From Moritella yayanosii (GTDB lineage Bacteria > Pseudomonadota > Gammaproteobacteria > Enterobacterales > Moritellaceae): a stretch of DNA of 64,000 bases. Location: positions 992,001 to 1,056,000 of the forward strand of contig NZ_LS483250.1 in the NCBI RefSeq assembly GCF_900465055.1, given 5' to 3'. Made by a program: the position numbers and the translations under genes. The notes below the pieces were generated by a model. That model worked only from the letters and a program-made list of their open reading frames with translations, searched no databases and had not been told where the DNA came from. Of the stretch, positions 1-64,000 are shown piece after piece. Positions within the stretch are counted from its first letter, which is position 1. Each line of letters starts with the position of its first letter.

Positions 1-141
1 TTTATTGCCTAGTTCATACTGCGCTTTAGAAAACGCCAATGCTGAATTATAAGCGACACGCACACAACCAAATGTCTGAGAAAGCATGACTGCTTGCTCG
101 TTATTCGGGTGAAATCTGTATTTGTACGCGATTAACTTCAA
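1..141 (-). CDS. tnpB: TnpB-like protein of IS200/IS605 type, N-terminal part, cut by window edge
   Basis: The minus strand encodes 47 codons from a TTG at 141 down to base 1 with no stop. The peptide has the usual TnpB (OrfB, IS1341 group) opening: a short basic strand with AYKYRFHPNNEQ, then TFGCVRVAYNSAL. TnpB proteins are RNA-guided nucleases carried by IS200/IS605-type transposons and are ancestors of Cas12. Only the N-terminus is visible; the RuvC domain, zinc finger and the guide RNA normally found near the gene's 3' end would lie left of the window. No tnpA is seen on the visible side, which fits a tnpB-only element. The TTG start is inferred because no ATG is available nearby, so the start is uncertain. 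Whether the gene is intact cannot be judged. Confidence 0.75.
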   Translation of the reverse strand, partial: MKLIAYKYRFHPNNEQAVMLSQTFGCVRVAYNSALAFSKAQYELGNK

Positions 142-161
142 CAGAATAAAGGCCAGGGCGC

Positions 162-207
162 TTATTGCTTCGCAATAACGACTTACATTCCCGACATAAA
201 TGACGGG
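162..207. repeat. Two hairpins upstream of tnpB, possible transposon-end structures
   Basis: Two compact inverted repeats sit just 5' of the TnpB start. The first is TTATTGC (162-168), a TTC loop, and GCAATAA (172-178). The second pairs CCCG (190-193) with CGGG (204-207) and has an inner CAT/ATG stem, then runs into GGTTTTA. Subterminal hairpins are how IS200/IS605-type elements mark their ends for single-strand transposition; assignment as the left end is inference. The second hairpin could also be a terminator read on the plus strand. Confidence 0.4.
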
Positions 208-274
208 GTTTTACGTCAAAGATTATAAACTCTTTATCAGGTTTACTGCCCAGCCATGATTAACTGAACCTTAC

Positions 275-313
275 GTGACTTACTTATTGTATCGATGATG
301 TAAGATAAGTCAC
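275..313. repeat. Inverted repeat between tnpB and selO
   Basis: GTGACTTA (275-282) is matched by TAAGTCAC (306-313) across a 23-base loop that itself contains a TTAC/GTAA pair. It lies 3' of selO and 5' of the TnpB gene. It could be a weak selO terminator (no good T-run) or part of the mobile element boundary. The rest of 208-416 shows no gene. Confidence 0.3.
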
Positions 314-416
314 CAGATACAACTTTAAGTGCAATTTGTTCTTGAGTATGACAAATTGAAGAACGCCGCATTCACTATTAAGTTGTTTCTGGCATTACTT
401 TTTTAAATTCAAAGAA

Positions 417-2222
417 TCACGACGAGCAACTAAGATGGGACAATCCACCCACCTCAAAAAATTCAGGCGGTTTCAACCTATAGTATTTATCCTCCACGTC
501 CTTCGACTGCTCTGCATATGGCTGTGTCATCACGTCCTGCAGTTCTCGAATTAGAGAGTAATTTCCCGCAGCTGCTTGCTGATAAGCTGGCATAACAAAC
601 CACTCTCGCAAAATGTATTTTGGGTTAACGAGCTTCATCTGCCTAGAGATTTCCTCACTGGATCGGGGCGAAGGTGCGTTCGCGTCACTGGCGCTGTTGA
701 GCAGTGTTTTCCATTTTTCGAGCCACTCTGTCCAGCGCTTGTCCATCTCTTTGGCGTCCCTCTTTTTGGGGTCAGAGTCATGCGCCCTATTATTGTATAA
801 GTTTTCGTAGAAGCTTTTCTTCAGTGGCCCAATGTCGTTGGGTATCGACGAGAGCTCGCGGAAGAAAATAGTGTAATCGACCGGCGTTTGCATCATGAGT
901 GTTTCTAGCTCGCTGATCAGGTCGTTGCAAAGTGCCTTGTGAGACGCGGGGTTCAAAGTGCCTATATCAAGATCCAGTCCCAGCTTGGCAGCCCACATCG
1001 AGTCCATTTGCGTGTGCATTACTGTCGAAAATCCACTTTGAATCTCATCAAGCTCTAGCAAATAGTCCTGATGCGATGCCAGCAACGGCCGTAACGCTAA
1101 ACAAAACATGTCGAAGTTTTTTTGCGCTGCGCTTGGTTGGTTCATGAATGAGAAGTGATGACCGCCACCCGTCCAAGGCTGATAATGCGGGTTAAACACA
1201 TCGCAAAAGCCGAAGGGACCATAATCAAGTGTAAAGCCACCGACTGCGCAGTTGTCGCTGTTGAAGTTACCCTGACAGAAGCCGACGCGGATCCAGTTAG
1301 CCACCAGTGACGTGAGGCGGCGTTGAAACTCGCGCGCCAACAACACCACTTTTTCTGGGGTGGTGAGTTGCCTATCGATAACGTCAGCGTACTCACGATC
1401 AATCAAGTGCAGCACAATCTTCTCGAGTTCTTCCATCGCTTTCGGGTGTTCGTTTTTACGGGTACGGCGAGCGAAAAGTTCGAGTTGGCCGACGCGGATG
1501 AACGACGGTGCGACACGTGTCGAGATAGCGACGGCTTCAGATATAAGCATGTCGGGATTCTCCGAGCGTGAGCCCTGTGAGTACCACGGTCGCTTCACCT
1601 TCTCAGTTTTTGAAACGTACAAACTCAAAGACCGTGATGTGGGCACGCCCAGTGCGTGCATGTGCTCCTGAGCCAAGAACTCGCGGATACTCGAGCGCAA
1701 GACCGCGCGACCGTCCGCACCGCGGCAATATGGCGTGCGGCCACCACCTTTGAGCTGCATTTCCCAGCGTTGACCATTGATCACGGCCTCAAGCACAGAA
1801 ATTGCACGACCGTCTCCATATCCGTTGCCGGTTTGGAACGGGCACTGCTGGATGTATTCAGTGCCGTAGATGGAAAGTGCGTAGCCAGTAGCCCAACCAA
1901 CCTTGCGCATCGGCTCTGGAACCTGCGAGATGTCGCCGGAGAACATGCGGACGAAATCGGGGGACTCGGCCATACTGTCGGCGAAGCCAAGCTCGAAAAA
2001 AAAGGTTTTACTGTGCGCTACATACTCTGGGTCTTTGATTGGAGTAGGATTGACGGGGACATAATGGCCAGTGAAGACTTGTCGCGGCGCGTGGTCGGCA
2101 CCGTTTTCTGTCGCATCAGGATCACAGTTGAGCGTGTCCATAAGAGAATAGTTTGCCAACTTCGCAAGATCGTTGAGCGTCGATATAGTCGAGGAGGTTT
2201 TCTGAGGCAGTCGGTTTGTCAT
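417..2222 (-). CDS. selO: SelO family protein adenylyltransferase, long form
   Basis: SelO (YdiU, UPF0061) is a pseudokinase-fold enzyme that transfers AMP from ATP to protein Ser/Thr/Tyr residues and is linked to oxidative stress. The 601 residues carry family marks: GNGYGDGRA near 132-140, [19 protein letters not shown] near 155-173 (with K158 as the likely nucleotide-binding Lys), and NFNSDN followed by [10 protein letters not shown] around 320-343, the metal-binding Asn/Asp. The protein ends in Cys-Ser-Ser, the position where eukaryotic SelO carries selenocysteine and where E. coli YdiU has its redox Cys. It is about 120 residues longer than YdiU (478) and resembles the long SelO class. 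Base composition is clearly higher in GC than the neighbours (42 of 60 bases in 1681-1740), leaving long antisense open frames, which suggests horizontal acquisition. It stands alone beside a TnpB gene. The 169 bases upstream presumably hold its promoter. Confidence 0.9.
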
Positions 2223-2391
2223 AGTTGTTTATACCAAGGCTAGTAAAAATAAATTTTAATACTTTATATCTGACACAGGATTATGTGCAACAAGCTTCCT
2301 ATATTCAATATTATCAAATATGTTAAACTTATCTGGAAGGGCTTTCCATTCAGTTAACACGAACGATTAAAATACAGATGAAAATTGAAAC

Positions 2392-4128
2392 ATGATGATA
2401 AAGAATAATAAGCCAGTTAGGATAACACTCGCACATATAAATGATACGCACTCTTACTTTGAACCTCAGTCACTGCAATTACAGCTTAACATTGATGGCC
2501 AGAGTATATCGCCTTATGTCAGTAATGGCGGGTTTTCTCGTATAGCAACCAGAGCTAAACAACTTAAAGCGACAGCCCTGCAACATGATCGCGACTTTAT
2601 ATTTGTTCATGCTGGAGATTGTTTTCAAGGGACGCTCTATTTCTCGCTGTTTAAAGGTAAGGCCAACTCAGATATGCTCAACGCACTGGGCATTGATGTA
2701 ATGACAATTGGTAACCATGAACTCGATATGGGCAATGAACCTGTGGCGGCATTTTTAGATCGTATTCAGTTCCCACTGTTAGCGGGTAACTGGGACCTTT
2801 CTAACGAAATAAAAACGAAGTCTCATCATTTAAGCGGTCGTTCAAACTTATTCTCTTATCAGGCTGATAAGCAGACTGCACGCTGGATGACTCGTGTTGT
2901 AGATGGCGAGCCCGTGGCTATATTCGGAGTGTCATTGGATAAGATGGCCGATATAGCGAATGTAGATCCGGATACGCCATTTGTTAATGCCTTTGAAACC
3001 GCCAAAAATACTGTTCGAGCTATCCGAAAATTAGGCATTAATAAGATAATATTAGTGAGCCATCTTGGTTTTGATGGTGACTGTGAATTAGCTAAAAAAG
3101 TGGATGGTATCGGCTTAATTATTGGTGGTCATAGCCACACCCTTCTCGGAGATTTCAGTGATTTAGGACTTAAAAAAGAATCTGAATACGGACATCAGGT
3201 TAATGGCACTTATATTGTTCAAGCGGGATTTCACTCACAGGCACTTGGTCACTGTGACATTGATTTCGCCGCCGATGGTTCGGTGAGCACTTTCAAGGGC
3301 AAAAATGAACTGCTTATTGGTCGCCGACTTTGTATCGATGCAAGCTTGTTAACAGCCAATGATGATGGCATCCATGCAAAGGCTAGCCTCTACCTAACTC
3401 AGCATAAAAACGTGGTTGTATGTAAAAAAGATCCGATACTACAAAGCTTGCTACAGGATAAATATATCCCTAGAGTACATAAACTGCAAAATACCGTGAT
3501 CGCTAAGTTAGCAGAGGATATGCGACACATCCGCGTTCCCGATCTGAAGGGAGGCAGTGATATTGCCCCGCTCGTCGCTGAATCTTTTGCTCATATGATG
3601 AATAAAAATGGTCATCGCGTCGACTTTGCAATTCATAATGCTGGCGGTGTGAGAACGTCTTTACACCGCGGTAATATTTCAATTGGTGATATTGCAGGTA
3701 AGCTACTGCCCTTTGCCGTTCCCATCGGTGTTTATCGCATCAAAGGCAAATACATAGCACAGGCACTAGAGGGTGCAATCAACAACGCCACCAATAATGG
3801 GGTTCTTGGCTCTGGCTCGGGAAGTTACCCTTATACCTATAACCTGAATTTTAGCTATTATGCTCAGCGCCCCCTTGGTAAACGAATTGCTAAACTGACT
3901 ATCTATACGGAAGAAGATGGTTGGAAGGATATCGATCATGACATGATTTATTACGGAAGCTCCTCCGCTTATACCATGAAAGGTAAAGAAGGTTATGAAG
4001 CATTGACCATGATGGAAGGTGAGGGGATTATCACCCAACATTCGATGGCAGATTGCTTCATTGATTTTATCCAAACAGACTATAAATCGTCTTCACGTGA
4101 GCAGTGGTGGTATGACAAACGGATATGA
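2392..4128 (+). CDS. 5'-nucleotidase/UshA-family metallophosphoesterase without signal peptide
   Basis: A 578-residue two-domain 5'-nucleotidase. The N-terminal metallophosphoesterase domain has the dimetal motifs in order: AHINDTHS (about 14-21), HAGDCFQGT (about 72-80), GNHELDMG (about 104-111), SHLGFDGD (about 223-230) and GGHSHT (about 244-249). The C-terminal 5'-nucleotidase domain has NAGGVRTSLHRG and a substrate-stacking region with GSGSGSYPYTYN. Family members hydrolyse nucleoside 5'-monophosphates, UDP-sugars or NAD in the periplasm. Here the N-terminus (MMIKNNKPVRITLAHIND) has no signal peptide, so a cytoplasmic location is likely unless another export route is used; the substrate cannot be told. 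Start chosen at ATG 2392; the next Met is the second codon. It is monocistronic, divergent from selO and followed by 269 bases before letA. Confidence 0.85.
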   Translation: MMIKNNKPVRITLAHINDTHSYFEPQSLQLQLNIDGQSISPYVSNGGFSRIATRAKQLKATALQHDRDFIFVHAGDCFQGTLYFSLFKGKANSDMLNALGIDVMTIGNHELDMGNEPVAAFLDRIQFPLLAGNWDLSNEIKTKSHHLSGRSNLFSYQADKQTARWMTRVVDGEPVAIFGVSLDKMADIANVDPDTPFVNAFETAKNTVRAIRKLGINKIILVSHLGFDGDCELAKKVDGIGLIIGGHSHTLLGDFSDLGLKKESEYGHQVNGTYIVQAGFHSQALGHCDIDFAADGSVSTFKGKNELLIGRRLCIDASLLTANDDGIHAKASLYLTQHKNVVVCKKDPILQSLLQDKYIPRVHKLQNTVIAKLAEDMRHIRVPDLKGGSDIAPLVAESFAHMMNKNGHRVDFAIHNAGGVRTSLHRGNISIGDIAGKLLPFAVPIGVYRIKGKYIAQALEGAINNATNNGVLGSGSGSYPYTYNLNFSYYAQRPLGKRIAKLTIYTEEDGWKDIDHDMIYYGSSSAYTMKGKEGYEALTMMEGEGIITQHSMADCFIDFIQTDYKSSSREQWWYDKRI

Positions 4129-4397
4129 ACATATAGTTTGTTAGTTAAAGTGCCATATACACTTTGGGAAAAACCGCTTTAGAGCTATCACATAAACAAC
4201 GCATAAAATATGCTTGATTGTTGTTACCACATACTAAATAAGCCTTATTTGGCAGAAACCTATGATGATAACTCGTGATAGTGTTGATATTTGCAATAGA
4301 ACAATGCTATTAATGAACTTATTATCTAACGTGCTACATTTAATGATAAAATTGAGCATGAATACAAGCATAAGTAATTAGCTATTAGCGGGTATAA

Positions 4398-5006
4398 ATG
4401 ACCAATATTAATGTCTGTAATAAATGTGATCTGATTGTTGAACACGTTATTTTAGAAAAAAACAAACATGCGCATTGTCCTCGCTGTAATACACTATTAT
4501 ATACCAATATAATTTTTTCTATCAGCACTATACTCGCACTTTCATTAACAGGCCTTTTTCTCGTTATAATTGCGAACATATTTCCAATGTTTACCATCAC
4601 CATGTTGGGCGTTGAAGAATCAGCCACACTTATTCAAGGGGCATGGGCTTTATTCGAGAAAAATTTTTACTTCGTCGGTCTACTCGTTATCTTTTGTAGT
4701 TTTATTGCGCCTTTTCTATTTTTATCCTGTCTGGTACAAGTTTGTTTACTATTACTCACCAAACGTAATACGCCACAGCTAATCTTATTACTCAAACTCG
4801 TTAATTTTTTTACAGAATGGAGTATGTTAGAAGTTTATCTGGTGAGTTTTTTAATTGCCGTCTTTAAACTCTCAGACATTGCAGACATTAAATTGCAACT
4901 CGGTTTATTGAGTTTCGTCTCACTTATGTTTATTTCAAGCCTTATAATGTATGGACTTAACCTGGAACTTTTCTGGCAAAAGATGGAAAAAAATGCAAAA
5001 CGCTAA
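4398..5006 (+). CDS. letA: LetA/PqiA-type membrane protein, N-terminal half
   Basis: A 202-residue PqiA-domain membrane protein matching the first half of E. coli LetA (YebS). It begins with a zinc-ribbon-like pair CNKC (about 8-11) and CPRC (about 32-35), followed by four hydrophobic segments with a conserved NIFPMFTITMLG motif after the first. LetA-type proteins sit in the inner membrane and work with the MCE protein LetB to move phospholipids between inner and outer membranes. In E. coli both PqiA repeats are one polypeptide of about 427 residues; here they are two genes. It heads an operon letA1-letA2-letB, probably followed by rsmF, as in E. coli yebS-yebT-yebU. The ATG at 4398 follows a short AGCGGG stretch. 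Confidence 0.85.
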   Translation: MTNINVCNKCDLIVEHVILEKNKHAHCPRCNTLLYTNIIFSISTILALSLTGLFLVIIANIFPMFTITMLGVEESATLIQGAWALFEKNFYFVGLLVIFCSFIAPFLFLSCLVQVCLLLLTKRNTPQLILLLKLVNFFTEWSMLEVYLVSFLIAVFKLSDIADIKLQLGLLSFVSLMFISSLIMYGLNLELFWQKMEKNAKR

Positions 5007-5616
5007 AGACAATAAAATCGCAAAATGCCAAGAATGTAGCCTACTTATCAGTGTCGAGCAGGATGTAAAACAACAGCGTTGTCCGCGTTGTTTTACCCGT
5101 GTTCACTTTCGAATACCGCGTAGTATCCAAAAAACATGGGCCTTATTAATCACCGCAGCGTTCATGATGATTCCTGCCAATATTTTACCTATTAGCACAT
5201 TGACCAGTACCGGTAAGACCACACCGGATACCATTATGTCAGGTACTATCGCATTGGCAAAAAGTGATAACTTAGGCATCGCGATTATTATTTTCATCGC
5301 GTCGATTTTGGTGCCCTTATTTAAAATTATTGGTTTAATACTTATTTTATTATCTGTTCAAAATAAGATATTTATTGCACCAAAACGAAAATTATTATTA
5401 TTTAATGCAATTCATTGGATTGGCAAATGGTCCTTTATGGATTTGTTTGTTATATCGATTATGGTCGCGGTGATCAACCGAGGTAATTTACTCTCAGTCG
5501 ACCCCGGATATGGAGCAACTTGCTTTGGTTTGGTTGTCGTATTAACAATCTTAGCCACTGAAAGTTTTGACACACGTTTAATTTGGGATTTAAACCATAA
5601 AAATGAAAGAAAATAA
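4993..5616 (+). CDS. letA: LetA/PqiA-type membrane protein, C-terminal half
   Basis: The second PqiA repeat, 207 residues from ATG 4993, which overlaps the end of the preceding gene by 14 bases. A longer frame reading begins at 4951, but the 4993 start places the first Cys pair (CQEC) at the expected position, with a second pair CPRC and then four membrane segments carrying the PANILPIST motif. Together with the upstream gene it makes up the equivalent of E. coli LetA. The overlap suggests translational coupling and a one-to-one ratio. A +1 shift would be needed to fuse the two frames, so programmed frameshifting is unlikely. It overlaps letB by another 14 bases. Confidence 0.85.
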   Translation: MQNAKDNKIAKCQECSLLISVEQDVKQQRCPRCFTRVHFRIPRSIQKTWALLITAAFMMIPANILPISTLTSTGKTTPDTIMSGTIALAKSDNLGIAIIIFIASILVPLFKIIGLILILLSVQNKIFIAPKRKLLLFNAIHWIGKWSFMDLFVISIMVAVINRGNLLSVDPGYGATCFGLVVVLTILATESFDTRLIWDLNHKNERK

Positions 5617-8317
5617 CGAACCACAAATGCCGAATAATTGTAATGCACCTAAACCGGTATTACACAAACCGAATGTGATGTCGCCTATCTGGTTACTGCC
5701 AATTGTCGCCGTCTTACTTGGAATTTACCTCATGTACCAAAGCATTGCGCAAGCTGGTATTGAAATACGTGTTCATTTTGACAATGCGAATGGCATTGTG
5801 GAAGGTAAAACCCTGATCAAGTATCAAGGTTTGAATATCGGAAAAGTGAATAAGATTGCATTAGATGACGACCTTAAAGGTGTTTATGTGACCGCCGAAA
5901 TAGACAGTAAAGCGGAACCCGTTTTACGCCGTAATACACAATTTTGGTTAGTCGCGCCCAAAGCTTCAATTGCCGGTATTTCAGGACTGGATGCGTTGGT
6001 CACGGGTAATTATATCAATTTATTACCCGGCGATGGTGAATACAGTATTGAATTTGATGCGGTACAAACAGCACCTAATACCTTACCTGACGATCAAGGT
6101 TTAATTGTACGCTTAACTGCAGATAAACTAGCTTCAGTTCGTCCTGGTTCAGAAATTTTTTATAAAAAGATCCCCGTTGGCCAAGTACACAACTTCACAC
6201 TAGATAAAGACACCGATAAAATATTAATTGAAGCCGTCATTAAAGAACAATACAGCTACCTGGTAAAAGACACTTCGCGCTTTTGGAATGCCAGTGGTAT
6301 TCATGCTGAGTTTGGTTTTAATGGGGTGACAATTCAAACAGAAAGTCTGACCGCGATTATCAGTGGTGCACTGGCGTTTGATTCCCCCGTTGATGGTAAA
6401 CCAGCAGAAAATAACCGCGCCTATCATCTCTATAATAATGTCCGTGATGCTGAGCGAGCGGTTGAAATTGAGTTTAATCTGGCGAATACCAATGACATTA
6501 AAATTGGTAACAATATCTACTTAAATGGCCAACAGGTCGGCGAAATAACCCAAGTTATCACCCAATTGATTGACGTTGAAACCCAACAAACAACACCAAC
6601 GGCAACAGCATTTGCAGATATAGACCCCGAAGTTGTTGAGTTATTGCGTACAGGTACCCGATTCTGGGTGGAAAAAACGACCCTGTCATTTTCTGAGAGT
6701 AAGAATATAGCTAACCTTGTCACTGGTAACTTTATATTATTCACCCCCGGGAAAGGCGAACTACAAACCACATTTGATCTGGTATCAAACGTTGACGATC
6801 TTATTCCGCATAAACAAATTTCGATTTCAGCTAATGATGCTAATGGTTTAGCGGTCGGCAATAAAATCTATTACAAGAATTACCCAGTAGGCCACATCAG
6901 CCACGTCATGTTTAATACCAAAACCAATTTGATTGATTTAAACGTGAACATCTATCAAGATTATGCACATCTACTGCGCCGTTCGACACGCTTTATTAAT
7001 ATAAGTGGTGTAACAGTCAATGCTAGTATCTCAGGTCTTAATATCAAGTCATCACCCATTGCCGCTTTAGTCAGTGGTGGTATCGAACTTGTTAATGATC
7101 CGGTGTTTAAATCGAAACGCCGCAATCAACAATATCAACTTTACCCTTCCCTTGCCCTTGCAAAATTAGGTAGCAATGCGTTTAAGGCCAATAAGACCAT
7201 TACCCTATTAAGTAAACCTAGCCATGTAATTACTAATGGTGCACCCGTTTACTATCGTAAATTAAAAGTGGGTTCGATAGCTGATTTCCGTTTGGCTACC
7301 GACAACGAGCATATTGTCATCTCCTTGGATATCCTCAGCCAGTATGCGCACTTAATTAATAACAACAGCGTGTTTTGGGATGTATCTGGGATTAATATTT
7401 CTGGTAGTTTAAGTAACTTAAAAGTACAAACAGAATCGTTACTGACTATTATCGCTGGTGGCATTAACTTTGATAACATCAAACCGGTTAATGACAACAA
7501 AATCAGCCTTGCTAAATCACACGCAACACATTACAAACTGTTTCGTAGTTTTGCAGCCGCAACCGACGACCGACCAACAGTGATATTAACATTCACATCA
7601 GGTACTGATATCAATGTGGGCACTGAAATTAAATACAAGGGTATCAGTGTCGGTGAAATCAGCGCTATAACGCTAAAAGTTGAGCAAGGTTTTATCGAAG
7701 CCACCGCAAAATTAGACACAGACTATGCAAAATACTTCATACGACAAGGCAGCCAGTACTGGTTAGAGCGTATTGAAGTAAGCTTAAATGGCATTAAAAA
7801 TGCGAATACCTTGCTATCTGGTGCTTATATCAACGTGACGAAAGGTAACGGTAATACCGTCAAACGCTTTAAAGTCCTCAACAGCGCACCCGAAATTGCG
7901 TCTGAAGATGTCGGATTATCCGTCACTGTCATCAGTGAACGATTAATGGGGTTAACTGCGGGTACACCAGTCTACTTCCGCCAGATAGAAGTCGGCTCCA
8001 TAACCCACTCCGAATTGTCAGCGCAAAGTGATAAAGTACTCATCACCTTGAACATTGAACCTAAGTATCAACACTTAGTGCGCAATGATAGTCAATTTTG
8101 GGCTGTTTCTGGATTTAATGTTGATATCGGTCTCACCGGCGCAACTTTAAAAGCCGAGTCATTAAAAGCTATCTTATCTGGTGGTATTGCGTTTGCGACA
8201 CCTAAAACAAATAAAAACAGTCAAATTGCAGCGCCTTTTTCAAAATTTTATTTAGCCCAAGAAGTTAATCCAGATTGGCTTAAGTGGAATACCAAGATAG
8301 AAAAACCAGCTATGTAA
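5603..8317 (+). CDS. letB: LetB/YebT, seven-MCE-domain lipid transport protein
   Basis: A 904-residue protein with a short cytoplasmic N-terminus, one membrane anchor (about residues 28-48, SPIWLLPIVAVLLGIYLMYQ) and seven MCE repeats, each beginning with a strand followed by a G-x-Y/I-x-G-x-x-V-G pattern (for example KYQGLNIGKV, FYKKIPVGQV, YLNGQQVGEI, YYKNYPVGHI, YYRKLKVGSI, KYKGISVGEI, YFRQIEVGSI). E. coli LetB (879 residues, seven MCE rings) forms a tunnel across the periplasm for lipid transport to or from the outer membrane. Length and repeat count fit. The ATG overlaps the second letA gene by 14 bases, implying coupled translation of a LetA1-LetA2-LetB complex. Confidence 0.93.
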   Translation: MKENNEPQMPNNCNAPKPVLHKPNVMSPIWLLPIVAVLLGIYLMYQSIAQAGIEIRVHFDNANGIVEGKTLIKYQGLNIGKVNKIALDDDLKGVYVTAEIDSKAEPVLRRNTQFWLVAPKASIAGISGLDALVTGNYINLLPGDGEYSIEFDAVQTAPNTLPDDQGLIVRLTADKLASVRPGSEIFYKKIPVGQVHNFTLDKDTDKILIEAVIKEQYSYLVKDTSRFWNASGIHAEFGFNGVTIQTESLTAIISGALAFDSPVDGKPAENNRAYHLYNNVRDAERAVEIEFNLANTNDIKIGNNIYLNGQQVGEITQVITQLIDVETQQTTPTATAFADIDPEVVELLRTGTRFWVEKTTLSFSESKNIANLVTGNFILFTPGKGELQTTFDLVSNVDDLIPHKQISISANDANGLAVGNKIYYKNYPVGHISHVMFNTKTNLIDLNVNIYQDYAHLLRRSTRFINISGVTVNASISGLNIKSSPIAALVSGGIELVNDPVFKSKRRNQQYQLYPSLALAKLGSNAFKANKTITLLSKPSHVITNGAPVYYRKLKVGSIADFRLATDNEHIVISLDILSQYAHLINNNSVFWDVSGINISGSLSNLKVQTESLLTIIAGGINFDNIKPVNDNKISLAKSHATHYKLFRSFAAATDDRPTVILTFTSGTDINVGTEIKYKGISVGEISAITLKVEQGFIEATAKLDTDYAKYFIRQGSQYWLERIEVSLNGIKNANTLLSGAYINVTKGNGNTVKRFKVLNSAPEIASEDVGLSVTVISERLMGLTAGTPVYFRQIEVGSITHSELSAQSDKVLITLNIEPKYQHLVRNDSQFWAVSGFNVDIGLTGATLKAESLKAILSGGIAFATPKTNKNSQIAAPFSKFYLAQEVNPDWLKWNTKIEKPAM

Positions 8318-8327
8318 ACTGGCGATC

Positions 8328-8364
8328 GCAGCTACTTCAACCATCCCAACCTTGAAGTAGCTGC
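8328..8364. terminator. Perfect 13-bp hairpin between letB and rsmF
   Basis: GCAGCTACTTCAA (8328-8340) and TTGAAGTAGCTGC (8352-8364) form a perfect stem with an 11-base loop, just after the letB stop. There is no T-run on the plus strand, so it may be a weak terminator, an mRNA stabiliser or a processing site between letB and rsmF. Confidence 0.5.
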
Positions 8365-8410
8365 GGTATATGATAAAATACCCCCTTAATTATTCAATTG
8401 AGCCTGTAAA

Positions 8411-9871
8411 GTGCATTCCAATATAAAACTGCCTGAAGATTACCTGACGTTAATAGGTAACATTATTCCCGACCATCTCTCTATGGATGACTTTATAACT
8501 TGCTGCAAAACACCATTGAAAACCAGTGTACGTGTCAATACACTTAAGATCTCTGTTGCAGCATTTAAGCAGCTAGCTAAAACAAAACAATGGTTATTAA
8601 CCCCTGTACCATGGTGTGAAGAAGGTTTTTGGTTAGAACAAGAAAATACCGATACCAAACTCGGTAATAGTTGGGAGCATATTGCAGGCCTTTTCTATAT
8701 TCAAGAAGCAAGCTCGATGCTGCCTGTTACGGCACTATTTAAAGAACAAGTTTCAGGCCCCACCGCACAATATAATACCATCCTCGATTGCGCATCCGCA
8801 CCGGGTTCAAAAACAAGTCAAATAGCAGCACTCTGTAATAATAACAATTTCATCGTGGCTAACGAATTATCATCAAGCCGTTTAAAAGTGCTTAGTGCGA
8901 ACATTAAACGCTGTGGTATCAAAAATGTAGCGCTTAGTCACTATGATGCAAATGTGTTTGGTACTTGGTTACCAGAAATGTTTGATGCCGTATTGCTTGA
9001 TGCGCCTTGTTCTGGTGAGGGCGCGATCCGTAAAGACGACAAAGCCATGCTTAATTGGTCTTTAAAAAGTATCAATGACATCGCCGATATTCAGAAAGAG
9101 TTAATTGACAGTGCATTTAAAGCGTTAAAACCAGGTGGTACTTTAATTTATTCAACCTGTACATTGAACGAAATTGAAAACCAAGCTGTTTGCCAACACC
9201 TACTTGATTTATACCCTGACAATGCAGAAGTTATTCCGCTTAACGATTTATTCCCAACCGCGAATAACTGCTTGACCGCCGAAGGTTTCTTACACGTTTG
9301 GCCACAGATTTATGATAGTGAAGGTTTCTTTGTGGCTAAGTTCACTAAAAAAGAAACGCTGAGTTTACGCCCTATTAAAAAGAAAAAACGCTTAGTCTTC
9401 CCATTCAGTCCAGTTAGCCGTCTCGAAAATGACGCTATTCGTGATTATTTCCGTGATGCATTTAGCTTTGAATTTGAAAGTGGTGTTTTCTATTATCGTG
9501 ATAATGAAATCTGGCTATTCCCGAAAGAGTTCCCTGCTTTTATCGGCAAATTCAAATTTGATCGTATCGGTATTAAAATCGCTGATAAATTCAAAAAAGG
9601 TTTCCGCGCTCAACATGAATGGGCGCGTACCTTTGGTCATCATTGTGATAAAAATACGGTGTCACTGAATATTGAACAAGCGAAACAATACATCATGGGA
9701 CGTGATATTAACTTCTCTGATATCGAGATTGATAATTTAGAGCAACTCCAAGGTGAACTTCTCGTCTTGCTTGAAGGCAGTGTGCTTGGTTTAGGTAAAC
9801 GCGTAAACCAACGTTTAAAAAATAACTACCCGCGTGATCTGGTACGTGATAATAACTTGTTTAACGAATAA
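8411..9871 (+). CDS. rsmF: 16S rRNA m5C1407 methyltransferase RsmF
   Basis: RsmF (YebU) methylates C1407 of 16S rRNA using S-adenosylmethionine. The 486-residue protein aligns along its length with E. coli RsmF: VNTLKISV near the N-terminus, WCEEGFW and GLFYIQEASSMLPV, the SAM motif DCASAPGSKTSQ, the catalytic PCSGEG loop after LLDA, and the second Cys in STCTLNEIEN. The C-terminal part has GLGKRVNQRLKNNYPR, close to the end of the E. coli protein. The start is GTG 8411, matching the family's N-terminal extension before the conserved DDF; the next Met in frame would cut this off. The order letA-letB-rsmF is the same as in E. coli. Confidence 0.95.
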   Translation: MHSNIKLPEDYLTLIGNIIPDHLSMDDFITCCKTPLKTSVRVNTLKISVAAFKQLAKTKQWLLTPVPWCEEGFWLEQENTDTKLGNSWEHIAGLFYIQEASSMLPVTALFKEQVSGPTAQYNTILDCASAPGSKTSQIAALCNNNNFIVANELSSSRLKVLSANIKRCGIKNVALSHYDANVFGTWLPEMFDAVLLDAPCSGEGAIRKDDKAMLNWSLKSINDIADIQKELIDSAFKALKPGGTLIYSTCTLNEIENQAVCQHLLDLYPDNAEVIPLNDLFPTANNCLTAEGFLHVWPQIYDSEGFFVAKFTKKETLSLRPIKKKKRLVFPFSPVSRLENDAIRDYFRDAFSFEFESGVFYYRDNEIWLFPKEFPAFIGKFKFDRIGIKIADKFKKGFRAQHEWARTFGHHCDKNTVSLNIEQAKQYIMGRDINFSDIEIDNLEQLQGELLVLLEGSVLGLGKRVNQRLKNNYPRDLVRDNNLFNE

Positions 9872-10201
9872 GTTCGCCAGTTATGCTGTCACGTTTTTTT
9901 ACGATATGGTGCACAATAACTTAATGCTAATTTGATATACGTAAATAATTTACTATATTCAATATTACAGCTATACCAATTTCCCTAAGCTCATTACATG
10001 GATTTGTACTGGGCTTTTTTTTATTTATTTTAAAAAACAACGAAACTTTAAAATACGTTTCTAATTAATCCCGCTAAAATAGCTATTCTTTGTTCCTAAG
10101 TACTAGGTAAATAAGCCAAAAAATCACATTATACTCCGTAACATAAATAACTATGATAAAATCGCAGATAATATTGATTTATACAAACTTGAGTAAAATA
10201 T
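9872..10201. other. Intergenic region before the DUF2760-Hsp70 cluster
   Basis: 330 bases with no credible coding frame. A T-rich stretch following GGGC (about 10011-10030) may end rsmF transcription, but no strong stem is seen. The promoter of the downstream cluster should lie here; I could not pick a convincing -35/-10 pair or a heat-shock (sigma-32) promoter by eye. Confidence 0.4.
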
Positions 10202-10840
10202 ATGAACTTCGACCTTACAAATATCTCTGAACTCCCGACTGGCCCTGATGCAGTGCATATTGCCTTGTTCGCGCTTACCCTCATCCTGCTATTAATTACC
10301 CTCGTTAGAGGTGGTAAAAAAACAATTGAAATAGAAAAGATTGTTGAAAAAGAAGTGGAAGTTGAAGTTGAAAAAATTGTAGAGGTTATCAAACACGTAG
10401 AAATTGAGAAAATCGTTGAAGTTGAAAAGATTGTCGAAATCCAAGCCCCTCTACAAGAAGCAAGTCCTGCCGCCGCTTGTCAGTTGTTGTCATTATTACA
10501 AAGTGAAGCACGTTTCATCGATTTTATCCAAGAAGATTTAACCAGTGCCTCTGACGAACAAATCGGTGCCGCAGCCCGTATTATTCATACTGGTAGTAAA
10601 AAAGTAATCAATGAATACTTTACTCTCACGCCAATCCGCAGTGAAGAAGAAGAAAGCCAAGTAACCGTAGCAGCAGGCTTTAACCCATCTGAAGTTAAGC
10701 TAATTGGTAATGTGTTGGGCTCTGCCCCTTACCGAGGCATCTTAGTACACGCAGGTTGGAAAATCAGTAGTGTTAATTTACCTAAACTAGCACAAGGTCA
10801 TAACACCAATATCCTTGCTGCAGCAGAGGTGGAACTATGA
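10202..10840 (+). CDS. DUF2760 membrane-anchored coiled-coil protein
   Basis: A 212-residue protein of unknown function recognised as DUF2760-like. The N-terminus is followed by one membrane segment (about residues 20-40, IALFALTLILLLITLVRG), then a strikingly repetitive stretch (about 42-82) built from IEKIVE/VEKIVEV units that should form a long coiled coil or stalk, then a globular C-terminal domain of about 120 residues with FNPSEVKLIGNV and APYRGILVHAGWKIS. It probably exposes the C-terminal domain to the cytoplasm on a stalk. Its stop overlaps the start of the next Hsp70 gene (ATGA), so the two are translationally coupled. From this context it may be the membrane partner or recruiter for the two Hsp70s; that role is inference. 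Confidence 0.8.
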   Translation: MNFDLTNISELPTGPDAVHIALFALTLILLLITLVRGGKKTIEIEKIVEKEVEVEVEKIVEVIKHVEIEKIVEVEKIVEIQAPLQEASPAAACQLLSLLQSEARFIDFIQEDLTSASDEQIGAAARIIHTGSKKVINEYFTLTPIRSEEEESQVTVAAGFNPSEVKLIGNVLGSAPYRGILVHAGWKISSVNLPKLAQGHNTNILAAAEVEL

Positions 10841-12666
10841 GCGACATAACGATGAGCGAAAAAGTGCCAAAATACAGTATTGGTATCGATTTAGGCACCA
10901 CACACTGTGTATTATCGTATATCAATTTAGAGCACGAAGGTGATAAAGCAGTTAAACAGCTGTTTGCAATTCCTCAGCTATCTACACTTGGTTCGGTAAC
11001 TGAACAATATCAACTGCCTTCTTTTGTCTATCAAGCGCACGAAGATGAAATTAGCAAAGATCAAACGCCATTACCTTGGAACGCGGACAATACCACGCTG
11101 GTGGGTGATGTAGCACGCAACCTTGGGCTTAAAACACCTATTCGTCTAGTGTCGAGTGCTAAAAGCTGGTTAAGTCACGCAACGGTCAGCCCACATGATG
11201 CTATATTACCCTTCGCAAGCCCTGATGAAGTTGAAAAGATATCACCAGTAACTGCAACATCTCAATACTTAAACCATTTAGCTGAAGCTTGGAATCATGC
11301 ACACCCTGATTCACCGATTGCAGAGCAAGATGTTACCATTACCATTCCGGCCTCATTCGATCCCGCCGCGCGTAACTTAACCGCTCAAGCGGCACAAGAT
11401 TTAAACCTTAAACACTTAAATCTACTTGAAGAACCACAAGCGGCTGTATACAGCTGGTTAGAGGCATGTGGTGATGAATGGCGTGATCAAGTCAAGGTAG
11501 GCGATACCATTTTAGTCATCGATATCGGTGGTGGTACAACAGATCTATCATTAATCTCGGTTAACGAATCTGAAGGTAACTTAACATTGTCACGTGTTGC
11601 CGTAGGTGAACATATCCTACTTGGCGGTGATAATATGGATCTTGCACTTGCGTATCGTCTAAAAATGAAATTAATGCAAGAAGGTAAACAACTACAACCA
11701 TGGCAAATTCAAGCAATCACACATGCTTGTCGTGATGCAAAAGAGAAGTTGTTATCCGACGGTGACCTTGATGTAATGCCAATTGTTATTCCAAGTCGTG
11801 GGTCTAAACTGATTGCGGGTACCATGCAAACAGAACTAACACGTGATGAAGTTGAGCAAACTATTCTCGATGGTTTCTTCCCTGCGATTGCTGTGACCGA
11901 GATGCCACAACAAACTACCCGATCGGCATTAACCCAGATTGGTTTACCGTATGCACAAGATGCGGCGATCACCAAACACATTGCACACTTCTTGAATAAA
12001 CAACATGACGCTATCGAGTCAGATGCTGGTGATTTCATTAAGCCAACGGCGGTATTGTTTAATGGCGGAGTGTTTAAATCTGATGCGATTAGTTCTAAGT
12101 TAATCGGTATTATTAACGACTGGTTGATTACAGCGGGCGTTGAAGACGAAGTAAAACTATTGACCGGTATTGATCTCGATCTTGCCGTTGCCAATGGCGC
12201 TTGTTATCACGGTTATGCAAAACAAGGTAAAGGCGTTCGTATTAAAGGCGGCCTCGCAAGCTCATATTACGTGGGTGTTGAAAGCTCAATGCCAGCCATC
12301 CCAGGTTTTGAACCGCCACTAGAAGCTGTTTGTATCGCCCCATTTGGTCTTGAAGAAGGGACTAATGTTAATGTGGCAACACACCAATTTGGTTTAGTTG
12401 TCGGTCAACCGGTTAAGTTTAAGTTTTTCGGTTCAACAGTCCGTCGTGAAGATGTTGTTGGTACCCACCTTGATTTCTGGCAACCAGAAGATCTTGAGCA
12501 ACTACCCGACATCGAAGTGACGCTTGACTCTGCTAACCGCAATAGCGGTGATGTAGTCCCTGTATCACTGTCAGTGACTGTCACTGAAGTGGGTACACTG
12601 AAAGTTGAAGCTATCGCCAACGACAGTGATGAAATTTGGGAAATTGAACTAACGGTTCGCCAATAA
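10837..12666 (+). CDS. Divergent Hsp70 family chaperone, first of a pair
   Basis: A 609-residue Hsp70-type ATPase. Visible nucleotide-binding motifs: phosphate 1 IGIDLGTTHCVLSY (about 16-29), phosphate 2 DIGGGTTDLSLI (about 229-240), the NRVAVGEH/GGDNMDLAL-type region after it, and the adenosine motif VLFNGGVFKSDAI (about 405-417). The C-terminal part is beta-rich and ends at ELTVRQ; it has no recognisable DnaK-like helical lid or EEVD-type tail. It is not dnaK itself: no grpE or dnaJ is adjacent, and the substrate-binding part is diverged. It overlaps DUF2760 by 4 bases and precedes a second, related Hsp70. The likely role is ATP-driven remodelling of an unknown client, perhaps at the membrane. 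Confidence 0.9.
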   Translation: MSDITMSEKVPKYSIGIDLGTTHCVLSYINLEHEGDKAVKQLFAIPQLSTLGSVTEQYQLPSFVYQAHEDEISKDQTPLPWNADNTTLVGDVARNLGLKTPIRLVSSAKSWLSHATVSPHDAILPFASPDEVEKISPVTATSQYLNHLAEAWNHAHPDSPIAEQDVTITIPASFDPAARNLTAQAAQDLNLKHLNLLEEPQAAVYSWLEACGDEWRDQVKVGDTILVIDIGGGTTDLSLISVNESEGNLTLSRVAVGEHILLGGDNMDLALAYRLKMKLMQEGKQLQPWQIQAITHACRDAKEKLLSDGDLDVMPIVIPSRGSKLIAGTMQTELTRDEVEQTILDGFFPAIAVTEMPQQTTRSALTQIGLPYAQDAAITKHIAHFLNKQHDAIESDAGDFIKPTAVLFNGGVFKSDAISSKLIGIINDWLITAGVEDEVKLLTGIDLDLAVANGACYHGYAKQGKGVRIKGGLASSYYVGVESSMPAIPGFEPPLEAVCIAPFGLEEGTNVNVATHQFGLVVGQPVKFKFFGSTVRREDVVGTHLDFWQPEDLEQLPDIEVTLDSANRNSGDVVPVSLSVTVTEVGTLKVEAIANDSDEIWEIELTVRQ

Positions 12667-12718
12667 ACATGATTTAGCAGCATCACGACACCGTTTTATA
12701 TTGATAGATATGTACTTA

Positions 12719-12746
12719 ACTCAGGGCGCTTTACCCTGAGTTTTAT
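12719..12746 (+). terminator. Hairpin between the two Hsp70 genes
   Basis: ACTCAGGG (12719-12726) and CCCTGAGT (12734-12741) form a perfect 8-bp stem with a 7-base loop followed by TTTATT. It is an intrinsic terminator or attenuator that would lower expression of the second Hsp70 relative to the first. Confidence 0.75.
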
Positions 12747-12761
12747 TATATGGAGTTTTTA

Positions 12762-15560
12762 ATGCCCTCACCTGTTTCTAAAACAGCGCAATATGTAATT
12801 GGCATCGATCTTGGCACTACCCACAGTGTTCTTTCTTATAAAAACATCGATGATTATCAAGCCAGCGCGTCCGTTTTTCTCGTAGACCAATTGGTTGGTC
12901 CTGGCGAAGTCGCAAGAAAACCGTTATTGCCTTCATTCCGCTATCACTTTAATGACAACGAAATTGCCACAACCGATTGTGTTTTACCGTGGCAAAAAAT
13001 TAACTTTAACGGTGAAATTAGCAATGTAATTGTGGGTCAATGGGCACGCGATTTAGGCACCAAAACCAAAGGGCGCTTAGTTTCAAGCGCCAAAAGTTGG
13101 CTGTCCCATCCAAGTATCGATGCCCAAGCTGCGATTTTGCCTTGGGCTGTTGAAGATAATATTGAAAAAGTATCGCCTGTTATTGCCAGTGCAAGCTACC
13201 TTGCCCATTTTCAAGCATCTTGGAATTACCATAATCCAGACCATTTACTTGCCGATCAAAACATCACCATCACAGTGCCAGCGTCATTCAATGATACAGC
13301 CCGAGCCTTAACGCTGGCAGCAGCAGATCTGGCCGGCTTAACCAAGGTAACGTTATTAGAAGAGCCTCAAGCCGTTTGTTACGACTGGTATCACCGTAAT
13401 AAACAAGCCAAAACTGATTTAATCGAACATGATAAAACCATGCTGGTTTGTGACATCGGTGGTGGTACAACAGATTTAAGTTTAATCGAAATGTCATTAG
13501 AACATGGTGAATTGAATTTAAACCGTGTTGCCGTGGGCGATCATTTAATGCTCGGTGGTGATAACATAGATTTAGCCTTAGCCCATATTGTTGAATCAAG
13601 AATATCACCAGACCAACGGTTAAAATCAGCTGCATTAGGGCAACTAATACAACAGACTCGCCAAGCAAAAGAACTGTTTTTGTCTGAGCAACCACCTAGC
13701 ACGACATCAATTACTTTACTTGGACGTGGTTCGAAACTGATTGCGCAATCGAAGACATGTGAACTGACAAAAAATGAAGTTATCGATATGGTGTTTAATG
13801 GTTTCTTACCAAATAGTAGCTTTAACGAATTACCAACACACCGAAAAAATGCGGTAGTTGAATTTGGTTTACCTTATACGTCTGATCCTGCGATTTCAAA
13901 ACATATTGCCGAGTTCATCCATACTTATTACGACGTAGACGCAGCTGAAGATTATGATCCTACAATCGTACCAGCGGCAATCCTTGTTAATGGAGGTATT
14001 TTTAATAGCCAGCAAGTGAAATTGCAAATTGAAAAAGTGTTATCCGGTTGGAAAAAACAAAAAGTTCAGATGCTGCACAATGGTAATCCAGACTTGTCCG
14101 TTGCTTATGGCGCGGTTGAATTTGGTTTTGCTAAAATGGGTAAGCAAAAACAAATTGGCGGTGGTAGTCCTCGTAACTATTTCATTGAAATAACCGACCG
14201 TTCGGGTCAGCCTCAGTCCATTTGCCTGTTACCTAAGGGTACCGAAGATGAGCAAGTCATCAATTTAGATAGCCGTTTATTTTCATTAACGATCGGTGAA
14301 CCTATTCGCTTTAATCTTGCGACCACCAGTCATGAAAATAACTTCAAGCCTGGAGATATAATAACAACTGAACTCAAAGGTAAAACGCCGTTACCGCCTT
14401 TTGTCGTTACTATTCCTGAGCACAAAGATCACAAACGTTTTGAGTCCGTGTACTTGTCTTGCAAGCTAAGCAGCATTGGTACCTTACAACTGGAATGTGT
14501 GAGTGAAACCAACAGTAAACAACGTTGGGCATTAGAGTTCTCTGTTCGACCAAGCCGTAGCAACAAAATATCCGCAAATGACTCTAAAGATATCAAGGAT
14601 ATTAAGCAGCTTCACCCTAACCTGCCCGATGCAATTAAATTAATTGAAGCTGTGTATGGTGCCAGTAGTAAAAAAAGTGATCCTAAATTAGTTAAATCAT
14701 TACGTACTGATCTGGATAAACGTCTGGGTAAACGTGATACTTGGGATACCGATTTATTACGTGAACTTGCAGCCCCTTGTTTACAATTTGCTAAAAACCG
14801 CCGCCGCACAGAACAACATGAACGTAATTGGTTAAAACTAACCAGCTTCCTACTTCGTCCGGGCTTTGGCTACCCTGCTGATGATTGGCGTATTGAACAA
14901 ATTTGGCCAATATTCAAATCAGCGATTCAATACAATAAATCAACCCAGTCATGGAGTGATTGGTGGAATTTATGGCGCCGTATTGCTGGTGGCCTTAACG
15001 AACAACAGCAAATCGAAATATACGATACGCTTTCTATCTACTTTGTTGAAGACAGTAATAAACATGCCAAAATCATCAATCAGGCTAAACAACGCAGCTA
15101 TGATGATATTATTCGACTGGCCGCCTCACTCGAACATATTCCCGTGGCGCTAAAAGTGGAGTTTGGTGAATACTTACTGGCTAAATTAAAGAAACCACAA
15201 AATCAGCAATTACATTGGTGGGCATTAGGTCGTGTCGCATCTCGTGTTGCGTTTTATGGTAGCCAGCATAATGTCATCCCACGTCATATTGTTGAAACCT
15301 GGCTAAATACATTACTTGCAGCTAATTGGCAAAAAGAACCTCACATTGCTTTTGCCGCCGTCATGATTGCCAGAAAAACCGGTGATAGAGAAATGGATAT
15401 TCAAGATAAAGTCAGAGACGCTGTGCTAGATAAATTAACACAGAGTAAATTATCGGACGCTTGGTTAGCATTAGTACGTGATGTGCAGTCGTCAGATGAC
15501 ACTGTAATGAAGCGTATCTTTGGTGACAGTTTACCAACTGGTTTAACGTTACTGTCATAG
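12762..15560 (+). CDS. Large Hsp70 family protein with DUF3731-type C-terminal extension
   Basis: 932 residues from ATG 12762, preferred over the in-frame ATG at 12750 because GGAG (12752-12755) lies six bases upstream. The first ~600 residues are an Hsp70 related to the preceding gene: IGIDLGTTHSVLSY, DIGGGTTDLSLIEM, GGDNIDLALA and the adenosine motif ILVNGGIFNSQQ. After about residue 610 comes a ~320-residue, mostly helical extension rich in Trp (WRIEQIWPIF, SWSDWWNLWRRIAGG, LHWWALGRVASRV), which I assign to DUF3731. This domain replaces the usual lid. The gene lies 95 bases after the first Hsp70, behind a hairpin, and is convergent with the next gene. It probably acts with the upstream Hsp70 and DUF2760 protein; biochemical function unknown. 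Confidence 0.88.
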   Translation: MPSPVSKTAQYVIGIDLGTTHSVLSYKNIDDYQASASVFLVDQLVGPGEVARKPLLPSFRYHFNDNEIATTDCVLPWQKINFNGEISNVIVGQWARDLGTKTKGRLVSSAKSWLSHPSIDAQAAILPWAVEDNIEKVSPVIASASYLAHFQASWNYHNPDHLLADQNITITVPASFNDTARALTLAAADLAGLTKVTLLEEPQAVCYDWYHRNKQAKTDLIEHDKTMLVCDIGGGTTDLSLIEMSLEHGELNLNRVAVGDHLMLGGDNIDLALAHIVESRISPDQRLKSAALGQLIQQTRQAKELFLSEQPPSTTSITLLGRGSKLIAQSKTCELTKNEVIDMVFNGFLPNSSFNELPTHRKNAVVEFGLPYTSDPAISKHIAEFIHTYYDVDAAEDYDPTIVPAAILVNGGIFNSQQVKLQIEKVLSGWKKQKVQMLHNGNPDLSVAYGAVEFGFAKMGKQKQIGGGSPRNYFIEITDRSGQPQSICLLPKGTEDEQVINLDSRLFSLTIGEPIRFNLATTSHENNFKPGDIITTELKGKTPLPPFVVTIPEHKDHKRFESVYLSCKLSSIGTLQLECVSETNSKQRWALEFSVRPSRSNKISANDSKDIKDIKQLHPNLPDAIKLIEAVYGASSKKSDPKLVKSLRTDLDKRLGKRDTWDTDLLRELAAPCLQFAKNRRRTEQHERNWLKLTSFLLRPGFGYPADDWRIEQIWPIFKSAIQYNKSTQSWSDWWNLWRRIAGGLNEQQQIEIYDTLSIYFVEDSNKHAKIINQAKQRSYDDIIRLAASLEHIPVALKVEFGEYLLAKLKKPQNQQLHWWALGRVASRVAFYGSQHNVIPRHIVETWLNTLLAANWQKEPHIAFAAVMIARKTGDREMDIQDKVRDAVLDKLTQSKLSDAWLALVRDVQSSDDTVMKRIFGDSLPTGLTLLS

Positions 15561-15580
15561 CGTTTAGTTAACGCTATTTT

Positions 15581-15608
15581 AATAGGTGGTCTTCATTGAC
15601 CACCTATT
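15581..15608. terminator. Bidirectional terminator after the Hsp70 cluster
   Basis: AATAGGTGGTC (15581-15591), a 6-base loop, and GACCACCTATT (15598-15608) form a perfect 11-bp stem flanked by T-rich sequence on the plus side and A-rich sequence on the other. It lies between convergent genes and can serve both. Confidence 0.8.
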
Positions 15609-15670
15609 GTTTAGTTTTAACATATTCATAGATTACTCATGAATGGTTAAAACAATTTATCATTTACTTG

Positions 15671-15961
15671 TTATTCTTCAATACCATCTTTAATAAACCA
15701 CATATTAGTAAAGCCTAATTTAGTAAAATGGTTTTTACGGAATTCTCTTACTGATTTAGTACCTTTCGATACATCTTCAACTTGTTTTTCCATTATCAAA
15801 TATTGCGTTAAGTCGATGCCTTCTTCTGCAGCTGCCGCTTCATAGATATGGTGGAACTGTCTGTATGAAAATGGAATTTTCTTATCTTGTTTTTTATATG
15901 TATAGGTAATTAGGTGGGCCAAAATGCCTCCAAAAAATGATTTAATTCGATACATCGTCAC
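15671..15961 (-). CDS. Small hypothetical protein
   Basis: A 96-residue protein that I do not recognise. It starts MTMYRIKSFFGGILAHLITY, a short amphipathic or weakly hydrophobic stretch, then a charged region with IYEAAAAEEGIDLTQYL and a basic segment EFRKNHFTKLGF. There is no obvious signal peptide or metal motif. It is codirectional with tatD, 62 bases downstream of that gene's end, and convergent with the large Hsp70. It may begin at the Met in codon 3. The reading frame has normal codon use and an upstream purine stretch, so I judge it probably real, but with no function. Confidence 0.5.
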   Translation of the reverse strand: MTMYRIKSFFGGILAHLITYTYKKQDKKIPFSYRQFHHIYEAAAAEEGIDLTQYLIMEKQVEDVSKGTKSVREFRKNHFTKLGFTNMWFIKDGIEE

Positions 15962-16023
15962 ACGAATATCGAGATAGTACGGTATATATCCAAGTTACGT
16001 CAAGATGCTATATCAAATCGATA

Positions 16024-16797
16024 TTACTTTTTAGCGTTAAACAGCTTAAAGTAGTTCTCTGTCGTTGATTCTGCTAATTCTTCGAAGGTTACCCCACGTA
16101 AATCAGCAACGAACTCGGCGACAGCACGCACATAAGCAGGTTGGTTTTCTTTACCACGGTAAGGGACAGGTGCTAAGTACGGTGAATCTGTTTCAACTAA
16201 TAATCTATCCGCAGGGATTGTCTTCACCACCGCTTGCAGATCTTTTGCTGATTTGAACGTCACAATACCAGAGATAGAGATATAGAAGCCCATTTCTAAT
16301 ACCGCAGCAGCCATCGCATCTGACTCAGTGAAACAATGGATCACGCCACCAATTTTTTCTGCGCCTTCTTCTTTTAAAATACGGATCGTATCATCAACTG
16401 CGCCACGCGTATGGATAATCAGTGGTTTATTCAGCTCGATAGCAACTTGGATATGATGACGAAATGACGCTTGCTGAATGTCTTTGTTTTTAGGTGAATA
16501 GAAATAATCTAAACCCGTTTCACCAATAGCGACGACTTTTTCGTTTTGTGCTAATGCCAATAATTCTGACTTTTCGTATTCATCTTCAAGATTAAGTGGA
16601 TGAACACCACATGAAGCATGAATATTATCAAATTCAGCAATCTGTTCAATCATGGTTTTGAAGCGTGGTAAAGTCACTGATACGCTTAATAAATGCGATA
16701 CGCCATGCTCCGCGGCTTTGTTAACCACGTCGGCAAGATCGGTATGAATGGAATCATAATTTAGGCCATCTAAATGGCAATGAGAATCTACTAACAT
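16024..16797 (-). CDS. ycfH: TatD family metal-dependent hydrolase (YcfH)
   Basis: A 257-residue TatD-type hydrolase with an amidohydrolase-like TIM barrel. Metal ligands visible: DSHCHLD at residues 4-10, the Glu in AIGETGLDYFY (about 91-101), His in IIHTRGA (about 125-131), His in GVIHCFTES, and Asp in LLVETDSPYLAPVP (about 203-216). Family members are 3'-5' DNA exonucleases or deoxyribonucleases; YcfH itself is poorly characterised. The gene is the last of a chain mltG-tmk-holB-ycfH on the minus strand, with the start only one base after the holB stop, as in E. coli, except that the pilZ gene found between holB and tatD in some relatives is absent. Confidence 0.92.
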   Translation of the reverse strand: MLVDSHCHLDGLNYDSIHTDLADVVNKAAEHGVSHLLSVSVTLPRFKTMIEQIAEFDNIHASCGVHPLNLEDEYEKSELLALAQNEKVVAIGETGLDYFYSPKNKDIQQASFRHHIQVAIELNKPLIIHTRGAVDDTIRILKEEGAEKIGGVIHCFTESDAMAAAVLEMGFYISISGIVTFKSAKDLQAVVKTIPADRLLVETDSPYLAPVPYRGKENQPAYVRAVAEFVADLRGVTFEELAESTTENYFKLFNAKK

Positions 16798-16798
16798 A

Positions 16799-17770
16799 TT
16801 AATTTATAAATCTTTTTAGTTTAATTAAGAATGACAGAACCAATGTTTCAGCGGTTAAATTATTATTTTGCATTAATAGCCGACGTAACTCTGTTAATTC
16901 TGATTGTAGTTGAGTAATTTTATCTTGTGATAATTGCGTTGAGAAATGCGTTAACCATTCAAGCTGATCGGTATTGACAATATAATCAATGCCGACCCCA
17001 CGCTTAACTTTCTGTAAATCAAGTAAGATAAATTGTAACCAAGATAGTTTTTCTAAAGTACGATCAGAGATTATTTCACATAATCGGGTGATCGCCGCTG
17101 GCTGTGTTGTTAACAACATAATATTAGAGAATATCTCTTTACGTAAATCATCATCACCGTTATTTAAGTAGCTTAGCGTGTGCAACGGTGCACCATGATT
17201 AATGCGAATAGCGGTCAGCGTTGGACTTTCTATCGGAAACTGCTGTTGTAACCATGCCATGGACTCCTGCTCTGCAGGGGCTGGCAGATGCAATTTCTGA
17301 CAACGGCTATAAATAGTAGGCAGTACCTGAGACTTATTCTCGGCAAGCAAAATGAGATAGCTACCATTACTCGGCTCTTCTAATGTTTTAAGCAATGCAT
17401 TAGCAGAGGCTAAATTAAAACTTTCAGCATGCTCGATGATCACCACTTTATTACCACCAAGTTGTGAGTGTTCGTTCAACTTCTGACTGATATGTCTTAT
17501 TCTGTCAACACCAATCACTTTACCGGGTTCGGTGGAAATCAAATAATAATCAGGATGTACACTGGTTTCAAATAATTGACAAGGATGGCATTGATGGCAA
17601 GGTTCCCAACCGATTGGGTCTTTGCATAATAATGTTTGGGCAAGTGTCTGCGCATACGACAGTTTACCCATACCGCTAGCACTGGTAATAAACAACGCAT
17701 GATGTAAACGACCTGCTGTCATTTGCGTCTGTTGTTTTTCCCAATGAGGTAGTAACCAAGGATATAGCAT
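16799..17770 (-). CDS. holB: DNA polymerase III delta' subunit
   Basis: HolB is the delta' subunit of the clamp loader that places the beta sliding clamp on DNA. The 323-residue protein has the N-terminal PWLLPHWEK, the modified P-loop ITSASGMGKLSYAQ (about 28-41), a zinc-binding cluster (CKDPIGWEPCHQCHPCQ, about 49-65), and the SRC motif in TIYSRCQKL (about 153-161). The C-terminal region is more diverged, typical for HolB. It lies 4 bases from tmk and 1 base from the TatD gene. Confidence 0.92.
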   Translation of the reverse strand: MLYPWLLPHWEKQQTQMTAGRLHHALFITSASGMGKLSYAQTLAQTLLCKDPIGWEPCHQCHPCQLFETSVHPDYYLISTEPGKVIGVDRIRHISQKLNEHSQLGGNKVVIIEHAESFNLASANALLKTLEEPSNGSYLILLAENKSQVLPTIYSRCQKLHLPAPAEQESMAWLQQQFPIESPTLTAIRINHGAPLHTLSYLNNGDDDLRKEIFSNIMLLTTQPAAITRLCEIISDRTLEKLSWLQFILLDLQKVKRGVGIDYIVNTDQLEWLTHFSTQLSQDKITQLQSELTELRRLLMQNNNLTAETLVLSFLIKLKRFIN

Positions 17771-17774
17771 CTAA

Positions 17775-18434
17775 TTAATCTACATTTCTATTATGACAAT
17801 CAACATGATTGGCTAATACGTCACGGATCTGTGCTTGAACATTATCAATATTCTGACCAGCGTCAACACAATAAATACTGTCATCCGCGGCTGCAAGTTC
17901 TTGATATTTTGCGCCAATACGCTCGAAAAAAGACAGTTGTTCTAATTCAATACGGTCTAATTCACCGCGTACTTTAGCGCGTTCTAAGCCCACCGCGGGA
18001 TCGATATCTAACAATAACGTCATATCTGGTTTGAAGTCACCAATAGCTACTTGACGTAGTGTATTCAACACACCAATATCAAAACCACGGCCGCCACCCT
18101 GGTAAGCTATAGAAGAAAGATCATGACGATCACCCACAACCCATTGACCTTTCGCTAGGGCTGGTTTAATAACATGTTCCACTAATTGTGCACGTGCTGC
18201 ATACATTAGCATTAACTCGGCTGATTCAGTCAACGGCTCTTCGGTATCAACGTCTTTAACAATAGCACGCATCTTTTCGGCTAATTTTGTTCCGCCTGGT
18301 TCACGTGTGGTGATCACATCGGTGATCCCCTGCTCCGCTAACCAATTAATCACAGTGCTTACTGCGGTACTTTTACCTGCGCCTTCAAGGCCTTCGATTA
18401 CTAAAAATTTTGCTTGCACAATAACTCTCTTCAA
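17775..18434 (-). CDS. tmk: Thymidylate kinase
   Basis: Tmk phosphorylates dTMP to dTDP, essential for DNA synthesis. The 219 residues contain the P-loop [10 protein letters not shown] (about 15-24), [11 protein letters not shown] (about 42-52), the [16 protein letters not shown] segment carrying the DR motif and LID-type region (about 102-117), and LLLDIDP. Length and motifs match E. coli Tmk (213). The start is placed one base after mltG's stop, giving [15 protein letters not shown]; a start nearer to the P-loop is not available. It belongs to a tight mltG-tmk-holB-ycfH transcript. Confidence 0.95.
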
Positions 18435-18435
18435 T

Positions 18436-19434
18436 TTATCTTTTTAAAATGTATTTACGAACAGCACGATTGTGTTCTTTTAAATTCTTTGAAAAATAAT
18501 GACCACCGTCACCACTGGCAACAAAATATAAATAGCTTGTTTTAGCTGGATGCAATGCCGCATCAATCGATGTTTTTCCAACCATTGCAATCGGTGTTGG
18601 CGGTAAACCTCTAATCACATAGGTGTTGTAATCTGTTTTTTGACGTAGGTGTTTACGACGGATATTACCTTTATAGTCATCACCCATGCCATAAATGACG
18701 GTAGGGTCAGTCTGTAAACGCATACGTCGATTCAATCGATTAATAAACACCGACGATACCGTCGTTCTTTCGCTTTCTAATCCCGTCTCTTTTTCGATAA
18801 TAGAAGCAAGAATCAGCGCTTCATAAGGTGTCTTTAGCGGTAATTTTTTATCTCGTGTTTCCCACGCTGTATTTAAATAGGCTTGGAGTTTTTGATGTGA
18901 TTTTAAATATAGCGCTGAAACTAACATCCCCTGCGGATAAAAATAAGTCTCAGGCAGCATCAAGCCTTCCAGCTTTGAGTTTTCTATGTTTAATAATTTC
19001 GCTAATTCTACTTCAGATAAGTCAGCCGTATCATCAATAATACCCGTTGCTTGAGATAACTGCTTACGCCACTCTTTAAATGTTGAGCCTTCGATAAAGG
19101 TGATTTTATGCTGAAATTCGTCTCCAGACACCAGGTGCTCGAATAACGTTTGGAAATTCCAGCCTGCTGTTACTTGATACGAACCAAGTTTAATATTGGT
19201 AATATCGGGGTTTTGTTTAAAAAAGACACGTAAAAAGACTTTAGATTCAAAGTTACTCTCCACAATCATTTGATTAGCAATTGATTGTGCGGTATCACCC
19301 GAAGAAACAGTAAGGATATGATCTGTTTGTACGCGTTCGGCTGATACAAATGATTGGAAGCGTGAATAGAAAAATACACCAGCAATCAATAGAATGGTAA
19401 ACAGTAAGGAAATAGCAGTAATTATCTTTTTCAT
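18436..19434 (-). CDS. mltG: Endolytic murein transglycosylase MltG
   Basis: MltG (YceG) cleaves nascent glycan strands at the inner membrane and sets peptidoglycan strand length. From ATG 19434 the protein has 332 residues: a membrane anchor [21 protein letters not shown] at the N-terminus, a LysM-like region, and the YceG domain with [13 protein letters not shown], the catalytic Glu in [27 protein letters not shown] and [16 protein letters not shown]. An ATG four codons upstream (19446) is also in frame; I chose the later one because the MKK start is usual in the family, but both lack a strong ribosome site. In E. coli pabC lies between fabF and yceG; here it is absent. Confidence 0.93.
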
Positions 19435-19492
19435 AGCTCGATGCATAAATTAAATTCAGCACACATTTTACACCAATGAAAAATTGTTTGAT

Positions 19493-19524
19493 ACATGCAA
19501 GGTGTGTTTAATCACCTTACATGT
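19493..19524. terminator. Hairpin between fabF and mltG
   Basis: ACATG (19493-19497) with AAGGTG (19499-19504) pairs with CACCTT (19513-19518) and CATGT (19520-19524), one mismatch, 8-base loop. On the minus strand it is followed by a sequence ending in ATTTTTC after several bases, so it could weakly terminate fabF transcription before mltG. Confidence 0.4.
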
Positions 19525-19610
19525 GAATAACAAATAACGAAAACACTTATTTATTATGTTTGTTATACCAAAATGAGTAATTAAGCATCTCACGTTAGGT
19601 CTTTGATATA

Positions 19611-20855
19611 TTAGTCCGCTTTTTTAAATAGCAGAGAACCATTAGTACCACCAAAACCAAATGAGTTGGATAACGCATATTCCATACTCACTGCACGAGC
19701 GCCATCAGTGACAAAATCCAGATCACAACCTTCACTCGGGTTTTCCAAGTTGATCGTTGGCGGTAAGATCTGATCTCTTAAAGCTAAGATTGTAAAAATA
19801 GCCTCGATTGCACCAGCGGCACCTAAAAGATGCCCTGTCATTGATTTTGTGGAACTAACAGCAAGTTTATAAGCGTGCTCGCCAAATACAGATTTAATGG
19901 CGGCGGTTTCAGCTTTATCGCCAGCTGGTGTTGACGTGCCATGCGCATTTACATAACCCACATCACTGGCTTTAATACCCGCATCAGCAATTGCATTACT
20001 CATTGCAAGCGCAGCACCGGCTCCGTCTTCAGGAGGTGACGTCATGTGGAATGCATCTCCACTCATGCCAAAACCAACTAATTCAGCATAGATAGTTGCA
20101 CCACGTGCTACTGCATGCTCGTATTCTTCCAGTACTAAAATGCCTGCACCGTCGCCAAGCACAAAACCATCTCGATCTTTATCCCAAGGTCGACTGGCTT
20201 TTTGTGGCTCATCATTACGTGTTGATAATGCTTTCGCTGAGCCAAAACCCGCCATCCCCATTTCTGTTGATGCCTTTTCTGCACCACCGGCGACCATTAC
20301 ATCAGCATCGCCATATGCAATCATACGCGCAGAGTGACCAATACAGTGCGTCCCAGACGTACAAGCCGTAGCAATGGCAATGTTTGGACCTTTCAGGTTG
20401 TTGCGGATAGACACATGACCAGCAACCATATTAACAATCGTTGACGGTACAAAGAATGGACTCACTTTACGTGCCCCACCTTTAACAAAACTATGCACAT
20501 TTTGCTCGATCAGACCTAGTCCACCGATACCAGAACCAATTGCAGTACCAACTCGGGTTGCATTTTGTTCAGTAATGACTAACCCTGAATCTTTAATTGC
20601 TTGCTCTGCTGCTACGATCCCGTATTGAATAAATAAATCCATTTTACGGCAGTCTTTACGATTGAGCCCAACCGCTTCAGCATCAAAATTATTAACTAAG
20701 CCAGCAAATTTTGTTGAAAAATTAGTGGTATCAAAGTGCTCAATATTTTCAATGCCGCTGGTACCAGATTTAATTGCTTCCCATGCAGTCGTAACAGTGT
20801 TACCAACCGGTGAAACAATACCTAATCCTGTAATTACAACTCTTCTATTAGCCAC
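19611..20855 (-). CDS. fabF: Beta-ketoacyl-ACP synthase II
   Basis: FabF condenses malonyl-ACP with acyl-ACP during fatty-acid elongation and is involved in temperature control of unsaturated fatty acids. The frame can be read from 20876, but a GTG at 20855 preceded by GGAG with a 7-base gap gives [18 protein letters not shown] and 414 residues, the usual family length. The catalytic Cys is in [12 protein letters not shown]; the two His residues are in [11 protein letters not shown] and [15 protein letters not shown]. It is separated from acpP by a terminator-like hairpin, as attenuated expression of fabF relative to acpP would require. Confidence 0.95.
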
Positions 20856-20871
20856 ACTCGTTCTCCAAATA

Positions 20872-20903
20872 GACAAAAAAAAAGCGGTCTTGCGACCGCT
20901 TTT
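20872..20903 (-). terminator. Intrinsic terminator/attenuator between acpP and fabF
   Basis: Read on the minus strand, AAAAGCGGTC, a GCAA loop and GACCGC are followed by a run of nine or more Ts (centre of stem at 20884-20899). A strong terminator within the fab cluster: most transcripts should stop after acpP, giving the high ACP level cells need. Confidence 0.88.
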
Positions 20904-20985
20904 AATATTTATAAAAATAATTATAACGTCATCATTATAATTATTTTAATTTGATTATTTCTCAGTGAGAAACTAATCAGCTGAA

Positions 20986-21222
20986 TTATTTAGCGCTAGA
21001 AACAACGAAGTCGATTGCAGCTTGAACAGTAGTGATTTTCTCTGCTTCATCATCCGGGATATCAGTATCGAATTCTTCTTCTAGAGCCATAACAAGTTCA
21101 ACTGTATCTAGAGAATCAGCACCTAGATCATCAACGAAAGAAGCTTCGTTTTTAACTTCTTCTTCTTTAACACCTAGTTGTTCGATAATAATTTTTTTTA
21201 CGCGTTCTTCGAAGTTACTCAT
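20986..21222 (-). CDS. acpP: Acyl carrier protein
   Basis: The 78-residue acidic carrier that holds growing acyl chains on a phosphopantetheine arm. The attachment serine lies in [18 protein letters not shown] (Ser at about residue 37). Sequence and length are nearly those of E. coli AcpP. A good ribosome site (AGGAAAG) precedes ATG 21222. It sits between fabG (142 bases upstream) and a terminator before fabF, so it is probably also transcribed from its own promoter in 21223-21363. Confidence 0.98.
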
Positions 21223-21363
21223 GTTTACTTTCCTTTGAAAAATATTTAATGCTTTGATTAGTAGTTTATTGATTACTCATAAACTTGCAACCCCTAACTC
21301 GGTGGTCAAACCACGATTGGTGAAAAAGATCGCAAATTTACAAACAAAATCAAATATAAACGG

Positions 21364-22098
21364 CTAAGCCATATACATGCCGCCATTTACATGGATAGTT
21401 TCACCCGTAATATAGCTTGCACCATCAGATGCTAAAAATCCAACAGTTTCAGCTATCTCTGCAGTACTACCAAGACGATTGGTTGGTACTTGAGCTAATA
21501 TTGTTTGTTTTTGTTCTTCCGTTAATTTACTCGTCATATCAGTTTCGATAAAACCAGGTGCGACGGCATTCACAGTGATGCCACGAGACGCAATTTCAAT
21601 TGCAAGTGATTTAGTAAAACCTAATAAGCCTGATTTAGCAGCAGCATAGTTGGCTTGACCACCATTACCAGTAGAGCCAACAACCGAACCGATGTTAATA
21701 ATACGACCATAACGCTGTTTCATCATGCCTCGTAAGCAAGGCTTACATAAACGATATAATGAGGTCAAGTTGGTATCAATAACATTACACCATTCATCTT
21801 CTTTCATACGCAAGAAAATATTATCTGCTGTAATACCGGCATTATTCACCAAAATATCAATGTGCCCAACTCGGGTTTTGATTTCAGCATATAATGCATC
21901 AACTGAATCTTGGTTTGTCACATTAAGTTCTAAACCAAATCCTGCATCACCTAAATAAGCGCCAATACGCTCAGCACCTTGTGCAGAAGTTGCTGTACCA
22001 ATAACTTTGGCACCTAACTTTGCAAAATGTTCCGCAATGGCGCGACCAATACCACGGCTTGCGCCTGTAACGAGTACGGTTTTACTTGAAAAACTCAT
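21364..22098 (-). CDS. fabG: 3-oxoacyl-ACP reductase FabG
   Basis: FabG reduces beta-ketoacyl-ACP with NADPH, the first reduction of each elongation cycle. The 244-residue short-chain dehydrogenase has TGASRGIGRAIAEHF (about 11-25), NNAGIT (about 86-91), the catalytic Ser in NIGSVVGSTG, and YAAAKSG with catalytic Tyr and Lys (about 151-157), followed by VAPGFIETDMT. It overlaps fabD by 4 bases, so fabD-fabG are coupled. Confidence 0.96.
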   Translation of the reverse strand: MSFSSKTVLVTGASRGIGRAIAEHFAKLGAKVIGTATSAQGAERIGAYLGDAGFGLELNVTNQDSVDALYAEIKTRVGHIDILVNNAGITADNIFLRMKEDEWCNVIDTNLTSLYRLCKPCLRGMMKQRYGRIINIGSVVGSTGNGGQANYAAAKSGLLGFTKSLAIEIASRGITVNAVAPGFIETDMTSKLTEEQKQTILAQVPTNRLGSTAEIAETVGFLASDGASYITGETIHVNGGMYMA

Positions 22099-23039
22099 TT
22101 ATTTATTCCTACTGTTATGCAAAAATCAGCAAATGTTGCTTGATTATTTACTGCACTACCTTTAATCGTTTTATCAATACGCTTAACAAGTCCTGTAAGT
22201 ACTTTACCAGGACCGAATTCATATAACGCTGTAATGTCTTCTTTCGCCATCGCTTCTATCACTTCAGTCCAGCGTACTGGCATATAAAGTTGACGTATAA
22301 GCGCATCTTTAATGCTATCCGAATCCGTTGGTGACGCTACATCAACATTATTAATCAACTTAATGACAGGAGTATTAAAAATAACTTGTTGTAATGCGAT
22401 TTTTAATTCATCAGCAGCAGGTTTCATTAACGAACAATGAGACGGTACGCTTACTGGTAAAGGCATAACACGTCGGGCACCCGCTTCAATACATAATTCA
22501 GACGCACGCGCAACCGCGGCTTTATTACCGGCAATAACCACCTGTCCAGGAGAATTAAAGTTTACCGCTGATACCACTTCTTCTTCAGCCGCTTTTACAC
22601 AAGCTGCAATTGTCGCATCATTATCTAAACCAATAACAGCGGCCATTGCACCAATACCTTGTGGTACGGCTTGTTGCATTAATTGCCCACGTAATTCCAC
22701 AAGTGCAATTGCGTCTTCGAATTTAATCACACCAGCACATACTAATGCTGAGTACTCACCTAAACTGTGACCAGCAAGTAACGATGGTTTAAACGTTTCT
22801 TTCGCGGCAGCAATTCGCCACAATGCAACAGAGGTAGCCAATAATGCGGGTTGCGTGATATGAGTTTGGCTTAAATCTTCAACTGTTCCATTTTGCACTA
22901 AATCCCATAGATCATAGCCAAGAATTTCACTTGCTTGTGAAAACGTCTGCTCTACGACCGGATGATCTGGAGCAAGATCAGCAAGCATACCGATTGCTTG
23001 TGAGCCTTGACCTGGGAATACTACTGCATACTTTGACAT
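22095..23039 (-). CDS. fabD: Malonyl-CoA:ACP transacylase
   Basis: FabD loads malonate from CoA onto ACP. The 314 residues show VFPGQGSQAIGM at the N-terminus, the nucleophile in LAGHSLGEYSALVCAG (Ser about 92), an Arg in ALVELRGQLMQ, and the catalytic His in SVPSHCSLMKPA (about 201). Length is that of E. coli FabD (309). Unusually it follows plsX after a 132-base gap with no fabH between them. The gap presumably contains a promoter for fabD-fabG. Confidence 0.95.
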   Translation of the reverse strand: MSKYAVVFPGQGSQAIGMLADLAPDHPVVEQTFSQASEILGYDLWDLVQNGTVEDLSQTHITQPALLATSVALWRIAAAKETFKPSLLAGHSLGEYSALVCAGVIKFEDAIALVELRGQLMQQAVPQGIGAMAAVIGLDNDATIAACVKAAEEEVVSAVNFNSPGQVVIAGNKAAVARASELCIEAGARRVMPLPVSVPSHCSLMKPAADELKIALQQVIFNTPVIKLINNVDVASPTDSDSIKDALIRQLYMPVRWTEVIEAMAKEDITALYEFGPGKVLTGLVKRIDKTIKGSAVNNQATFADFCITVGINK

Positions 23040-23171
23040 AAATTACCTATAAAAAATTAATAAAAATTCATGTGTCGATTTGAAAATGAACTTATCTAAC
23101 TAAAAAGTAATATGAGGATATCGGTTGAATTTTTCAAGAGAAGAGGCAAATTAAATGAGTTAAATTGAATC

Positions 23172-24185
23172 TTAATCAATAAGATCAAGATTTGCGGATA
23201 TTTTTTTTACTAACCCGCTTTCAACTTCTTTTACAGCCTGTTCAATTGCAAACTCAAAGGCAAGCTGTTCAGCATTACCATGACTCTTAATTACAATACC
23301 CGTTAATCCTAACAAAGTTGCTCCGTTATACTGGTCGGGTTTCAAACGTTTCAGACTGTTCATTATTAGTGGTTTGACCAATAATGATAATAATTTAGTA
23401 AATATGTTCTTATTTGATACAGATGTAAGTTGAGAGATAACCAAATCAACGACACCCTCGCTGGTTTTAAGCACTACATTACCGGTAAAACCATCGCATA
23501 CAATGACGTCAGCTTTACCAGTAAAAATATCATTGCCTTCAATAAAACCAATATAGTTTAAGCTTTCATGCTCAGAAAGTAATTGCGCTGCTCGTTTGAC
23601 CAGATCATTACCTTTAATATCCTCTTGCCCGACATTAAGTAACGCAACTTTTGGATTCGGTATATTACCGACATGCTCAGCAAGTGCAGAACCCATTAAA
23701 GCAAATTGGAATAAAGCATCCGCATCACAGCTTACATTAACACCCAAATCAAGCATATATACAGGCTGTTTGGTCACAGAAGGCAGTGTAGAGACTAAAG
23801 CCGGTCTATCCACAAAAGGCAGGACTTTAAGTAAATGTCTTGAAAGCACCATTAATGCACCGGTATTACCAGCACTCACACAAGCTTGTGCTTTACCCTC
23901 ACGGACAAGGCTCAATGCCATACGCATAGAGGATTGCTTAAAATTACGCAGCGCTAATGCTGGTGCAAGATCCATGGGTATATCATCGATACTAGGGATA
24001 ATTGTATAACGGGAATTAATAGACGTAGAAGTATGCTGTAATAAAGAGGTTATTTCAGCTTCGTTACCGACGAGGTAAATAGAAATATTTTTATACTTTT
24101 TCAGTATATTTATTGCGGCGGGGATAGTGACATGGGGGCCGAAATCGCCCCCCATGGCATCTAACGCAATTGTTAGATTAGGCAA
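23172..24185 (-). CDS. plsX: Phosphate acyltransferase PlsX
   Basis: PlsX converts acyl-ACP to acyl-phosphate, the acyl donor for PlsY in phospholipid synthesis. The 337-residue protein has the family start IALDAMGGDFGPHVTIPAA (about 5-23), NTGALMVLSRHLL, DLGVNVSCDA, NVGQEDIKGN and VCDGFTGNVVLKTSEG. It begins 11 bases after rpmF's stop, so rpmF-plsX is one unit, as in E. coli. In the usual order fabH comes next; here it is missing. Confidence 0.95.
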   Translation of the reverse strand: MPNLTIALDAMGGDFGPHVTIPAAINILKKYKNISIYLVGNEAEITSLLQHTSTSINSRYTIIPSIDDIPMDLAPALALRNFKQSSMRMALSLVREGKAQACVSAGNTGALMVLSRHLLKVLPFVDRPALVSTLPSVTKQPVYMLDLGVNVSCDADALFQFALMGSALAEHVGNIPNPKVALLNVGQEDIKGNDLVKRAAQLLSEHESLNYIGFIEGNDIFTGKADVIVCDGFTGNVVLKTSEGVVDLVISQLTSVSNKNIFTKLLSLLVKPLIMNSLKRLKPDQYNGATLLGLTGIVIKSHGNAEQLAFEFAIEQAVKEVESGLVKKISANLDLID

Positions 24186-24196
24186 AGTAATATAAC

Positions 24197-24367
24197 TTAT
24201 TTGTTAATTACTTTAACGCCTTTGTAGTAACCATCAGCTGTTACATTGTGACGTAGGTGAGTTTCACCTGAAGTCACGTCAACAGTTGTAGCTGCTGCAG
24301 TTAGAGCGTCATGTGAACGACGTTGACCACGGCGTGAACGAGTTACTTTACTTTTTTGTACGGCCAT
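24197..24367 (-). CDS. rpmF: 50S ribosomal protein L32
   Basis: A 56-residue basic protein, too short for a routine ORF list: [20 protein letters not shown] at the N-terminus and [11 protein letters not shown] at the C-terminus, clearly bacterial L32. It lacks the four zinc-binding Cys found in some L32 forms, as in E. coli. GGAG lies upstream of the ATG at 24367. It sits 16 bases after yceD and 11 bases before plsX, the conserved yceD-rpmF-plsX order. Confidence 0.97.
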
Positions 24368-24383
24368 TGACCTATACTCCTAA

Positions 24384-24905
24384 TTACTTGCGCTTTAATT
24401 TAGATAAAGCTGCAAATGGGTTGGGCTGCTCATCAGCAGGCTCGATGTCACCAAAACTCATGTTATTGGGATTCACTGAACAATCTTCCTCGGAGTGCAA
24501 AGCAACCAGAGGTAAATTGATAATCACTTCATCTTCAATAAATGAAATCGGATTAACTTCGCCATTTGCGTCCAATTCAATGGGCTCATAAGCATCTGGC
24601 AGATCATCGGCCTGAGAATCATTTTTCACAGGACTAAATCTAAATTCAGTTTCACAAGCTTGCGTAAATATCCCGCCACAGCGCTGACATTCAAGATTAA
24701 CAGTTAGTGATACGCTACCCTGTATCACTACGAGACCTTGACTGTCTTTACTGAACGAAATGGATACATCTGCATCACTTGGTTCACCTGCCGTTGCATC
24801 CGTAATACGTTTCAACAGATGAGCTTCAACACGAGTGTTAAAGTCCAACTTTTGTTGAGCGGTACGATAAGGATCAACAGTTACTGGTAGTTTTACCTTT
24901 TTCAT
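24384..24905 (-). CDS. yceD: YceD, 23S rRNA accumulation protein (DUF177)
   Basis: YceD is needed for normal 23S rRNA levels and is cotranscribed with rpmF in many bacteria. The frame is open from 24965, but the ATG at 24905 gives MKKVKLPVTVDPYRTAQ and 173 residues, the same length and start as E. coli YceD (MQKVKLP...). The CQRCG motif (about 74-78), FSPVKNDSQADDLPDAYEPIE and the ending NPFAALSKLKRK are family marks. It is divergent from yceF. Confidence 0.94.
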   Translation of the reverse strand: MKKVKLPVTVDPYRTAQQKLDFNTRVEAHLLKRITDATAGEPSDADVSISFSKDSQGLVVIQGSVSLTVNLECQRCGGIFTQACETEFRFSPVKNDSQADDLPDAYEPIELDANGEVNPISFIEDEVIINLPLVALHSEEDCSVNPNNMSFGDIEPADEQPNPFAALSKLKRK

Positions 24906-25036
24906 AGGTTGCGAATAATATAGATTCATCATGTTAGAGTCAAAAGGAAAATGAAAAAAAATCAATTTTCCCTACAAAAATAGGTCATTTGTCGTTAAAA
25001 TCATCAAATAATTAAATAATTGATGATAGATAAACC

Positions 25037-25624
25037 ATGAAACCTAAACTGATCCTTGCTTCAACATCGCCATTTCGTAAACGGATCTTAGAAAAACTAA
25101 ATTGCCCTTTCGACACCTTCAACCCAAAAGTCGATGAAACCGAGCGGCCAAACGAAACGGCCGAAATGCTAGTATCACGCCTAGCACTAGAAAAAGCCCA
25201 AGCTGCCAGTCGAAAGTATAGTAACTCAATATCTATCGGATCGGATCAGGTTTGTGTCATTAATAACAAAATAATAGGTAAACCTGGTAATTTTGAAACA
25301 GCTTTTGCACAATTATCTGCCGTTTCTGCACAAAATATAACTTTTTACACAGGGCTTTCTGTGGTAAATCAATACACAGGTCGTACAGATACAATAGTTG
25401 AACGCTTCATTGTTCATTTTAGAACGCTCACAGCTAAGCAAATTCGATATTATTTAGAAACAGAAAAACCGTATAATTGCGCAGGTAGTTTTATGTGTGA
25501 AGGACTGGGTATCGCATTATTTTCTAAGTTAGAAGGCAAAGATCCAAATACTTTAATCGGATTACCGCTCATCAGTTTAGTTGAGATTTTACAGAAACAA
25601 GGATACGACGTTTTGGAGGGCTAA
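25037..25624 (+). CDS. yceF: Maf-like 7-methyl-GTP pyrophosphatase YceF
   Basis: A Maf/YceF nucleoside triphosphate pyrophosphatase thought to hydrolyse modified nucleotides such as m7GTP. The 195 residues have the family's LILASTSPFRKRILEKL (about 5-21), DETERPNETAEMLVSRLA, the catalytic Asp region GSDQVC, and GKPGNFETA. YceF subtype is suggested by DQVC and by its place next to yceD, as in E. coli. It is convergent with rluC across a strong bidirectional terminator. Confidence 0.93.
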   Translation: MKPKLILASTSPFRKRILEKLNCPFDTFNPKVDETERPNETAEMLVSRLALEKAQAASRKYSNSISIGSDQVCVINNKIIGKPGNFETAFAQLSAVSAQNITFYTGLSVVNQYTGRTDTIVERFIVHFRTLTAKQIRYYLETEKPYNCAGSFMCEGLGIALFSKLEGKDPNTLIGLPLISLVEILQKQGYDVLEG

Positions 25625-25652
25625 AAAGCCAGCATAGGTGATGCTGGCTTTT
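25624..25652. terminator. Bidirectional terminator between yceF and rluC
   Basis: AAAAGCCAGCAT (25624-25635), a 5-base loop, and ATGCTGGCTTTT (25641-25652): a perfect 12-bp stem with A-run and T-run on its two sides, between convergent genes. It overlaps the yceF stop. Confidence 0.92.
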
Positions 25653-25693
25653 AAATCGGTTTGCAAGTGAGTAACAATTAATAACTTAGTTAT

Positions 25694-26647
25694 TTAACAT
25701 TTTTTCAATTTTGCTAACGCTTTAACTAATGCCATGTCTAACGGCGCTTCAACTTCTTGTGTTTCTTCTGTACCCGGGTTAAAGAATTTTAAGCGCGCAG
25801 CATGTAAGAACAAACGTTTCAAGCCTAAGCCGTTCATGTGTTTCGTAAAATCTTTATCGCCATATTTATCATCACAAGCAATTGGATGACCTGCATGTAA
25901 TGCATGTACGCGAATTTGGTGCGTTCGACCAGTAATAGGACTTGCTTGAATCAAGGTACCATGTTCATAACGTTGAATGATTTTGAAACGAGTCTGAGAT
26001 TGCTTACCTTCTTCATCCACGCGTACGATGCGCTCACCAGAACTAACCGTATTCTTTAATAAAGGTGCATTGACTACTTTAGTACTGCGTGGCCATGCGC
26101 CTGCAACCAATGCTTGGTAATCTTTCTGCATAGTTTTCAAACGTAATTGTTCATGCAGTGCTTTTAGCGTACTCCGTTTTTTAGCAACCAGTAAGCAACC
26201 TGAAGTATCGCGATCTAAACGATGTACCAATTCAAGGTATCGACTATCAGGTCGAATGGCACGTAAACCTTCAATTAAACCAAAACTTAATCCACTACCA
26301 CCGTGAACAGCCATTCCAGATGGTTTGTTGATGACAATTAAGTAGTCATCTTCATAAATAATTTTCGATTCAAGCGCACGAACAGAATCAAGGTTCGCAG
26401 ATGGTGAAATAGCTTCCGTTTCAGAAACACGTACTGGTGGTACGCGAACAATATCCTCAGGTTGTAATTTATACTCAGGTTTAATTCTTCCTTTGTTAAC
26501 TCTCACCTCACCTTTACGTATGATGCGATAAATCATACTTTTTGGCACACCTTTTAATTTGGTGCGTAAAAAATTATCAATGCGCTGTCCTTGATAATCT
26601 TCAGTAATGGTTACAAATTCTACTTTAGGTGAAATTTTATCGGTCAT
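25694..26647 (-). CDS. rluC: 23S rRNA pseudouridine synthase RluC
   Basis: RluC makes pseudouridines at 955, 2504 and 2580 of 23S rRNA. The frame is open from 26698, but ATG 26647 gives a 317-residue protein matching the E. coli N-terminus. An S4-like RNA-binding domain (GQRIDNFLRTKLKGVPKSMIY... RVNKGRIKP) is followed by the catalytic domain with HRLDRDTSGCLLVAK (catalytic Asp in HRLDRDTSG, about residue 150), and GRTHQIRVHALHAGHPIACD near the end. As in E. coli it is divergent from rne. Confidence 0.95.
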   Translation of the reverse strand: MTDKISPKVEFVTITEDYQGQRIDNFLRTKLKGVPKSMIYRIIRKGEVRVNKGRIKPEYKLQPEDIVRVPPVRVSETEAISPSANLDSVRALESKIIYEDDYLIVINKPSGMAVHGGSGLSFGLIEGLRAIRPDSRYLELVHRLDRDTSGCLLVAKKRSTLKALHEQLRLKTMQKDYQALVAGAWPRSTKVVNAPLLKNTVSSGERIVRVDEEGKQSQTRFKIIQRYEHGTLIQASPITGRTHQIRVHALHAGHPIACDDKYGDKDFTKHMNGLGLKRLFLHAARLKFFNPGTEETQEVEAPLDMALVKALAKLKKC

Positions 26648-27190
26648 AATTATTTTATTATCTAACTCAAAATGCGTATAAGTATCAATTTGAAACATAT
26701 TTCTAAATTGAATGGAAAGTTAACTTGCTATATTAATGCAGGCAATGGGATAATGCTCTCTGTACTGCTAAAAAAATACAGCCAAGAATGATCATGGCTT
26801 TAGTATATCTGCTATTAATATAAATAATCATTTATTTATATTAATAATTTCAGAATAACCAGGATACCGTTATTCTTGCTGCGGATTTTTAGCGTACATT
26901 TTGTATATTAAGGTGTACGTTGATAGGGAGTTTCATTTATCCAACAGGATACCACCTCCCGCAATTCAACTTCTATGTATGACACCTTTTCGAATGCAAT
27001 TATACACGTTAGTTATTGATGGAATCTAATAAGTGCAGAAATGATCGTAAGACACTTGATCACATTTAGAGCATCTAACAGCGCCTTAATTTAAACAGCC
27101 GAGAGGTTGATTATCTACAGACACAAGGCCAGGTGTACGTCTAACTAATTTATCCAAGCATGAAAATTAATTTATAAGTAACAACATAAA
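26648..27190. promoter_or_regulatory. Divergent rluC/rne control region with long rne leader
   Basis: 543 bases without a gene between divergent rluC and rne. E. coli rne has a long 5' leader through which RNase E represses its own synthesis, and the same arrangement is likely here. I can see an inverted repeat CGTACA (26893-26898)/TGTACG (26914-26919) and a GGGAG...CTCCC pair after it (about 26926-26970), which could be leader structure or a protein site. A good start signal for rne (TAAGTAACAACATAAA before ATG) is weak in Shine-Dalgarno, fitting tight control. Exact promoters were not identified. Confidence 0.45.
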
Positions 27191-30100
27191 ATGAAAAGAA
27201 TGTTAATTAATGCAACTCAAAAAGAAGAGTTGCGCGTTGCGCTAGTAGATGGGCAACGCCTTTATGATCTAGATATTGAAAGCCCTGGCCATGAACAAAA
27301 AAAAGCGAATATCTATAAGGGTAAAATCACCCGTGTAGAACCAAGCTTAGATGCTGCTTTTGTTGATTACGGTGCAGACCGCCACGGTTTCCTTCCTCTT
27401 AAAGAAATCTCTCGCGCCTACTTCAAACAAGGTACAGGTAAGCAACGTGGGCGTCCAAGCATTAAGGATGTAGTTGCAGAAGGTACAGAAGTAATCGTTC
27501 AGATTGAAAAAGAAGAACGTGGTAACAAAGGTGCTGCATTAACAACTTTCATTAGTTTAGCCGGCAGTTATCTTGTTTTAATGCCAAATAATCCTCGTGC
27601 AGGCGGTATTTCACGTCGTATCGAAGGTGATGAGCGTACAGAACTAAAAACTGCGCTTGCTACATTAGAATTACCAGAAGGCATGGGACTCATTGTTCGT
27701 ACTGCTGGTGTGGGTAAATCTGCAGAAGAGCTCGATTGGGACCTTAAAGTACTGTTAAATCACTGGCAAGCCATTCAAGACAGCGCAAAAGATCGACAAG
27801 GTACTTTCTTAATCCATCAAGAAAGTAACGTGATAGCTCGTGCTATCCGCGATTATCTTCGTCGTGATATTGGTGAGATCCTTATCGACCATCCAAAAGC
27901 GTTTGAAGAAGCTAAAAACCGCATCAAATTAATACGTCCAGACTTTATCGACCGTATAAAATTGTATCAAGGTGATGTGCCTTTATTCAATCATTACCAA
28001 ATTGAAACTCAAATCGAATCAGCATTCCAACGCGAAGTTCGTCTTCCATCAGGTGGTTCAATTGTTATAGACCCAACTGAGGCCCTCACTTCAATCGATA
28101 TTAACTCTGCACGTGCCACACGCGGTGGTGATATTGAAGAGACTGCGTTAACCACTAACTTAGAAGCTGCAGATGAGATTGCTCGTCAACTACGTCTACG
28201 TGATCTAGGTGGTCTTGTTGTTATCGATTTTATTGATATGGGTCCGGTTAAAAATCAACGCGAAGTTGAAAATTGTCTAAGAGATGCAGTGCGACAAGAT
28301 CGCGCTCGAATTCAACTAGGCCGAATTTCACGATTTGGTTTAATGGAAATGTCTCGTCAACGTATCCGCCCTTCTCTTGGCGAATCAAGTACGCATGTCT
28401 GCCCTCGCTGTGATGGTCAAGGTACGATCCGTGATAATGAATCTTTAGCACTGTCTATTCTACGTTTAATCGAAGAAGAATCGCTAAAAGAAAATACCAA
28501 TCACATCGTAGCGCAAGTACCGGTCCCAGTTGCTGCTTACCTATTAAATGAAAAACGTAACTCAATCCTACGTTTAGAGAAACGCTATAAAGTTAAAAGC
28601 TTCATCATTCCAAATGAGAATTTACAAACGCCTCATTTTGAAGTTTCTCGTGTTAAAGCTGATGACGATAGCTCAGAGTTATCGAGTACTGATTTAGCAA
28701 AACCTCGTGAATTCGCCCGTTACGAGCCTAAAGTAAATAACGAAACAGTACAGCCGCTTGTGCAGCAAATCAATTCACCTGAAGCAGCATCGGTTAGACC
28801 AAGTCAAACGGTTACAAAAGCAACCTCCACTACAAAATCTAAAGCACCGGCTCAAGCGACATCAACTAAGCCAGCTGTTCATAAAGAATCAGTATTTAGT
28901 CGTCTTGGTAAAGCAATTACAGATTTCTTTTCAAGCGATGAAAAAGTTGTTGTTAAAGAAACGGTTAAACAAGCACCTAAAAAACCGGTAGCTGATAAAA
29001 TCTCGAGTAACCGTGAAAGTGATGAACAGCGTAAACCACGCAATCGTCGCAATCGCAAGCCTCGCAATCCTGAAAATGTTGAGAACAAACAACAAGACGC
29101 AAATAAAAAAGCAGACGTTGAAGTAAAACAACATAATAAGTTCGAAGCTAAGCAAAAAACATCAACTCAAGACAAACCTGCTGTACAGTCGAAAGACGTA
29201 AAAGAAACAAAAGAAGAAGGTAGCGCTCAAAATCAAGCTGTTTTAGCTGAACGTCGTCAACGCCGCACCCTGCGTAAAAAAATACGAGTGACCAGCAACG
29301 AACCGGAAGTAACCATTGAATCAGAGCAAAACTCTGAAACATCTGTTATTTCTGATATGCTTCAGCGTGATGAAAACACTCAACCCGCTAAGCGTACTCG
29401 TCGTAACCTTCGAAATACTAAGACTAGTGATGTTCAAAAAAATGAACATGCTCAAGTACAAACAGAGCAAGTAACTACACCGGTTACTGCTGAAGTAACT
29501 ACACCTGTTACTGCTGAAGTGACTAAACCTGTTACTGCTGAAGTGACTACACCTGTTACTGCTGAAGTGACTACACCTGTTACTGCTGAAGTGACTACAC
29601 CGGTTACTGCTGAAGTGACTAAACCTGTTACTGCTGAAGTGACTAAACCTGTTACTGCTGAAGTGACTAAACCTGTTACTGCTGAAGTGACTAAACCGGT
29701 TACTGCTGAAGTAACTAAACCTGTTACTGCTGAAGTGACTAAACCTGTTATGCATACAGCGGCAGCGGCAAAACCAGCACCAGTAGCTGAAACTACATCA
29801 ATGATAGTAACACCAACAGCTAAAGCATCGGCTGAGCGTGTAAAGATTGAAACTAAATCCGTAACACGCCAAATGCATACAGCCCCAGCAACTCGTCCAG
29901 GCACTGCGCCAGTTGTTACTGAAACGTCAGTTGTTGCTGAAACGCCAGTTGTTGCTGAAACGCCAGTTGTTGCTGAAACGTCAGTTGTTGCTGAAACGTC
30001 AGTTGTTGCTGAAACGCCAGTTGTTGCTGAAACGCCAGTTGTTGCTGAAACGCCAGTTGTTGCTGAAACGCCAGTTGTTGCTGAAACGTCAGTTGTTGCT

Positions 30101-30367
30101 GAAACGCCAGTTGTTGCTGAAGCTCCGGTTTCTTACCAAGCTATCGAAGTAACGTCTGTACCTGCATTACAAGTACAGGGCACTACATCAAAGAAAACTA
30201 ACTTCACCGTTAAAATGGCAACACCTCAACCGGTAGCCCCTTCGACAACTAACTTTGTTGCTAAAGTTGGTGTTGTTCAACGCCCATCTATTGATGTAGC
30301 GGCTGGACCTGGTGGTAGTCAATTTGCATCGTCACAAAGCAAATCGCCAACCAAATTAGCTAAATAA
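27191..30367 (+). CDS. rne: Ribonuclease E
   Basis: RNase E starts most mRNA decay and processes rRNA and tRNA; its C-terminal half scaffolds the degradosome. The 1058-residue protein keeps E. coli numbering in the catalytic half: S1 domain about 36-118, active-site Asp303 ([13 protein letters not shown]) and Asp346 (VVIDFIDM), zinc-link Cys404 and Cys407 (CPRCDGQG). The membrane-targeting amphipathic helix is at about 567-580 ([14 protein letters not shown]), followed by Arg-rich RNA-binding stretches ([29 protein letters not shown]). The rest of the C-terminal half is disordered and is dominated by two tandem-repeat arrays (listed separately). The last ~50 residues ([15 protein letters not shown]) could be the terminal partner-binding microdomain. 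Divergent from rluC; followed by two terminators. Confidence 0.97.
29471..29752 (+). repeat. 24-bp tandem repeats in rne, 11 full copies plus a partial
   Basis: In-frame 24-base units coding for V-T-(T/K)-P-V-T-A-E. Eleven complete units start at 29471 and a twelfth is broken after PVM. The variable residue is Thr in early copies and Lys in the later ones (T,T,K,T,T,T,K,K,K,K,K,K). Third-base differences (GTA/GTG, CCG/CCT) are scattered. Copy number is likely to vary between strains. The reverse strand also stays open through the array, giving shadow frames only. Confidence 0.97.
29912..30127 (+). repeat. 18-bp tandem repeats in rne, 12 copies
   Basis: Twelve in-frame 18-base units coding for V-V-A-E-T-(P/S). 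The first reads VVTETS and the last VVAEAP, framing ten nearly identical copies. The array is acidic, unlike the Lys-bearing first array, and lies 160 bases after it in the disordered scaffold part of RNase E. Confidence 0.97.
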
Positions 30368-30400
30368 TAACGATTAATACGCAATAACTATTAGCTAAAT

Positions 30401-30429
30401 AAAAAAGCCGCATGTTATGCGGCTTTTTT
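30401..30429 (+). terminator. rne terminator
   Basis: AAAAAAGCCGCAT (30401-30413), GTT loop, ATGCGGCTTTTTT (30417-30429): a strong intrinsic terminator 34 bases after the rne stop. Confidence 0.93.
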
Positions 30430-30459
30430 AGTACTTACTTAGTACACTTTTAATAACTA

Positions 30460-30528
30460 GGATCATGTCAAATTTACATGATCCTTTTATTTTATTTTAT
30501 TTTATTTATTTATTTTTATTCATTAATG
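30460..30528 (+). terminator. Second hairpin with TTTTA repeats upstream of sulP
   Basis: GGATCATGT (30460-30468) and ACATGATCC (30476-30484) form a perfect 9-bp stem followed by a long T-rich tail made of TTTTA-like units. It may back up the rne terminator. The sulP promoter has little room: only 22 bases remain before its ATG, so either the tail holds promoter elements or sulP is read through from rne. Confidence 0.7.
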
Positions 30529-30550
30529 ACAACTCGGTAACTTATAATTT

Positions 30551-32110
30551 ATGTTTGAATTTCCAAAATATTCGATAGCATCAATAAAAAATGATGTTTT
30601 GTCTGGTTTAACCGTCGCACTCGCACTTGTGCCTGAAGCAATTGCATTTGCTTTTGTAGCAGGTGTTGAACCGCTAGTCGGCTTATATGCAGCATTTATG
30701 GTCGGTTTAATCACTGCAGTTTTTGGTGGTCGACCTGGCATGATCTCTGGTGCAACCGGTGCTATGGCTGTTGTAATGGTATCGCTTGTAGCTGACAATG
30801 GCGTGCAATATTTATTCGCCGCCGTTGTACTTGCAGGTCTATTGCAAGTGCTCGCGGGTATTTTTAAACTCGGGAAATTCATTCGCATTGTGCCTCACCC
30901 AGTAATGATGGGGTTTGTGAATGGTCTTGCGATTGTTATCTTCTTAGCGCAACTAGGTCAATTCAAGTTTATCGACAGTAATGGTAATCTAGCTTGGCTA
31001 CAAGATACTCAATTATTCATTATGCTTGGTTTAGTTGCTTTAACGATGGCTATCATTCATTTCTTACCTAAATTAACAAAATCAGTTCCCTCTTCGCTCG
31101 TTGCGATTGTAACCGTAACGCTAATTGTTTATTACATGGGTCTAGACACACGTACTGTTGTCGATTTTGTGCGTTCTATGACTGGTGATGATAATGCAAC
31201 TATCTCAGGTTCACTACCAACGTTCAGTATTCCAAGTGTGCCATTTAATCTAGAAACACTTTATATCATCTTACCTTACTCATTAATCCTTGCTGCAGTT
31301 GGCCTGATTGAGTCACTACTAACATTAACCGTCATTGATGAGATGACGGGTACGCGTGGTAAAGGTAACCGTGAATGTGTTGCACAAGGTGCGTCAAACA
31401 TCGTAAGCGGCTTCTTTGGTGCTATGGGTGGTTGTGCAATGATCGGTCAATCGATGATCAATATTAACTCTGGTGGTCGTGGTCGTTTATCTGGTATTAC
31501 CGCGGCTATTTCATTATTGATGTTTATCCTATTTTTCTCATCACTTATTGAAGTGATTCCATTAGCAGCGCTTGTTGGTGTAATGTTCATGGTTGTGATC
31601 GGTACATTCGAATGGGCAACGTTCCGTGTTATTCGCAAGATTCCAAAAGCAGATACTTTTGTTATTTTCTTAGTCACAATCGTCACGGTATTCACTGATT
31701 TAGCTGTCGCAGTGATCATTGGTGTTATTGTTTCTGCATTACGTTTCGCTTGGGAACATGCCGCACATATCAACGCAGAGAAATCTATCGAAGAATCTGG
31801 TAATAAAGTATACAAAGTGAATGGTCCACTGTTCTTTGGTTCTGTTAGTCACTTCTTAGAGCTATTCGATACAGCTGCAGATCCTAAAGATGTAATCATT
31901 GATTTTGCTAACTCACGTGTATGTGATCATTCTGCAATTGAAGCCATAGATACATTAGCAGAACGTTATGTTGCAGCGGGTAAAGTATTACACCTTCGTC
32001 ACCTTTCATTAGAATGTAAGAAATTAATGAAGCGTGCAGGCGATATGATTGAAGTGAATTTAATTGAAGATCCTGAGTACCATATTGCATCAGATAAGCT
32101 AGGCGGTTAA
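30551..32110 (+). CDS. SulP family anion transporter with STAS domain
   Basis: A 519-residue inner-membrane transporter of the SulP family (SLC26 relatives), carrying sulfate, bicarbonate or other anions. The membrane part has a first segment with [23 protein letters not shown] (shown in part), the family motif of Gly-rich segments [10 protein letters not shown] and [17 protein letters not shown], and about 12 further hydrophobic segments. A C-terminal STAS domain is at about 405-510 ([22 protein letters not shown] in part). Substrate cannot be read from the sequence; in marine gammaproteobacteria bicarbonate or sulfate are both reasonable. It is alone between rne and the ihfA terminator. Confidence 0.88.
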
Positions 32111-32196
32111 TTCCTTTAGCACTTACCCTACTTCCTTTTATTATGTTGTAGGGTAATAATATATCTGACACTGTTATGAACATTTATAACAGGCAT

Positions 32197-32223
32197 AAAA
32201 AAACCGGCATTCGCCGGTTTTTT
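32197..32223. terminator. Bidirectional terminator between sulP and ihfA
   Basis: AAAAAAACCGGC (32197-32208), ATTC loop, GCCGGTTTTTT (32213-32223). A and T runs on both sides suit the convergent sulP and ihfA genes. Confidence 0.92.
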
Positions 32224-32239
32224 ATTATCTGATTAAACT

Positions 32240-32533
32240 CTAATCTTTTGAGATAGTCTCAACTTTCGCTTTCAATTTCTGACCCGGTTTAAAAGTCACA
32301 ACGCGACGAGCTGTAATTGGTATATCTTCACCTGTTTTAGGATTACGACCAGGTCGCTCACCTTTATCACGAAGGTCAAAATTACCAAAACCAGATATTT
32401 TAACTTGTTCATTAACTTCTAAAGATAAACGGATTTCTTCAAAAAAAGCTTCTACCATTTCTTTAGATTCACGTTTACTCAGACCTACATCGTTAAATAA
32501 TGTTTCAGCAATATCAGCTTTGGTTAGTGCCAT
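32240..32533 (-). CDS. ihfA: Integration host factor alpha subunit
   Basis: IhfA pairs with IhfB to form a DNA-bending protein. The 97 residues match E. coli Ihf[43 protein letters not shown] with the DNA-inserting Pro in the [10 protein letters not shown] loop, and [16 protein letters not shown]. It starts 3 bases after pheT's stop, the usual pheST-ihfA order. Confidence 0.97.
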
Positions 32534-32536
32534 AAA

Positions 32537-34924
32537 TTAATCCCTCAAGGATGCATTGAATTCAGATGAAATACCTTCAACAATATTATTAACTGCTTCT
32601 GATATTTCTTTTTCTTCCAAGGTGCGTGAGATATCTTGTAAGGTTAAGCTGATTGCCAGGCTCTTATGACCCTCTACAACACCTGTACCTTGGTATACAT
32701 CAAACAAGTTTATGCCAACTAACTGATTCCCGCCAACTTTTTTGATAAAGTTCAGAACATCACCAGCATTAACGTCGTCTTTAACAATCATAGCGATGTC
32801 ACGACGGTTAGCAGGAAACTTAGAAATTTCAAGAGCTTGCGGTAACTTGCGAGATGTTAATGTTGCAAGTTCAATCTCTAGAATAATCGTTGAACCATTT
32901 AGGCCTAACTTCTTTTCTAATGAAGGATGTATAGCACCGATATGACCAACAGAACGACCATCGTGGAATATTTCAGCACTTTGACCAGGATGTAAACCCG
33001 GGTGACTTGCACGTTTAAATACAAACTCATCTGAATTACATGTTTGGTCTAATAATGCGTCTAAATCACCTTTAAGGTCGAAATAGTCTACAGACTTACT
33101 TTCTTGATTCCATGATTCAGCATTCGCTGTACCAGCAATAATGGCACCAAGCATAGGAACTTGTAGCACACCATTTTCAACTGACTCATCTTTAATAAAA
33201 GTAAGACCAGTTTCAAATAAACGAATACGTTGTTGCTGACGCTTTTGGTTGGAAACAACAGCTTCAATCAAACCGGTAAACATGCTAACACGCATTACTG
33301 ACATCTCAATTGAAATTGGATGTGGCAATACGAGATGATCTGCTTCAGGGTGTAGTAATAATTGGTGTTTTGGATCTACAAAGCTATATGTGATTGCTTC
33401 TTGGAAACCACGGTTAACCATTAAATCACGAATCCGACGAACAGGTAATGTTGCTTCATTATGATCTGTCATCTTCAATGGCGCAACAGGTGCAACATTT
33501 GGGATATTGTCATAACCGAATACACGGGCTACTTCTTCAATTAAATCGACTTCAACTTCTATATCGAAGCGGAAAGATGGCGAAGTGACTGTCCATGACT
33601 CATTTTCAAACGTAGGAGATAAACTTAAACTGTTTAAAATATCAGTTACTTTCGCATCTTCAACATGGTAACCAATCACTTTATCTAATTGATGACGACG
33701 TAATTTAATTGGCGCATGTATCGGTAATGCAGACTCGGTAGTCACATCAACAACAGGCGCGACGTCACCACCACAGATTTCAACAATCAACTGTGTGGCA
33801 CGTTCCATCGCTTGATATTGAAGCTCTGAATCAACACCACGTTCGAAACGGTGTGAAGAATCTGTATGCAGGCCGTATGCGCGAGCGCGACCAGTAATAG
33901 CTAACGGGCTAAAGAACGCAGACTCAAGTAAAATAGAGTTTGTGGTAGCCGTTACACCTGTTTTTTCGCCGCCGAAAATACCCGCCATTGCGATTGCGCC
34001 GCTGTCATCAGCAATAACCAGTGTATTGTCATTCAACTTAACTTCATTACCATCGAGTAATGTTAGTTTTTCATCTTGGGTTGCAAGACGAACATTAATA
34101 GCACCCGTTAAAGTAGCAAGGTCAAATGCATGCATTGGTTGACCAAGTTCTAGCAATACGTAGTTAGTAACGTCAACGATTGGATCGATTGAGCGAGTAC
34201 CACAACGACGAAGACGCTCGACCATCCATAATGGTGTTTTTGCAGTCATATCAAGGTTAGTGATCACACGACCAAGATAACGAGGGCACTGCTCTGTAGC
34301 CGTTACAGAAACGCTTACAGTTTCTGTACTTGTTTCAGTTACATTTATCCACTCAGGCGCCGTAACAGCGATATTATTTAAAACACCCACTTCACGTGCA
34401 ATGCCAGCGATACTTAAGCAATCTGCACGGTTAGGTGTAAGGTCAACTTCGATAGTAACATCATCAAGACCAAGATATTCACGAATACAAGTACCAGGAA
34501 CCGCATCAGACGGTAACTCAATGATACCGTCTGCTGATTCAGCCATACCCATTTCAGATTCAGAACAAAGCATACCGTGTGATGGTTGACCACGTAGTTT
34601 GGCTTTTTTAATTTTGAAATCACCTGGTAATACAGCACCAACTGTTGCAACCGCAACTTTCAGTCCTGCACGGCAGTTAGTTGCACCACATACGATGTCA
34701 ATTAACTCTTCAGAACCAATATCAATTTTAGTCACTTGTAACTTATCAGCATCTGGGTGTGGACCACATTCAACAACGTGACCTACAACGATACCAGAGA
34801 AATCACCAGCAACAGCATCAATACCGTCAACTTCTAGGCCGGCCATCGTAATTTGATGAGCGAGCGCTTCATTTGTAAGACCTGGTTTGACCCAAGTTTG
34901 TAACCATTCATGACTGAATTTCAT
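32537..34924 (-). CDS. pheT: Phenylalanyl-tRNA synthetase beta subunit
   Basis: PheT forms the alpha2-beta2 PheRS that charges tRNA-Phe; the beta subunit carries editing and tRNA-binding domains. The 795 residues equal E. coli PheT in length. Visible regions: N-terminal [16 protein letters not shown], a tRNA-binding EMAP-like domain (about 40-150, [16 protein letters not shown]), B3/B4 editing domain around 210-400 with [20 protein letters not shown]5 (about 400-480), and the C-terminal ferredoxin-like anticodon-binding domain (about 700-795, [16 protein letters not shown]). It follows pheS by 14 bases. Confidence 0.97.
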
Positions 34925-34938
34925 TATGAAGTCCTATC

Positions 34939-35961
<1,023 letters not shown>

Positions 35962-36011
35962 TCATTCAGTAATGAATGATTTTACTTAAAAGTGAGCAGA
36001 AGTGCTAGTAC

Positions 36012-38900
36012 TTAAGCCGAATCAAGTTGCTCATTATCAACTAAATCGACTAAAAGTGCAGGTTTGGCTATTAAATAGCCTTGAACATAATCAATACCTA
36101 TTTCTGACAGGATATTTTTAATGTTTTCATTCTCCACATATTCAGCTACCGTTGTAATATTAACCGCCTTTGCAATTTCATTAAATGCCTTAACCATCGT
36201 GTAATCAACATTATCTGTTTCAATATTCTTAACAAATGAACCATCAATTTTAAGTTGATCAATAGGTAATCGTTTAATATAACTGTATGAAGAAAAGCCA
36301 CTACCAAAATCATCTAAACTAAAACGACACCCTAGTGCTTTAAATTTATTCATAAACAAAATCGTTTGATCAAAATCCATAATTGCTTGGCTTTCTGTAA
36401 TTTCAAAACATAATTTCTCTGGCGGAATACCATACGTTAATATCGTGTTTTCAATATAACTATGCATACTTCTATCGACTAAAGATTGGCCACATAAATT
36501 AATTGAAGCCGAGCTCAGGTTAGCAAGGTGTTGGGGATTAGAAGACAGCCACTGACAGTATGTTTTAACGACCCACCGATCAAGCTGTGACATGAAATTA
36601 TAGTTTTCCGCGGCGGCAATAAATTCACTCGGCGATTGTAAATTACCATCTTCATCTCTTAAACGGAGTAATATTTCGTAACGATAGCCTTCCTTAATTG
36701 AGGCTGACAACGGTTTAATGGTCTGAAACGCAAGTTCAAATCTATTTTCATCTAACGCTTCACGTAAAACCCCAATCCAACGCATTTCACGTTGATGGCC
36801 CAACATTACGTCATTGCATTTACTATATACGTGAACGCGGTTACGTCCCTGTGCTTTTGCTGTAAAACATGCAGTATCAGCGAGACTTAATGCTTGTGAA
36901 AAATTTTCAATTGATTCGTCCAATGTCACGACGCCAATACTGACACCCAACACAAAATGACGTCCATTGTGTGTGAACCTAAAATCTTCGATTCCACAAC
37001 GAATTGTATCCGCGACTTCAAGTGCATTATCAAAGTTTGTGTGATTGAGTAGAATACCAAACTCATCGCCACCAAGACGAGCCAATATCGCACTTTCGTC
37101 AAGGAATGATTTTAAAACAACCGTGATTTTTTTCAGTAATGAATCACCGACATCGTGACCGCATATGTCGTTAACCAATTTGAACTGATCAAGATCCAGA
37201 TAAAGCAGAATGTTATCTTCCAGTACCGAGCGATTAGCTTCTAGTGACGCACCAACAAGCGTCTCAAAATGTGAACGATTAACTAATCCCGTTAACTGAT
37301 CATATTTAGCGATAGACTCCAGTTTTATTTCATGCTGTATACGCTTGGTCGTATTAACAAATGAACCATCAATAATGGTAATATCCGATTGAATATTTAA
37401 ACGCATATTAATCTCGCCATAAAATATTTCGCCATAACGATCATATCCAGACATTTCAATGTTATTAACTTCCCCTTCAATACGCAGGGTCTCCATTATT
37501 GTTTCACGAAGCTGTGGATCAGCATAGAATTCATCCGCTTTCGAATGACCAGATTTATTCATGTCTTCAAGATTAATAAAACCTAACGTCCGGCACATAG
37601 ATTTGTTAATCGCCAATATATGGCCTTCGATTGATGTTGTAAACATACCTTCAGCTGCATTTTGGAACACACTATAATAGCGTTCATTAACCGATATCAT
37701 TTGCTTCTCTACATCTTTTTTTACGATCCGGTCATATGCCATTTGTTTTGCGAAGTTCCAACATAGATAAATCAGAACTATCAATGCTGAACACCCTGAA
37801 ACATAATCAGCAAACTCGAATTCACTAAGCAAACCGAAACGCGTTAAAATGTGTATATCAATACCAAGTATTAAATATACGAACGACAGAACATAAAAAC
37901 GGACATCTTGAGATTCATCATGAATAAAAAATAAGCCACATATAATCGACAATAATGTAATACCTAATGCTAAAGTCGATATAAGTATAATGCTCATTTT
38001 AAATGATAATAATAACGGACTTAAAATGACGATAATGGAAGAAGTGATTAATATTCTGGTAGATAGTGAACACCAAGCACGGTATCTTAATTTTAATAGT
38101 TGTTGTGCAAATAAACTGAGATTTAATCCTATCAACCCCATCAAAACTACAATTATCGAATCATAGTATTGAGCAATAAAATCAACATTATAAACAAATC
38201 CAAACCCTTCTATAATCCATATCACGGCTAAATAACATATAATGAACAATACGTACTGGAGTAATCTCGGCTCTTGCAGATGGATATACAAAAAAATGAG
38301 ATAACATAGCATCATCAAGAACAAACCGATGAATATACCAACCATCAATTTATGTTGTGATTTGTCATCAATATAATCATTAACATTCCAAATTGTTAAT
38401 GGTGTTTGTAAAAATGCACTTGTTTTAATACGTATAAAGTAGTGAATAGTTTCACCTGCACCGATCTTAAAATCAGTAGCAAATGTTAAATTAGACATGT
38501 TATCGTCGTCATAACGACGAGTACCAAGCCTTTTTACAAGCACACTACTATCATCATTAATTAAATATACATCGATGTAATCTAATAATGAATCACCAAA
38601 ATCGAGCATTAAGTATTTATCAACATCGGTTTTATTGACTACCTCGCCTCTAAACCAGAATGTGCTATCTGAAAACCCAAAGTTAAAATATGCTTGATTA
38701 CTTTTGACCCATGGGATAGCCGACTGTCTCTGTGACAAATAATCAAATGTATATGAATTGGTTTTATCCTCAAAATATGTTGTTGTTAACCCGAGATGGC
38801 CGACTTCAAAATTAGAGTCAATGACGATCTCGTCTGCTTGTGCAAAAGTAGTATTTAGACTAAAAACGCTGCTCAGAAGTAAAGATAATAAATAATGCAT
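36012..38900 (-). CDS. 7TM-DISM receptor with PAS, GGDEF and EAL domains
   Basis: A 962-residue c-di-GMP signalling protein. Order of parts: signal peptide (about 1-22), periplasmic 7TMR-DISM extracellular domain type 2 (about 30-165), seven hydrophobic segments (about 180-390), PAS domain (about 405-525), GGDEF (about 530-690) and EAL (about 710-955). GGDEF is intact in ARLGGDEFGILL; a separate inhibitory RxxD was not verified. The EAL domain has EIL at the signature site (YEILLRL), plus INLCGQSL, FEITES, LDDFGSGFSSYSYIKRLPID and AEYVE, so all core metal and catalytic residues appear present and phosphodiesterase activity is plausible. Both activities may exist. It lies between rplT and pheS, which are adjacent or separated only by pheM in E. 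coli. Confidence 0.93.
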   Translation of the reverse strand: MHYLLSLLLSSVFSLNTTFAQADEIVIDSNFEVGHLGLTTTYFEDKTNSYTFDYLSQRQSAIPWVKSNQAYFNFGFSDSTFWFRGEVVNKTDVDKYLMLDFGDSLLDYIDVYLINDDSSVLVKRLGTRRYDDDNMSNLTFATDFKIGAGETIHYFIRIKTSAFLQTPLTIWNVNDYIDDKSQHKLMVGIFIGLFLMMLCYLIFLYIHLQEPRLLQYVLFIICYLAVIWIIEGFGFVYNVDFIAQYYDSIIVVLMGLIGLNLSLFAQQLLKLRYRAWCSLSTRILITSSIIVILSPLLLSFKMSIILISTLALGITLLSIICGLFFIHDESQDVRFYVLSFVYLILGIDIHILTRFGLLSEFEFADYVSGCSALIVLIYLCWNFAKQMAYDRIVKKDVEKQMISVNERYYSVFQNAAEGMFTTSIEGHILAINKSMCRTLGFINLEDMNKSGHSKADEFYADPQLRETIMETLRIEGEVNNIEMSGYDRYGEIFYGEINMRLNIQSDITIIDGSFVNTTKRIQHEIKLESIAKYDQLTGLVNRSHFETLVGASLEANRSVLEDNILLYLDLDQFKLVNDICGHDVGDSLLKKITVVLKSFLDESAILARLGGDEFGILLNHTNFDNALEVADTIRCGIEDFRFTHNGRHFVLGVSIGVVTLDESIENFSQALSLADTACFTAKAQGRNRVHVYSKCNDVMLGHQREMRWIGVLREALDENRFELAFQTIKPLSASIKEGYRYEILLRLRDEDGNLQSPSEFIAAAENYNFMSQLDRWVVKTYCQWLSSNPQHLANLSSASINLCGQSLVDRSMHSYIENTILTYGIPPEKLCFEITESQAIMDFDQTILFMNKFKALGCRFSLDDFGSGFSSYSYIKRLPIDQLKIDGSFVKNIETDNVDYTMVKAFNEIAKAVNITTVAEYVENENIKNILSEIGIDYVQGYLIAKPALLVDLVDNEQLDSA

Positions 38901-39057
38901 GGTTTTGAATATCTATCTCAAAATTATTTTAAATTGATATTACAGAAAAGAATTATGCAAGTATATAGAAGGCTTTGTAGACAGGGTGTTATGCTATTTA
39001 TAGTTAAATCGTATTAGTTAGTTGTAGGTATATGTATGAGACCATATGCCAAATATT

Positions 39058-39083
39058 AAAAAAGGAGACCGAAGCCTCCTTTT
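39058..39083 (-). terminator. rplT terminator
   Basis: On the minus strand AAAAGGAG, loop GCTTCGGT, CTCC followed by six Ts (39058-39063 in plus coordinates). It ends the thrS-infC-rpmI-rplT transcript before the GGDEF/EAL gene. Confidence 0.85.
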
Positions 39084-39105
39084 AATAACGGTTACTTAAT
39101 CAAAA

Positions 39106-39462
39106 TTAAGCAACTGCTTCTTTTGCTTTATTTACTAGTACAGTAAATGCCGCTTTATCGAATACAGCAATGTCTGCTAAGATCTTACGATCGATTTCAA
39201 TAGAGGCGTGTTTAAGGCCATTAATGAAACGGCTGTAAGACATACCATTTTGACGTGCAGCAGCGTTAATACGTGTGATCCATAATTGACGGAATTGACG
39301 TTTACGTTGACGACGGTCACGGTAAGCATATTGACCAGCTTTTGTAACTGCTTGAAATGCAACACGGTAAACTCGTGAACGAGCTCCGTAATAACCTTTA
39401 GCTTGTTTTAAAACTTTCTTATGACGAGCACGTGCAACAACACCGCGTTTAACTCTAGGCAT
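39106..39462 (-). CDS. rplT: 50S ribosomal protein L20
   Basis: L20 is a 118-residue basic protein essential for early 50S assembly, with [20 protein letters not shown] at the N-terminus and [20 protein letters not shown] in the middle, as in E. coli. In E. coli L20 also represses rpmI-rplT translation by binding mRNA upstream of rpmI. It follows rpmI by 27 bases. Confidence 0.98.
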
Positions 39463-39489
39463 AACTATTTTCCTCTTTTATATCTAAAA

Positions 39490-39684
39490 TTAAGCGTATG
39501 GAAGCATACGTGTAACAGCTGCAACATCACATTTTGCAACCATCTGCGTACCACGAAGGTGACGTTTACGTTTAGTGCTTTTCTTGGTCAAAATATGACG
39601 TAGGTGAGACTGTTTGCGTTTAAAACCATTAGCGGTTTTTTTAAAGCGCTTTGCAGCGCCTTTATTCGATTTCAACTTAGGCAT
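39490..39684 (-). CDS. rpmI: 50S ribosomal protein L35
   Basis: A 64-residue very basic ribosomal protein starting [20 protein letters not shown], typical L35. It lies 84 bases after infC; this gap and the end of infC are where the L20 control site is expected, but I could not define the pseudoknot by eye. Confidence 0.97.
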
Positions 39685-39768
39685 TATAACTCCGCATTGT
39701 TGAATATTAATGAATAATAGTAAGGCGAATATGAGTACTTACGCACTCATATTACTTGGAAGCACCTA

Positions 39769-40311
39769 CTATTTCTTTTTAGGGGCTAACACCATTACAG
39801 CTTGGCGACCTTCCATTTTCGGGAAAGCTTCCACGATTGCAATTTCTTTTAAATCTTCTTTAATACGATTTAAAAGATCAAAGCCTAGGCTCTGGTGCGC
39901 CATTTCTCGACCTCGGAAACGCAGCGTAATTTTTGCTTTGTTACCTTCTTCGAGGAAGCGAGTCAGGTTGCGTAGTTTTACCTGATAATCACCAATGTCA
40001 GTTCCAGGACGGAATTTTATTTCCTTAACCTGAACCCGAACTTGCTTTTTCTTCTGCTCTTTAACAGATTTACTTTTTTCGTATATAAATTTACCGTAAT
40101 CCATGACACGGCAAACAGGAGGCTCGGCATTCGGGCTAATTTCTACAAGATCTAAATTTGCTTCTTCTGCTATAGCAAGAGCTTCTCTTATAGATACGAT
40201 TCCAATCACTTCACCATCAGCACCGTTTAAGCGACATTCAGGTATACGAATTTCTTCGTTGATACGATGTTGTCTGGTCGTTTGTTGTTGACCTTTTTTT
40301 CCGCCTTTTAT
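39769..40311 (-). CDS. infC: Translation initiation factor IF-3, AUA start
   Basis: IF3 binds the 30S subunit, prevents premature 50S joining and rejects poor start codons. The frame has no ATG at the right place. Going upstream from the internal GTG at 40209, homology continues ([16 protein letters not shown]) to an ATA at 40309-40311 followed by AAAGGCGGAAAAAAAGG, matching E. coli infC, which begins AUU-AAA-GGC-GGA. This gives exactly 180 residues, the E. coli length. GGAGG (40319-40323, minus strand) sits 7 bases before the ATA. The start overlaps the thrS stop as ATAA. A non-canonical start is the known basis of IF3 self-repression in E. coli. Core motifs [20 protein letters not shown] and [14 protein letters not shown] are intact. 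Confidence 0.93.
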
Positions 40312-42242
40312 AACGAATCCTCCAAAGTTGTTTTACCGCGACTGTTGACTTCCATTTGTAATTTACTGATGAAGTCATCTAACTTCATAGTACCTAAGTC
40401 AACACCCTTACGAGTACGTACTGAAATTTCTCCTGATTCGACTTCTTTATCGCCGATAACCAAAAGATATGGCACACGTTTCAAAGTATGTTCGCGGATT
40501 TTAAAGCCTATCTTCTCATTTCTCAAGTCTAATTTTGCTCTAATGCCTACTTTCTTCATTTTTTCTACAAATTCTGTAGCAAAAACAGCCTGTTTGTCTG
40601 TAATGTTCATTATTACAGCTTGAACAGGTGAGATCCAAGTAGGAAAAAGTCCTGCATATTCTTCAATAAGAATACCAATGAAGCGCTCAAGTGAACCTAA
40701 AATCGCTCGGTGAATCATAACAGGCGTTTCACGACCATTATTTTCACACACATATTCTGCGCCTAATTTCTCAGGCATTGAGAAGTCTAGCTGAATTGTA
40801 CCACATTGCCACGCACGATCTAAACAGTCATGTAGTGTGAATTCGATTTTAGGTCCGTAGAACGCACCCTCGCCTTCTTGTACATCATAGCTTAAACCAC
40901 TCGCAGTTAATGCATCAGCAAGTGCCTTCTCAGATTTATCCCAAGTCTCATCACTACCTACGCGTTTTTCTGGACGTGTTGATAGTTTAATCTCAATATT
41001 TTCAAAACCAAATGTAGCGTAAGTTTCAAAAACCATCTTGATGCAATCAGAAACTTCTTTTTGAATTTGATTTTCAGTACAAAAGATATGTGCATCATCT
41101 TGAGTAAAACCACGTACACGCATTAAACCATGTAAAGAACCTGACGGCTCATTACGGTGACATGAGCCAAACTCTGCCATACGTAGTGGTAAATCACGGT
41201 AAGATTTTAAACCTTGGTTATAAATCTGTATGTGACCAGGACAGTTCATTGGTTTAATCGCATATTCACGGTTTTCTGAATGAGTACAGAACATACCTTC
41301 TGAATATTTATCCCAATGACCTGATTTTTCCCATAAGCTACGATCCATAATTTGTGGACCTTTGACTTCTTGGTAATCATATTCGCGTAGCTTTTCACGA
41401 ATGTAATTTTCTAACTCACGGAAAATAATCCAACCATCGTTATGCCAAAACACCATACCTGGTGCATCTTCTTGCATATGGTACAGATCCAGTTGCTTAC
41501 CAATTTTACGGTGGTCGCGTTTCTCAGCTTCAGCAAGACGTTGAATATGTACTTTTAGCTCTTTCTTATCAGCCCAAGCAGTACCATATATACGTTGTAG
41601 CATCTTGTTGTCTGAGTTACCGCGCCAGTATGCACCAGCCAGAGACATTAATTTAAAATGCTGGCAGTGTTTCATTACTGGTACGTGTGGTCCACGACAC
41701 ATATCAACGTATTCTTCATGGTAATATAAAGCAGGCGTTTCATCTTTACCGATGTTCTCGTCTAAAATCGCTACTTTATATGTTTCGCCACGTGCTTCAA
41801 ACGTATCACGCGCTTCTTGCCAAGATACAACTTTCTTAACGACTTGATAGTTGGTCTTAACCAGTTTGTTCATGTGCTTTTCTAGCTTAGCTAAATCAGC
41901 TTCACTAATTGGTTCTTCCATTTCGACGTCATAGTAGAAGCCTTTATCAATGGTAGGACCGATAGCCATCTTGGTGTTTGGCCATAATTGCTTAATAGCA
42001 TGACCAAGTAAATGCGCACAAGAGTGGCGAAGGATCTCTAAACCATCAGCATCTTTAGAAGTAATGATTTCAATTGCAGCGTCTTCAGTGATCAGGTCAC
42101 ATGCGTCAACACGTTCACCATTAATGCGGCCAGCGATACACGCTTTAGCAAGACCAGAACTGATATCCGCAGCAACTTCCATAATCGTTACCGGGTTGTC
42201 AAATTGACGCTGAGCGCCATCTGGAAGAGTAATTACAGGCAT
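40308..42242 (-). CDS. thrS: Threonyl-tRNA synthetase
   Basis: ThrRS charges tRNA-Thr and, in E. coli, represses its own mRNA by binding a tRNA-like leader. The 644 residues have a TGS domain (about 1-61), an editing domain with [14 protein letters not shown] (about 73-86) and the Cys-containing [11 protein letters not shown] (about 178-188), then the class II core with [11 protein letters not shown] (motif 2 region), [20 protein letters not shown], and [18 protein letters not shown] (motif 3). The C-terminal anticodon domain ends KMDDF-like [13 protein letters not shown]. The ATG at 42242 has AAGGA six bases upstream and a hairpin 21 bases upstream. Its TAA overlaps the infC start by 4 bases. 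Confidence 0.97.
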
Positions 42243-42248
42243 TTTATA

Positions 42249-42280
42249 TCCTTTTGCAGTGATGCTGCCTACGATGCAGC
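42249..42280 (-). promoter_or_regulatory. thrS translational operator resembling tRNA-Thr anticodon arm
   Basis: On the minus strand, GCTGC (42280-42276), loop ATCGTAG (42275-42269) and GCAGC (42268-42264) form a 5-bp stem with a 7-base loop. The loop reads A-U-C-G-U-A-G: U at the position of tRNA U33, CGU as the anticodon (a Thr anticodon), and A at position 37. It lies 11 bases before the AAGGA ribosome site (42253-42249). E. coli thrS has an equivalent anticodon-like domain just upstream of the ribosome site, bound by ThrRS to block translation. The match in shape, sequence and place is visible; the function here is inferred from E. coli. Confidence 0.8.
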
Positions 42281-42581
42281 GTTTGCATAAATTAAGATGT
42301 GATTAAACATCGTGTGATAAATATTTCTTTACATATACAAAATAATGTTACTCAGGTAAATAAAGATCTAAAATTTCCATCAGCACCTTTTGCCCTCTCA
42401 ATACGAAAAGTGAAAACAATAAGTAGAAAGAAATTTCAGACCCGGTATTATATAGAATTACATTATAATTACACGGCTTTTGTTGATCTTGCATGAATTT
42501 ATCCGTCTCGAATAAGAATAAACACGTAAATCAACAATCCCAACTAAGCCAAATAATTTCACGAGCAATGGAATATTAAAC
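42281..42581. other. Divergent thrS/DUF2797 intergenic region
   Basis: About 300 bases without a gene, holding the rest of the thrS leader and both promoters. On the minus strand a small stem GATGT...ACATC (about 42296-42311) upstream of the anticodon-like hairpin may correspond to a second operator domain, with low confidence. No clear promoter hexamers were assigned. Confidence 0.35.
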
Positions 42582-43406
42582 ATGTCAACCACCGGCCATA
42601 TCAGTAAAATGGTTTCAACTCTTAATGCAGATAGCAGTGTGAGTTACCAGTTACCACTCGACGATACGCTAATACCGTTAAACGAGCTTATCGGCAAATC
42701 AATCACAATGACGCACACAGGCAACATACATTGCCTAAACTGTGGTAATAAAACCAAGAAAAGCTACTCACAGGGTCACTGCTTTGTTTGTACACGCAAG
42801 CTAGCAAGTTGTGACATGTGTATTATGAAACCTGAAACATGCCATTATGAATACGGTACTTGCCGTCAACCAGAGTGGGCCGATGATTTTTGTATGACTG
42901 ATCATTATGTGTACCTTTCCAATACTTCTGCATTAAAAGTTGGCATCACCCGCCACACTCAATTGCCAACGCGTTGGATTGATCAAGGTGCGACACAGGG
43001 TCTGCCTATTTTTAAAGTAAAAACCAGACAGATATCAGGATTAGTTGAAATTGCACTAGCTGAATTCATTGGTGATAAAACTAATTGGCGCACCATGCTG
43101 AAAGGCGAAAATGCAGATCTTGATTTAAAAGCAGAAGCAGCACGTTTAATGCCTCTAATTGAAGAGCAGTTAGGTAATATCGAAATGATGTTTGGTTTAG
43201 ATGCAATTGAAGAGCTTGAAGAAGACATTGTGACGATTAACTACCCTATTACTCAGCATCCAACAAAAATTGTCTCACACAATTTTGATAAAGAACCGGT
43301 TGTATCAGGCATATTGCAAGGTATTAAAGGTCAATACTTGTTTCTTGATACCGGAGTGATCAACATGCGTAAATTTACTAGTTATGAAATAACTTTAACT
43401 GCATAA
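42582..43406 (+). CDS. DUF2797 zinc-ribbon protein
   Basis: A 274-residue protein of the DUF2797 family, function unknown. The N-terminal half is Cys-rich: CLNCGNKTKKSYSQGHCFVC (about 46-65), then CDMC and CHYEYGTC with CMTDH, suggesting two zinc sites. The middle has VYLSNTSALKVGITR...RWIDQGA (about 109-138), which resembles the first part of a GIY-YIG nuclease fold (YL-x-KVGIT and an Arg/Trp pair), so an RNA or DNA role is possible; catalytic residues were not confirmed. It is divergent from thrS; TGGA before ATG 42582 is a modest ribosome site. Confidence 0.78.
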   Translation: MSTTGHISKMVSTLNADSSVSYQLPLDDTLIPLNELIGKSITMTHTGNIHCLNCGNKTKKSYSQGHCFVCTRKLASCDMCIMKPETCHYEYGTCRQPEWADDFCMTDHYVYLSNTSALKVGITRHTQLPTRWIDQGATQGLPIFKVKTRQISGLVEIALAEFIGDKTNWRTMLKGENADLDLKAEAARLMPLIEEQLGNIEMMFGLDAIEELEEDIVTINYPITQHPTKIVSHNFDKEPVVSGILQGIKGQYLFLDTGVINMRKFTSYEITLTA

Positions 43407-43706
43407 CTAAGATGTCAATAAACAATTGCAGCTTATGAGGTGCTGGTCGTTAATTTCGATCAGTAGTTTGAACTTGGTCACGCTAATTTGTATCACCTTT
43501 TGTATTCACCAGCATTAACTCTCTATTTTTCATTGATCCTCAGTATTAAAGACATGAAAAACTTAAAAACCTACTTATATTCAGTGATTAAAACTGCTTA
43601 ATACATGATTTAATAGTCGCATATTCCACTCACGCTTAAAAATGCAGTTTATAAGTGATGAGTAAGTCAATTTATACACGATATTAATCCAATTGGAGAT
43701 AAGCAA
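43407..43706. other. Intergenic region between DUF2797 gene and alaE
   Basis: 300 bases without a gene. A hairpin CTGGTCG (43443-43449)/CGATCAG (43457-43463) with one G-U pair, followed by TAGTTTG, may be a weak terminator. The alaE promoter is expected in the second half; no clear hexamers or Lrp-type site were recognised. Confidence 0.4.
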
Positions 43707-44162
43707 GTGCAAGTTAAAGTCCCTTTCTGCGTTCGAAATGCCGCAGCTGACACATTCGCAATGGTCGTTTTTAGTTTTGTTGTGGGCATGTTGATTGAGA
43801 TTTTTGTCTCAGGGATGTCGTATGAACAATCTTTAGCTTCCCGCATTGTGTCTATTCCCGTTAATATTGCCATTGCATATCCATATGGCTTATATCGTGA
43901 CTTTATTATTAAGTCTGCTACTAAGCGAGTTACAGGTAAATTAACGAAACAATTTAGCGATACATTTGCGTATGTATCTTTCCAATCTCCTGTTTATGCA
44001 TTAATTTTATTATCAGTCGGTGCTGAATCCGCTCAAATCGTCACCGCAGTATCAAGCAATGCAGTGGTATCTTGTTTTGTAGGAGTGTTTTACGGTCAGT
44101 TCCTTGATTTATGTCGTAAGCTATTTCGCGTACCAGGCTACCGCACAGGTATCAGTGCTTAA
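43707..44162 (+). CDS. alaE: L-alanine exporter AlaE
   Basis: AlaE (YgaW) exports L-alanine driven by proton motive force. The 151 residues match E. coli AlaE (149) along the length: AADTFAMVVFSFVVGMLIE, the SGMSYEQSLASRIVSIPVN stretch, YPYGLYRDF, and FQSPVYALILL near the middle, ending with GQFLDLCRKLFRVPGYR. Four membrane segments are evident. The start is GTG 43707 with GGAG eight bases upstream; no ATG fits. It stands alone. Confidence 0.93.
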   Translation: MQVKVPFCVRNAAADTFAMVVFSFVVGMLIEIFVSGMSYEQSLASRIVSIPVNIAIAYPYGLYRDFIIKSATKRVTGKLTKQFSDTFAYVSFQSPVYALILLSVGAESAQIVTAVSSNAVVSCFVGVFYGQFLDLCRKLFRVPGYRTGISA

Positions 44163-44173
44163 TCAAAATGTAT

Positions 44174-44204
44174 AAAGCAAAGGCACTGCCTGCGCCTTTG
44201 CTTT
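44174..44204. terminator. Hairpin between alaE and the nuclease gene
   Basis: AAAGCAAAGGC (44174-44184), 9-base loop, GCCTTTGCTTT (44194-44204): perfect 11-bp stem between convergent genes, without a long T-run. Confidence 0.65.
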
Positions 44205-44269
44205 ACCAAACGTTATGCGGCCTGCACTAATAACGGATTCGTCACTCAATATTAGCAATACTAATTTAT

Positions 44270-46849
44270 TTAGACAGATTGCCGAGCAAAACGTCTGAAC
44301 AAAGCAAAACCAGTTAACAAACCAAATGATAACAAGCCAGTTGAACCGCCATACCATTTTTCATCATCGTCACTTGTAGCGTCATCGGTACCACTCGGAG
44401 GTGTTGGTAGGTCTGCATCGCCTAATACATCCAAAATAACAATAGCAGGTTCATGATCTGACGAACGAAACAAATCAGAGTACTTAGTTAAGTCTCCGGT
44501 ATATTTTGACGAATACTCAAACAGTTTTGATTCTGATGCATTAATATTCCAAACATTTGCATCAACCACTTTTGACGCGGTTGTACTATCCACTAATATA
44601 TAATCGAGAGTCCCCACTGTATCGTTATAAATATAGCTGTATGCAGCAGGATGCTGTTCACTAATCACATTCACAAACCCAAATGAATCAGAGATAGCAT
44701 TAGGATTACTGCCCGCCATCGGTTCATCACCTATGTATGTCATACGTGCAGGCATCACGCTGTGGTTTTCTGGCATGGTCGTTAACACAAGCAGCGGGTC
44801 CTCTTGCCCGTAAGCATTAAGATCACCAATGATCAGTTTGTTACCTGCAATTAACGCCATTTCGTTACCCAAATGTTGGGCAGCTGAAACACGTAAATGC
44901 TCACAAGACCCTTGCAAGCCAACATCTTCGCCATTCTGAATCGCTACATCTTCCCAACACGTAGAGCCTTTCGATTTGAAATGATTAACAGATACGGTCA
45001 CAAGCTCTTCAGTACCATTAACCTTAAAGGTTGGCGTGATCGCATCACGTTGATAATTATCACCATTTTCATTACCCGTTTGACCTGCGTGTTGTTCAGG
45101 CATCTTAATTACTCGGTAAGTATCAAGTGTCACCATTGACGGTTTGTAAATCACCTGATTGGCAATCGCATCACTACCAATAAAACCTGCATTATCAGGG
45201 CTGGTGACAAATGTATATTGCTCATTCTCTGGTAATAATGCATTCACTTTATCGACCAAATGAGCAACAGCAGAGCTATCACCGAAACCATTATTTTCGA
45301 TTTCCATTAAACCAATAATATCAGCATCCATAGCCACAATAGCTGCCGCGATCTTATCACCTTGTAATTGAAACTCTGCGTAAGTCGTTGCACCGCGATT
45401 AGTACCCGTCGGATTCGCATCACCGTCAAAGGGAGAATTAAAGTAGTTTAAAACATTGAATGTGGCGATACGTAGCCCTTCACCGGAAACATCTGGACGA
45501 GATAGTCGAGGGTTGGAATGGATAAACGTTTGTGCGTCAGCTTGATTAGAAATATAAAGTCTAAAATCACCGTAAGAATACCCCAGGACCCCTTCCAGGC
45601 CGTTGACTAAGTCACCATTACGAATATAGTCATCCGTGGTGCCAGTACCGTTGTCTTGACCAAACGTTGGATACCATAACGGTACACCATTGGGTGCTTT
45701 GACCATAGTTTCGACGATAATGCGTCTATCTTCGTTATCATCAATTTGCGCTTGTGCCGCTGTAGACGCAGGAATATTCAGTTGATTGGGATGCAGATTA
45801 AGGCCAGATTTAGCAATCACCATGTTGTTGCGAAATGGGCCATAATCAAAGCCATAAGTACGCGCAACATACATATCGGCATGTTGGTCAATATTAACGA
45901 GCATGCCTTCGTGCCTTTCAAGGCTAAAATCAAAATCTACATCGTTACTGTCGGTTCTCACATTTGTTACAGGTATCGTACCATGACCAATCACATCTAC
46001 ATTGGTTGGTTGTATTTTGGTCCAGCCATAATCCTCTTCGACTTTGCCTGTAACAGCCACCCTATCACCAATAGACAAACCGGTGATAAAACCAGAGACA
46101 TAAATACCATCAGATGTTGTCACGTCATTATCGCCCTGTTCATCTTGAATGAAGAACCCCTGTGGTAAATCATTACCTAAGGCATTAGCTTGAATGGCCG
46201 TGACTATACCTTCGATCAGGAAGGTTTCATCTGAGATGTATTTTTCATTTTCGGGATCTGTATAGGGTGAAGACCATGAATTACCTTGCAGTACCATGAT
46301 TGTCGATTCTATAATGGTAACTGGTTTCCCGCCATCAGATGAAGCTAAGGAACCTAAACCATCACTGTTATCCTTCGCTTTGACTTCCCAATCTGACTCG
46401 TTATAGACAGCCGAAGCGGTTAAGTTTTGCCTAATTAAAGTAACGTCTTTAGCAAAGTTTTGATCGCCCATCACACCGATTATATCGTGCACATTACCAT
46501 TTAATAATAACGCGACAGGATCATCGCCATTAAAATTAATCACATTAGTATCTGTCATGTTTGCTTTAGATAGGATATCGGCATTCGCATCACGATGCGC
46601 GAGCACATATACATCGCCCGCGGCGATAGTAATACCAGCTAATGACAAACGGTTACCCCATTCACTATTACCGTTAGCTGACTTCGCTAATTCATACCCC
46701 GCTAAAGTAACAGGTTGATCCCCGGTATTCGCTATTTCAATGGCCTTGTTAAACGCACTGCCTTCAATATATTCAGAAATCAAAATGTCTGCATGTGCAT
46801 TCAACGAAAACATAGCACTCACAGACAGAGATAGTATTGTTTTATTCAT
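44270..46849 (-). CDS. ExeM/NucH-type extracellular nuclease with GlyGly-CTERM anchor
   Basis: An 859-residue secreted endonuclease. Parts in order: signal peptide (1 to about 20, SVSAMFSLNAHA), lamin-tail domain (about 22-140, ISEYIEGSAFNKAIEIAN), an OB-fold/YhcR-like nucleic-acid domain (about 200-310), an endonuclease/exonuclease/phosphatase domain (about 450-820) with IATFNVLNYF, MEIENNGFG, SVNHFKSKG, IIGDLNAYG and SSDHEPAIV (catalytic His), then an acidic linker and a C-terminal sorting tail with GGSTGLLSFGLLTGFALFRR. The tail is a GlyGly-CTERM, processed by rhombosortase after type II secretion in relatives. In Shewanella ExeM degrades extracellular DNA for biofilm turnover or phosphate. 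No operon partner. Confidence 0.9.
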   Translation of the reverse strand: MNKTILSLSVSAMFSLNAHADILISEYIEGSAFNKAIEIANTGDQPVTLAGYELAKSANGNSEWGNRLSLAGITIAAGDVYVLAHRDANADILSKANMTDTNVINFNGDDPVALLLNGNVHDIIGVMGDQNFAKDVTLIRQNLTASAVYNESDWEVKAKDNSDGLGSLASSDGGKPVTIIESTIMVLQGNSWSSPYTDPENEKYISDETFLIEGIVTAIQANALGNDLPQGFFIQDEQGDNDVTTSDGIYVSGFITGLSIGDRVAVTGKVEEDYGWTKIQPTNVDVIGHGTIPVTNVRTDSNDVDFDFSLERHEGMLVNIDQHADMYVARTYGFDYGPFRNNMVIAKSGLNLHPNQLNIPASTAAQAQIDDNEDRRIIVETMVKAPNGVPLWYPTFGQDNGTGTTDDYIRNGDLVNGLEGVLGYSYGDFRLYISNQADAQTFIHSNPRLSRPDVSGEGLRIATFNVLNYFNSPFDGDANPTGTNRGATTYAEFQLQGDKIAAAIVAMDADIIGLMEIENNGFGDSSAVAHLVDKVNALLPENEQYTFVTSPDNAGFIGSDAIANQVIYKPSMVTLDTYRVIKMPEQHAGQTGNENGDNYQRDAITPTFKVNGTEELVTVSVNHFKSKGSTCWEDVAIQNGEDVGLQGSCEHLRVSAAQHLGNEMALIAGNKLIIGDLNAYGQEDPLLVLTTMPENHSVMPARMTYIGDEPMAGSNPNAISDSFGFVNVISEQHPAAYSYIYNDTVGTLDYILVDSTTASKVVDANVWNINASESKLFEYSSKYTGDLTKYSDLFRSSDHEPAIVILDVLGDADLPTPPSGTDDATSDDDEKWYGGSTGLLSFGLLTGFALFRRFARQSV

Positions 46850-46989
46850 CTGAACATTCCTTTATAAAGTATATTAGTCAGTATCAATCCATTAGATACT
46901 AGGCTTCTAAAATACTAATTAAGAATAGTGACAATTAAGTTACAACTTTAATAAACTATAAGCATACTTATTAAAAAACACTGAAATGA

Positions 46990-47241
46990 CTATAAATTTA
47001 CTACTTTAGTACCAGCAATTCTGTCATGAAGGCATAAGGCATATATCGTGTTATCACCAGAGAAATAAGCAAGAGGACCTAAAAATACAAGCATCCATGC
47101 CACAAGACAACACCTCAATACCTGGTGCTTGTCGTGATAGCACCACAAAAACAGCGGCGCTTGGCCAGACAACACAGCATCAAATGACTGAGGCGCACAA
47201 CCAAACCCGCGAGCATCAGTTAAACAATTGTGATAGTTTCG
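46990..47241 (-). pseudogene. C-terminal remnant resembling an RDD family membrane protein
   Basis: A minus-strand open stretch ending at 46990 encodes RGFGCAPQSFDAVLSG, two hydrophobic segments (CCLVAWMLVFLGPLAYF) and a tail LHDRIAGTKVVN. The tail matches the H-D-x-x-A-G-T-x-V-V ending of RDD proteins. There is no proper start, and the upstream part overlaps the Hcp-like remnant in another frame, so this looks like a truncated relic. The function of the ancestor is unknown and the assignment is tentative. Confidence 0.4.
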
Positions 47242-47649
47242 AGTGGTCGATCGCCTTGAACAGAAACTTGGTAACTACTAATCATGGCATTTGTAAGTTC
47301 AATTTTCATGATCTCTTCAATGCCTTCGCCTTGCTTAGTGATGTGGAAAACAGCACTTAGGAGTGTATAAAGAATAATACCAGAACGGATCTGTTGTTCG
47401 TCAAACTCAATGGTGGTATTTAACCAGCTTTGTCTTAATAAGTTGATGATATACGGAGAAAGACTCGGCGCTGCAACTGACAGATTATCGCTATATCATC
47501 TTGTTTTTTTCTACTAGCTGTAATAACCAGTGTTCTATTTCAACCATAAACTGACTGCGTGAGTGACAAAGCCCCGCAGCACCCTCTAGTGCCTTTTTTC
47601 CATTTTGGTTCAGTTTGTTCACTAGGTGTTTTAACGACATCGTTGACAT
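47220..47649 (-). pseudogene. Chimeric remnant: TssH(ClpV) N-terminus fused to Hcp C-terminus
   Basis: From ATG 47649 (AGGA six bases upstream) 52 codons read LKHLVNKLNQNGKKALEGAA, CHSRSQFMVEIEHWLLQL and stop at 47491. This matches the N-domain of the type VI secretion ATPase TssH/ClpV. In a shifted frame from 47489, coding continues without a stop to 47220: first more TssH N-domain (APSLSPYIINLLRQSW, FDEQQIRSGIIL), then abruptly the C-terminal part of an Hcp tube protein (ITKQGEGIEEIMKIELTNA, ISSYQVSVQGDRPLETITI). So a frameshift, at the A-rich GAAAAAAACAAG, and a deletion joined two T6SS genes. It cannot make a working ClpV or Hcp. Confidence 0.72.
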
Positions 47650-48086
47650 GTAAAATCCTTTTAATTCATCCCATTAACATTTCAATAGTATGAATTTTAG
47701 GCTTAATCAACAATCGGCTAGTGGTATGAAAAAAGGTTAGTTTTATTTGTTTTAAAGAAGTGCAATGCCTTACAACATCCCATTTTCATATTTTGAGTAA
47801 AGCCTGTCCATAAATCCAGTAAGCCACATTGAAACATAAGACTATTGGATGACGCTGGTTTGCAAGCAACACCAATAACATTGGCGTCTTGAAAAATCTA
47901 AAAAGACGAAAACATCCGCAGATTCGCGAACCACTGAAGACACACCTTAGATAATCACAGTTTGAATATTATTCAGGTATACTATAACCATTTATTAGAC
48001 GTTAAACTGGTCAAATTATAATGCAGTGATTTTAACACATGCTCAGTATCTTTATTGATGTTGTTCACTATAACAAGGATTAGAAA
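47650..48086. other. Intergenic region upstream of the FabG-like gene
   Basis: 437 bases with no convincing coding frame on either strand. It probably contains more decayed sequence and the promoter of the next gene; a -10-like TATACT at 47978-47983 is present, but a matching -35 is weak (TCACAG). Confidence 0.35.
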
Positions 48087-49502
48087 ATGACAGATACTTA
48101 TGCAAAACTCGCTAATGGAAAGTGGACATCAGGTTTATTCAAAGCGCTTAATCTTCCACAACCTGTTACGTTAACACGTTATTCCCAAGGCTCAGATCTC
48201 ATCTCAGGTCACTTACTCATTGGCGCGGCGAGCAACAGTCAGTTAGTTAAACCCATCATTGAAACATTTAGGGATGCTGTACTCGCTATTTCTTATCCTA
48301 ATAGCACATCGCAGTTAGCTAGCCTTAATGATCAGTTTAATGCCGCATCCCTAAGCGCGACGCCAATCAGTCTGAATACTGTCGCAAAATCAGATAAATT
48401 CAATGGTATTATATTTGATGCCTCAGGCATTAAGACAAGTAACCAGTTGAGTGCGTTACACCGTTTTTTTCAACCTGTAATTAAACAACTATCACCCTGC
48501 AGTAGAGTTATCGTTTTAGGCCGTCCGAGTGAATACCTTGGAGATGTGAGCTACGCTACTGCTCAACGTGCTTTAGAGGGGTTTTGTCGTAGCTTAGCCA
48601 AAGAAATAGGAAAAAATGGCAGCACCTGCCAGCTTATCTATGTTCAACCTGGTAGTGAAGCATTGTTATCGGCCCCACTCCGCTTCTTAACTTCGGCAAA
48701 ATCCGCGTATATATCAGCACAAGTTATTCATGTAAAACCAGGCGTGATTCAGGGATCAGTCAACTATTCTAAACCCTTGCAAGGCAAAACAGCGCTTGTT
48801 ACCGGTGCATCACGTGGTATTGGCGCGTCGATTGCAGAAACACTTAGTCGTGATGGTGCACATGTCATTTGTTTAGATATTCCAACATTGAAACAAGACA
48901 TTGAAAAAATAGCGACGCGCTTAAAAGGCAGCAGCATTGTTGCAGATATTACCTCTACGGATGCCCCCGCTATTATTGCCGAATTTGTGCGTGCACATTC
49001 GCTTGATATCATTGTTCATAATGCCGGGGTAACAAAAGACAAGACCCTAGCCCGTATGACCAATAATCACTGGGACGTACTCATGGATATTAATTTGTCG
49101 GCAATGGAAAGAATCAATGAACGGTTATTAAACGATAATCTGTTAAATGAATATGGTCGTATTATTTGTGTGTCGTCGATGAGTGGTATTGCCGGTAACT
49201 TTGGTCAGACTAATTATGCGACGTCTAAAGCCGCAGTCATTGGCTATGTCAACGCAATGCAAAAACCACTTGCAGAAAAACACATCACCATTAATGCGGT
49301 TGCGCCCGGTTTTATTGAAACTAAAATGACAGCTGCAATTCCGTTTACCGTACGTGAAGCAGGCCGTCGGATGAATTCATTAAAGCAAGGCGGTAAACCA
49401 ATTGATGTCGCTGAAGCTATTGCTTTTTTTGCCCAACCGCAAGCAGCCGGGATCACAGGTAATACCATTCGAATTTGTGGTCAATCATTAATTGGTGCTT
49501 AG
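48087..49502 (+). CDS. High-molecular-weight 3-oxoacyl reductase (FabG4-like)
   Basis: A 471-residue two-domain short-chain dehydrogenase. Residues about 1-220 form a degenerate Rossmann-like domain; about 230-471 form a full FabG domain with TGASRGIGASIAETLSRDG, HNAGVTKDKTL, the catalytic SSMSGIAGN Ser, YATSKAAV (Tyr/Lys) and VAPGFIETKMT. This is the layout of HMwFabG (FabG4), which reduces 3-oxoacyl-CoA or -ACP and usually sits with thiolase, MaoC hydratase and acyl-CoA dehydrogenase genes. Here those are absent and only a broken acyl-CoA synthetase and an AraC-type regulator are near. TAACAAGGATT gives an AGGA site before ATG 48087. Confidence 0.87.
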   Translation: MTDTYAKLANGKWTSGLFKALNLPQPVTLTRYSQGSDLISGHLLIGAASNSQLVKPIIETFRDAVLAISYPNSTSQLASLNDQFNAASLSATPISLNTVAKSDKFNGIIFDASGIKTSNQLSALHRFFQPVIKQLSPCSRVIVLGRPSEYLGDVSYATAQRALEGFCRSLAKEIGKNGSTCQLIYVQPGSEALLSAPLRFLTSAKSAYISAQVIHVKPGVIQGSVNYSKPLQGKTALVTGASRGIGASIAETLSRDGAHVICLDIPTLKQDIEKIATRLKGSSIVADITSTDAPAIIAEFVRAHSLDIIVHNAGVTKDKTLARMTNNHWDVLMDINLSAMERINERLLNDNLLNEYGRIICVSSMSGIAGNFGQTNYATSKAAVIGYVNAMQKPLAEKHITINAVAPGFIETKMTAAIPFTVREAGRRMNSLKQGGKPIDVAEAIAFFAQPQAAGITGNTIRICGQSLIGA

Positions 49503-49518
49503 AGAAGCGTAAATCGAG

Positions 49519-49555
49519 AAATAGCTGCGACCTTGATGAAAAGCAGCTATTTTTT
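49519..49555 (+). terminator. Terminator after the FabG4-like gene
   Basis: AAATAGCTGC (49519-49528), 14-base loop, GCAGCTATTT then T-run (49543-49555). It also lies downstream of the convergent AraC-type gene. Confidence 0.85.
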
Positions 49556-49594
49556 CTAGGTTCAAAAGTTCTAGATTAACTACTTCTTGAATAA

Positions 49595-50599
49595 TTAATT
49601 ACCAACCCGCTTACTGCGGCGATATTCAATCGGTGTCATTTGTACCCAACGCTTAAATGCACGATAAAAAGTACTTGGCTCTGAGAAACCAGTCAGATAT
49701 ACAATCTGATCGATTGATTCATCCGTATTCGCCAACAGTTTTTTTGATAATTCACAACGAAAATCAGCTAATATTTGGTTAAAGTTATATTCAATATCAG
49801 CTAACTTAGCTCTTAACATGCGTGGTTTCATATCAAGCTCAGTGGCAACACTTTCTAATGTCACAACACCCGACTCAAGCTGTTGCGCAATCACACGGCG
49901 AACCTTATCCACAATATCTTGTAGTTCTAACTTCGCAATTTTGCGACTTGCTAACTGCTCATGCAGCGCAAACAGTTCTGGTTCCGCGTGTGATGAAGGG
50001 CGATCCAGTAAATTAGCATCAAAATAAATATAATTGTCCGCAGCAGAAAACTCAAGTGGACACGTGAATACGCTTGTATATGCAGCTAAGTTCTCAGGGT
50101 GTGGATGAGCAAAGGCTATTTTCTTGGCTTTGAATTCGCCATCAGTTACATGCTGGCAAAATTTAAACATGCCAATAATCAAGCAATCATTCAAATGGCG
50201 ATTAGCATCTTCAGTCACCCCATCTAAATTAACAGACAACCTCGCAACATCACCTTCAGTTTTAATTGAAACACTTGCTGCATCACTAATCAACCTAAAG
50301 TATTTTGTTGCGCGCTCCCAGCCGGTACCAAATGTGGGACTACTCAAAAAAAGATACTGTAGAACCTGACCGGTAAACACTGGCATGCGCTTACTAAGTG
50401 AAATACCTATATTAGGATCTTTTGTTACATCTTCGAGGACTTTCCAGAAATGTGCTTGCGCATGATTAGGTGTACGCAAATTTTTATCATTTAACACTTC
50501 TTCACTAATGTTACAACGAGAGAGTACTTCGACTACATCAATATCTAACTCTTTCATTGCCTCATAAGCAATGCGTAACAACACACCCGCATCTTGCAT
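49595..50599 (-). CDS. AraC family transcriptional regulator
   Basis: A 334-residue regulator with the N-terminal arabinose-binding-like AraC domain (Arabinose_bd, about 20-210) and a C-terminal double helix-turn-helix (about 235-330) with VVTLESVATELDMKPRMLRAKL and IDQIVYLTGFSEPSTFYRAFKRW. This OruR/ArgR-like subgroup often controls catabolism of amino acids, lipids or hydroxy acids and recognises acyl or small ligands. Convergent with the FabG4-like gene and divergent from the acyl-CoA synthetase relic, so it may once have regulated fatty-acid use here; that is inference. Confidence 0.88.
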   Translation of the reverse strand: MQDAGVLLRIAYEAMKELDIDVVEVLSRCNISEEVLNDKNLRTPNHAQAHFWKVLEDVTKDPNIGISLSKRMPVFTGQVLQYLFLSSPTFGTGWERATKYFRLISDAASVSIKTEGDVARLSVNLDGVTEDANRHLNDCLIIGMFKFCQHVTDGEFKAKKIAFAHPHPENLAAYTSVFTCPLEFSAADNYIYFDANLLDRPSSHAEPELFALHEQLASRKIAKLELQDIVDKVRRVIAQQLESGVVTLESVATELDMKPRMLRAKLADIEYNFNQILADFRCELSKKLLANTDESIDQIVYLTGFSEPSTFYRAFKRWVQMTPIEYRRSKRVGN

Positions 50600-50900
50600 A
50601 ATTATCCACTTCTTAGCTTTAAATCTTTATTCCGAATAATCACTTTAACACTATCAAACGTATGAGTAACGAGTTTAGCCGAAGTATTTGATCTAACTGC
50701 TATAAACCGATTACTCATTCGCCAATTTAACTTCCGAAGCAGTTGAACAACATAATCATTACATTTGTTTTCACGGTTTATTTATTCATGAGCACTAACC
50801 AGATCACACACTTAAACAAACAACTTTTCATCCCGCTGTTATACGGTAAAGCAGTGCTCCATTCGATAGGTCAACACGTCCTTTTACCCAGCAATATAGC
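50600..50900. other. Region between the AraC-type gene and the acyl-CoA synthetase relic
   Basis: About 300 bases. A 38-codon plus-strand frame from ATG 50788 ends at 50904, overlapping the next GTG as GTGA, but it matches nothing I know. A minus-strand 38-codon frame (about 50607-50723) is equally unremarkable. Probably promoter sequence for the regulator plus decayed coding sequence. Confidence 0.35.
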
Positions 50901-51317
50901 GTGAGTGGACAATCTATCGATAGCAATAAGCAAATCAATATGCGCATATTCTGCATGCTTAATACCACCCAACGGAACGCGATCCTCGAGCATAGCCCTG
51001 CCGTTGTCAAAACGAAATTACTTATCGCAGATGAAATATGTAAACCGACCATCAATAACATTAAAGCTAATTTACCTTCTACGTTACAACAGAATCTATT
51101 TTATATTCCAGCATTAAAAACATCAGAGACCGCGGTTGAGTTTAGAAATATATCTAAGCAGGTGGCAAAAATGAGTCACCATCGCTGGTTTAAATCGATG
51201 GCAAGTATAGGCATGGCATCGTTACGTCTAACCTATAACGACGTATTGTATCTATCATTACCCTTGTACCATAATAACGCGATTGTTGCGATTGAGAAAA
51301 AGCAACTGTCTTTCTAG
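50901..51317 (+). pseudogene. Truncated long-chain acyl-CoA synthetase remnant
   Basis: The 138-codon frame preserves fragments of an AMP-forming long-/very-long-chain acyl-CoA synthetase (the bacterial FATP/VLACS-like group): CMLNTTQRNAILEHS and KTKLLIADEICKP correspond to the region that reads L-N-T-x-x-R-G-x-x-L-x-H-S and L-I-V-x-E in intact enzymes; LPSTLQQNLFYIP follows, and KMSHHRWFKSMASIGMASLR plus DVLYLSLPLYHNNAIVA match the part just after the P-loop. The P-loop itself (normally TSGTTGxPKAA) is corrupted to TSETAVEFRNISKQVAK, and both the N-terminal and the large C-terminal parts are missing. It cannot be active. Assignment is by eye. Confidence 0.65.
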
Positions 51318-51343
51318 TAATATTTACTTGTAATCATTGATCT

Positions 51344-51369
51344 AGGCGACCTAAGTCGCCTTTTACTCT
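51344..51369 (+). terminator. Terminator upstream of cutC
   Basis: AGGCGAC (51344-51350), CTAA loop, GTCGCCT (51355-51361) followed by TTT. Relic of the acyl-CoA synthetase gene's terminator or a shield for cutC. Confidence 0.8.
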
Positions 51370-51426
51370 TCCATATTATATAAAACTACCTATGCTTGTT
51401 AAATTATTTTTGATAAAGAGAAATAT

Positions 51427-52164
51427 ATGACGATTACAATAGAGGTATGTGTCGATAATATAGAGTCACTTCTTACGGCTCAACAATCTGGTGCTGACCG
51501 TATTGAGTTGTGTTCAGCATTAGCGCTAGGGGGATTAACTCCCAATGCAGGCTTTGTTCAAAAATCGATTGATCTGGCGACAATCCCTCTTTACACCATC
51601 ATTCGTCCTCGCGCGGGAGATTTTGTATATAGCGAACAAGAAATTGATATTATGGTTTCCGACATCAAATTCATGAAACTACTTGGCATCGAGGGCGTTG
51701 TTATCGGTGCACTAACCCCAGATGGAGATATTGATGAAGCGGCATTAAAACGCTTAATGTCAGCATCTCGAGATATTGGCGTCACTTTCCATCGTGCATT
51801 TGATTTGTGTAATGATCCTAAACAAGCCTTAGAGATCTTAATAAACGCCGGCTGTGAACGTGTCTTAACGTCAGGACAACAAGCAAAGGCTGAACAAGGC
51901 TGCGAGTTGATTAAAGAATTAGTCGCTCAGGCTGATGGCAGAATTAGTATCATGCCTGGCGCAGGTGTTAACCCAGAAAATGCTGAAAAAATCATCGCTA
52001 TCACGCAAGTGAAAGAGCTCCATTTATCAGGGCAAACTACGAGAAAAAGCGTAATGAAGCCTAATTCAGCAGTTCAAATGGGAACCGAAGCTGAGGCCGA
52101 TAGTTTAATATCGATCACTTGTGCAAAAACAATTTCTGAACTAGTCAATGTGGTTAATAATTAA
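51427..52164 (+). CDS. cutC: CutC family protein
   Basis: A 245-residue TIM-barrel protein of the CutC family, historically tied to copper tolerance though the biochemical role is unsettled. Motifs: IEVCVDNIESLLTAQQSGADRIELC (shown across 5-29), GGLTPN, IIRPRAGDFVYS, VIGALTPDGDID, TFHRAFD, RVLTSGQ and IMPGAGVN, then the terminal LHLSG. Length matches E. coli CutC (248). The gene is alone, with AAAGAGAAATAT before ATG 51427. Confidence 0.93.
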   Translation: MTITIEVCVDNIESLLTAQQSGADRIELCSALALGGLTPNAGFVQKSIDLATIPLYTIIRPRAGDFVYSEQEIDIMVSDIKFMKLLGIEGVVIGALTPDGDIDEAALKRLMSASRDIGVTFHRAFDLCNDPKQALEILINAGCERVLTSGQQAKAEQGCELIKELVAQADGRISIMPGAGVNPENAEKIIAITQVKELHLSGQTTRKSVMKPNSAVQMGTEAEADSLISITCAKTISELVNVVNN

Positions 52165-52216
52165 ACGCACGACGCTAATGCCATAAGTTCAGAAATGTCG
52201 TTAGATCAATCATATC

Positions 52217-52540
52217 CTAAGGTAAATCATCAAGATTAAATGTTTTCAGGATATGATAAGCAGGTTCTTCATAAGGGTGAGCAGAAATTAACGCGTTAAT
52301 TGCAGCCCTTACATTCTCAGCACCACAGACCATTTCAACCCGAAACTCATCGACTAATTCAATCTCATCAAGCTTGCCAATATGCGGTTGACTACCCTGT
52401 AAGGGTTTAAACTGACCAGTACCTAAACATTGCCAAGCACAATTATCATAATCACCAATAGCACCAGCCCCGGCCTTAAAGATGGCTTGCTTGACAGCTT
52501 CCACGTTTATTTTCGGCACATAAAAAACAATCACGAACAT
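52217..52540 (-). CDS. NIF3/YqfO-like PII-fold protein
   Basis: 107 residues from ATG 52540, which leaves out eight extra codons of the open frame because the family starts with a strand like MFVIVFYVPKINVEAVKQAI. The domain, with GAGAIGDYDNCAWQCLGTGQFKPLQGS and HPYEEPAYHI near the end, is the CutA/PII-like insert of NIF3 (YqfO) proteins occurring as a stand-alone protein. Possible roles are metal or small-molecule binding; no function is established. Convergent with cutC. Confidence 0.8.
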   Translation of the reverse strand: MFVIVFYVPKINVEAVKQAIFKAGAGAIGDYDNCAWQCLGTGQFKPLQGSQPHIGKLDEIELVDEFRVEMVCGAENVRAAINALISAHPYEEPAYHILKTFNLDDLP

Positions 52541-52652
52541 AATTATATCCCACTGTAACGACACCTATTCACTATAGCTAGTATAAAAATATTTTGTTTT
52601 GCTGTCTAGTTACGTTTATATTAATAAAATCAATGAACCGAGGCGCTAACTT

Positions 52653-53444
52653 GTGGAAACCAAAATAAAAACTGACGTTAAAAGTAATAGTGATGTAAAT
52701 CCCTTCCAGATCTTTATGCTGATCTTATCACTGCATGTTGTGGTCTCATCTCTACTGCAACTTATCTTTACCTTTTCAAGTAGCGTCACCGAAATATTAA
52801 CAAGTGTGGACAACACTATTTGTTTATTCTTTTTCACTGACTTTATCATTCGCCTTTATCAAGCTGATAACAAACTACAGTTTATGAAATGGGGCTGGAT
52901 TGACTTATTGTCTAGCATACCAATGGTCGAACAGCTGCAATTTATTCGCATCATTCGTATTGCTCGAGTGTTAAGATCTATCCAACATATCCGCTCATCA
53001 AAAATCATGTTCAAGATGATATTTGAGCATCGCTTTAAAGCCACCTTTTCATTAGTGGCAGCATTATCATTTGTCCTGCTAACCTTTGGTTCTATCGGTA
53101 TTTTATTATTAGAACAAGGACAAGTAGGCAGTAACATCAACAACGGTATCGATGCGCTTTGGTGGTCATTCGTGACGATAACTACGGTTGGGTATGGCGA
53201 TCATTACCCCGTGACAACAGGCGGACGTATCATTGCAGCGTTACTAATGACGGCTGGTGTCGGTTTATTCGGTACGTTTACAGGGTTCATTTCGTCATGG
53301 TTTGTTGATGGTGACGACCTGTCTACAAGACAACAAGCGTCAAGTACTGACGCATTACATGGCGAAATTTCTGAATTGAAGCAGGATATTGCTGAACTAA
53401 AAATATTGATTGTTCAGCAATCCCATAACCTTGATTCTAAATAA
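52653..53444 (+). CDS. Voltage-gated potassium channel-like protein
   Basis: A 263-residue six-TM ion channel. A cytoplasmic N-terminus is followed by S1-S3, an S4-like helix with spaced basic residues ([18 protein letters not shown], about 91-108), S5, a pore loop with the K+ selectivity filter [11 protein letters not shown] (about 177-187), S6, and a coiled-coil-like C-terminal tail (about 222-255) that may help tetramerise. It probably carries K+ across the inner membrane. The start is GTG 52653; no ATG suits. No RCK domain or partner gene. Confidence 0.9.
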
Positions 53445-53459
53445 ACACGTAATATCGAA

Positions 53460-56171
53460 TTAAGCGGCACTTGCTAGTCGCTCAATCTTGTCGATGAGTA
53501 CTTCTTTCTTAAAAGGTTTAGCGACATAGTCATTCATGCCGACATCAAAACAGCGCTGGATATCCGCATCCAGTACGCTTGCAGTTAGGGCTATGATCGG
53601 TGTTGGCGCAACCAAACACGATTTTTCCCATTTTCGAATTTGTTCTGTTGCTGTAAACCCATCCATTACCGGCATCATACAATCCATTAAGATTGCTTTA
53701 TATTTATGCTGTCCAGAAGATACCATCTCGACAGCCTCTTTACCGTTATTGGCAACATGACTATCGTACCCACACTGCTTGAGCAGTAATGTCGCGACTT
53801 TTTGATTTATTAAATTATCTTCGACAACCAGGATAAGCGAATTATCCTTTGGGCTCATATCCTTTTCCATCTGCAGATGTGGTTCTAAAGTCGCCTCAGC
53901 GGACAAACTAGCTGCAATACTCGTTTGTGACTCCAGTTGATTTTCTAGTGCTGAATTAATTACTTTTAATAATCGATTTCCAAGCAATGGCATGGTCACC
54001 AAACCATCAATTCGACTGTCGAAATCGTACTTATCATCGGCATGTGACTGCACTAACACAAAGCTGTATTTTAGGGCCCGTTGACTTAAAAAATCAATAT
54101 CCTTTAAGGTCAATTTAATGCTGTTTTGACAATATATGATCAAGTGATTAGCATCTTTATCTTCTACCCGATCATTTATCGTTAGGCTGTTAAATAAATC
54201 TTGCGTATAGGCCACCGTCGTTATGTCAGTTATATTATTACGTGATAATTCTGCGCATATAGTGTCACAAAAAACCATTTTATTACTAATAATGATGACG
54301 TTGGTATTTACGGGGACTATTTTCTGAACCCGAACTTCAGCAATAAATTCGGCTTCAATAGTGAAATAAAAGTTGCTTCCCTGCCCTTTGGCAGAATCAA
54401 CGCCTATTTCCCCTCCCATTAATTCGATTAACTGAGTACTAATCGCCAAGCCCAGTCCCGTCCCGCCAAATTGACGCGTAATCGAACCGTCTTCTTGTGT
54501 AAAAGGTTCGAAAATTTTCTGCTGTTTATCTTCTTCTATACCAGTACCCGTATCTGCCACTGAAAAATACAACTCAGCTCTAGAGTTTTCAATGACTTTA
54601 CTACCGAGTGTTAAGCTAACTGTACCACTGTCGGTAAACTTAACTGCATTGGATAATAAATTCATCAATACCTGACGCAATCTATGTTCATCAAGTAATA
54701 ATTCATTCGGCAGTTCAGGGGCAATATTAACACTGAATTCGAGGTTCTTAGCTGCAGCACTCGGGGTAATAATAGCCACGGTATCATAAATAACTTCGCG
54801 TAAATCACAGCTATGATTCGTTATCGCAAGGTGTCCGGATTCAATCTTAGAAAAATCCAAAATGTCATTAATCAATATAAGTAATGTTTGCGATGAATTT
54901 TCAATAATGGCAAGGTGGTCTTGCTGAGATGGTGTCAATTTGGTATTTGACAAGATATTAGACATCCCGATCACGCCGTTTAACGGCGTTCTAATCTCAT
55001 GTGACATATTGGCTAAAAATGAACTTTTAGCCACATTTGCTTGTTCCGCAGATTCCTTAGCTTGGATTATCTGTTTTTCATTGATGTGACGTTCTTCAAT
55101 AAGATTATTCAACATTTTTGCAAACGCACTAAACTCATCATTGCCGTCTATTTTTATTTTTAATGAATAATCATGTTTCTCTTCAATACGGGTTAACGTG
55201 GTTATAATTTCGTTCAAATTACCCAGAATACGTTGTATTAACATCCAGCCGTAATAACTTGCACACACCAATAGAGACATAATAAAAATAGAAAATGCGA
55301 CAACATGCATTTTTGCTTCAGCAACTTTAGCTTTAATTTTAGCGGATAAGTGCCCCCCAACATTAGCAACAACCTCGCTAATAAGTGCTAACCGCTTATC
55401 TAACGCCGATATATCATAATCGCTCGCATTTGCTTGGAAATGTCCATTCTGGATCAAATTACGTAATGCATAACTATCGGTAAAGGCCTGGTCAGAAAAA
55501 GTACTCTGTAACAGAGAAATCTGATTATTATCAGCACTTATCGCAATGAAGCGTTCAATAAAAAGTTGTTGTCTTTCTACAATCGGCGGTAACAATACTT
55601 TTGCATCGCCTTCTATACCTCTGACGATAAGATTTATATACCAGTTTTCTTCATTTGCCCAAAAATAGAGCCATTGCAACTGATACAACACTTCTAGATT
55701 ACTTTGTATTTCTTTATCATTAAATTCAAGATGATTTTTTTCTAATATAAGCAGTAATTGACTGGTCGAATCTGATATCCAACTTGACCAATCATTAATA
55801 TCCTCAGCACTCAAAAAGGTAAACTCTTCCTCTACCCCGTCTAAATCCGATAATAGCGCCATTGCATTGCTATCATCTTGTAGGGCTAAAGGAGCTAATA
55901 CTTTTAATTTGCTTATTGAAGCAGAAAATGCACCAAGATTATCTTCATTAGTGACATTACTCGCTGACAACTTACTCACCCTTAAAGAATGTAGTAATGA
56001 ATTTAACTGTAATGACTCTGCCAATAATTCAATTCTCGATTTCAACTTATCCAGTTGACCTAACGTAGACACAGACTCACTGACTCGATCGCCAATCAAC
56101 AACGTGAGTAATAATAATGGGCATAATAATAACATTATCAGCCGTTTTTTGATCGATAGCGTATTAAGCAT
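53460..56171 (-). CDS. Hybrid sensor histidine kinase with C-terminal receiver
   Basis: A 903-residue membrane sensor from ATG 56171 (the frame is open to a TTG at 56195, but the ATG with GGAAG upstream fits better). It has a first TM (MLNTLSIKKRLIMLLLCPLL), a long helical periplasmic sensor (about 35-280), a second TM (about 285-310), HAMP, HisKA with the phospho-acceptor His in SHEIRTPLNGVIGMSN, an ATPase with NLLSNAVKFT, DTGTGIEEDKQQKIF and FGGTGLGLAI, a diverged receiver-like region (about 610-750), and an intact receiver with VVEDNLINQK and the Asp in LMDCMMPVMDG plus LTAS and KPF. It is BarA/TorS-like without an Hpt domain, so it needs a separate phosphotransfer protein. Divergent from a PstS-like/porin pair. 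Confidence 0.93.
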   Translation of the reverse strand: MLNTLSIKKRLIMLLLCPLLLLTLLIGDRVSESVSTLGQLDKLKSRIELLAESLQLNSLLHSLRVSKLSASNVTNEDNLGAFSASISKLKVLAPLALQDDSNAMALLSDLDGVEEEFTFLSAEDINDWSSWISDSTSQLLLILEKNHLEFNDKEIQSNLEVLYQLQWLYFWANEENWYINLIVRGIEGDAKVLLPPIVERQQLFIERFIAISADNNQISLLQSTFSDQAFTDSYALRNLIQNGHFQANASDYDISALDKRLALISEVVANVGGHLSAKIKAKVAEAKMHVVAFSIFIMSLLVCASYYGWMLIQRILGNLNEIITTLTRIEEKHDYSLKIKIDGNDEFSAFAKMLNNLIEERHINEKQIIQAKESAEQANVAKSSFLANMSHEIRTPLNGVIGMSNILSNTKLTPSQQDHLAIIENSSQTLLILINDILDFSKIESGHLAITNHSCDLREVIYDTVAIITPSAAAKNLEFSVNIAPELPNELLLDEHRLRQVLMNLLSNAVKFTDSGTVSLTLGSKVIENSRAELYFSVADTGTGIEEDKQQKIFEPFTQEDGSITRQFGGTGLGLAISTQLIELMGGEIGVDSAKGQGSNFYFTIEAEFIAEVRVQKIVPVNTNVIIISNKMVFCDTICAELSRNNITDITTVAYTQDLFNSLTINDRVEDKDANHLIIYCQNSIKLTLKDIDFLSQRALKYSFVLVQSHADDKYDFDSRIDGLVTMPLLGNRLLKVINSALENQLESQTSIAASLSAEATLEPHLQMEKDMSPKDNSLILVVEDNLINQKVATLLLKQCGYDSHVANNGKEAVEMVSSGQHKYKAILMDCMMPVMDGFTATEQIRKWEKSCLVAPTPIIALTASVLDADIQRCFDVGMNDYVAKPFKKEVLIDKIERLASAA

Positions 56172-56266
56172 AATTTTTTGACTTCCATGTAACAATTTAT
56201 TTGTTATTTACCCTCATTCTGACTAACTTAAATGATAGGTAATAGAATCGAAATTAGCAGGTAAAC

Positions 56267-56746
56267 ATGTTTAAAGGATTAAACTTACGCATTTTTTGCG
56301 TCGGACTACTCATTATTTCACTCTCCCCGCCATTTTTAGCCTCTGCTAATGAAGATACGAGTGAAGATGAAGGCCGAAATTTTGCCGTGTTTTCATTAAA
56401 CAATGCCTTTCCAGTACTGAGTAAAAGTAAAGTCAGGATGATTTATAAAGGGAAAGTGAAACGCATCAACAAGGCAAATATTAATCTTGTTGATCTAACA
56501 GAGGATAGCAATGATAAAGCGAATTTTTACCAAACGCTACTTGGTAAATCGCTATCTCAAATGAATGGTTACAGAGCAAGTTTAGCATTCTCAGGAAAGG
56601 GCAACTTACCAGTCACCATATCAAACAATGACATTGCTACAATCTTGAACTGGTTAGAAGAAAACCCTAACGGTATCGCTTATGCCACCATCAAGTCATT
56701 ACCAGAACATGTTAATGTTTTATTCATTTTAGAGCCGGAGGAATAA
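56267..56746 (+). CDS. PstS-like periplasmic binding protein
   Basis: A 159-residue secreted protein with a signal peptide (about 1-27, cleavage near ASA-NE) and a short PBP-like domain: FAVFSLNNAFPVLSKSKVRMIYKGKVK (shown across 38-63) is the usual opening of small phosphate-binding-like proteins, where the segment around the IYKGK anchors a ligand. It is far shorter than a full PstS (about 320), so it holds only one lobe or a compact version. It lies 71 bases from the 5' end of the divergent kinase gene and 3 bases before the porin-like gene, suggesting a signal-presenting or ligand-capturing role for the kinase. Confidence 0.75.
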   Translation: MFKGLNLRIFCVGLLIISLSPPFLASANEDTSEDEGRNFAVFSLNNAFPVLSKSKVRMIYKGKVKRINKANINLVDLTEDSNDKANFYQTLLGKSLSQMNGYRASLAFSGKGNLPVTISNNDIATILNWLEENPNGIAYATIKSLPEHVNVLFILEPEE

Positions 56747-56749
56747 AGC

Positions 56750-57802
56750 ATGCATATATCCACAATCTGCTTTATAGCAACAACACTATCGCTGACTACA
56801 TTCACAACCAACGCAAGAATAAATCTTACCGATGACATTTCGTTGAGTGGTTTTGGTTCTACATCTATTACTCAATCTAATAATGCCACGCCGTTATATG
56901 TAAACAGGGAGATCACCGACGACATTTGTTACGATTGTGATACCACGTTAGGTTTACAAGGTGATATCCGTTTCAACGATAGCTTTAATGCATCAATTCA
57001 AGTTGTTAAACGTCCTCAAGATGATTGGTCATCTCCGGAATTAGAATGGGCGTATGTTGGTTATAGCGTTTCCGATTTTAATTTAAAGCTTGGTCGACTA
57101 CGTTTGCCATTATTTCTAAGTTCAGAGTATTACTATGTGGGACAAGCTTATACATCAGCGCGTCCACCACAAGAAGTATACAACTCGATCTTAGGGTTCA
57201 CGGCTTATGAAGGTATTTCTGGGACTTGGGATATCGAAATAAATGATGAGAGTTATTTAACACTTACACCTTATGCCGGTGTCGAAAGTGATGGGAGCGT
57301 TGATATAGGCGTAATTAGCTATGACTTTGTCATCGACAATACGCTAGGTTTACACAGTGAAATCAGTGGTTTTGATTATCGAATTATGTTCAATTATGCC
57401 CACTTTAAATACGCTGTTGATGTAACAACGCCACTTGGAAGTCAGCACTATGCTGCTGATAGTATCCATATTTATACCTTAGGTATTGAGAAGTCTTGGG
57501 AGCAATTGACGTTAACAACTGAAGTATTAATCGATAAAATGCATTTCAATTGGTATTCCAGCATTGGTTATAATATTGATAAGTTTACACCGTATGTGAC
57601 TTATGCCGAATCACACCACACCAAAAAAAATAATTCGCTTTTATTGGGACTACGTTATGAGTTAACAACAACGGTATCGTTAAATGCGGAGTGGAAATAT
57701 ACTGATGCAAATGGGGGCAGTAATGGTGAGTTAATTACAGCTCCTACTGATGATGAGACAGATGCGCAGTTGTATACGTTAATGCTTAATTTTATCTTTT
57801 AG
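56750..57802 (+). CDS. Outer-membrane porin-like beta-barrel protein
   Basis: A 350-residue protein with a signal peptide (MHISTICFIATTLSLTTFTT, cut near NA-RI) and an alternating pattern of aromatic-rich strands typical of a 16-strand beta-barrel, ending in the C-terminal Phe signature (LYTLMLNFIF). The sequence DISLSGFGSTSITQSN near the N-terminus and WAYVGYSVSDFNLKLGRLRLP resemble OprP/O or DcaP-like porins. Substrate unknown. It follows the PstS-like gene by 3 bases, so the pair is one operon. A 12-bp hairpin lies after it. Confidence 0.8.
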   Translation: MHISTICFIATTLSLTTFTTNARINLTDDISLSGFGSTSITQSNNATPLYVNREITDDICYDCDTTLGLQGDIRFNDSFNASIQVVKRPQDDWSSPELEWAYVGYSVSDFNLKLGRLRLPLFLSSEYYYVGQAYTSARPPQEVYNSILGFTAYEGISGTWDIEINDESYLTLTPYAGVESDGSVDIGVISYDFVIDNTLGLHSEISGFDYRIMFNYAHFKYAVDVTTPLGSQHYAADSIHIYTLGIEKSWEQLTLTTEVLIDKMHFNWYSSIGYNIDKFTPYVTYAESHHTKKNNSLLLGLRYELTTTVSLNAEWKYTDANGGSNGELITAPTDDETDAQLYTLMLNFIF

Positions 57803-57825
57803 ATAAACCGTGCAATTCAATAACT

Positions 57826-57861
57826 GAATAACGCTAGGCACTTAATTAGCTAGCGTTATTC
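57826..57861. terminator. Bidirectional terminator after the porin-like gene
   Basis: GAATAACGCTAG (57826-57837), 12-base loop, CTAGCGTTATTC (57850-57861): perfect 12-bp stem between the convergent porin-like gene and the next minus-strand gene. No long T-run. Confidence 0.65.
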
Positions 57862-57867
57862 ATGTCA

Positions 57868-58530
57868 TCATGCTTCGGTTTGAGCTTCGACTATGTCGGC
57901 AATAATCTGCATGCGCTCTGCGCCCGTTATACTAAGATAAAGACGACTAACGCGAACAGCATAACCAAACTTATCTTTACCCAATGCTTTAACCAATTCG
58001 GGTAATAATATTGCGTCGAGATGAAACGTTTTTATATAATGTTCGATTGCATGCTCAACACTGACAAAGTCGGTACCATCAAAGGTAAAACCACCAGCCT
58101 CATCATCGGCAGCAAGCGGGATTCCGTCAACACACAACGGCCAACCTGAATAGTTAACCCTATCTTTTGTCATGGTATACATCATCCAGGCGCTACGTTT
58201 AAAACCTTCAAATGCCGCACCTTCAAATTCAGACTCTTGCAACTCTTGCTCAGTCCAATTTGAACCAATACTTAACGCTTTTTGATATTTACGCGTTAAC
58301 GCTGCCTTTACGGCATTGCGGTATTGATAAATAGACTGACAACGGGCCGTTTTAACAACCGACGTACATTCGGTGCACGCAGGCACCGATAAAGGATCAT
58401 GCGGCGCGTTATGTATATCATCGGCAGAAAATGGGATGTTAACATCACTATTAGATGGCTCGCCACAAAATAAACACGTGTAGCGAACATCAAACGGAAT
58501 GTCTATCTTAGGGTAATGATCAAATGACAT
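57868..58530 (-). CDS. Hypothetical protein with CxxC pairs
   Basis: A 220-residue cytoplasmic protein that I do not recognise. Near the N-terminus CLFCGEPSN (about 19-27) and CTECTSVVKTARC (about 52-64) could make a zinc ribbon. The rest is mixed helical/strand with no catalytic motif I know. It starts 9 bases after the rluF stop, so the two form one transcript; an rRNA- or ribosome-linked role is only suggested by context. Confidence 0.7.
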   Translation of the reverse strand: MSFDHYPKIDIPFDVRYTCLFCGEPSNSDVNIPFSADDIHNAPHDPLSVPACTECTSVVKTARCQSIYQYRNAVKAALTRKYQKALSIGSNWTEQELQESEFEGAAFEGFKRSAWMMYTMTKDRVNYSGWPLCVDGIPLAADDEAGGFTFDGTDFVSVEHAIEHYIKTFHLDAILLPELVKALGKDKFGYAVRVSRLYLSITGAERMQIIADIVEAQTEA

Positions 58531-58539
58531 TATATTGGA

Positions 58540-59751
58540 CTACTTCTTTTTCAACGACAGAGTACCTTTAACACGCGGCGCAGCTGGGCTAGCTTTGGTA
58601 GCATTAGCCAACTTGGCTTTTTCACGGTCAGCAATAATACTGAAACGTGTAGCAGGTTTTTTTCGTTCTTTTTTCTTTTCAGCCGAGTTAAAACGCGCTC
58701 TCGATGCAATTTGTTCATCAGAATAAGACGCTGGTTTATCTTGCAGAGCTATACCTGAAGACACATTAGATGAAACATCAGCATCAGACGATTTTTCATT
58801 TTGCGTCCAAAAATTAGACGCCGGTTCGTCGTTATTATCTAGATCAGCGACTGTTTCATCTTGACTCCAAACATCTGAACGTGCTTCATCATTCAAAACT
58901 TGACCAGGGGTTGCTGCATAGTCACCGTAGCCAAAACGCTTCTGACGAGCAGCACTGTTAACACCACGTTTTGAATGTTGGCCTTTTACCTTAGGCTTAA
59001 CTTGGCCATAATCAGACGCTTCTTCGGTACTGCTAGAACCTTCAACCATGGCGTTTATTTCTGCCATTTCATTATCCGTTAGCAAACGCCACTGGCCAGT
59101 CGCTAAACCTTTAATATCAATGTTCATGATACGGGTACGCGTGAGTGATTTTACTTGGAAACCAAAATGCTCACACATGCGTCGGATCTGCTGATTTAGA
59201 CCTTGCGTTAAAATTATTTTGAATTCAAAACGACCTTCGCGTGTTACTTTACAGGCTTTAGTGACGGTGTCTAAAATTGGCACACCGCGCGCCATACCAG
59301 TTAAAAATTTGTCTGTAACCGTGCTATCAACTTTAACAATATATTCTTTTTCATGCGCATTACCAGCACGTAGTATTTTATTAACAATATCACCGTCATT
59401 GGTTAAAAAGATAAGACCTTCTGAGGGTTTATCAAGACGACCAATTGGGAATATGCGTGTACTGTAGTCAATCAAATCAATTACATTGCCGTGAATGTGA
59501 CGCTCTGTTGTACACGTGATGCCTGCCGGTTTATTTAAAACAATGTAGATACGCTTTTGCTTGGCTTTTACTGGCTTACCGTTTACAGATACCATATCGC
59601 CATCTGACACTTTCGTCCCCATTTCAGGAATCTTACCGTTAATGGTTACGCGACCTTGTTCAATTAAGCGGTCAGCCTCACGGCGAGAGCAATAACCCGT
59701 GTCACTGATATATTTATTAAGTCGTGTTAGTTTGATGTCTTGTTGCGTCAT
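58540..59751 (-). CDS. rluF: 23S rRNA pseudouridine synthase RluF, extended C-terminus
   Basis: RluF makes pseudouridine 2604 (and 2605) of 23S rRNA. An S4 domain (RLNKYISDTGYCSRREADRL, about 10-29) is followed by the RsuA/RluB/E/F-type catalytic core with PIGRLDKPSEGLIFLTNDGD (catalytic Asp about 102) and LTQGLNQQIRRMCEHFGF. E. coli RluF is 290 residues; this one is 403. The extra ~150 C-terminal residues are low-complexity and charged (SDYGQVKPKVKGQHSKRG... and several DE- and Lys-rich tracts), typical of RNA-binding tails in marine bacteria. Confidence 0.92.
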   Translation of the reverse strand: MTQQDIKLTRLNKYISDTGYCSRREADRLIEQGRVTINGKIPEMGTKVSDGDMVSVNGKPVKAKQKRIYIVLNKPAGITCTTERHIHGNVIDLIDYSTRIFPIGRLDKPSEGLIFLTNDGDIVNKILRAGNAHEKEYIVKVDSTVTDKFLTGMARGVPILDTVTKACKVTREGRFEFKIILTQGLNQQIRRMCEHFGFQVKSLTRTRIMNIDIKGLATGQWRLLTDNEMAEINAMVEGSSSTEEASDYGQVKPKVKGQHSKRGVNSAARQKRFGYGDYAATPGQVLNDEARSDVWSQDETVADLDNNDEPASNFWTQNEKSSDADVSSNVSSGIALQDKPASYSDEQIASRARFNSAEKKKERKKPATRFSIIADREKAKLANATKASPAAPRVKGTLSLKKK

Positions 59752-60012
59752 GATAATTTATACTAATATTAAGGGGATTAGGAATTGCGAAAAGGTTTTG
59801 AGAATTTATACTTCAGAAAGACCGCAATTATGTCGGCGGAGTATAACAGAAGGCATTATTATCAAGCAATATTAGTGTATATATTTAACCTTTCAACTAA
59901 TTAATACTAATTCATCCGCAAATATTGGGTTTTTTTCGCGCTTCGTGGTACATTGCCCGCATTATTGGGTGACTATAATAACCCTCGTTATTTCAAGACA
60001 GAGCAAAGCACT

Positions 60013-60861
60013 ATGGCAGAATTAGGTAAGTTAAATACCTTAGAAATTATCAAAGAAACTGGATCGGGTTTCTACCTGGACGGCGGTGTATTAGGTGAAA
60101 TACTGTTGCCTTTTACAAACTCACCATTGGATATAGATATCGGTGATGAGCTTGAGGTATTTATCTACCTTGATTCAGAAGACCGTATCATTGCAACAAC
60201 GCAAAAAGTACTCGGTGCAGTTGGCGAATTCGTCATGCTAAAAGTAAAACAAGTAAACAATGTGGGTGCATTCCTTGATTGGGGTTTAGACAAAGATCTG
60301 TTAGTGCCATACAGTGAACAACGCATTCCATTACAAGTGGGTCGTGAATACCTTGTTGCTATCTATCTTGATCGCATTCATGGTCGTATTACAGCAACAA
60401 CAAAACTAGATCGCCATGTTGACAATACGCCAGCGCGATACAAAATACATGAGCAAGTTGAAATCACACCTGTTGATCCAACTGATCTGGGTTATAAAGT
60501 CATTGTAAATAACAGCCATTGGGGTGTTGTATACAAAAATGAAATGTTTAAGAAATTAAACCGTGGCGAAAAACAAAAAGCGTATATTCAAAAAGTACGT
60601 GAAGACGGTAAAATTGATATCTTACTGAATGAACCCGGTCACGGTAAAGTATCGGACTTTAGCCAAGTGTTATTGTCAGAACTGAATAAACATGGTGGTT
60701 TCATGCCAGTGACAGATAAAACTGACCCTGAAACAATTGCGCGTTTATTTGGTGTAAGTAAGAAAACATTCAAAAGCGCAGTAGGTCAATTATTCAAGAA
60801 AGGTATCATTGATATCGTGAAGACGGGTAACGTTGGTTTACAAGTTAAAGACAGTGAATAA
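60013..60861 (+). CDS. cvfB: CvfB-type S1 RNA-binding protein
   Basis: A 282-residue protein from ATG 60013; the frame is open from a TTG at 59953, but the ATG start MAELGKLNTLEIIKE fits the family. It has three S1-like domains in a row (LLPFTNSPLDIDIGDELEVFIY; FLDWGLDKDLLVPYSEQ in the second; the third near GVVYKNEMFKKLNRGEKQKAYI, each shown in part) and a C-terminal winged helix (TIARLFGVSKKTFKSAVGQLF). CvfB/YitL proteins bind RNA and affect virulence-related gene expression in Gram-positives; the role in gammaproteobacteria is not clear. Followed by a strong terminator. Confidence 0.87.
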   Translation: MAELGKLNTLEIIKETGSGFYLDGGVLGEILLPFTNSPLDIDIGDELEVFIYLDSEDRIIATTQKVLGAVGEFVMLKVKQVNNVGAFLDWGLDKDLLVPYSEQRIPLQVGREYLVAIYLDRIHGRITATTKLDRHVDNTPARYKIHEQVEITPVDPTDLGYKVIVNNSHWGVVYKNEMFKKLNRGEKQKAYIQKVREDGKIDILLNEPGHGKVSDFSQVLLSELNKHGGFMPVTDKTDPETIARLFGVSKKTFKSAVGQLFKKGIIDIVKTGNVGLQVKDSE

Positions 60862-60924
60862 ATCACGCTATAAATAGTGTTAGTCCTATCTATCAACGCC
60901 GATAATACTAATACTGATGATAAT

Positions 60925-60955
60925 AAAAATGGAAGCCAATTGGCTTCCATTTTTT
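60925..60955 (+). terminator. cvfB terminator
   Basis: AAAAATGGAAGCCAA (60925-60939) is directly followed by TTGGCTTCCATTTTT (60940-60954), a perfect palindrome with a tight loop and a T-run; the A-run on the other side lets it serve the convergent gene too. Confidence 0.9.
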
Positions 60956-60992
60956 GTTCTACGTTACTGTAATTTGAATGCTTAATGATGAA

Positions 60993-61358
60993 TTAATGAA
61001 CAATTTGCAAAATAGCAACGTTAGCTTGTTTATCCATTTCAGCAGAGCCTAGGATCATAATCAACTCATCATCAGAGTAAACAGATAAATCGTTTGCTTG
61101 TTCGATAATATCTTCCATAACAGGGTTCAAGTCACCGTCATGAACTCGGTGCCATTGATAAAAACTAATCAGTAAAACTTGTAACACGTAACCTTCATCT
61201 AATAAAGCTACGTCAATACCACTTTCCAATGCCACCGCTTCCAATGTGTCAATATCAAAGGAAACACTGCCGTCATCATCCAGTTCTAGTTCTAATGAAT
61301 CAAAATCAATCCCATCAGGGATACTAATTTCGACTCTAGTTAATGCGGAAATATCCAT
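60993..61358 (-). CDS. Small acidic hypothetical protein
   Basis: A 121-residue protein from ATG 61358 (MDISALTRVEIS), nine codons inside the open frame, preceded by AGGGAATGCTAT (AGGGA). It is very acidic (about a quarter Asp/Glu) with ELELDDDGSVSFDIDTLEAV and no Cys, TM or known motif. It lies downstream of clpA on the same strand and is convergent with cvfB. Its place suggests a co-transcribed helper or unrelated neighbour; function unknown. Confidence 0.65.
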   Translation of the reverse strand: MDISALTRVEISIPDGIDFDSLELELDDDGSVSFDIDTLEAVALESGIDVALLDEGYVLQVLLISFYQWHRVHDGDLNPVMEDIIEQANDLSVYSDDELIMILGSAEMDKQANVAILQIVH

Positions 61359-61440
61359 ATAGCATTCCCTCTTTAAGCCAAGCATAGCTACAAAATAACA
61401 CTAATTCGAAAAAAAACAAGCTTATACAGCATTCAACATA

Positions 61441-63714
61441 TTATGTTTCTGTTGCGGTTACCTTGGCAGTGGTAAATGTAAAAGCCAACTCATCACCTTT
61501 CAATTGAATATCAACCGCACCACCATTTGATAGTTTGCCAAACAAGATTTCATTCGCAAGGTTGCGCTTAATTTTATCTTGAATAACACGCGCCATTGGT
61601 CGTGCACCCATGGTTTTATCATACCCTTTATTCGCAAGCCATTTACGCGCATCGTTTGATACGTTCAATGTCACTTGCTTGTCATCAAGTTGGGCTTCTA
61701 ACTCAACTAAGAATTTATCCACCACCATATGAATAACATCCATATCTAAGTGATTAAACCAAATAATATTATCAAGACGGTTACGGAATTCAGGTGCGAA
61801 TATTTTATTCACTTCACCAAGCGCATCACTATTATTATCTTGCTCTTTAAAACCGATTGACTGGCGAACTGTTTCAGCGGCACCCGCATTCGTCGTCATC
61901 ACCAGTATAATATTACGGAAGTCCGCTTTACGGCCATTATTATCCGTTAACGTACCGTTATCCATGACTTGTAATAACAAGTTAAATACATCCGGATGGG
62001 CTTTTTCGATTTCATCTAAAAGCACAACTGCATGTGGCTGTTTGATAACCGCATCCGTTAATAAACCACCTTGATCATAACCAACATAACCAGGAGGCGC
62101 ACCGATCAGACGAGATACAGTATGACGTTCCATATACTCAGACATATCAAAACGAATTAGCTCAACACCCATTATTTTAGCTAAGCGTTGAGTCACCTCG
62201 GTTTTACCGACACCTGTTGGACCTGCAAATAAGAATGAACCAATTGGTTTAGTCTCAGCACCAAGACCAGAACGAGATAAACGGATCGCATCAGTGAGCA
62301 CTTCAATCGCTGGATCTTGACCAAACACAACCATCTTCAGGTTACGCTCTAAGTTTTTAAGCACATCACGATCGTTTGATGAAACTGATTTTTCAGGAAT
62401 TCGAGCCATTTTTGCAACAATAGACTCAATTTCACCGATACCAATTGTTTTCTTACGTTTATTCTCTGGTAATAAACGCTGTTTCGCCCCGGCTTCATCC
62501 ATTACATCAATTGCTTTATCAGGCAGTTGACGTTCGTTAATATACTTCGCAGATAATTCGGTGGCAGCACGTAGTGCTTTCGCGGTATAGCGTACATCAT
62601 GATGTTCTTCGTAACGTGATTTCAACCCTTGCAGGATCTTCACCGTATCATCAATAGAGGGTTCCATTATGTCTACTTTTTGGAAACGTCGTGCCAATGC
62701 ACTATCTTTTTCAAAAATCTGGCTATATTCAGCATAGGTCGTCGAGCCGATACAACGTAACGAACCATTACTGAGTAGTGGCTTAAGTAAGTTAGCGGCA
62801 TCAAGTTGTCCACCCGATGCGGCACCAGCACCGATGATGGTATGAATTTCATCAATGAACAAAATAGCATCATCATGTTTTTGTAACTGTTTCAATAATG
62901 ATTTAAAACGTTTTTCAAAGTCACCACGATATTTAGTACCAGCAAGCAGTGCACCGAGATCAAGAGAAAACACCTGGGTATTTTTCATTACGTCAGGCAC
63001 TTCTTTATTCACAATACGATATGCGAGACCTTCAGCTATTGCAGTTTTACCTACCCCAGCCTCACCCACTAACAATGGGTTGTTTTTACGACGGCGACAT
63101 AAGATTTGAATCGTACGAGTGAGTTCTTCATCGCGTCCAATTAATGGGTCAATGCGCCCTTCAACAACCAATTTATTTAAGTTCGCTGAGAAGTTTTCCA
63201 GTTTAGTCGATTGATCGTCACTATCATTAATCGCTTGTTCTGATGCATCCTGATTATCTTCAATCTCTGATTCTTCGTCGTTTTTACGAATACCATGGGA
63301 AATAAAATTAATCACGTCAAGACGGCTCATGCCTGATTTTTTCAAAATATAAGCAGCTTGTGACTCTTGTTCACTGAAAATAGCGACAAGCACATTGGCA
63401 CCTGTTACTTCATTATTTCCTGAAGATTGCACATGAAACACAGCACGTTGTAATACTCGCTGAAAACCAAGCGTAGGTTGTGTTTCTTTGTCTTCATCTG
63501 ACTCAGGTAAAATAGGTGTTGTCTGCTCTAAAAAAAGCAGTAATTCATCACGAATAGCATCGATATTACCAGAGCAGCCTTTAATTGCTTCGCAGGCCGA
63601 TTTGTTACTTAAGAGTGAAACCAGTAAGTGTTCGACCGTCATAAACTCATGGCGATTCTCACGTGCAGTTTTAAACGCTTCATTTAGCGTGATTTCAAGA
63701 TCTTTGCTTAACAT
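61441..63714 (-). CDS. clpA: ATP-dependent Clp protease ATPase subunit ClpA
   Basis: ClpA unfolds proteins and feeds them to ClpP, with ClpS directing N-end-rule substrates. ATG 63714 is preferred over 63720 because GGGAG lies six bases before it. The 757 residues have an N-domain (about 1-145), AAA1 with Walker [16 protein letters not shown] and Walker [17 protein letters not shown]2 with [16 protein letters not shown] and [20 protein letters not shown], and the IGL-type ClpP-binding region. E. coli ClpA has 758. It follows clpS by a 42-base gap. Confidence 0.97.
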
Positions 63715-63756
63715 AGGCATCTCCCTATAACTACGTGTTGCGTAATATTGCTATCA

Positions 63757-64000
63757 TTACGCTTGTTCCATGGTACATAATAAGGACTGTTCGTTATCTT
63801 TCGCATATTGCATCACCTGTGATACTTTTGTCTCGGCTATCTCAGCCGTAAATACACCACAAACACCCCTGCCCCGAGAATGGACAGTTAACATGATCTG
63901 GTTAGCCTTATCTATATCCATAGAAAAAAACCTTTGTAGTACATCTACAACGAAATCCATTGGAGTATAGTCATCATTATTCAAAAACACTTTGTAAAAC
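63757..64000 (-). CDS. clpS: ClpS adaptor, 5' end cut by window edge
   Basis: ClpS brings N-end-rule substrates to ClpAP. The visible 80 codons read [40 protein letters not shown] and end LLCTMEQA, close to residues 28-106 of E. coli ClpS. The frame continues past base 64000, so the true start is outside. NDDYTPM and the His in VHSRGRG are the substrate-pocket and ClpA-contact residues. Confidence 0.95.

Follow-up and report, generated by a model that had tools for sequence, protein, structure and literature searches.

A conserved operon of a DUF2760 protein and two divergent Hsp70s: a candidate membrane-attached chaperone machine with a GrpE-like partner

How could two Hsp70 proteins work together when no J-protein is encoded beside them? 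This question is raised by a cluster of three genes at 1002-1008k of the Moritella yayanosii genome, which we analyzed within a window of 64,000 nucleotides, the whole stretch of DNA under study (contig NZ_LS483250.1, positions 992,001 to 1,056,000). The first gene encodes a DUF2760 protein and the other two encode the Hsp70s that we call HspA and HspB. The reading that we favor, with a probability of about 0.5, is that the cluster encodes a dedicated machine of two Hsp70s, attached to the inner membrane and independent of J-proteins, whose partner is GrpE-like.

The three open reading frames were found where a preliminary description of the locus had placed them, together with the ATGA overlap between genes 1 and 2 and the hairpin that separates genes 2 and 3 (Table 1). 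Eight hairpin sites of that pattern were detected vs 5.3 +/- 2.3 in shuffled sequences, which makes the pattern match weak evidence by itself. In the Pfam search, the DUF2760 domain was recognized at residues 90-211 of the first protein (PF10816, 169 bits), the Hsp70 profile was matched in HspA only up to position 301 of 599, and HspB presented an Hsp70 match plus DUF3731 (PF12531, 317 bits, residues 688-934). These matches agree with the Hsp70 lacking a recognizable lid and with the DUF3731-like extension proposed earlier.

Table 1. Features of the three-gene cluster, in positions of the window
Feature	Position	Strand	Basis
DUF2760 gene (gene 1), 212 aa; C-terminal domain predicted to be GrpE-like, membrane attachment probable	10202..10840	+	ORF; PF10816, 169 bits; AlphaFold2 model
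Predicted membrane helix of DUF2760, codons of aa 17-36	10250..10309	+	Model; hydrophobic segment in 84/100 homologues
Variable linker of DUF2760 with IEKIVE-type repeats, aa 41-85	10322..10456	+	pLDDT <50 (aa 41-57, 59-74); repeats in 63/100
DUF2760 alpha/beta domain (conserved), aa 89-212, with near-invariant AEVEL C-terminus	10466..10837	+	pLDDT mostly >90; aligned to GrpE; AEVEL end in 92/100
ATGA stop/start overlap of genes 1 and 2, 4 nt	10837..10840	+	ORFs; 1- or 4-nt overlap in 86/97 loci
HspA (gene 2), lidless Hsp70, 609 aa; nucleotide-binding domain (NBD) ~aa 12-464, then putatively beta-rich C-terminal region aa 475-609	10837..12666	+	ORF, Pfam, alignments, profile comparison
Hairpin of 9 bp with a T-rich tail, separating genes 2 and 3	12718..12742	+	Hairpin search
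HspB (gene 3), 936 aa, Hsp70 with DUF3731 replacing the lid	12750..15560	+	ORF, Pfam, alignment
Predicted armadillo/HEAT-like alpha-solenoid of HspB, aa 625-924, overlapping DUF3731 (aa 688-934)	14622..15521	+	PF12531; model; fold matches
Terminator-like hairpin 3' of gene 3, 12 pairs	15580..15609	+	Hairpin search

Co-occurrence in other genomes had been named as a check of the cluster, and in the two genome samples searched DUF2760 and both Hsp70s behaved as one conserved unit. In the first sample (n=299), DUF2760 was present in 22 genomes and DUF3731 in 21, and all 21 of the latter also encoded DUF2760; in the second (n=250), the families were found in 10 and 9 genomes, respectively, with 9 of 9 shared. 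The two exceptions with DUF2760 only are contigs that break off ~90 and ~20 bases past HspA, and no closed genome with just one of the families was seen in these samples. The order DUF2760-HspA-HspB on the same strand was kept in 20/20 loci of a first set and in 71/80 of a second collection; in four genomes where HspB was not beside HspA, DUF3731 was still encoded elsewhere. The overlap of genes 1 and 2 (Table 1) was counted taking the most upstream start codon as the gene start. No further flanking gene common across lineages was found in the 37 of 100 loci compared, the largest flank cluster being of five loci linked in a chain through GGDEF-type proteins. A small upstream gene was common to four methanotroph-type loci, and a divergent upstream gene with a GGDEF-like motif was present in 19 of the 35 Vibrio/Aliivibrio loci, where it is a matter of lineage synteny. 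The trio is carried by many Vibrionaceae, by Moritella, Methylococcales and relatives of Duganella, and also, in Burkholderia, Caballeronia and Bradyrhizobium, by plasmids or secondary replicons of large size; it is common to many marine and soil bacteria. Both families were absent from all 14 control genomes, which were the only sampling beyond Pseudomonadota, and the E. coli control genome has neither of them.

Judged from the alignments, HspA and HspB belong to the Hsp70 superfamily and have complete sets of ATPase residues, as the preliminary description had read from their motifs. The profile of the HspA NBD matched those of DnaK, HscA and HscC with a probability of 99.7% (E 1.4e-25, hhalign), and the closest solved chain by sequence was the NBD of DnaK (E 7e-12). 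Residues D8, T11, E171, D194, T199 and D201 are retained in 97/97 HspA sequences, the catalytic lysine of which was read from other alignments since its column is off by one in the residue-count alignment. In HspB, D8, T11 and K70 are retained in 91/91 sequences and E171, D194, T199 and D201 in 90/91, with one row gapped. The C-terminal regions of the two proteins match each other (99.8%, hhalign); the substrate-binding domain of DnaK scored 0.5% and 0.1% against those of HspA and HspB, respectively, with position and length that fit. An alpha-helical lid is absent from both, as HspA stops where the lid would start and HspB carries DUF3731 there.

The protein encoded by gene 1 has an N-terminal helix, hydrophobic or amphipathic in character, which a variable linker joins to a compact domain where helices precede strands. 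The helix at residues 17-36 is predicted and hydrophobic in an AlphaFold2 model, which is a monomer with a low-confidence linker. Among 100 homologues the N-terminal segment is strongly hydrophobic in 84, and the remaining 16 mostly have a less hydrophobic helix of amphipathic appearance. DUF2760 is probably attached to the membrane, in keeping with its initial description as a membrane protein. The coiled-coil stalk of that description is not conserved: the IEKIVE-type repeats are present in 63 of 100 homologues, the model has pLDDT under 50 at residues 41-57 and 59-74, and we discarded the stalk as a defining feature of the family.

What could such a protein do for the two Hsp70s? The model of DUF2760 shows a modest resemblance to GrpE, the nucleotide exchange factor that speeds ADP release from Hsp70, dimerizes through a long helix and has a fold of helices or a four-helix bundle leading into a beta wing. 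In a Foldseek search, the first of 350,542 PDB chains was GrpEL1 bound to mortalin (E 0.11, probability 0.47, TM 0.24/0.30), GrpE accounting for one of the 50 best matches. In the VIA comparison, six of the 16 entries listed at Z of at least 2 were GrpE (9a81, 9blt, 9bls, 4ani, 1dkg and 3a6m), with Z values of 3.6-5.0 that lie under the 7-8 typical of models without a clear match, and the unrelated helical entry 4xzj (Z 4.7) ranks amid them. Superposition on GrpE gave an rmsd of 5.6-6.8 over 95-99 residues in four VIA rows and 3.1 over 51 residues for 3a6m, the value of 34.8 for 9a81 being meaningless. The last pair aligned with 1dkg joins residue 212 of the model to residue 192 of the chain, where the AAMVTV strand ends. 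A viral structure library gave no useful match to the model.

A GrpE identity by sequence was rejected. PF01025 did not match the window DUF2760 protein at E values up to 10, nor was it among the best 25 of 38 families for 50 DUF2760 members. A search of PDB sequences with the DUF2760 profile, at E up to 10, brought up no GrpE (best match of any kind, E 0.48), and hhalign comparisons with GrpE, with several cuts and three solved GrpE sequences added, gave probabilities of at most 0.8%, scores that were equaled by column-shuffled decoys in 41/100 and 17/100 cases. When the alignment was forced, the two domains paired from one end to the other, KGW falling on KGY and AEVEL on the final strand of GrpE, a result that is non-significant. 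From the model, we consider a GrpE-like fold of the DUF2760 domain rather probable. As for the earlier remark that no GrpE is adjacent, the ordinary GrpE gene of this genome does lie far away (3850k vs 1002-1008k), but the remark may not hold in essence, as the GrpE-like part may be encoded by gene 1.

On the basis of this predicted fold we tentatively propose that DUF2760, attached to the membrane, is the nucleotide exchange factor of HspA and HspB or, at the least, binds their subdomain IIB. It could instead serve as a scaffold in the membrane, or a client-like tether, bringing both Hsp70s to the inner membrane without exchange activity, its GrpE likeness reflecting a common helix-plus-beta arrangement. 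The low Z and weak E values of the GrpE matches and the missing sequence relation are consistent with a tether, and the strictness of AEVEL as the extreme C-terminus (92/100 homologues) would also suit a docking motif. Furthermore, E267 of DnaK, the salt-bridge partner of the cleft, is replaced by R in 92/97 HspA and 90/91 HspB sequences; by analogy with what a review reports for HscA (PMC8215388), this change may point to rapid intrinsic release of ADP, which would make an exchange factor dispensable. However, it is hard to credit to chance that the matches listed include so many entries of GrpE, itself an Hsp70 partner. The GrpE-signature loop is also kept at a DnaK-like length: it has 36 residues in DnaK, 30 in HscA and 28 in HscC vs 38 in 96/97 HspA (37 in one) and 38-40 in 90/91 HspB. 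We consider the tether rather unlikely.

A second alternative assigns the exchange activity to HspB, which would act on HspA in the manner of Hsp110 or through a DUF3731 armadillo clamp on subdomain IIB, as HspBP1 and Sil1 do, DUF2760 only anchoring the pair. The DUF3731 region, in the position of the lid, is modeled with 17 helices (pTM 0.84) and is predicted to fold as an armadillo/HEAT solenoid, matching such proteins with Z up to 15.8 in VIA, values that are partly generic for repeats. According to PMC4753570, this fold also serves the exchange factors HspBP1 and Sil1, and the armadillo domain of HspBP1 has ~260 residues, a size that the solenoid resembles. The identity between HspA and HspB is 38%, vs 24-28% to DnaK and HscA over partial alignments, and HspB is retained in the genome even when its gene sits away from DUF2760-HspA; both facts would suit an HspB devoted to HspA. 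The 50 VIA matches listed for DUF3731 are importins, CAND1, designed armadillo proteins and other repeat proteins, and the absence of HspBP1 and Sil1 from them says nothing either way. Against this alternative, the ATPase residue set of HspB is complete, and we regard it as unlikely.

The preliminary description had suggested that DUF2760 replaces a J-protein, in which case it would stimulate ATP hydrolysis. Its probable membrane attachment and operon linkage would fit this role, as would the neighborhood, where we also found no J-domain gene: PF00226 has four matches in this genome, at 1484k, 2168k, 2296k and 3711k, all distant from the cluster. However, PF00226, the J-domain with its HPD motif, gave no Pfam match at E up to 10 in the window DUF2760 protein, the model of which looks like GrpE, and, as read from the alignments, HspA and HspB lack most of the J-domain and linker contacts of DnaK. 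N170 of DnaK, a J-domain contact, is E in 97/97 HspA and 90/91 HspB sequences, and D393 is lost in the same proportions, the other HspB row being gapped in both cases; R167 is retained in 2/97 HspA and 18/91 HspB, whereas DnaK, HscA and HscC retain all three residues. The columns of DnaK 390-393 hold R/K/T, G/A/S, G and I/T/L in HspA and mostly K/R, I, G and G in HspB, not the hydrophobic VLLLD linker between the domains, in a MAFFT alignment that may be off by one or two residues. The stand-in role was abandoned as improbable. That the trio is not a standard DnaK system was borne out; its two Hsp70s lack the standard lid, the DnaK-type linker and most J-domain contacts.

Finally, that the operon is mobile defense or plasmid-maintenance cargo, not a chaperone for the cell's own proteins, is hardly credible despite its presence on 11 plasmid records (two conjugative by PLSDB typing) and a Thiodictyon copy, with HspB not adjoining, among genes annotated as anti-phage, since there were zero matches in 50,697 phage records, PADLOC gave one weak match (22.8-24.3 bits) to the Hsp70 ATPase region and none to DUF2760, the flanks of 37 loci held no common defense neighbor, and many Vibrionaceae carry it; a defense system thus found little support.

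In the favored membrane-attached machine, the GrpE-like domain of DUF2760 would be the first element and its action as exchange factor, or subdomain IIB binder, on HspA and HspB the second. The two Hsp70s would cooperate: HspA would bind clients in an open manner, and HspB would be its partner, with the solenoid as a lid substitute that could hold or present clients or act on the NBDs as HspBP1 does; DUF3731 may thereby be the lid or client adapter of the preliminary description. Their cycle would be independent of a J-protein, and the job would most likely be the handling of proteins located at the inner membrane or close to it. A further step, which we hold to be possible but doubtful, is that the trio represents a fourth class of bacterial Hsp70 in which a GrpE-fold protein, and not a J-protein, places and times two Hsp70s at the membrane: a lidless HspA and an HspB whose armadillo solenoid is both lid and built-in HspBP1-like NBD clamp, with localized nucleotide exchange freeing clients at the membrane. 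If DUF2760 is a membrane-attached exchange factor, Hsp70 release would be directed to a particular location within a bacterial cell, something that a review considers refuted for the GrpE of E. coli (PMC8215388), and the cycle would run without a J-protein.

In V. cholerae, VC1373-VC1375 is very probably the same operon, VC1375 being presumably the DUF2760 gene. VC1374 and VC1373 are both named DnaK-related and the three genes are listed as one unit in PMC9201469 and PMC5816637; they appear in gene lists and in one promoter study, in which HapR activates the VC1375 promoter in vivo and in vitro (PMC10328515). VC1374 is also used as a strain name in PMC9608740. A LuxR/HapR-type palindrome upstream of DUF2760 scored 9.23 of 14 vs 9.34 in shuffled sequences for 35 Vibrio/Aliivibrio loci, 9.25 vs 9.31 for 12 Photobacterium loci and 8.88 vs 8.6 for 25 other loci. 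As this is no better than shuffled, HapR control is not extended beyond V. cholerae. A carbonylated "DnaK-related protein" peptide of P. angustum, given in PMC3706606, was rejected as HspB since its first six residues occur in 0/71 HspB sequences. We found no paper on a DUF2760/two-Hsp70 operon, nor a description of such a chaperone machine, in the open-licence library searched, as the preliminary description had supposed.

How does the trio compare with known systems? With DnaK-DnaJ-GrpE it shares the Hsp70 ATPase core and, as modeled, a partner in which a small beta domain comes after helices; it differs in having two Hsp70s without the standard lid and no J-protein gene nearby. GrpE itself is distributed homogenously in the E. 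coli cell, according to PMC8215388, and DUF2760 differs from it in its predicted membrane helix and in showing no detectable sequence relation. HscA-HscB and HscC-DjlC are likewise specialized additional Hsp70 systems, and HspA and HspB have R at the E267 position as HscA does. However, HscA and HscC retain R167, N170 and D393, have J-protein partners and have a shorter GrpE-signature loop. HspB recalls Hsp110 and Grp170, exchange factors with an extended substrate-binding domain (PMC4753570), in being Hsp70-like with an extended helical C-terminal part, and, by predicted fold and the description in the same source, HspBP1 and Sil1, whose armadillo fold acts on Hsp70; unlike these eukaryotic proteins, in HspB the DUF3731 solenoid is fused to a bacterial Hsp70.

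The DUF2760 gene and the genes of two Hsp70s, which we named HspA (lidless) and HspB (with DUF3731), constitute a real conserved three-gene chaperone module. A full-text search of open-licence papers found neither a description of this module nor any paper on DUF2760 or DUF3731.

Location of the three genes of the module in the window
Gene	Position	Strand	Basis
DUF2760 protein	10202-10840	+	ORF + Pfam
HspA (Hsp70 without lid)	10837-12666	+	ORF + Pfam
HspB (Hsp70 with C-terminal DUF3731)	12750-15560	+	ORF + Pfam

In a phylum sample of 299 genomes, DUF2760 was found in 22 and DUF3731 in 21. Among 250 genomes from the order of genome G082 the numbers were 10 and 9, with nine in common (6/10 positive genomes also belong to the phylum sample), and among 48 genomes from the class of genome G030 they were 7 and 6, these positives being genomes already in the phylum sample. 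Neither family was present in any of 14 control genomes. The association of the three genes exceeds chance, and the view of the trio as one unit, advanced in the preliminary description, was borne out: the genomes with DUF3731 all fall within those with DUF2760 (21/21; 9/9). The two exceptions, the DUF2760-only genomes G026 and G358, have contigs that stop ~90 and ~20 bases past HspA, and HspB is not visible in them for this reason.

The order DUF2760-HspA-HspB on one strand was observed in 20/20 loci from the phylum sample, where 20 of the 22 positive genomes were inspected (G026 and G053 were left out). Locus L048, with ~2.9 kb between HspA and HspB, is an exception to the close packing. By tblastn, the trio is in order in G440 and G488 (in the latter DUF3731 is split over two frames), HspA reaches or nears the contig end in G477, G026 and G358, and G053 has ~3 kb past HspA without HspB, its DUF3731 being on a different contig. 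A second collection yielded at least 588 pattern matches; 430 of the 588 listed were confirmed, and among the best 80 of these 430, the full ordered trio was found in 71, DUF2760-HspA in six and a complete DUF2760 alone in three, in which HspA runs off the contig end. Two of the six (L099, L121) are on short contigs and the other four (L092, L120, L123, L138) have no HspB after HspA; DUF3731 is present in 4/4 genomes of L138, L092, L123 and L131, beside genes other than HspA. The HspB copies of these four genomes (L194, L195, L196, L197; three of the genomes are methanotroph-type) have moved away from DUF2760-HspA, and two of the copies (L195, L197) have a small membrane-like ORF of 114-116 aa directly 3' of them. 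Taking the most upstream start codon as the start, the first two genes overlap by 1 nt in 54/97 loci and by 4 nt in 32/97.

No further neighbour common across lineages was found in the 37 loci compared. Upstream of the trio in the window there are a gene whose 904-aa product contains seven MlaD (MCE) stretches (5603-8317) and, after it, an RsmF-type rRNA methyltransferase gene (8411-9871), neither among the conserved neighbours. Immediately past the operon lies a DUF2960 gene (15671-15961, - strand), followed by what we take to be TatD hydrolase, DNA polymerase III delta', thymidylate kinase and MltG genes. In L095, L110, L122 and L138, three of them methanotroph-type, a small gene (128-177 aa, secreted-looking) on the same strand, 12-123 bp before DUF2760, is a possible lineage-specific fourth member. 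In 19/35 Vibrio/Aliivibrio loci, a divergent gene for a protein of ~420-540 aa bearing a GGDEF-like motif lies 175-599 bp upstream of DUF2760 (in L066, at 5867-7447), and it may correspond to VC1376.

Among the matches listed, the named ones were from Vibrio, Aliivibrio, Photobacterium, Psychromonas, Moritella, Marinobacterium, Methylococcales, and Duganella and relatives. The closest named relative among them was a Moritella MAG (92% identity in the DUF2760 domain), and the window belongs to a Moritella-like gammaproteobacterium. The search of phage records gave no match. Eleven plasmid records were found: Burkholderia (4), Caballeronia (3), Bradyrhizobium (2), Thiodictyon and a Comamonadaceae bacterium. 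The trios of Bradyrhizobium pCB82_1 (L160) and pCC829_3 (L159) are on conjugative plasmids, one ~1 kb before groES-groEL and the other with trb conjugation genes a few kb away. Thiodictyon plasmid pTs485 (L161) carries DUF2760-HspA without an adjoining HspB, flanked by anti-phage-annotated genes (DUF1156 protein, phospholipase D-like) and a TIR-domain protein.

VC1373-1375 of V. cholerae are very probably the same operon. In the published passages, HapR activates the VC1375 promoter in vivo and in vitro (PMC10328515), VC1374 is among the genes of a screen for repression in biofilms (PMC9201469) and is tabulated in a polymyxin/two-component study (PMC5636140), and VC1373 has a value of -1.04 in a riboflavin expression table (PMC5816637). 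In B. pseudomallei, a dehydrogenase mutant has less of a 65-kDa 'Hsp70 family protein' (PMC7085900). This protein is probably HspA, since the forward primer published for it reads GEHILL, which is conserved in HspA. A Thiodictyon proteome table includes a 'DnaK-related protein' (PMC6413534). As excerpted, none of these mentions comes from work devoted to the trio proteins themselves.

HspA and HspB share 38% identity, and each shows 24-28% with DnaK or HscA of the same genome, in partial alignments. In the alignment, the ATPase residues are complete in both. N170 (DnaK numbering, as below) is presumably a J-domain contact position of DnaK. R167 and the linker of Hsp70 are described as contacting the J-domain HPD motif (PMC8215388). 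All three features are kept in DnaK, HscA and HscC; they are lost nearly throughout in HspA and mostly in HspB, where R167 is still R in 18/91. At the lid position HspA terminates and HspB runs on into DUF3731. The regions C-terminal to the NBD match each other by profile and gave no profile match to the DnaK substrate domain, so that position, length and a weak motif are the basis of the label SBD-beta.

The model of HspB residues 602-936 is a 17-helix solenoid (pTM 0.84). Foldseek listed SF3b, importins and MO25 (best E 0.026), and the best VIA matches were importin beta, CAND1 and designed armadillo proteins, with Z reaching 15.8 over 279 residues; as a Z below about 13 can be generic for helical repeats, these matches support the fold class, not function.

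The AlphaFold2 model of the DUF2760 protein, built from 50 aligned sequences, has a mean pLDDT of 80.9. In residues 89-212, mostly over 90, helices (89-139) precede strands (140-211); confidence is fairly high for helix 17-36, though not for the linker. The top Foldseek match among 350,542 PDB chains was GrpEL1 with mortalin (E 0.11), with no second GrpE among the 50 matches listed. When 333 Foldseek chains were re-aligned with VIA, GrpE made up 6/16 entries at Z 2 or more, including E. coli, human mitochondrial, Geobacillus and Thermus proteins, with low Z values and, in one of the six (9a81), a meaningless rmsd. The 1dkg alignment pairs DUF2760 93-212 with GrpE 86-192, so that AEVEL at the C-terminus is matched with the AAMVTV end of GrpE. 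In the published description, GrpE consists of a stalk, a four-helix bundle and beta wings, and one wing opens the cleft of the Hsp70 (PMC4753570). Judging from the model, the DUF2760 domain probably has a GrpE-like fold. Membership in the GrpE family was not adopted, given the low Z values and the negative sequence tests with decoys. The earlier idea that the DUF2760 protein stands in for a J-protein is probably wrong, because the J-domain contacts are mostly lost and the model is GrpE-like. We infer, at roughly even odds, a membrane-attached GrpE-like partner that would serve two J-independent Hsp70s.

Regarding the use of an exchange factor, two tests on the Hsp70 side disagree. HscA is reported to have a deletion of DnaK's GrpE signature and HscC to lack it, which suggests that neither uses GrpE (PMC8215388). 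The loop at this place has 36 aa in DnaK, 30 in HscA and 28 in HscC; it has 37-38 aa in 97/97 HspA and 38-40 aa in 90/91 HspB, with its own conserved sequence. An RGSKLI-type string is conserved in both proteins in this loop, which aligns with DnaK 270-305; it replaces the signature and could be the site that binds the partner. On the other hand, at E267, the salt-bridge position of the cleft, 92/97 HspA and 90/91 HspB have R, so nucleotide exchange may be fast without help; HscA likewise has R at this position.
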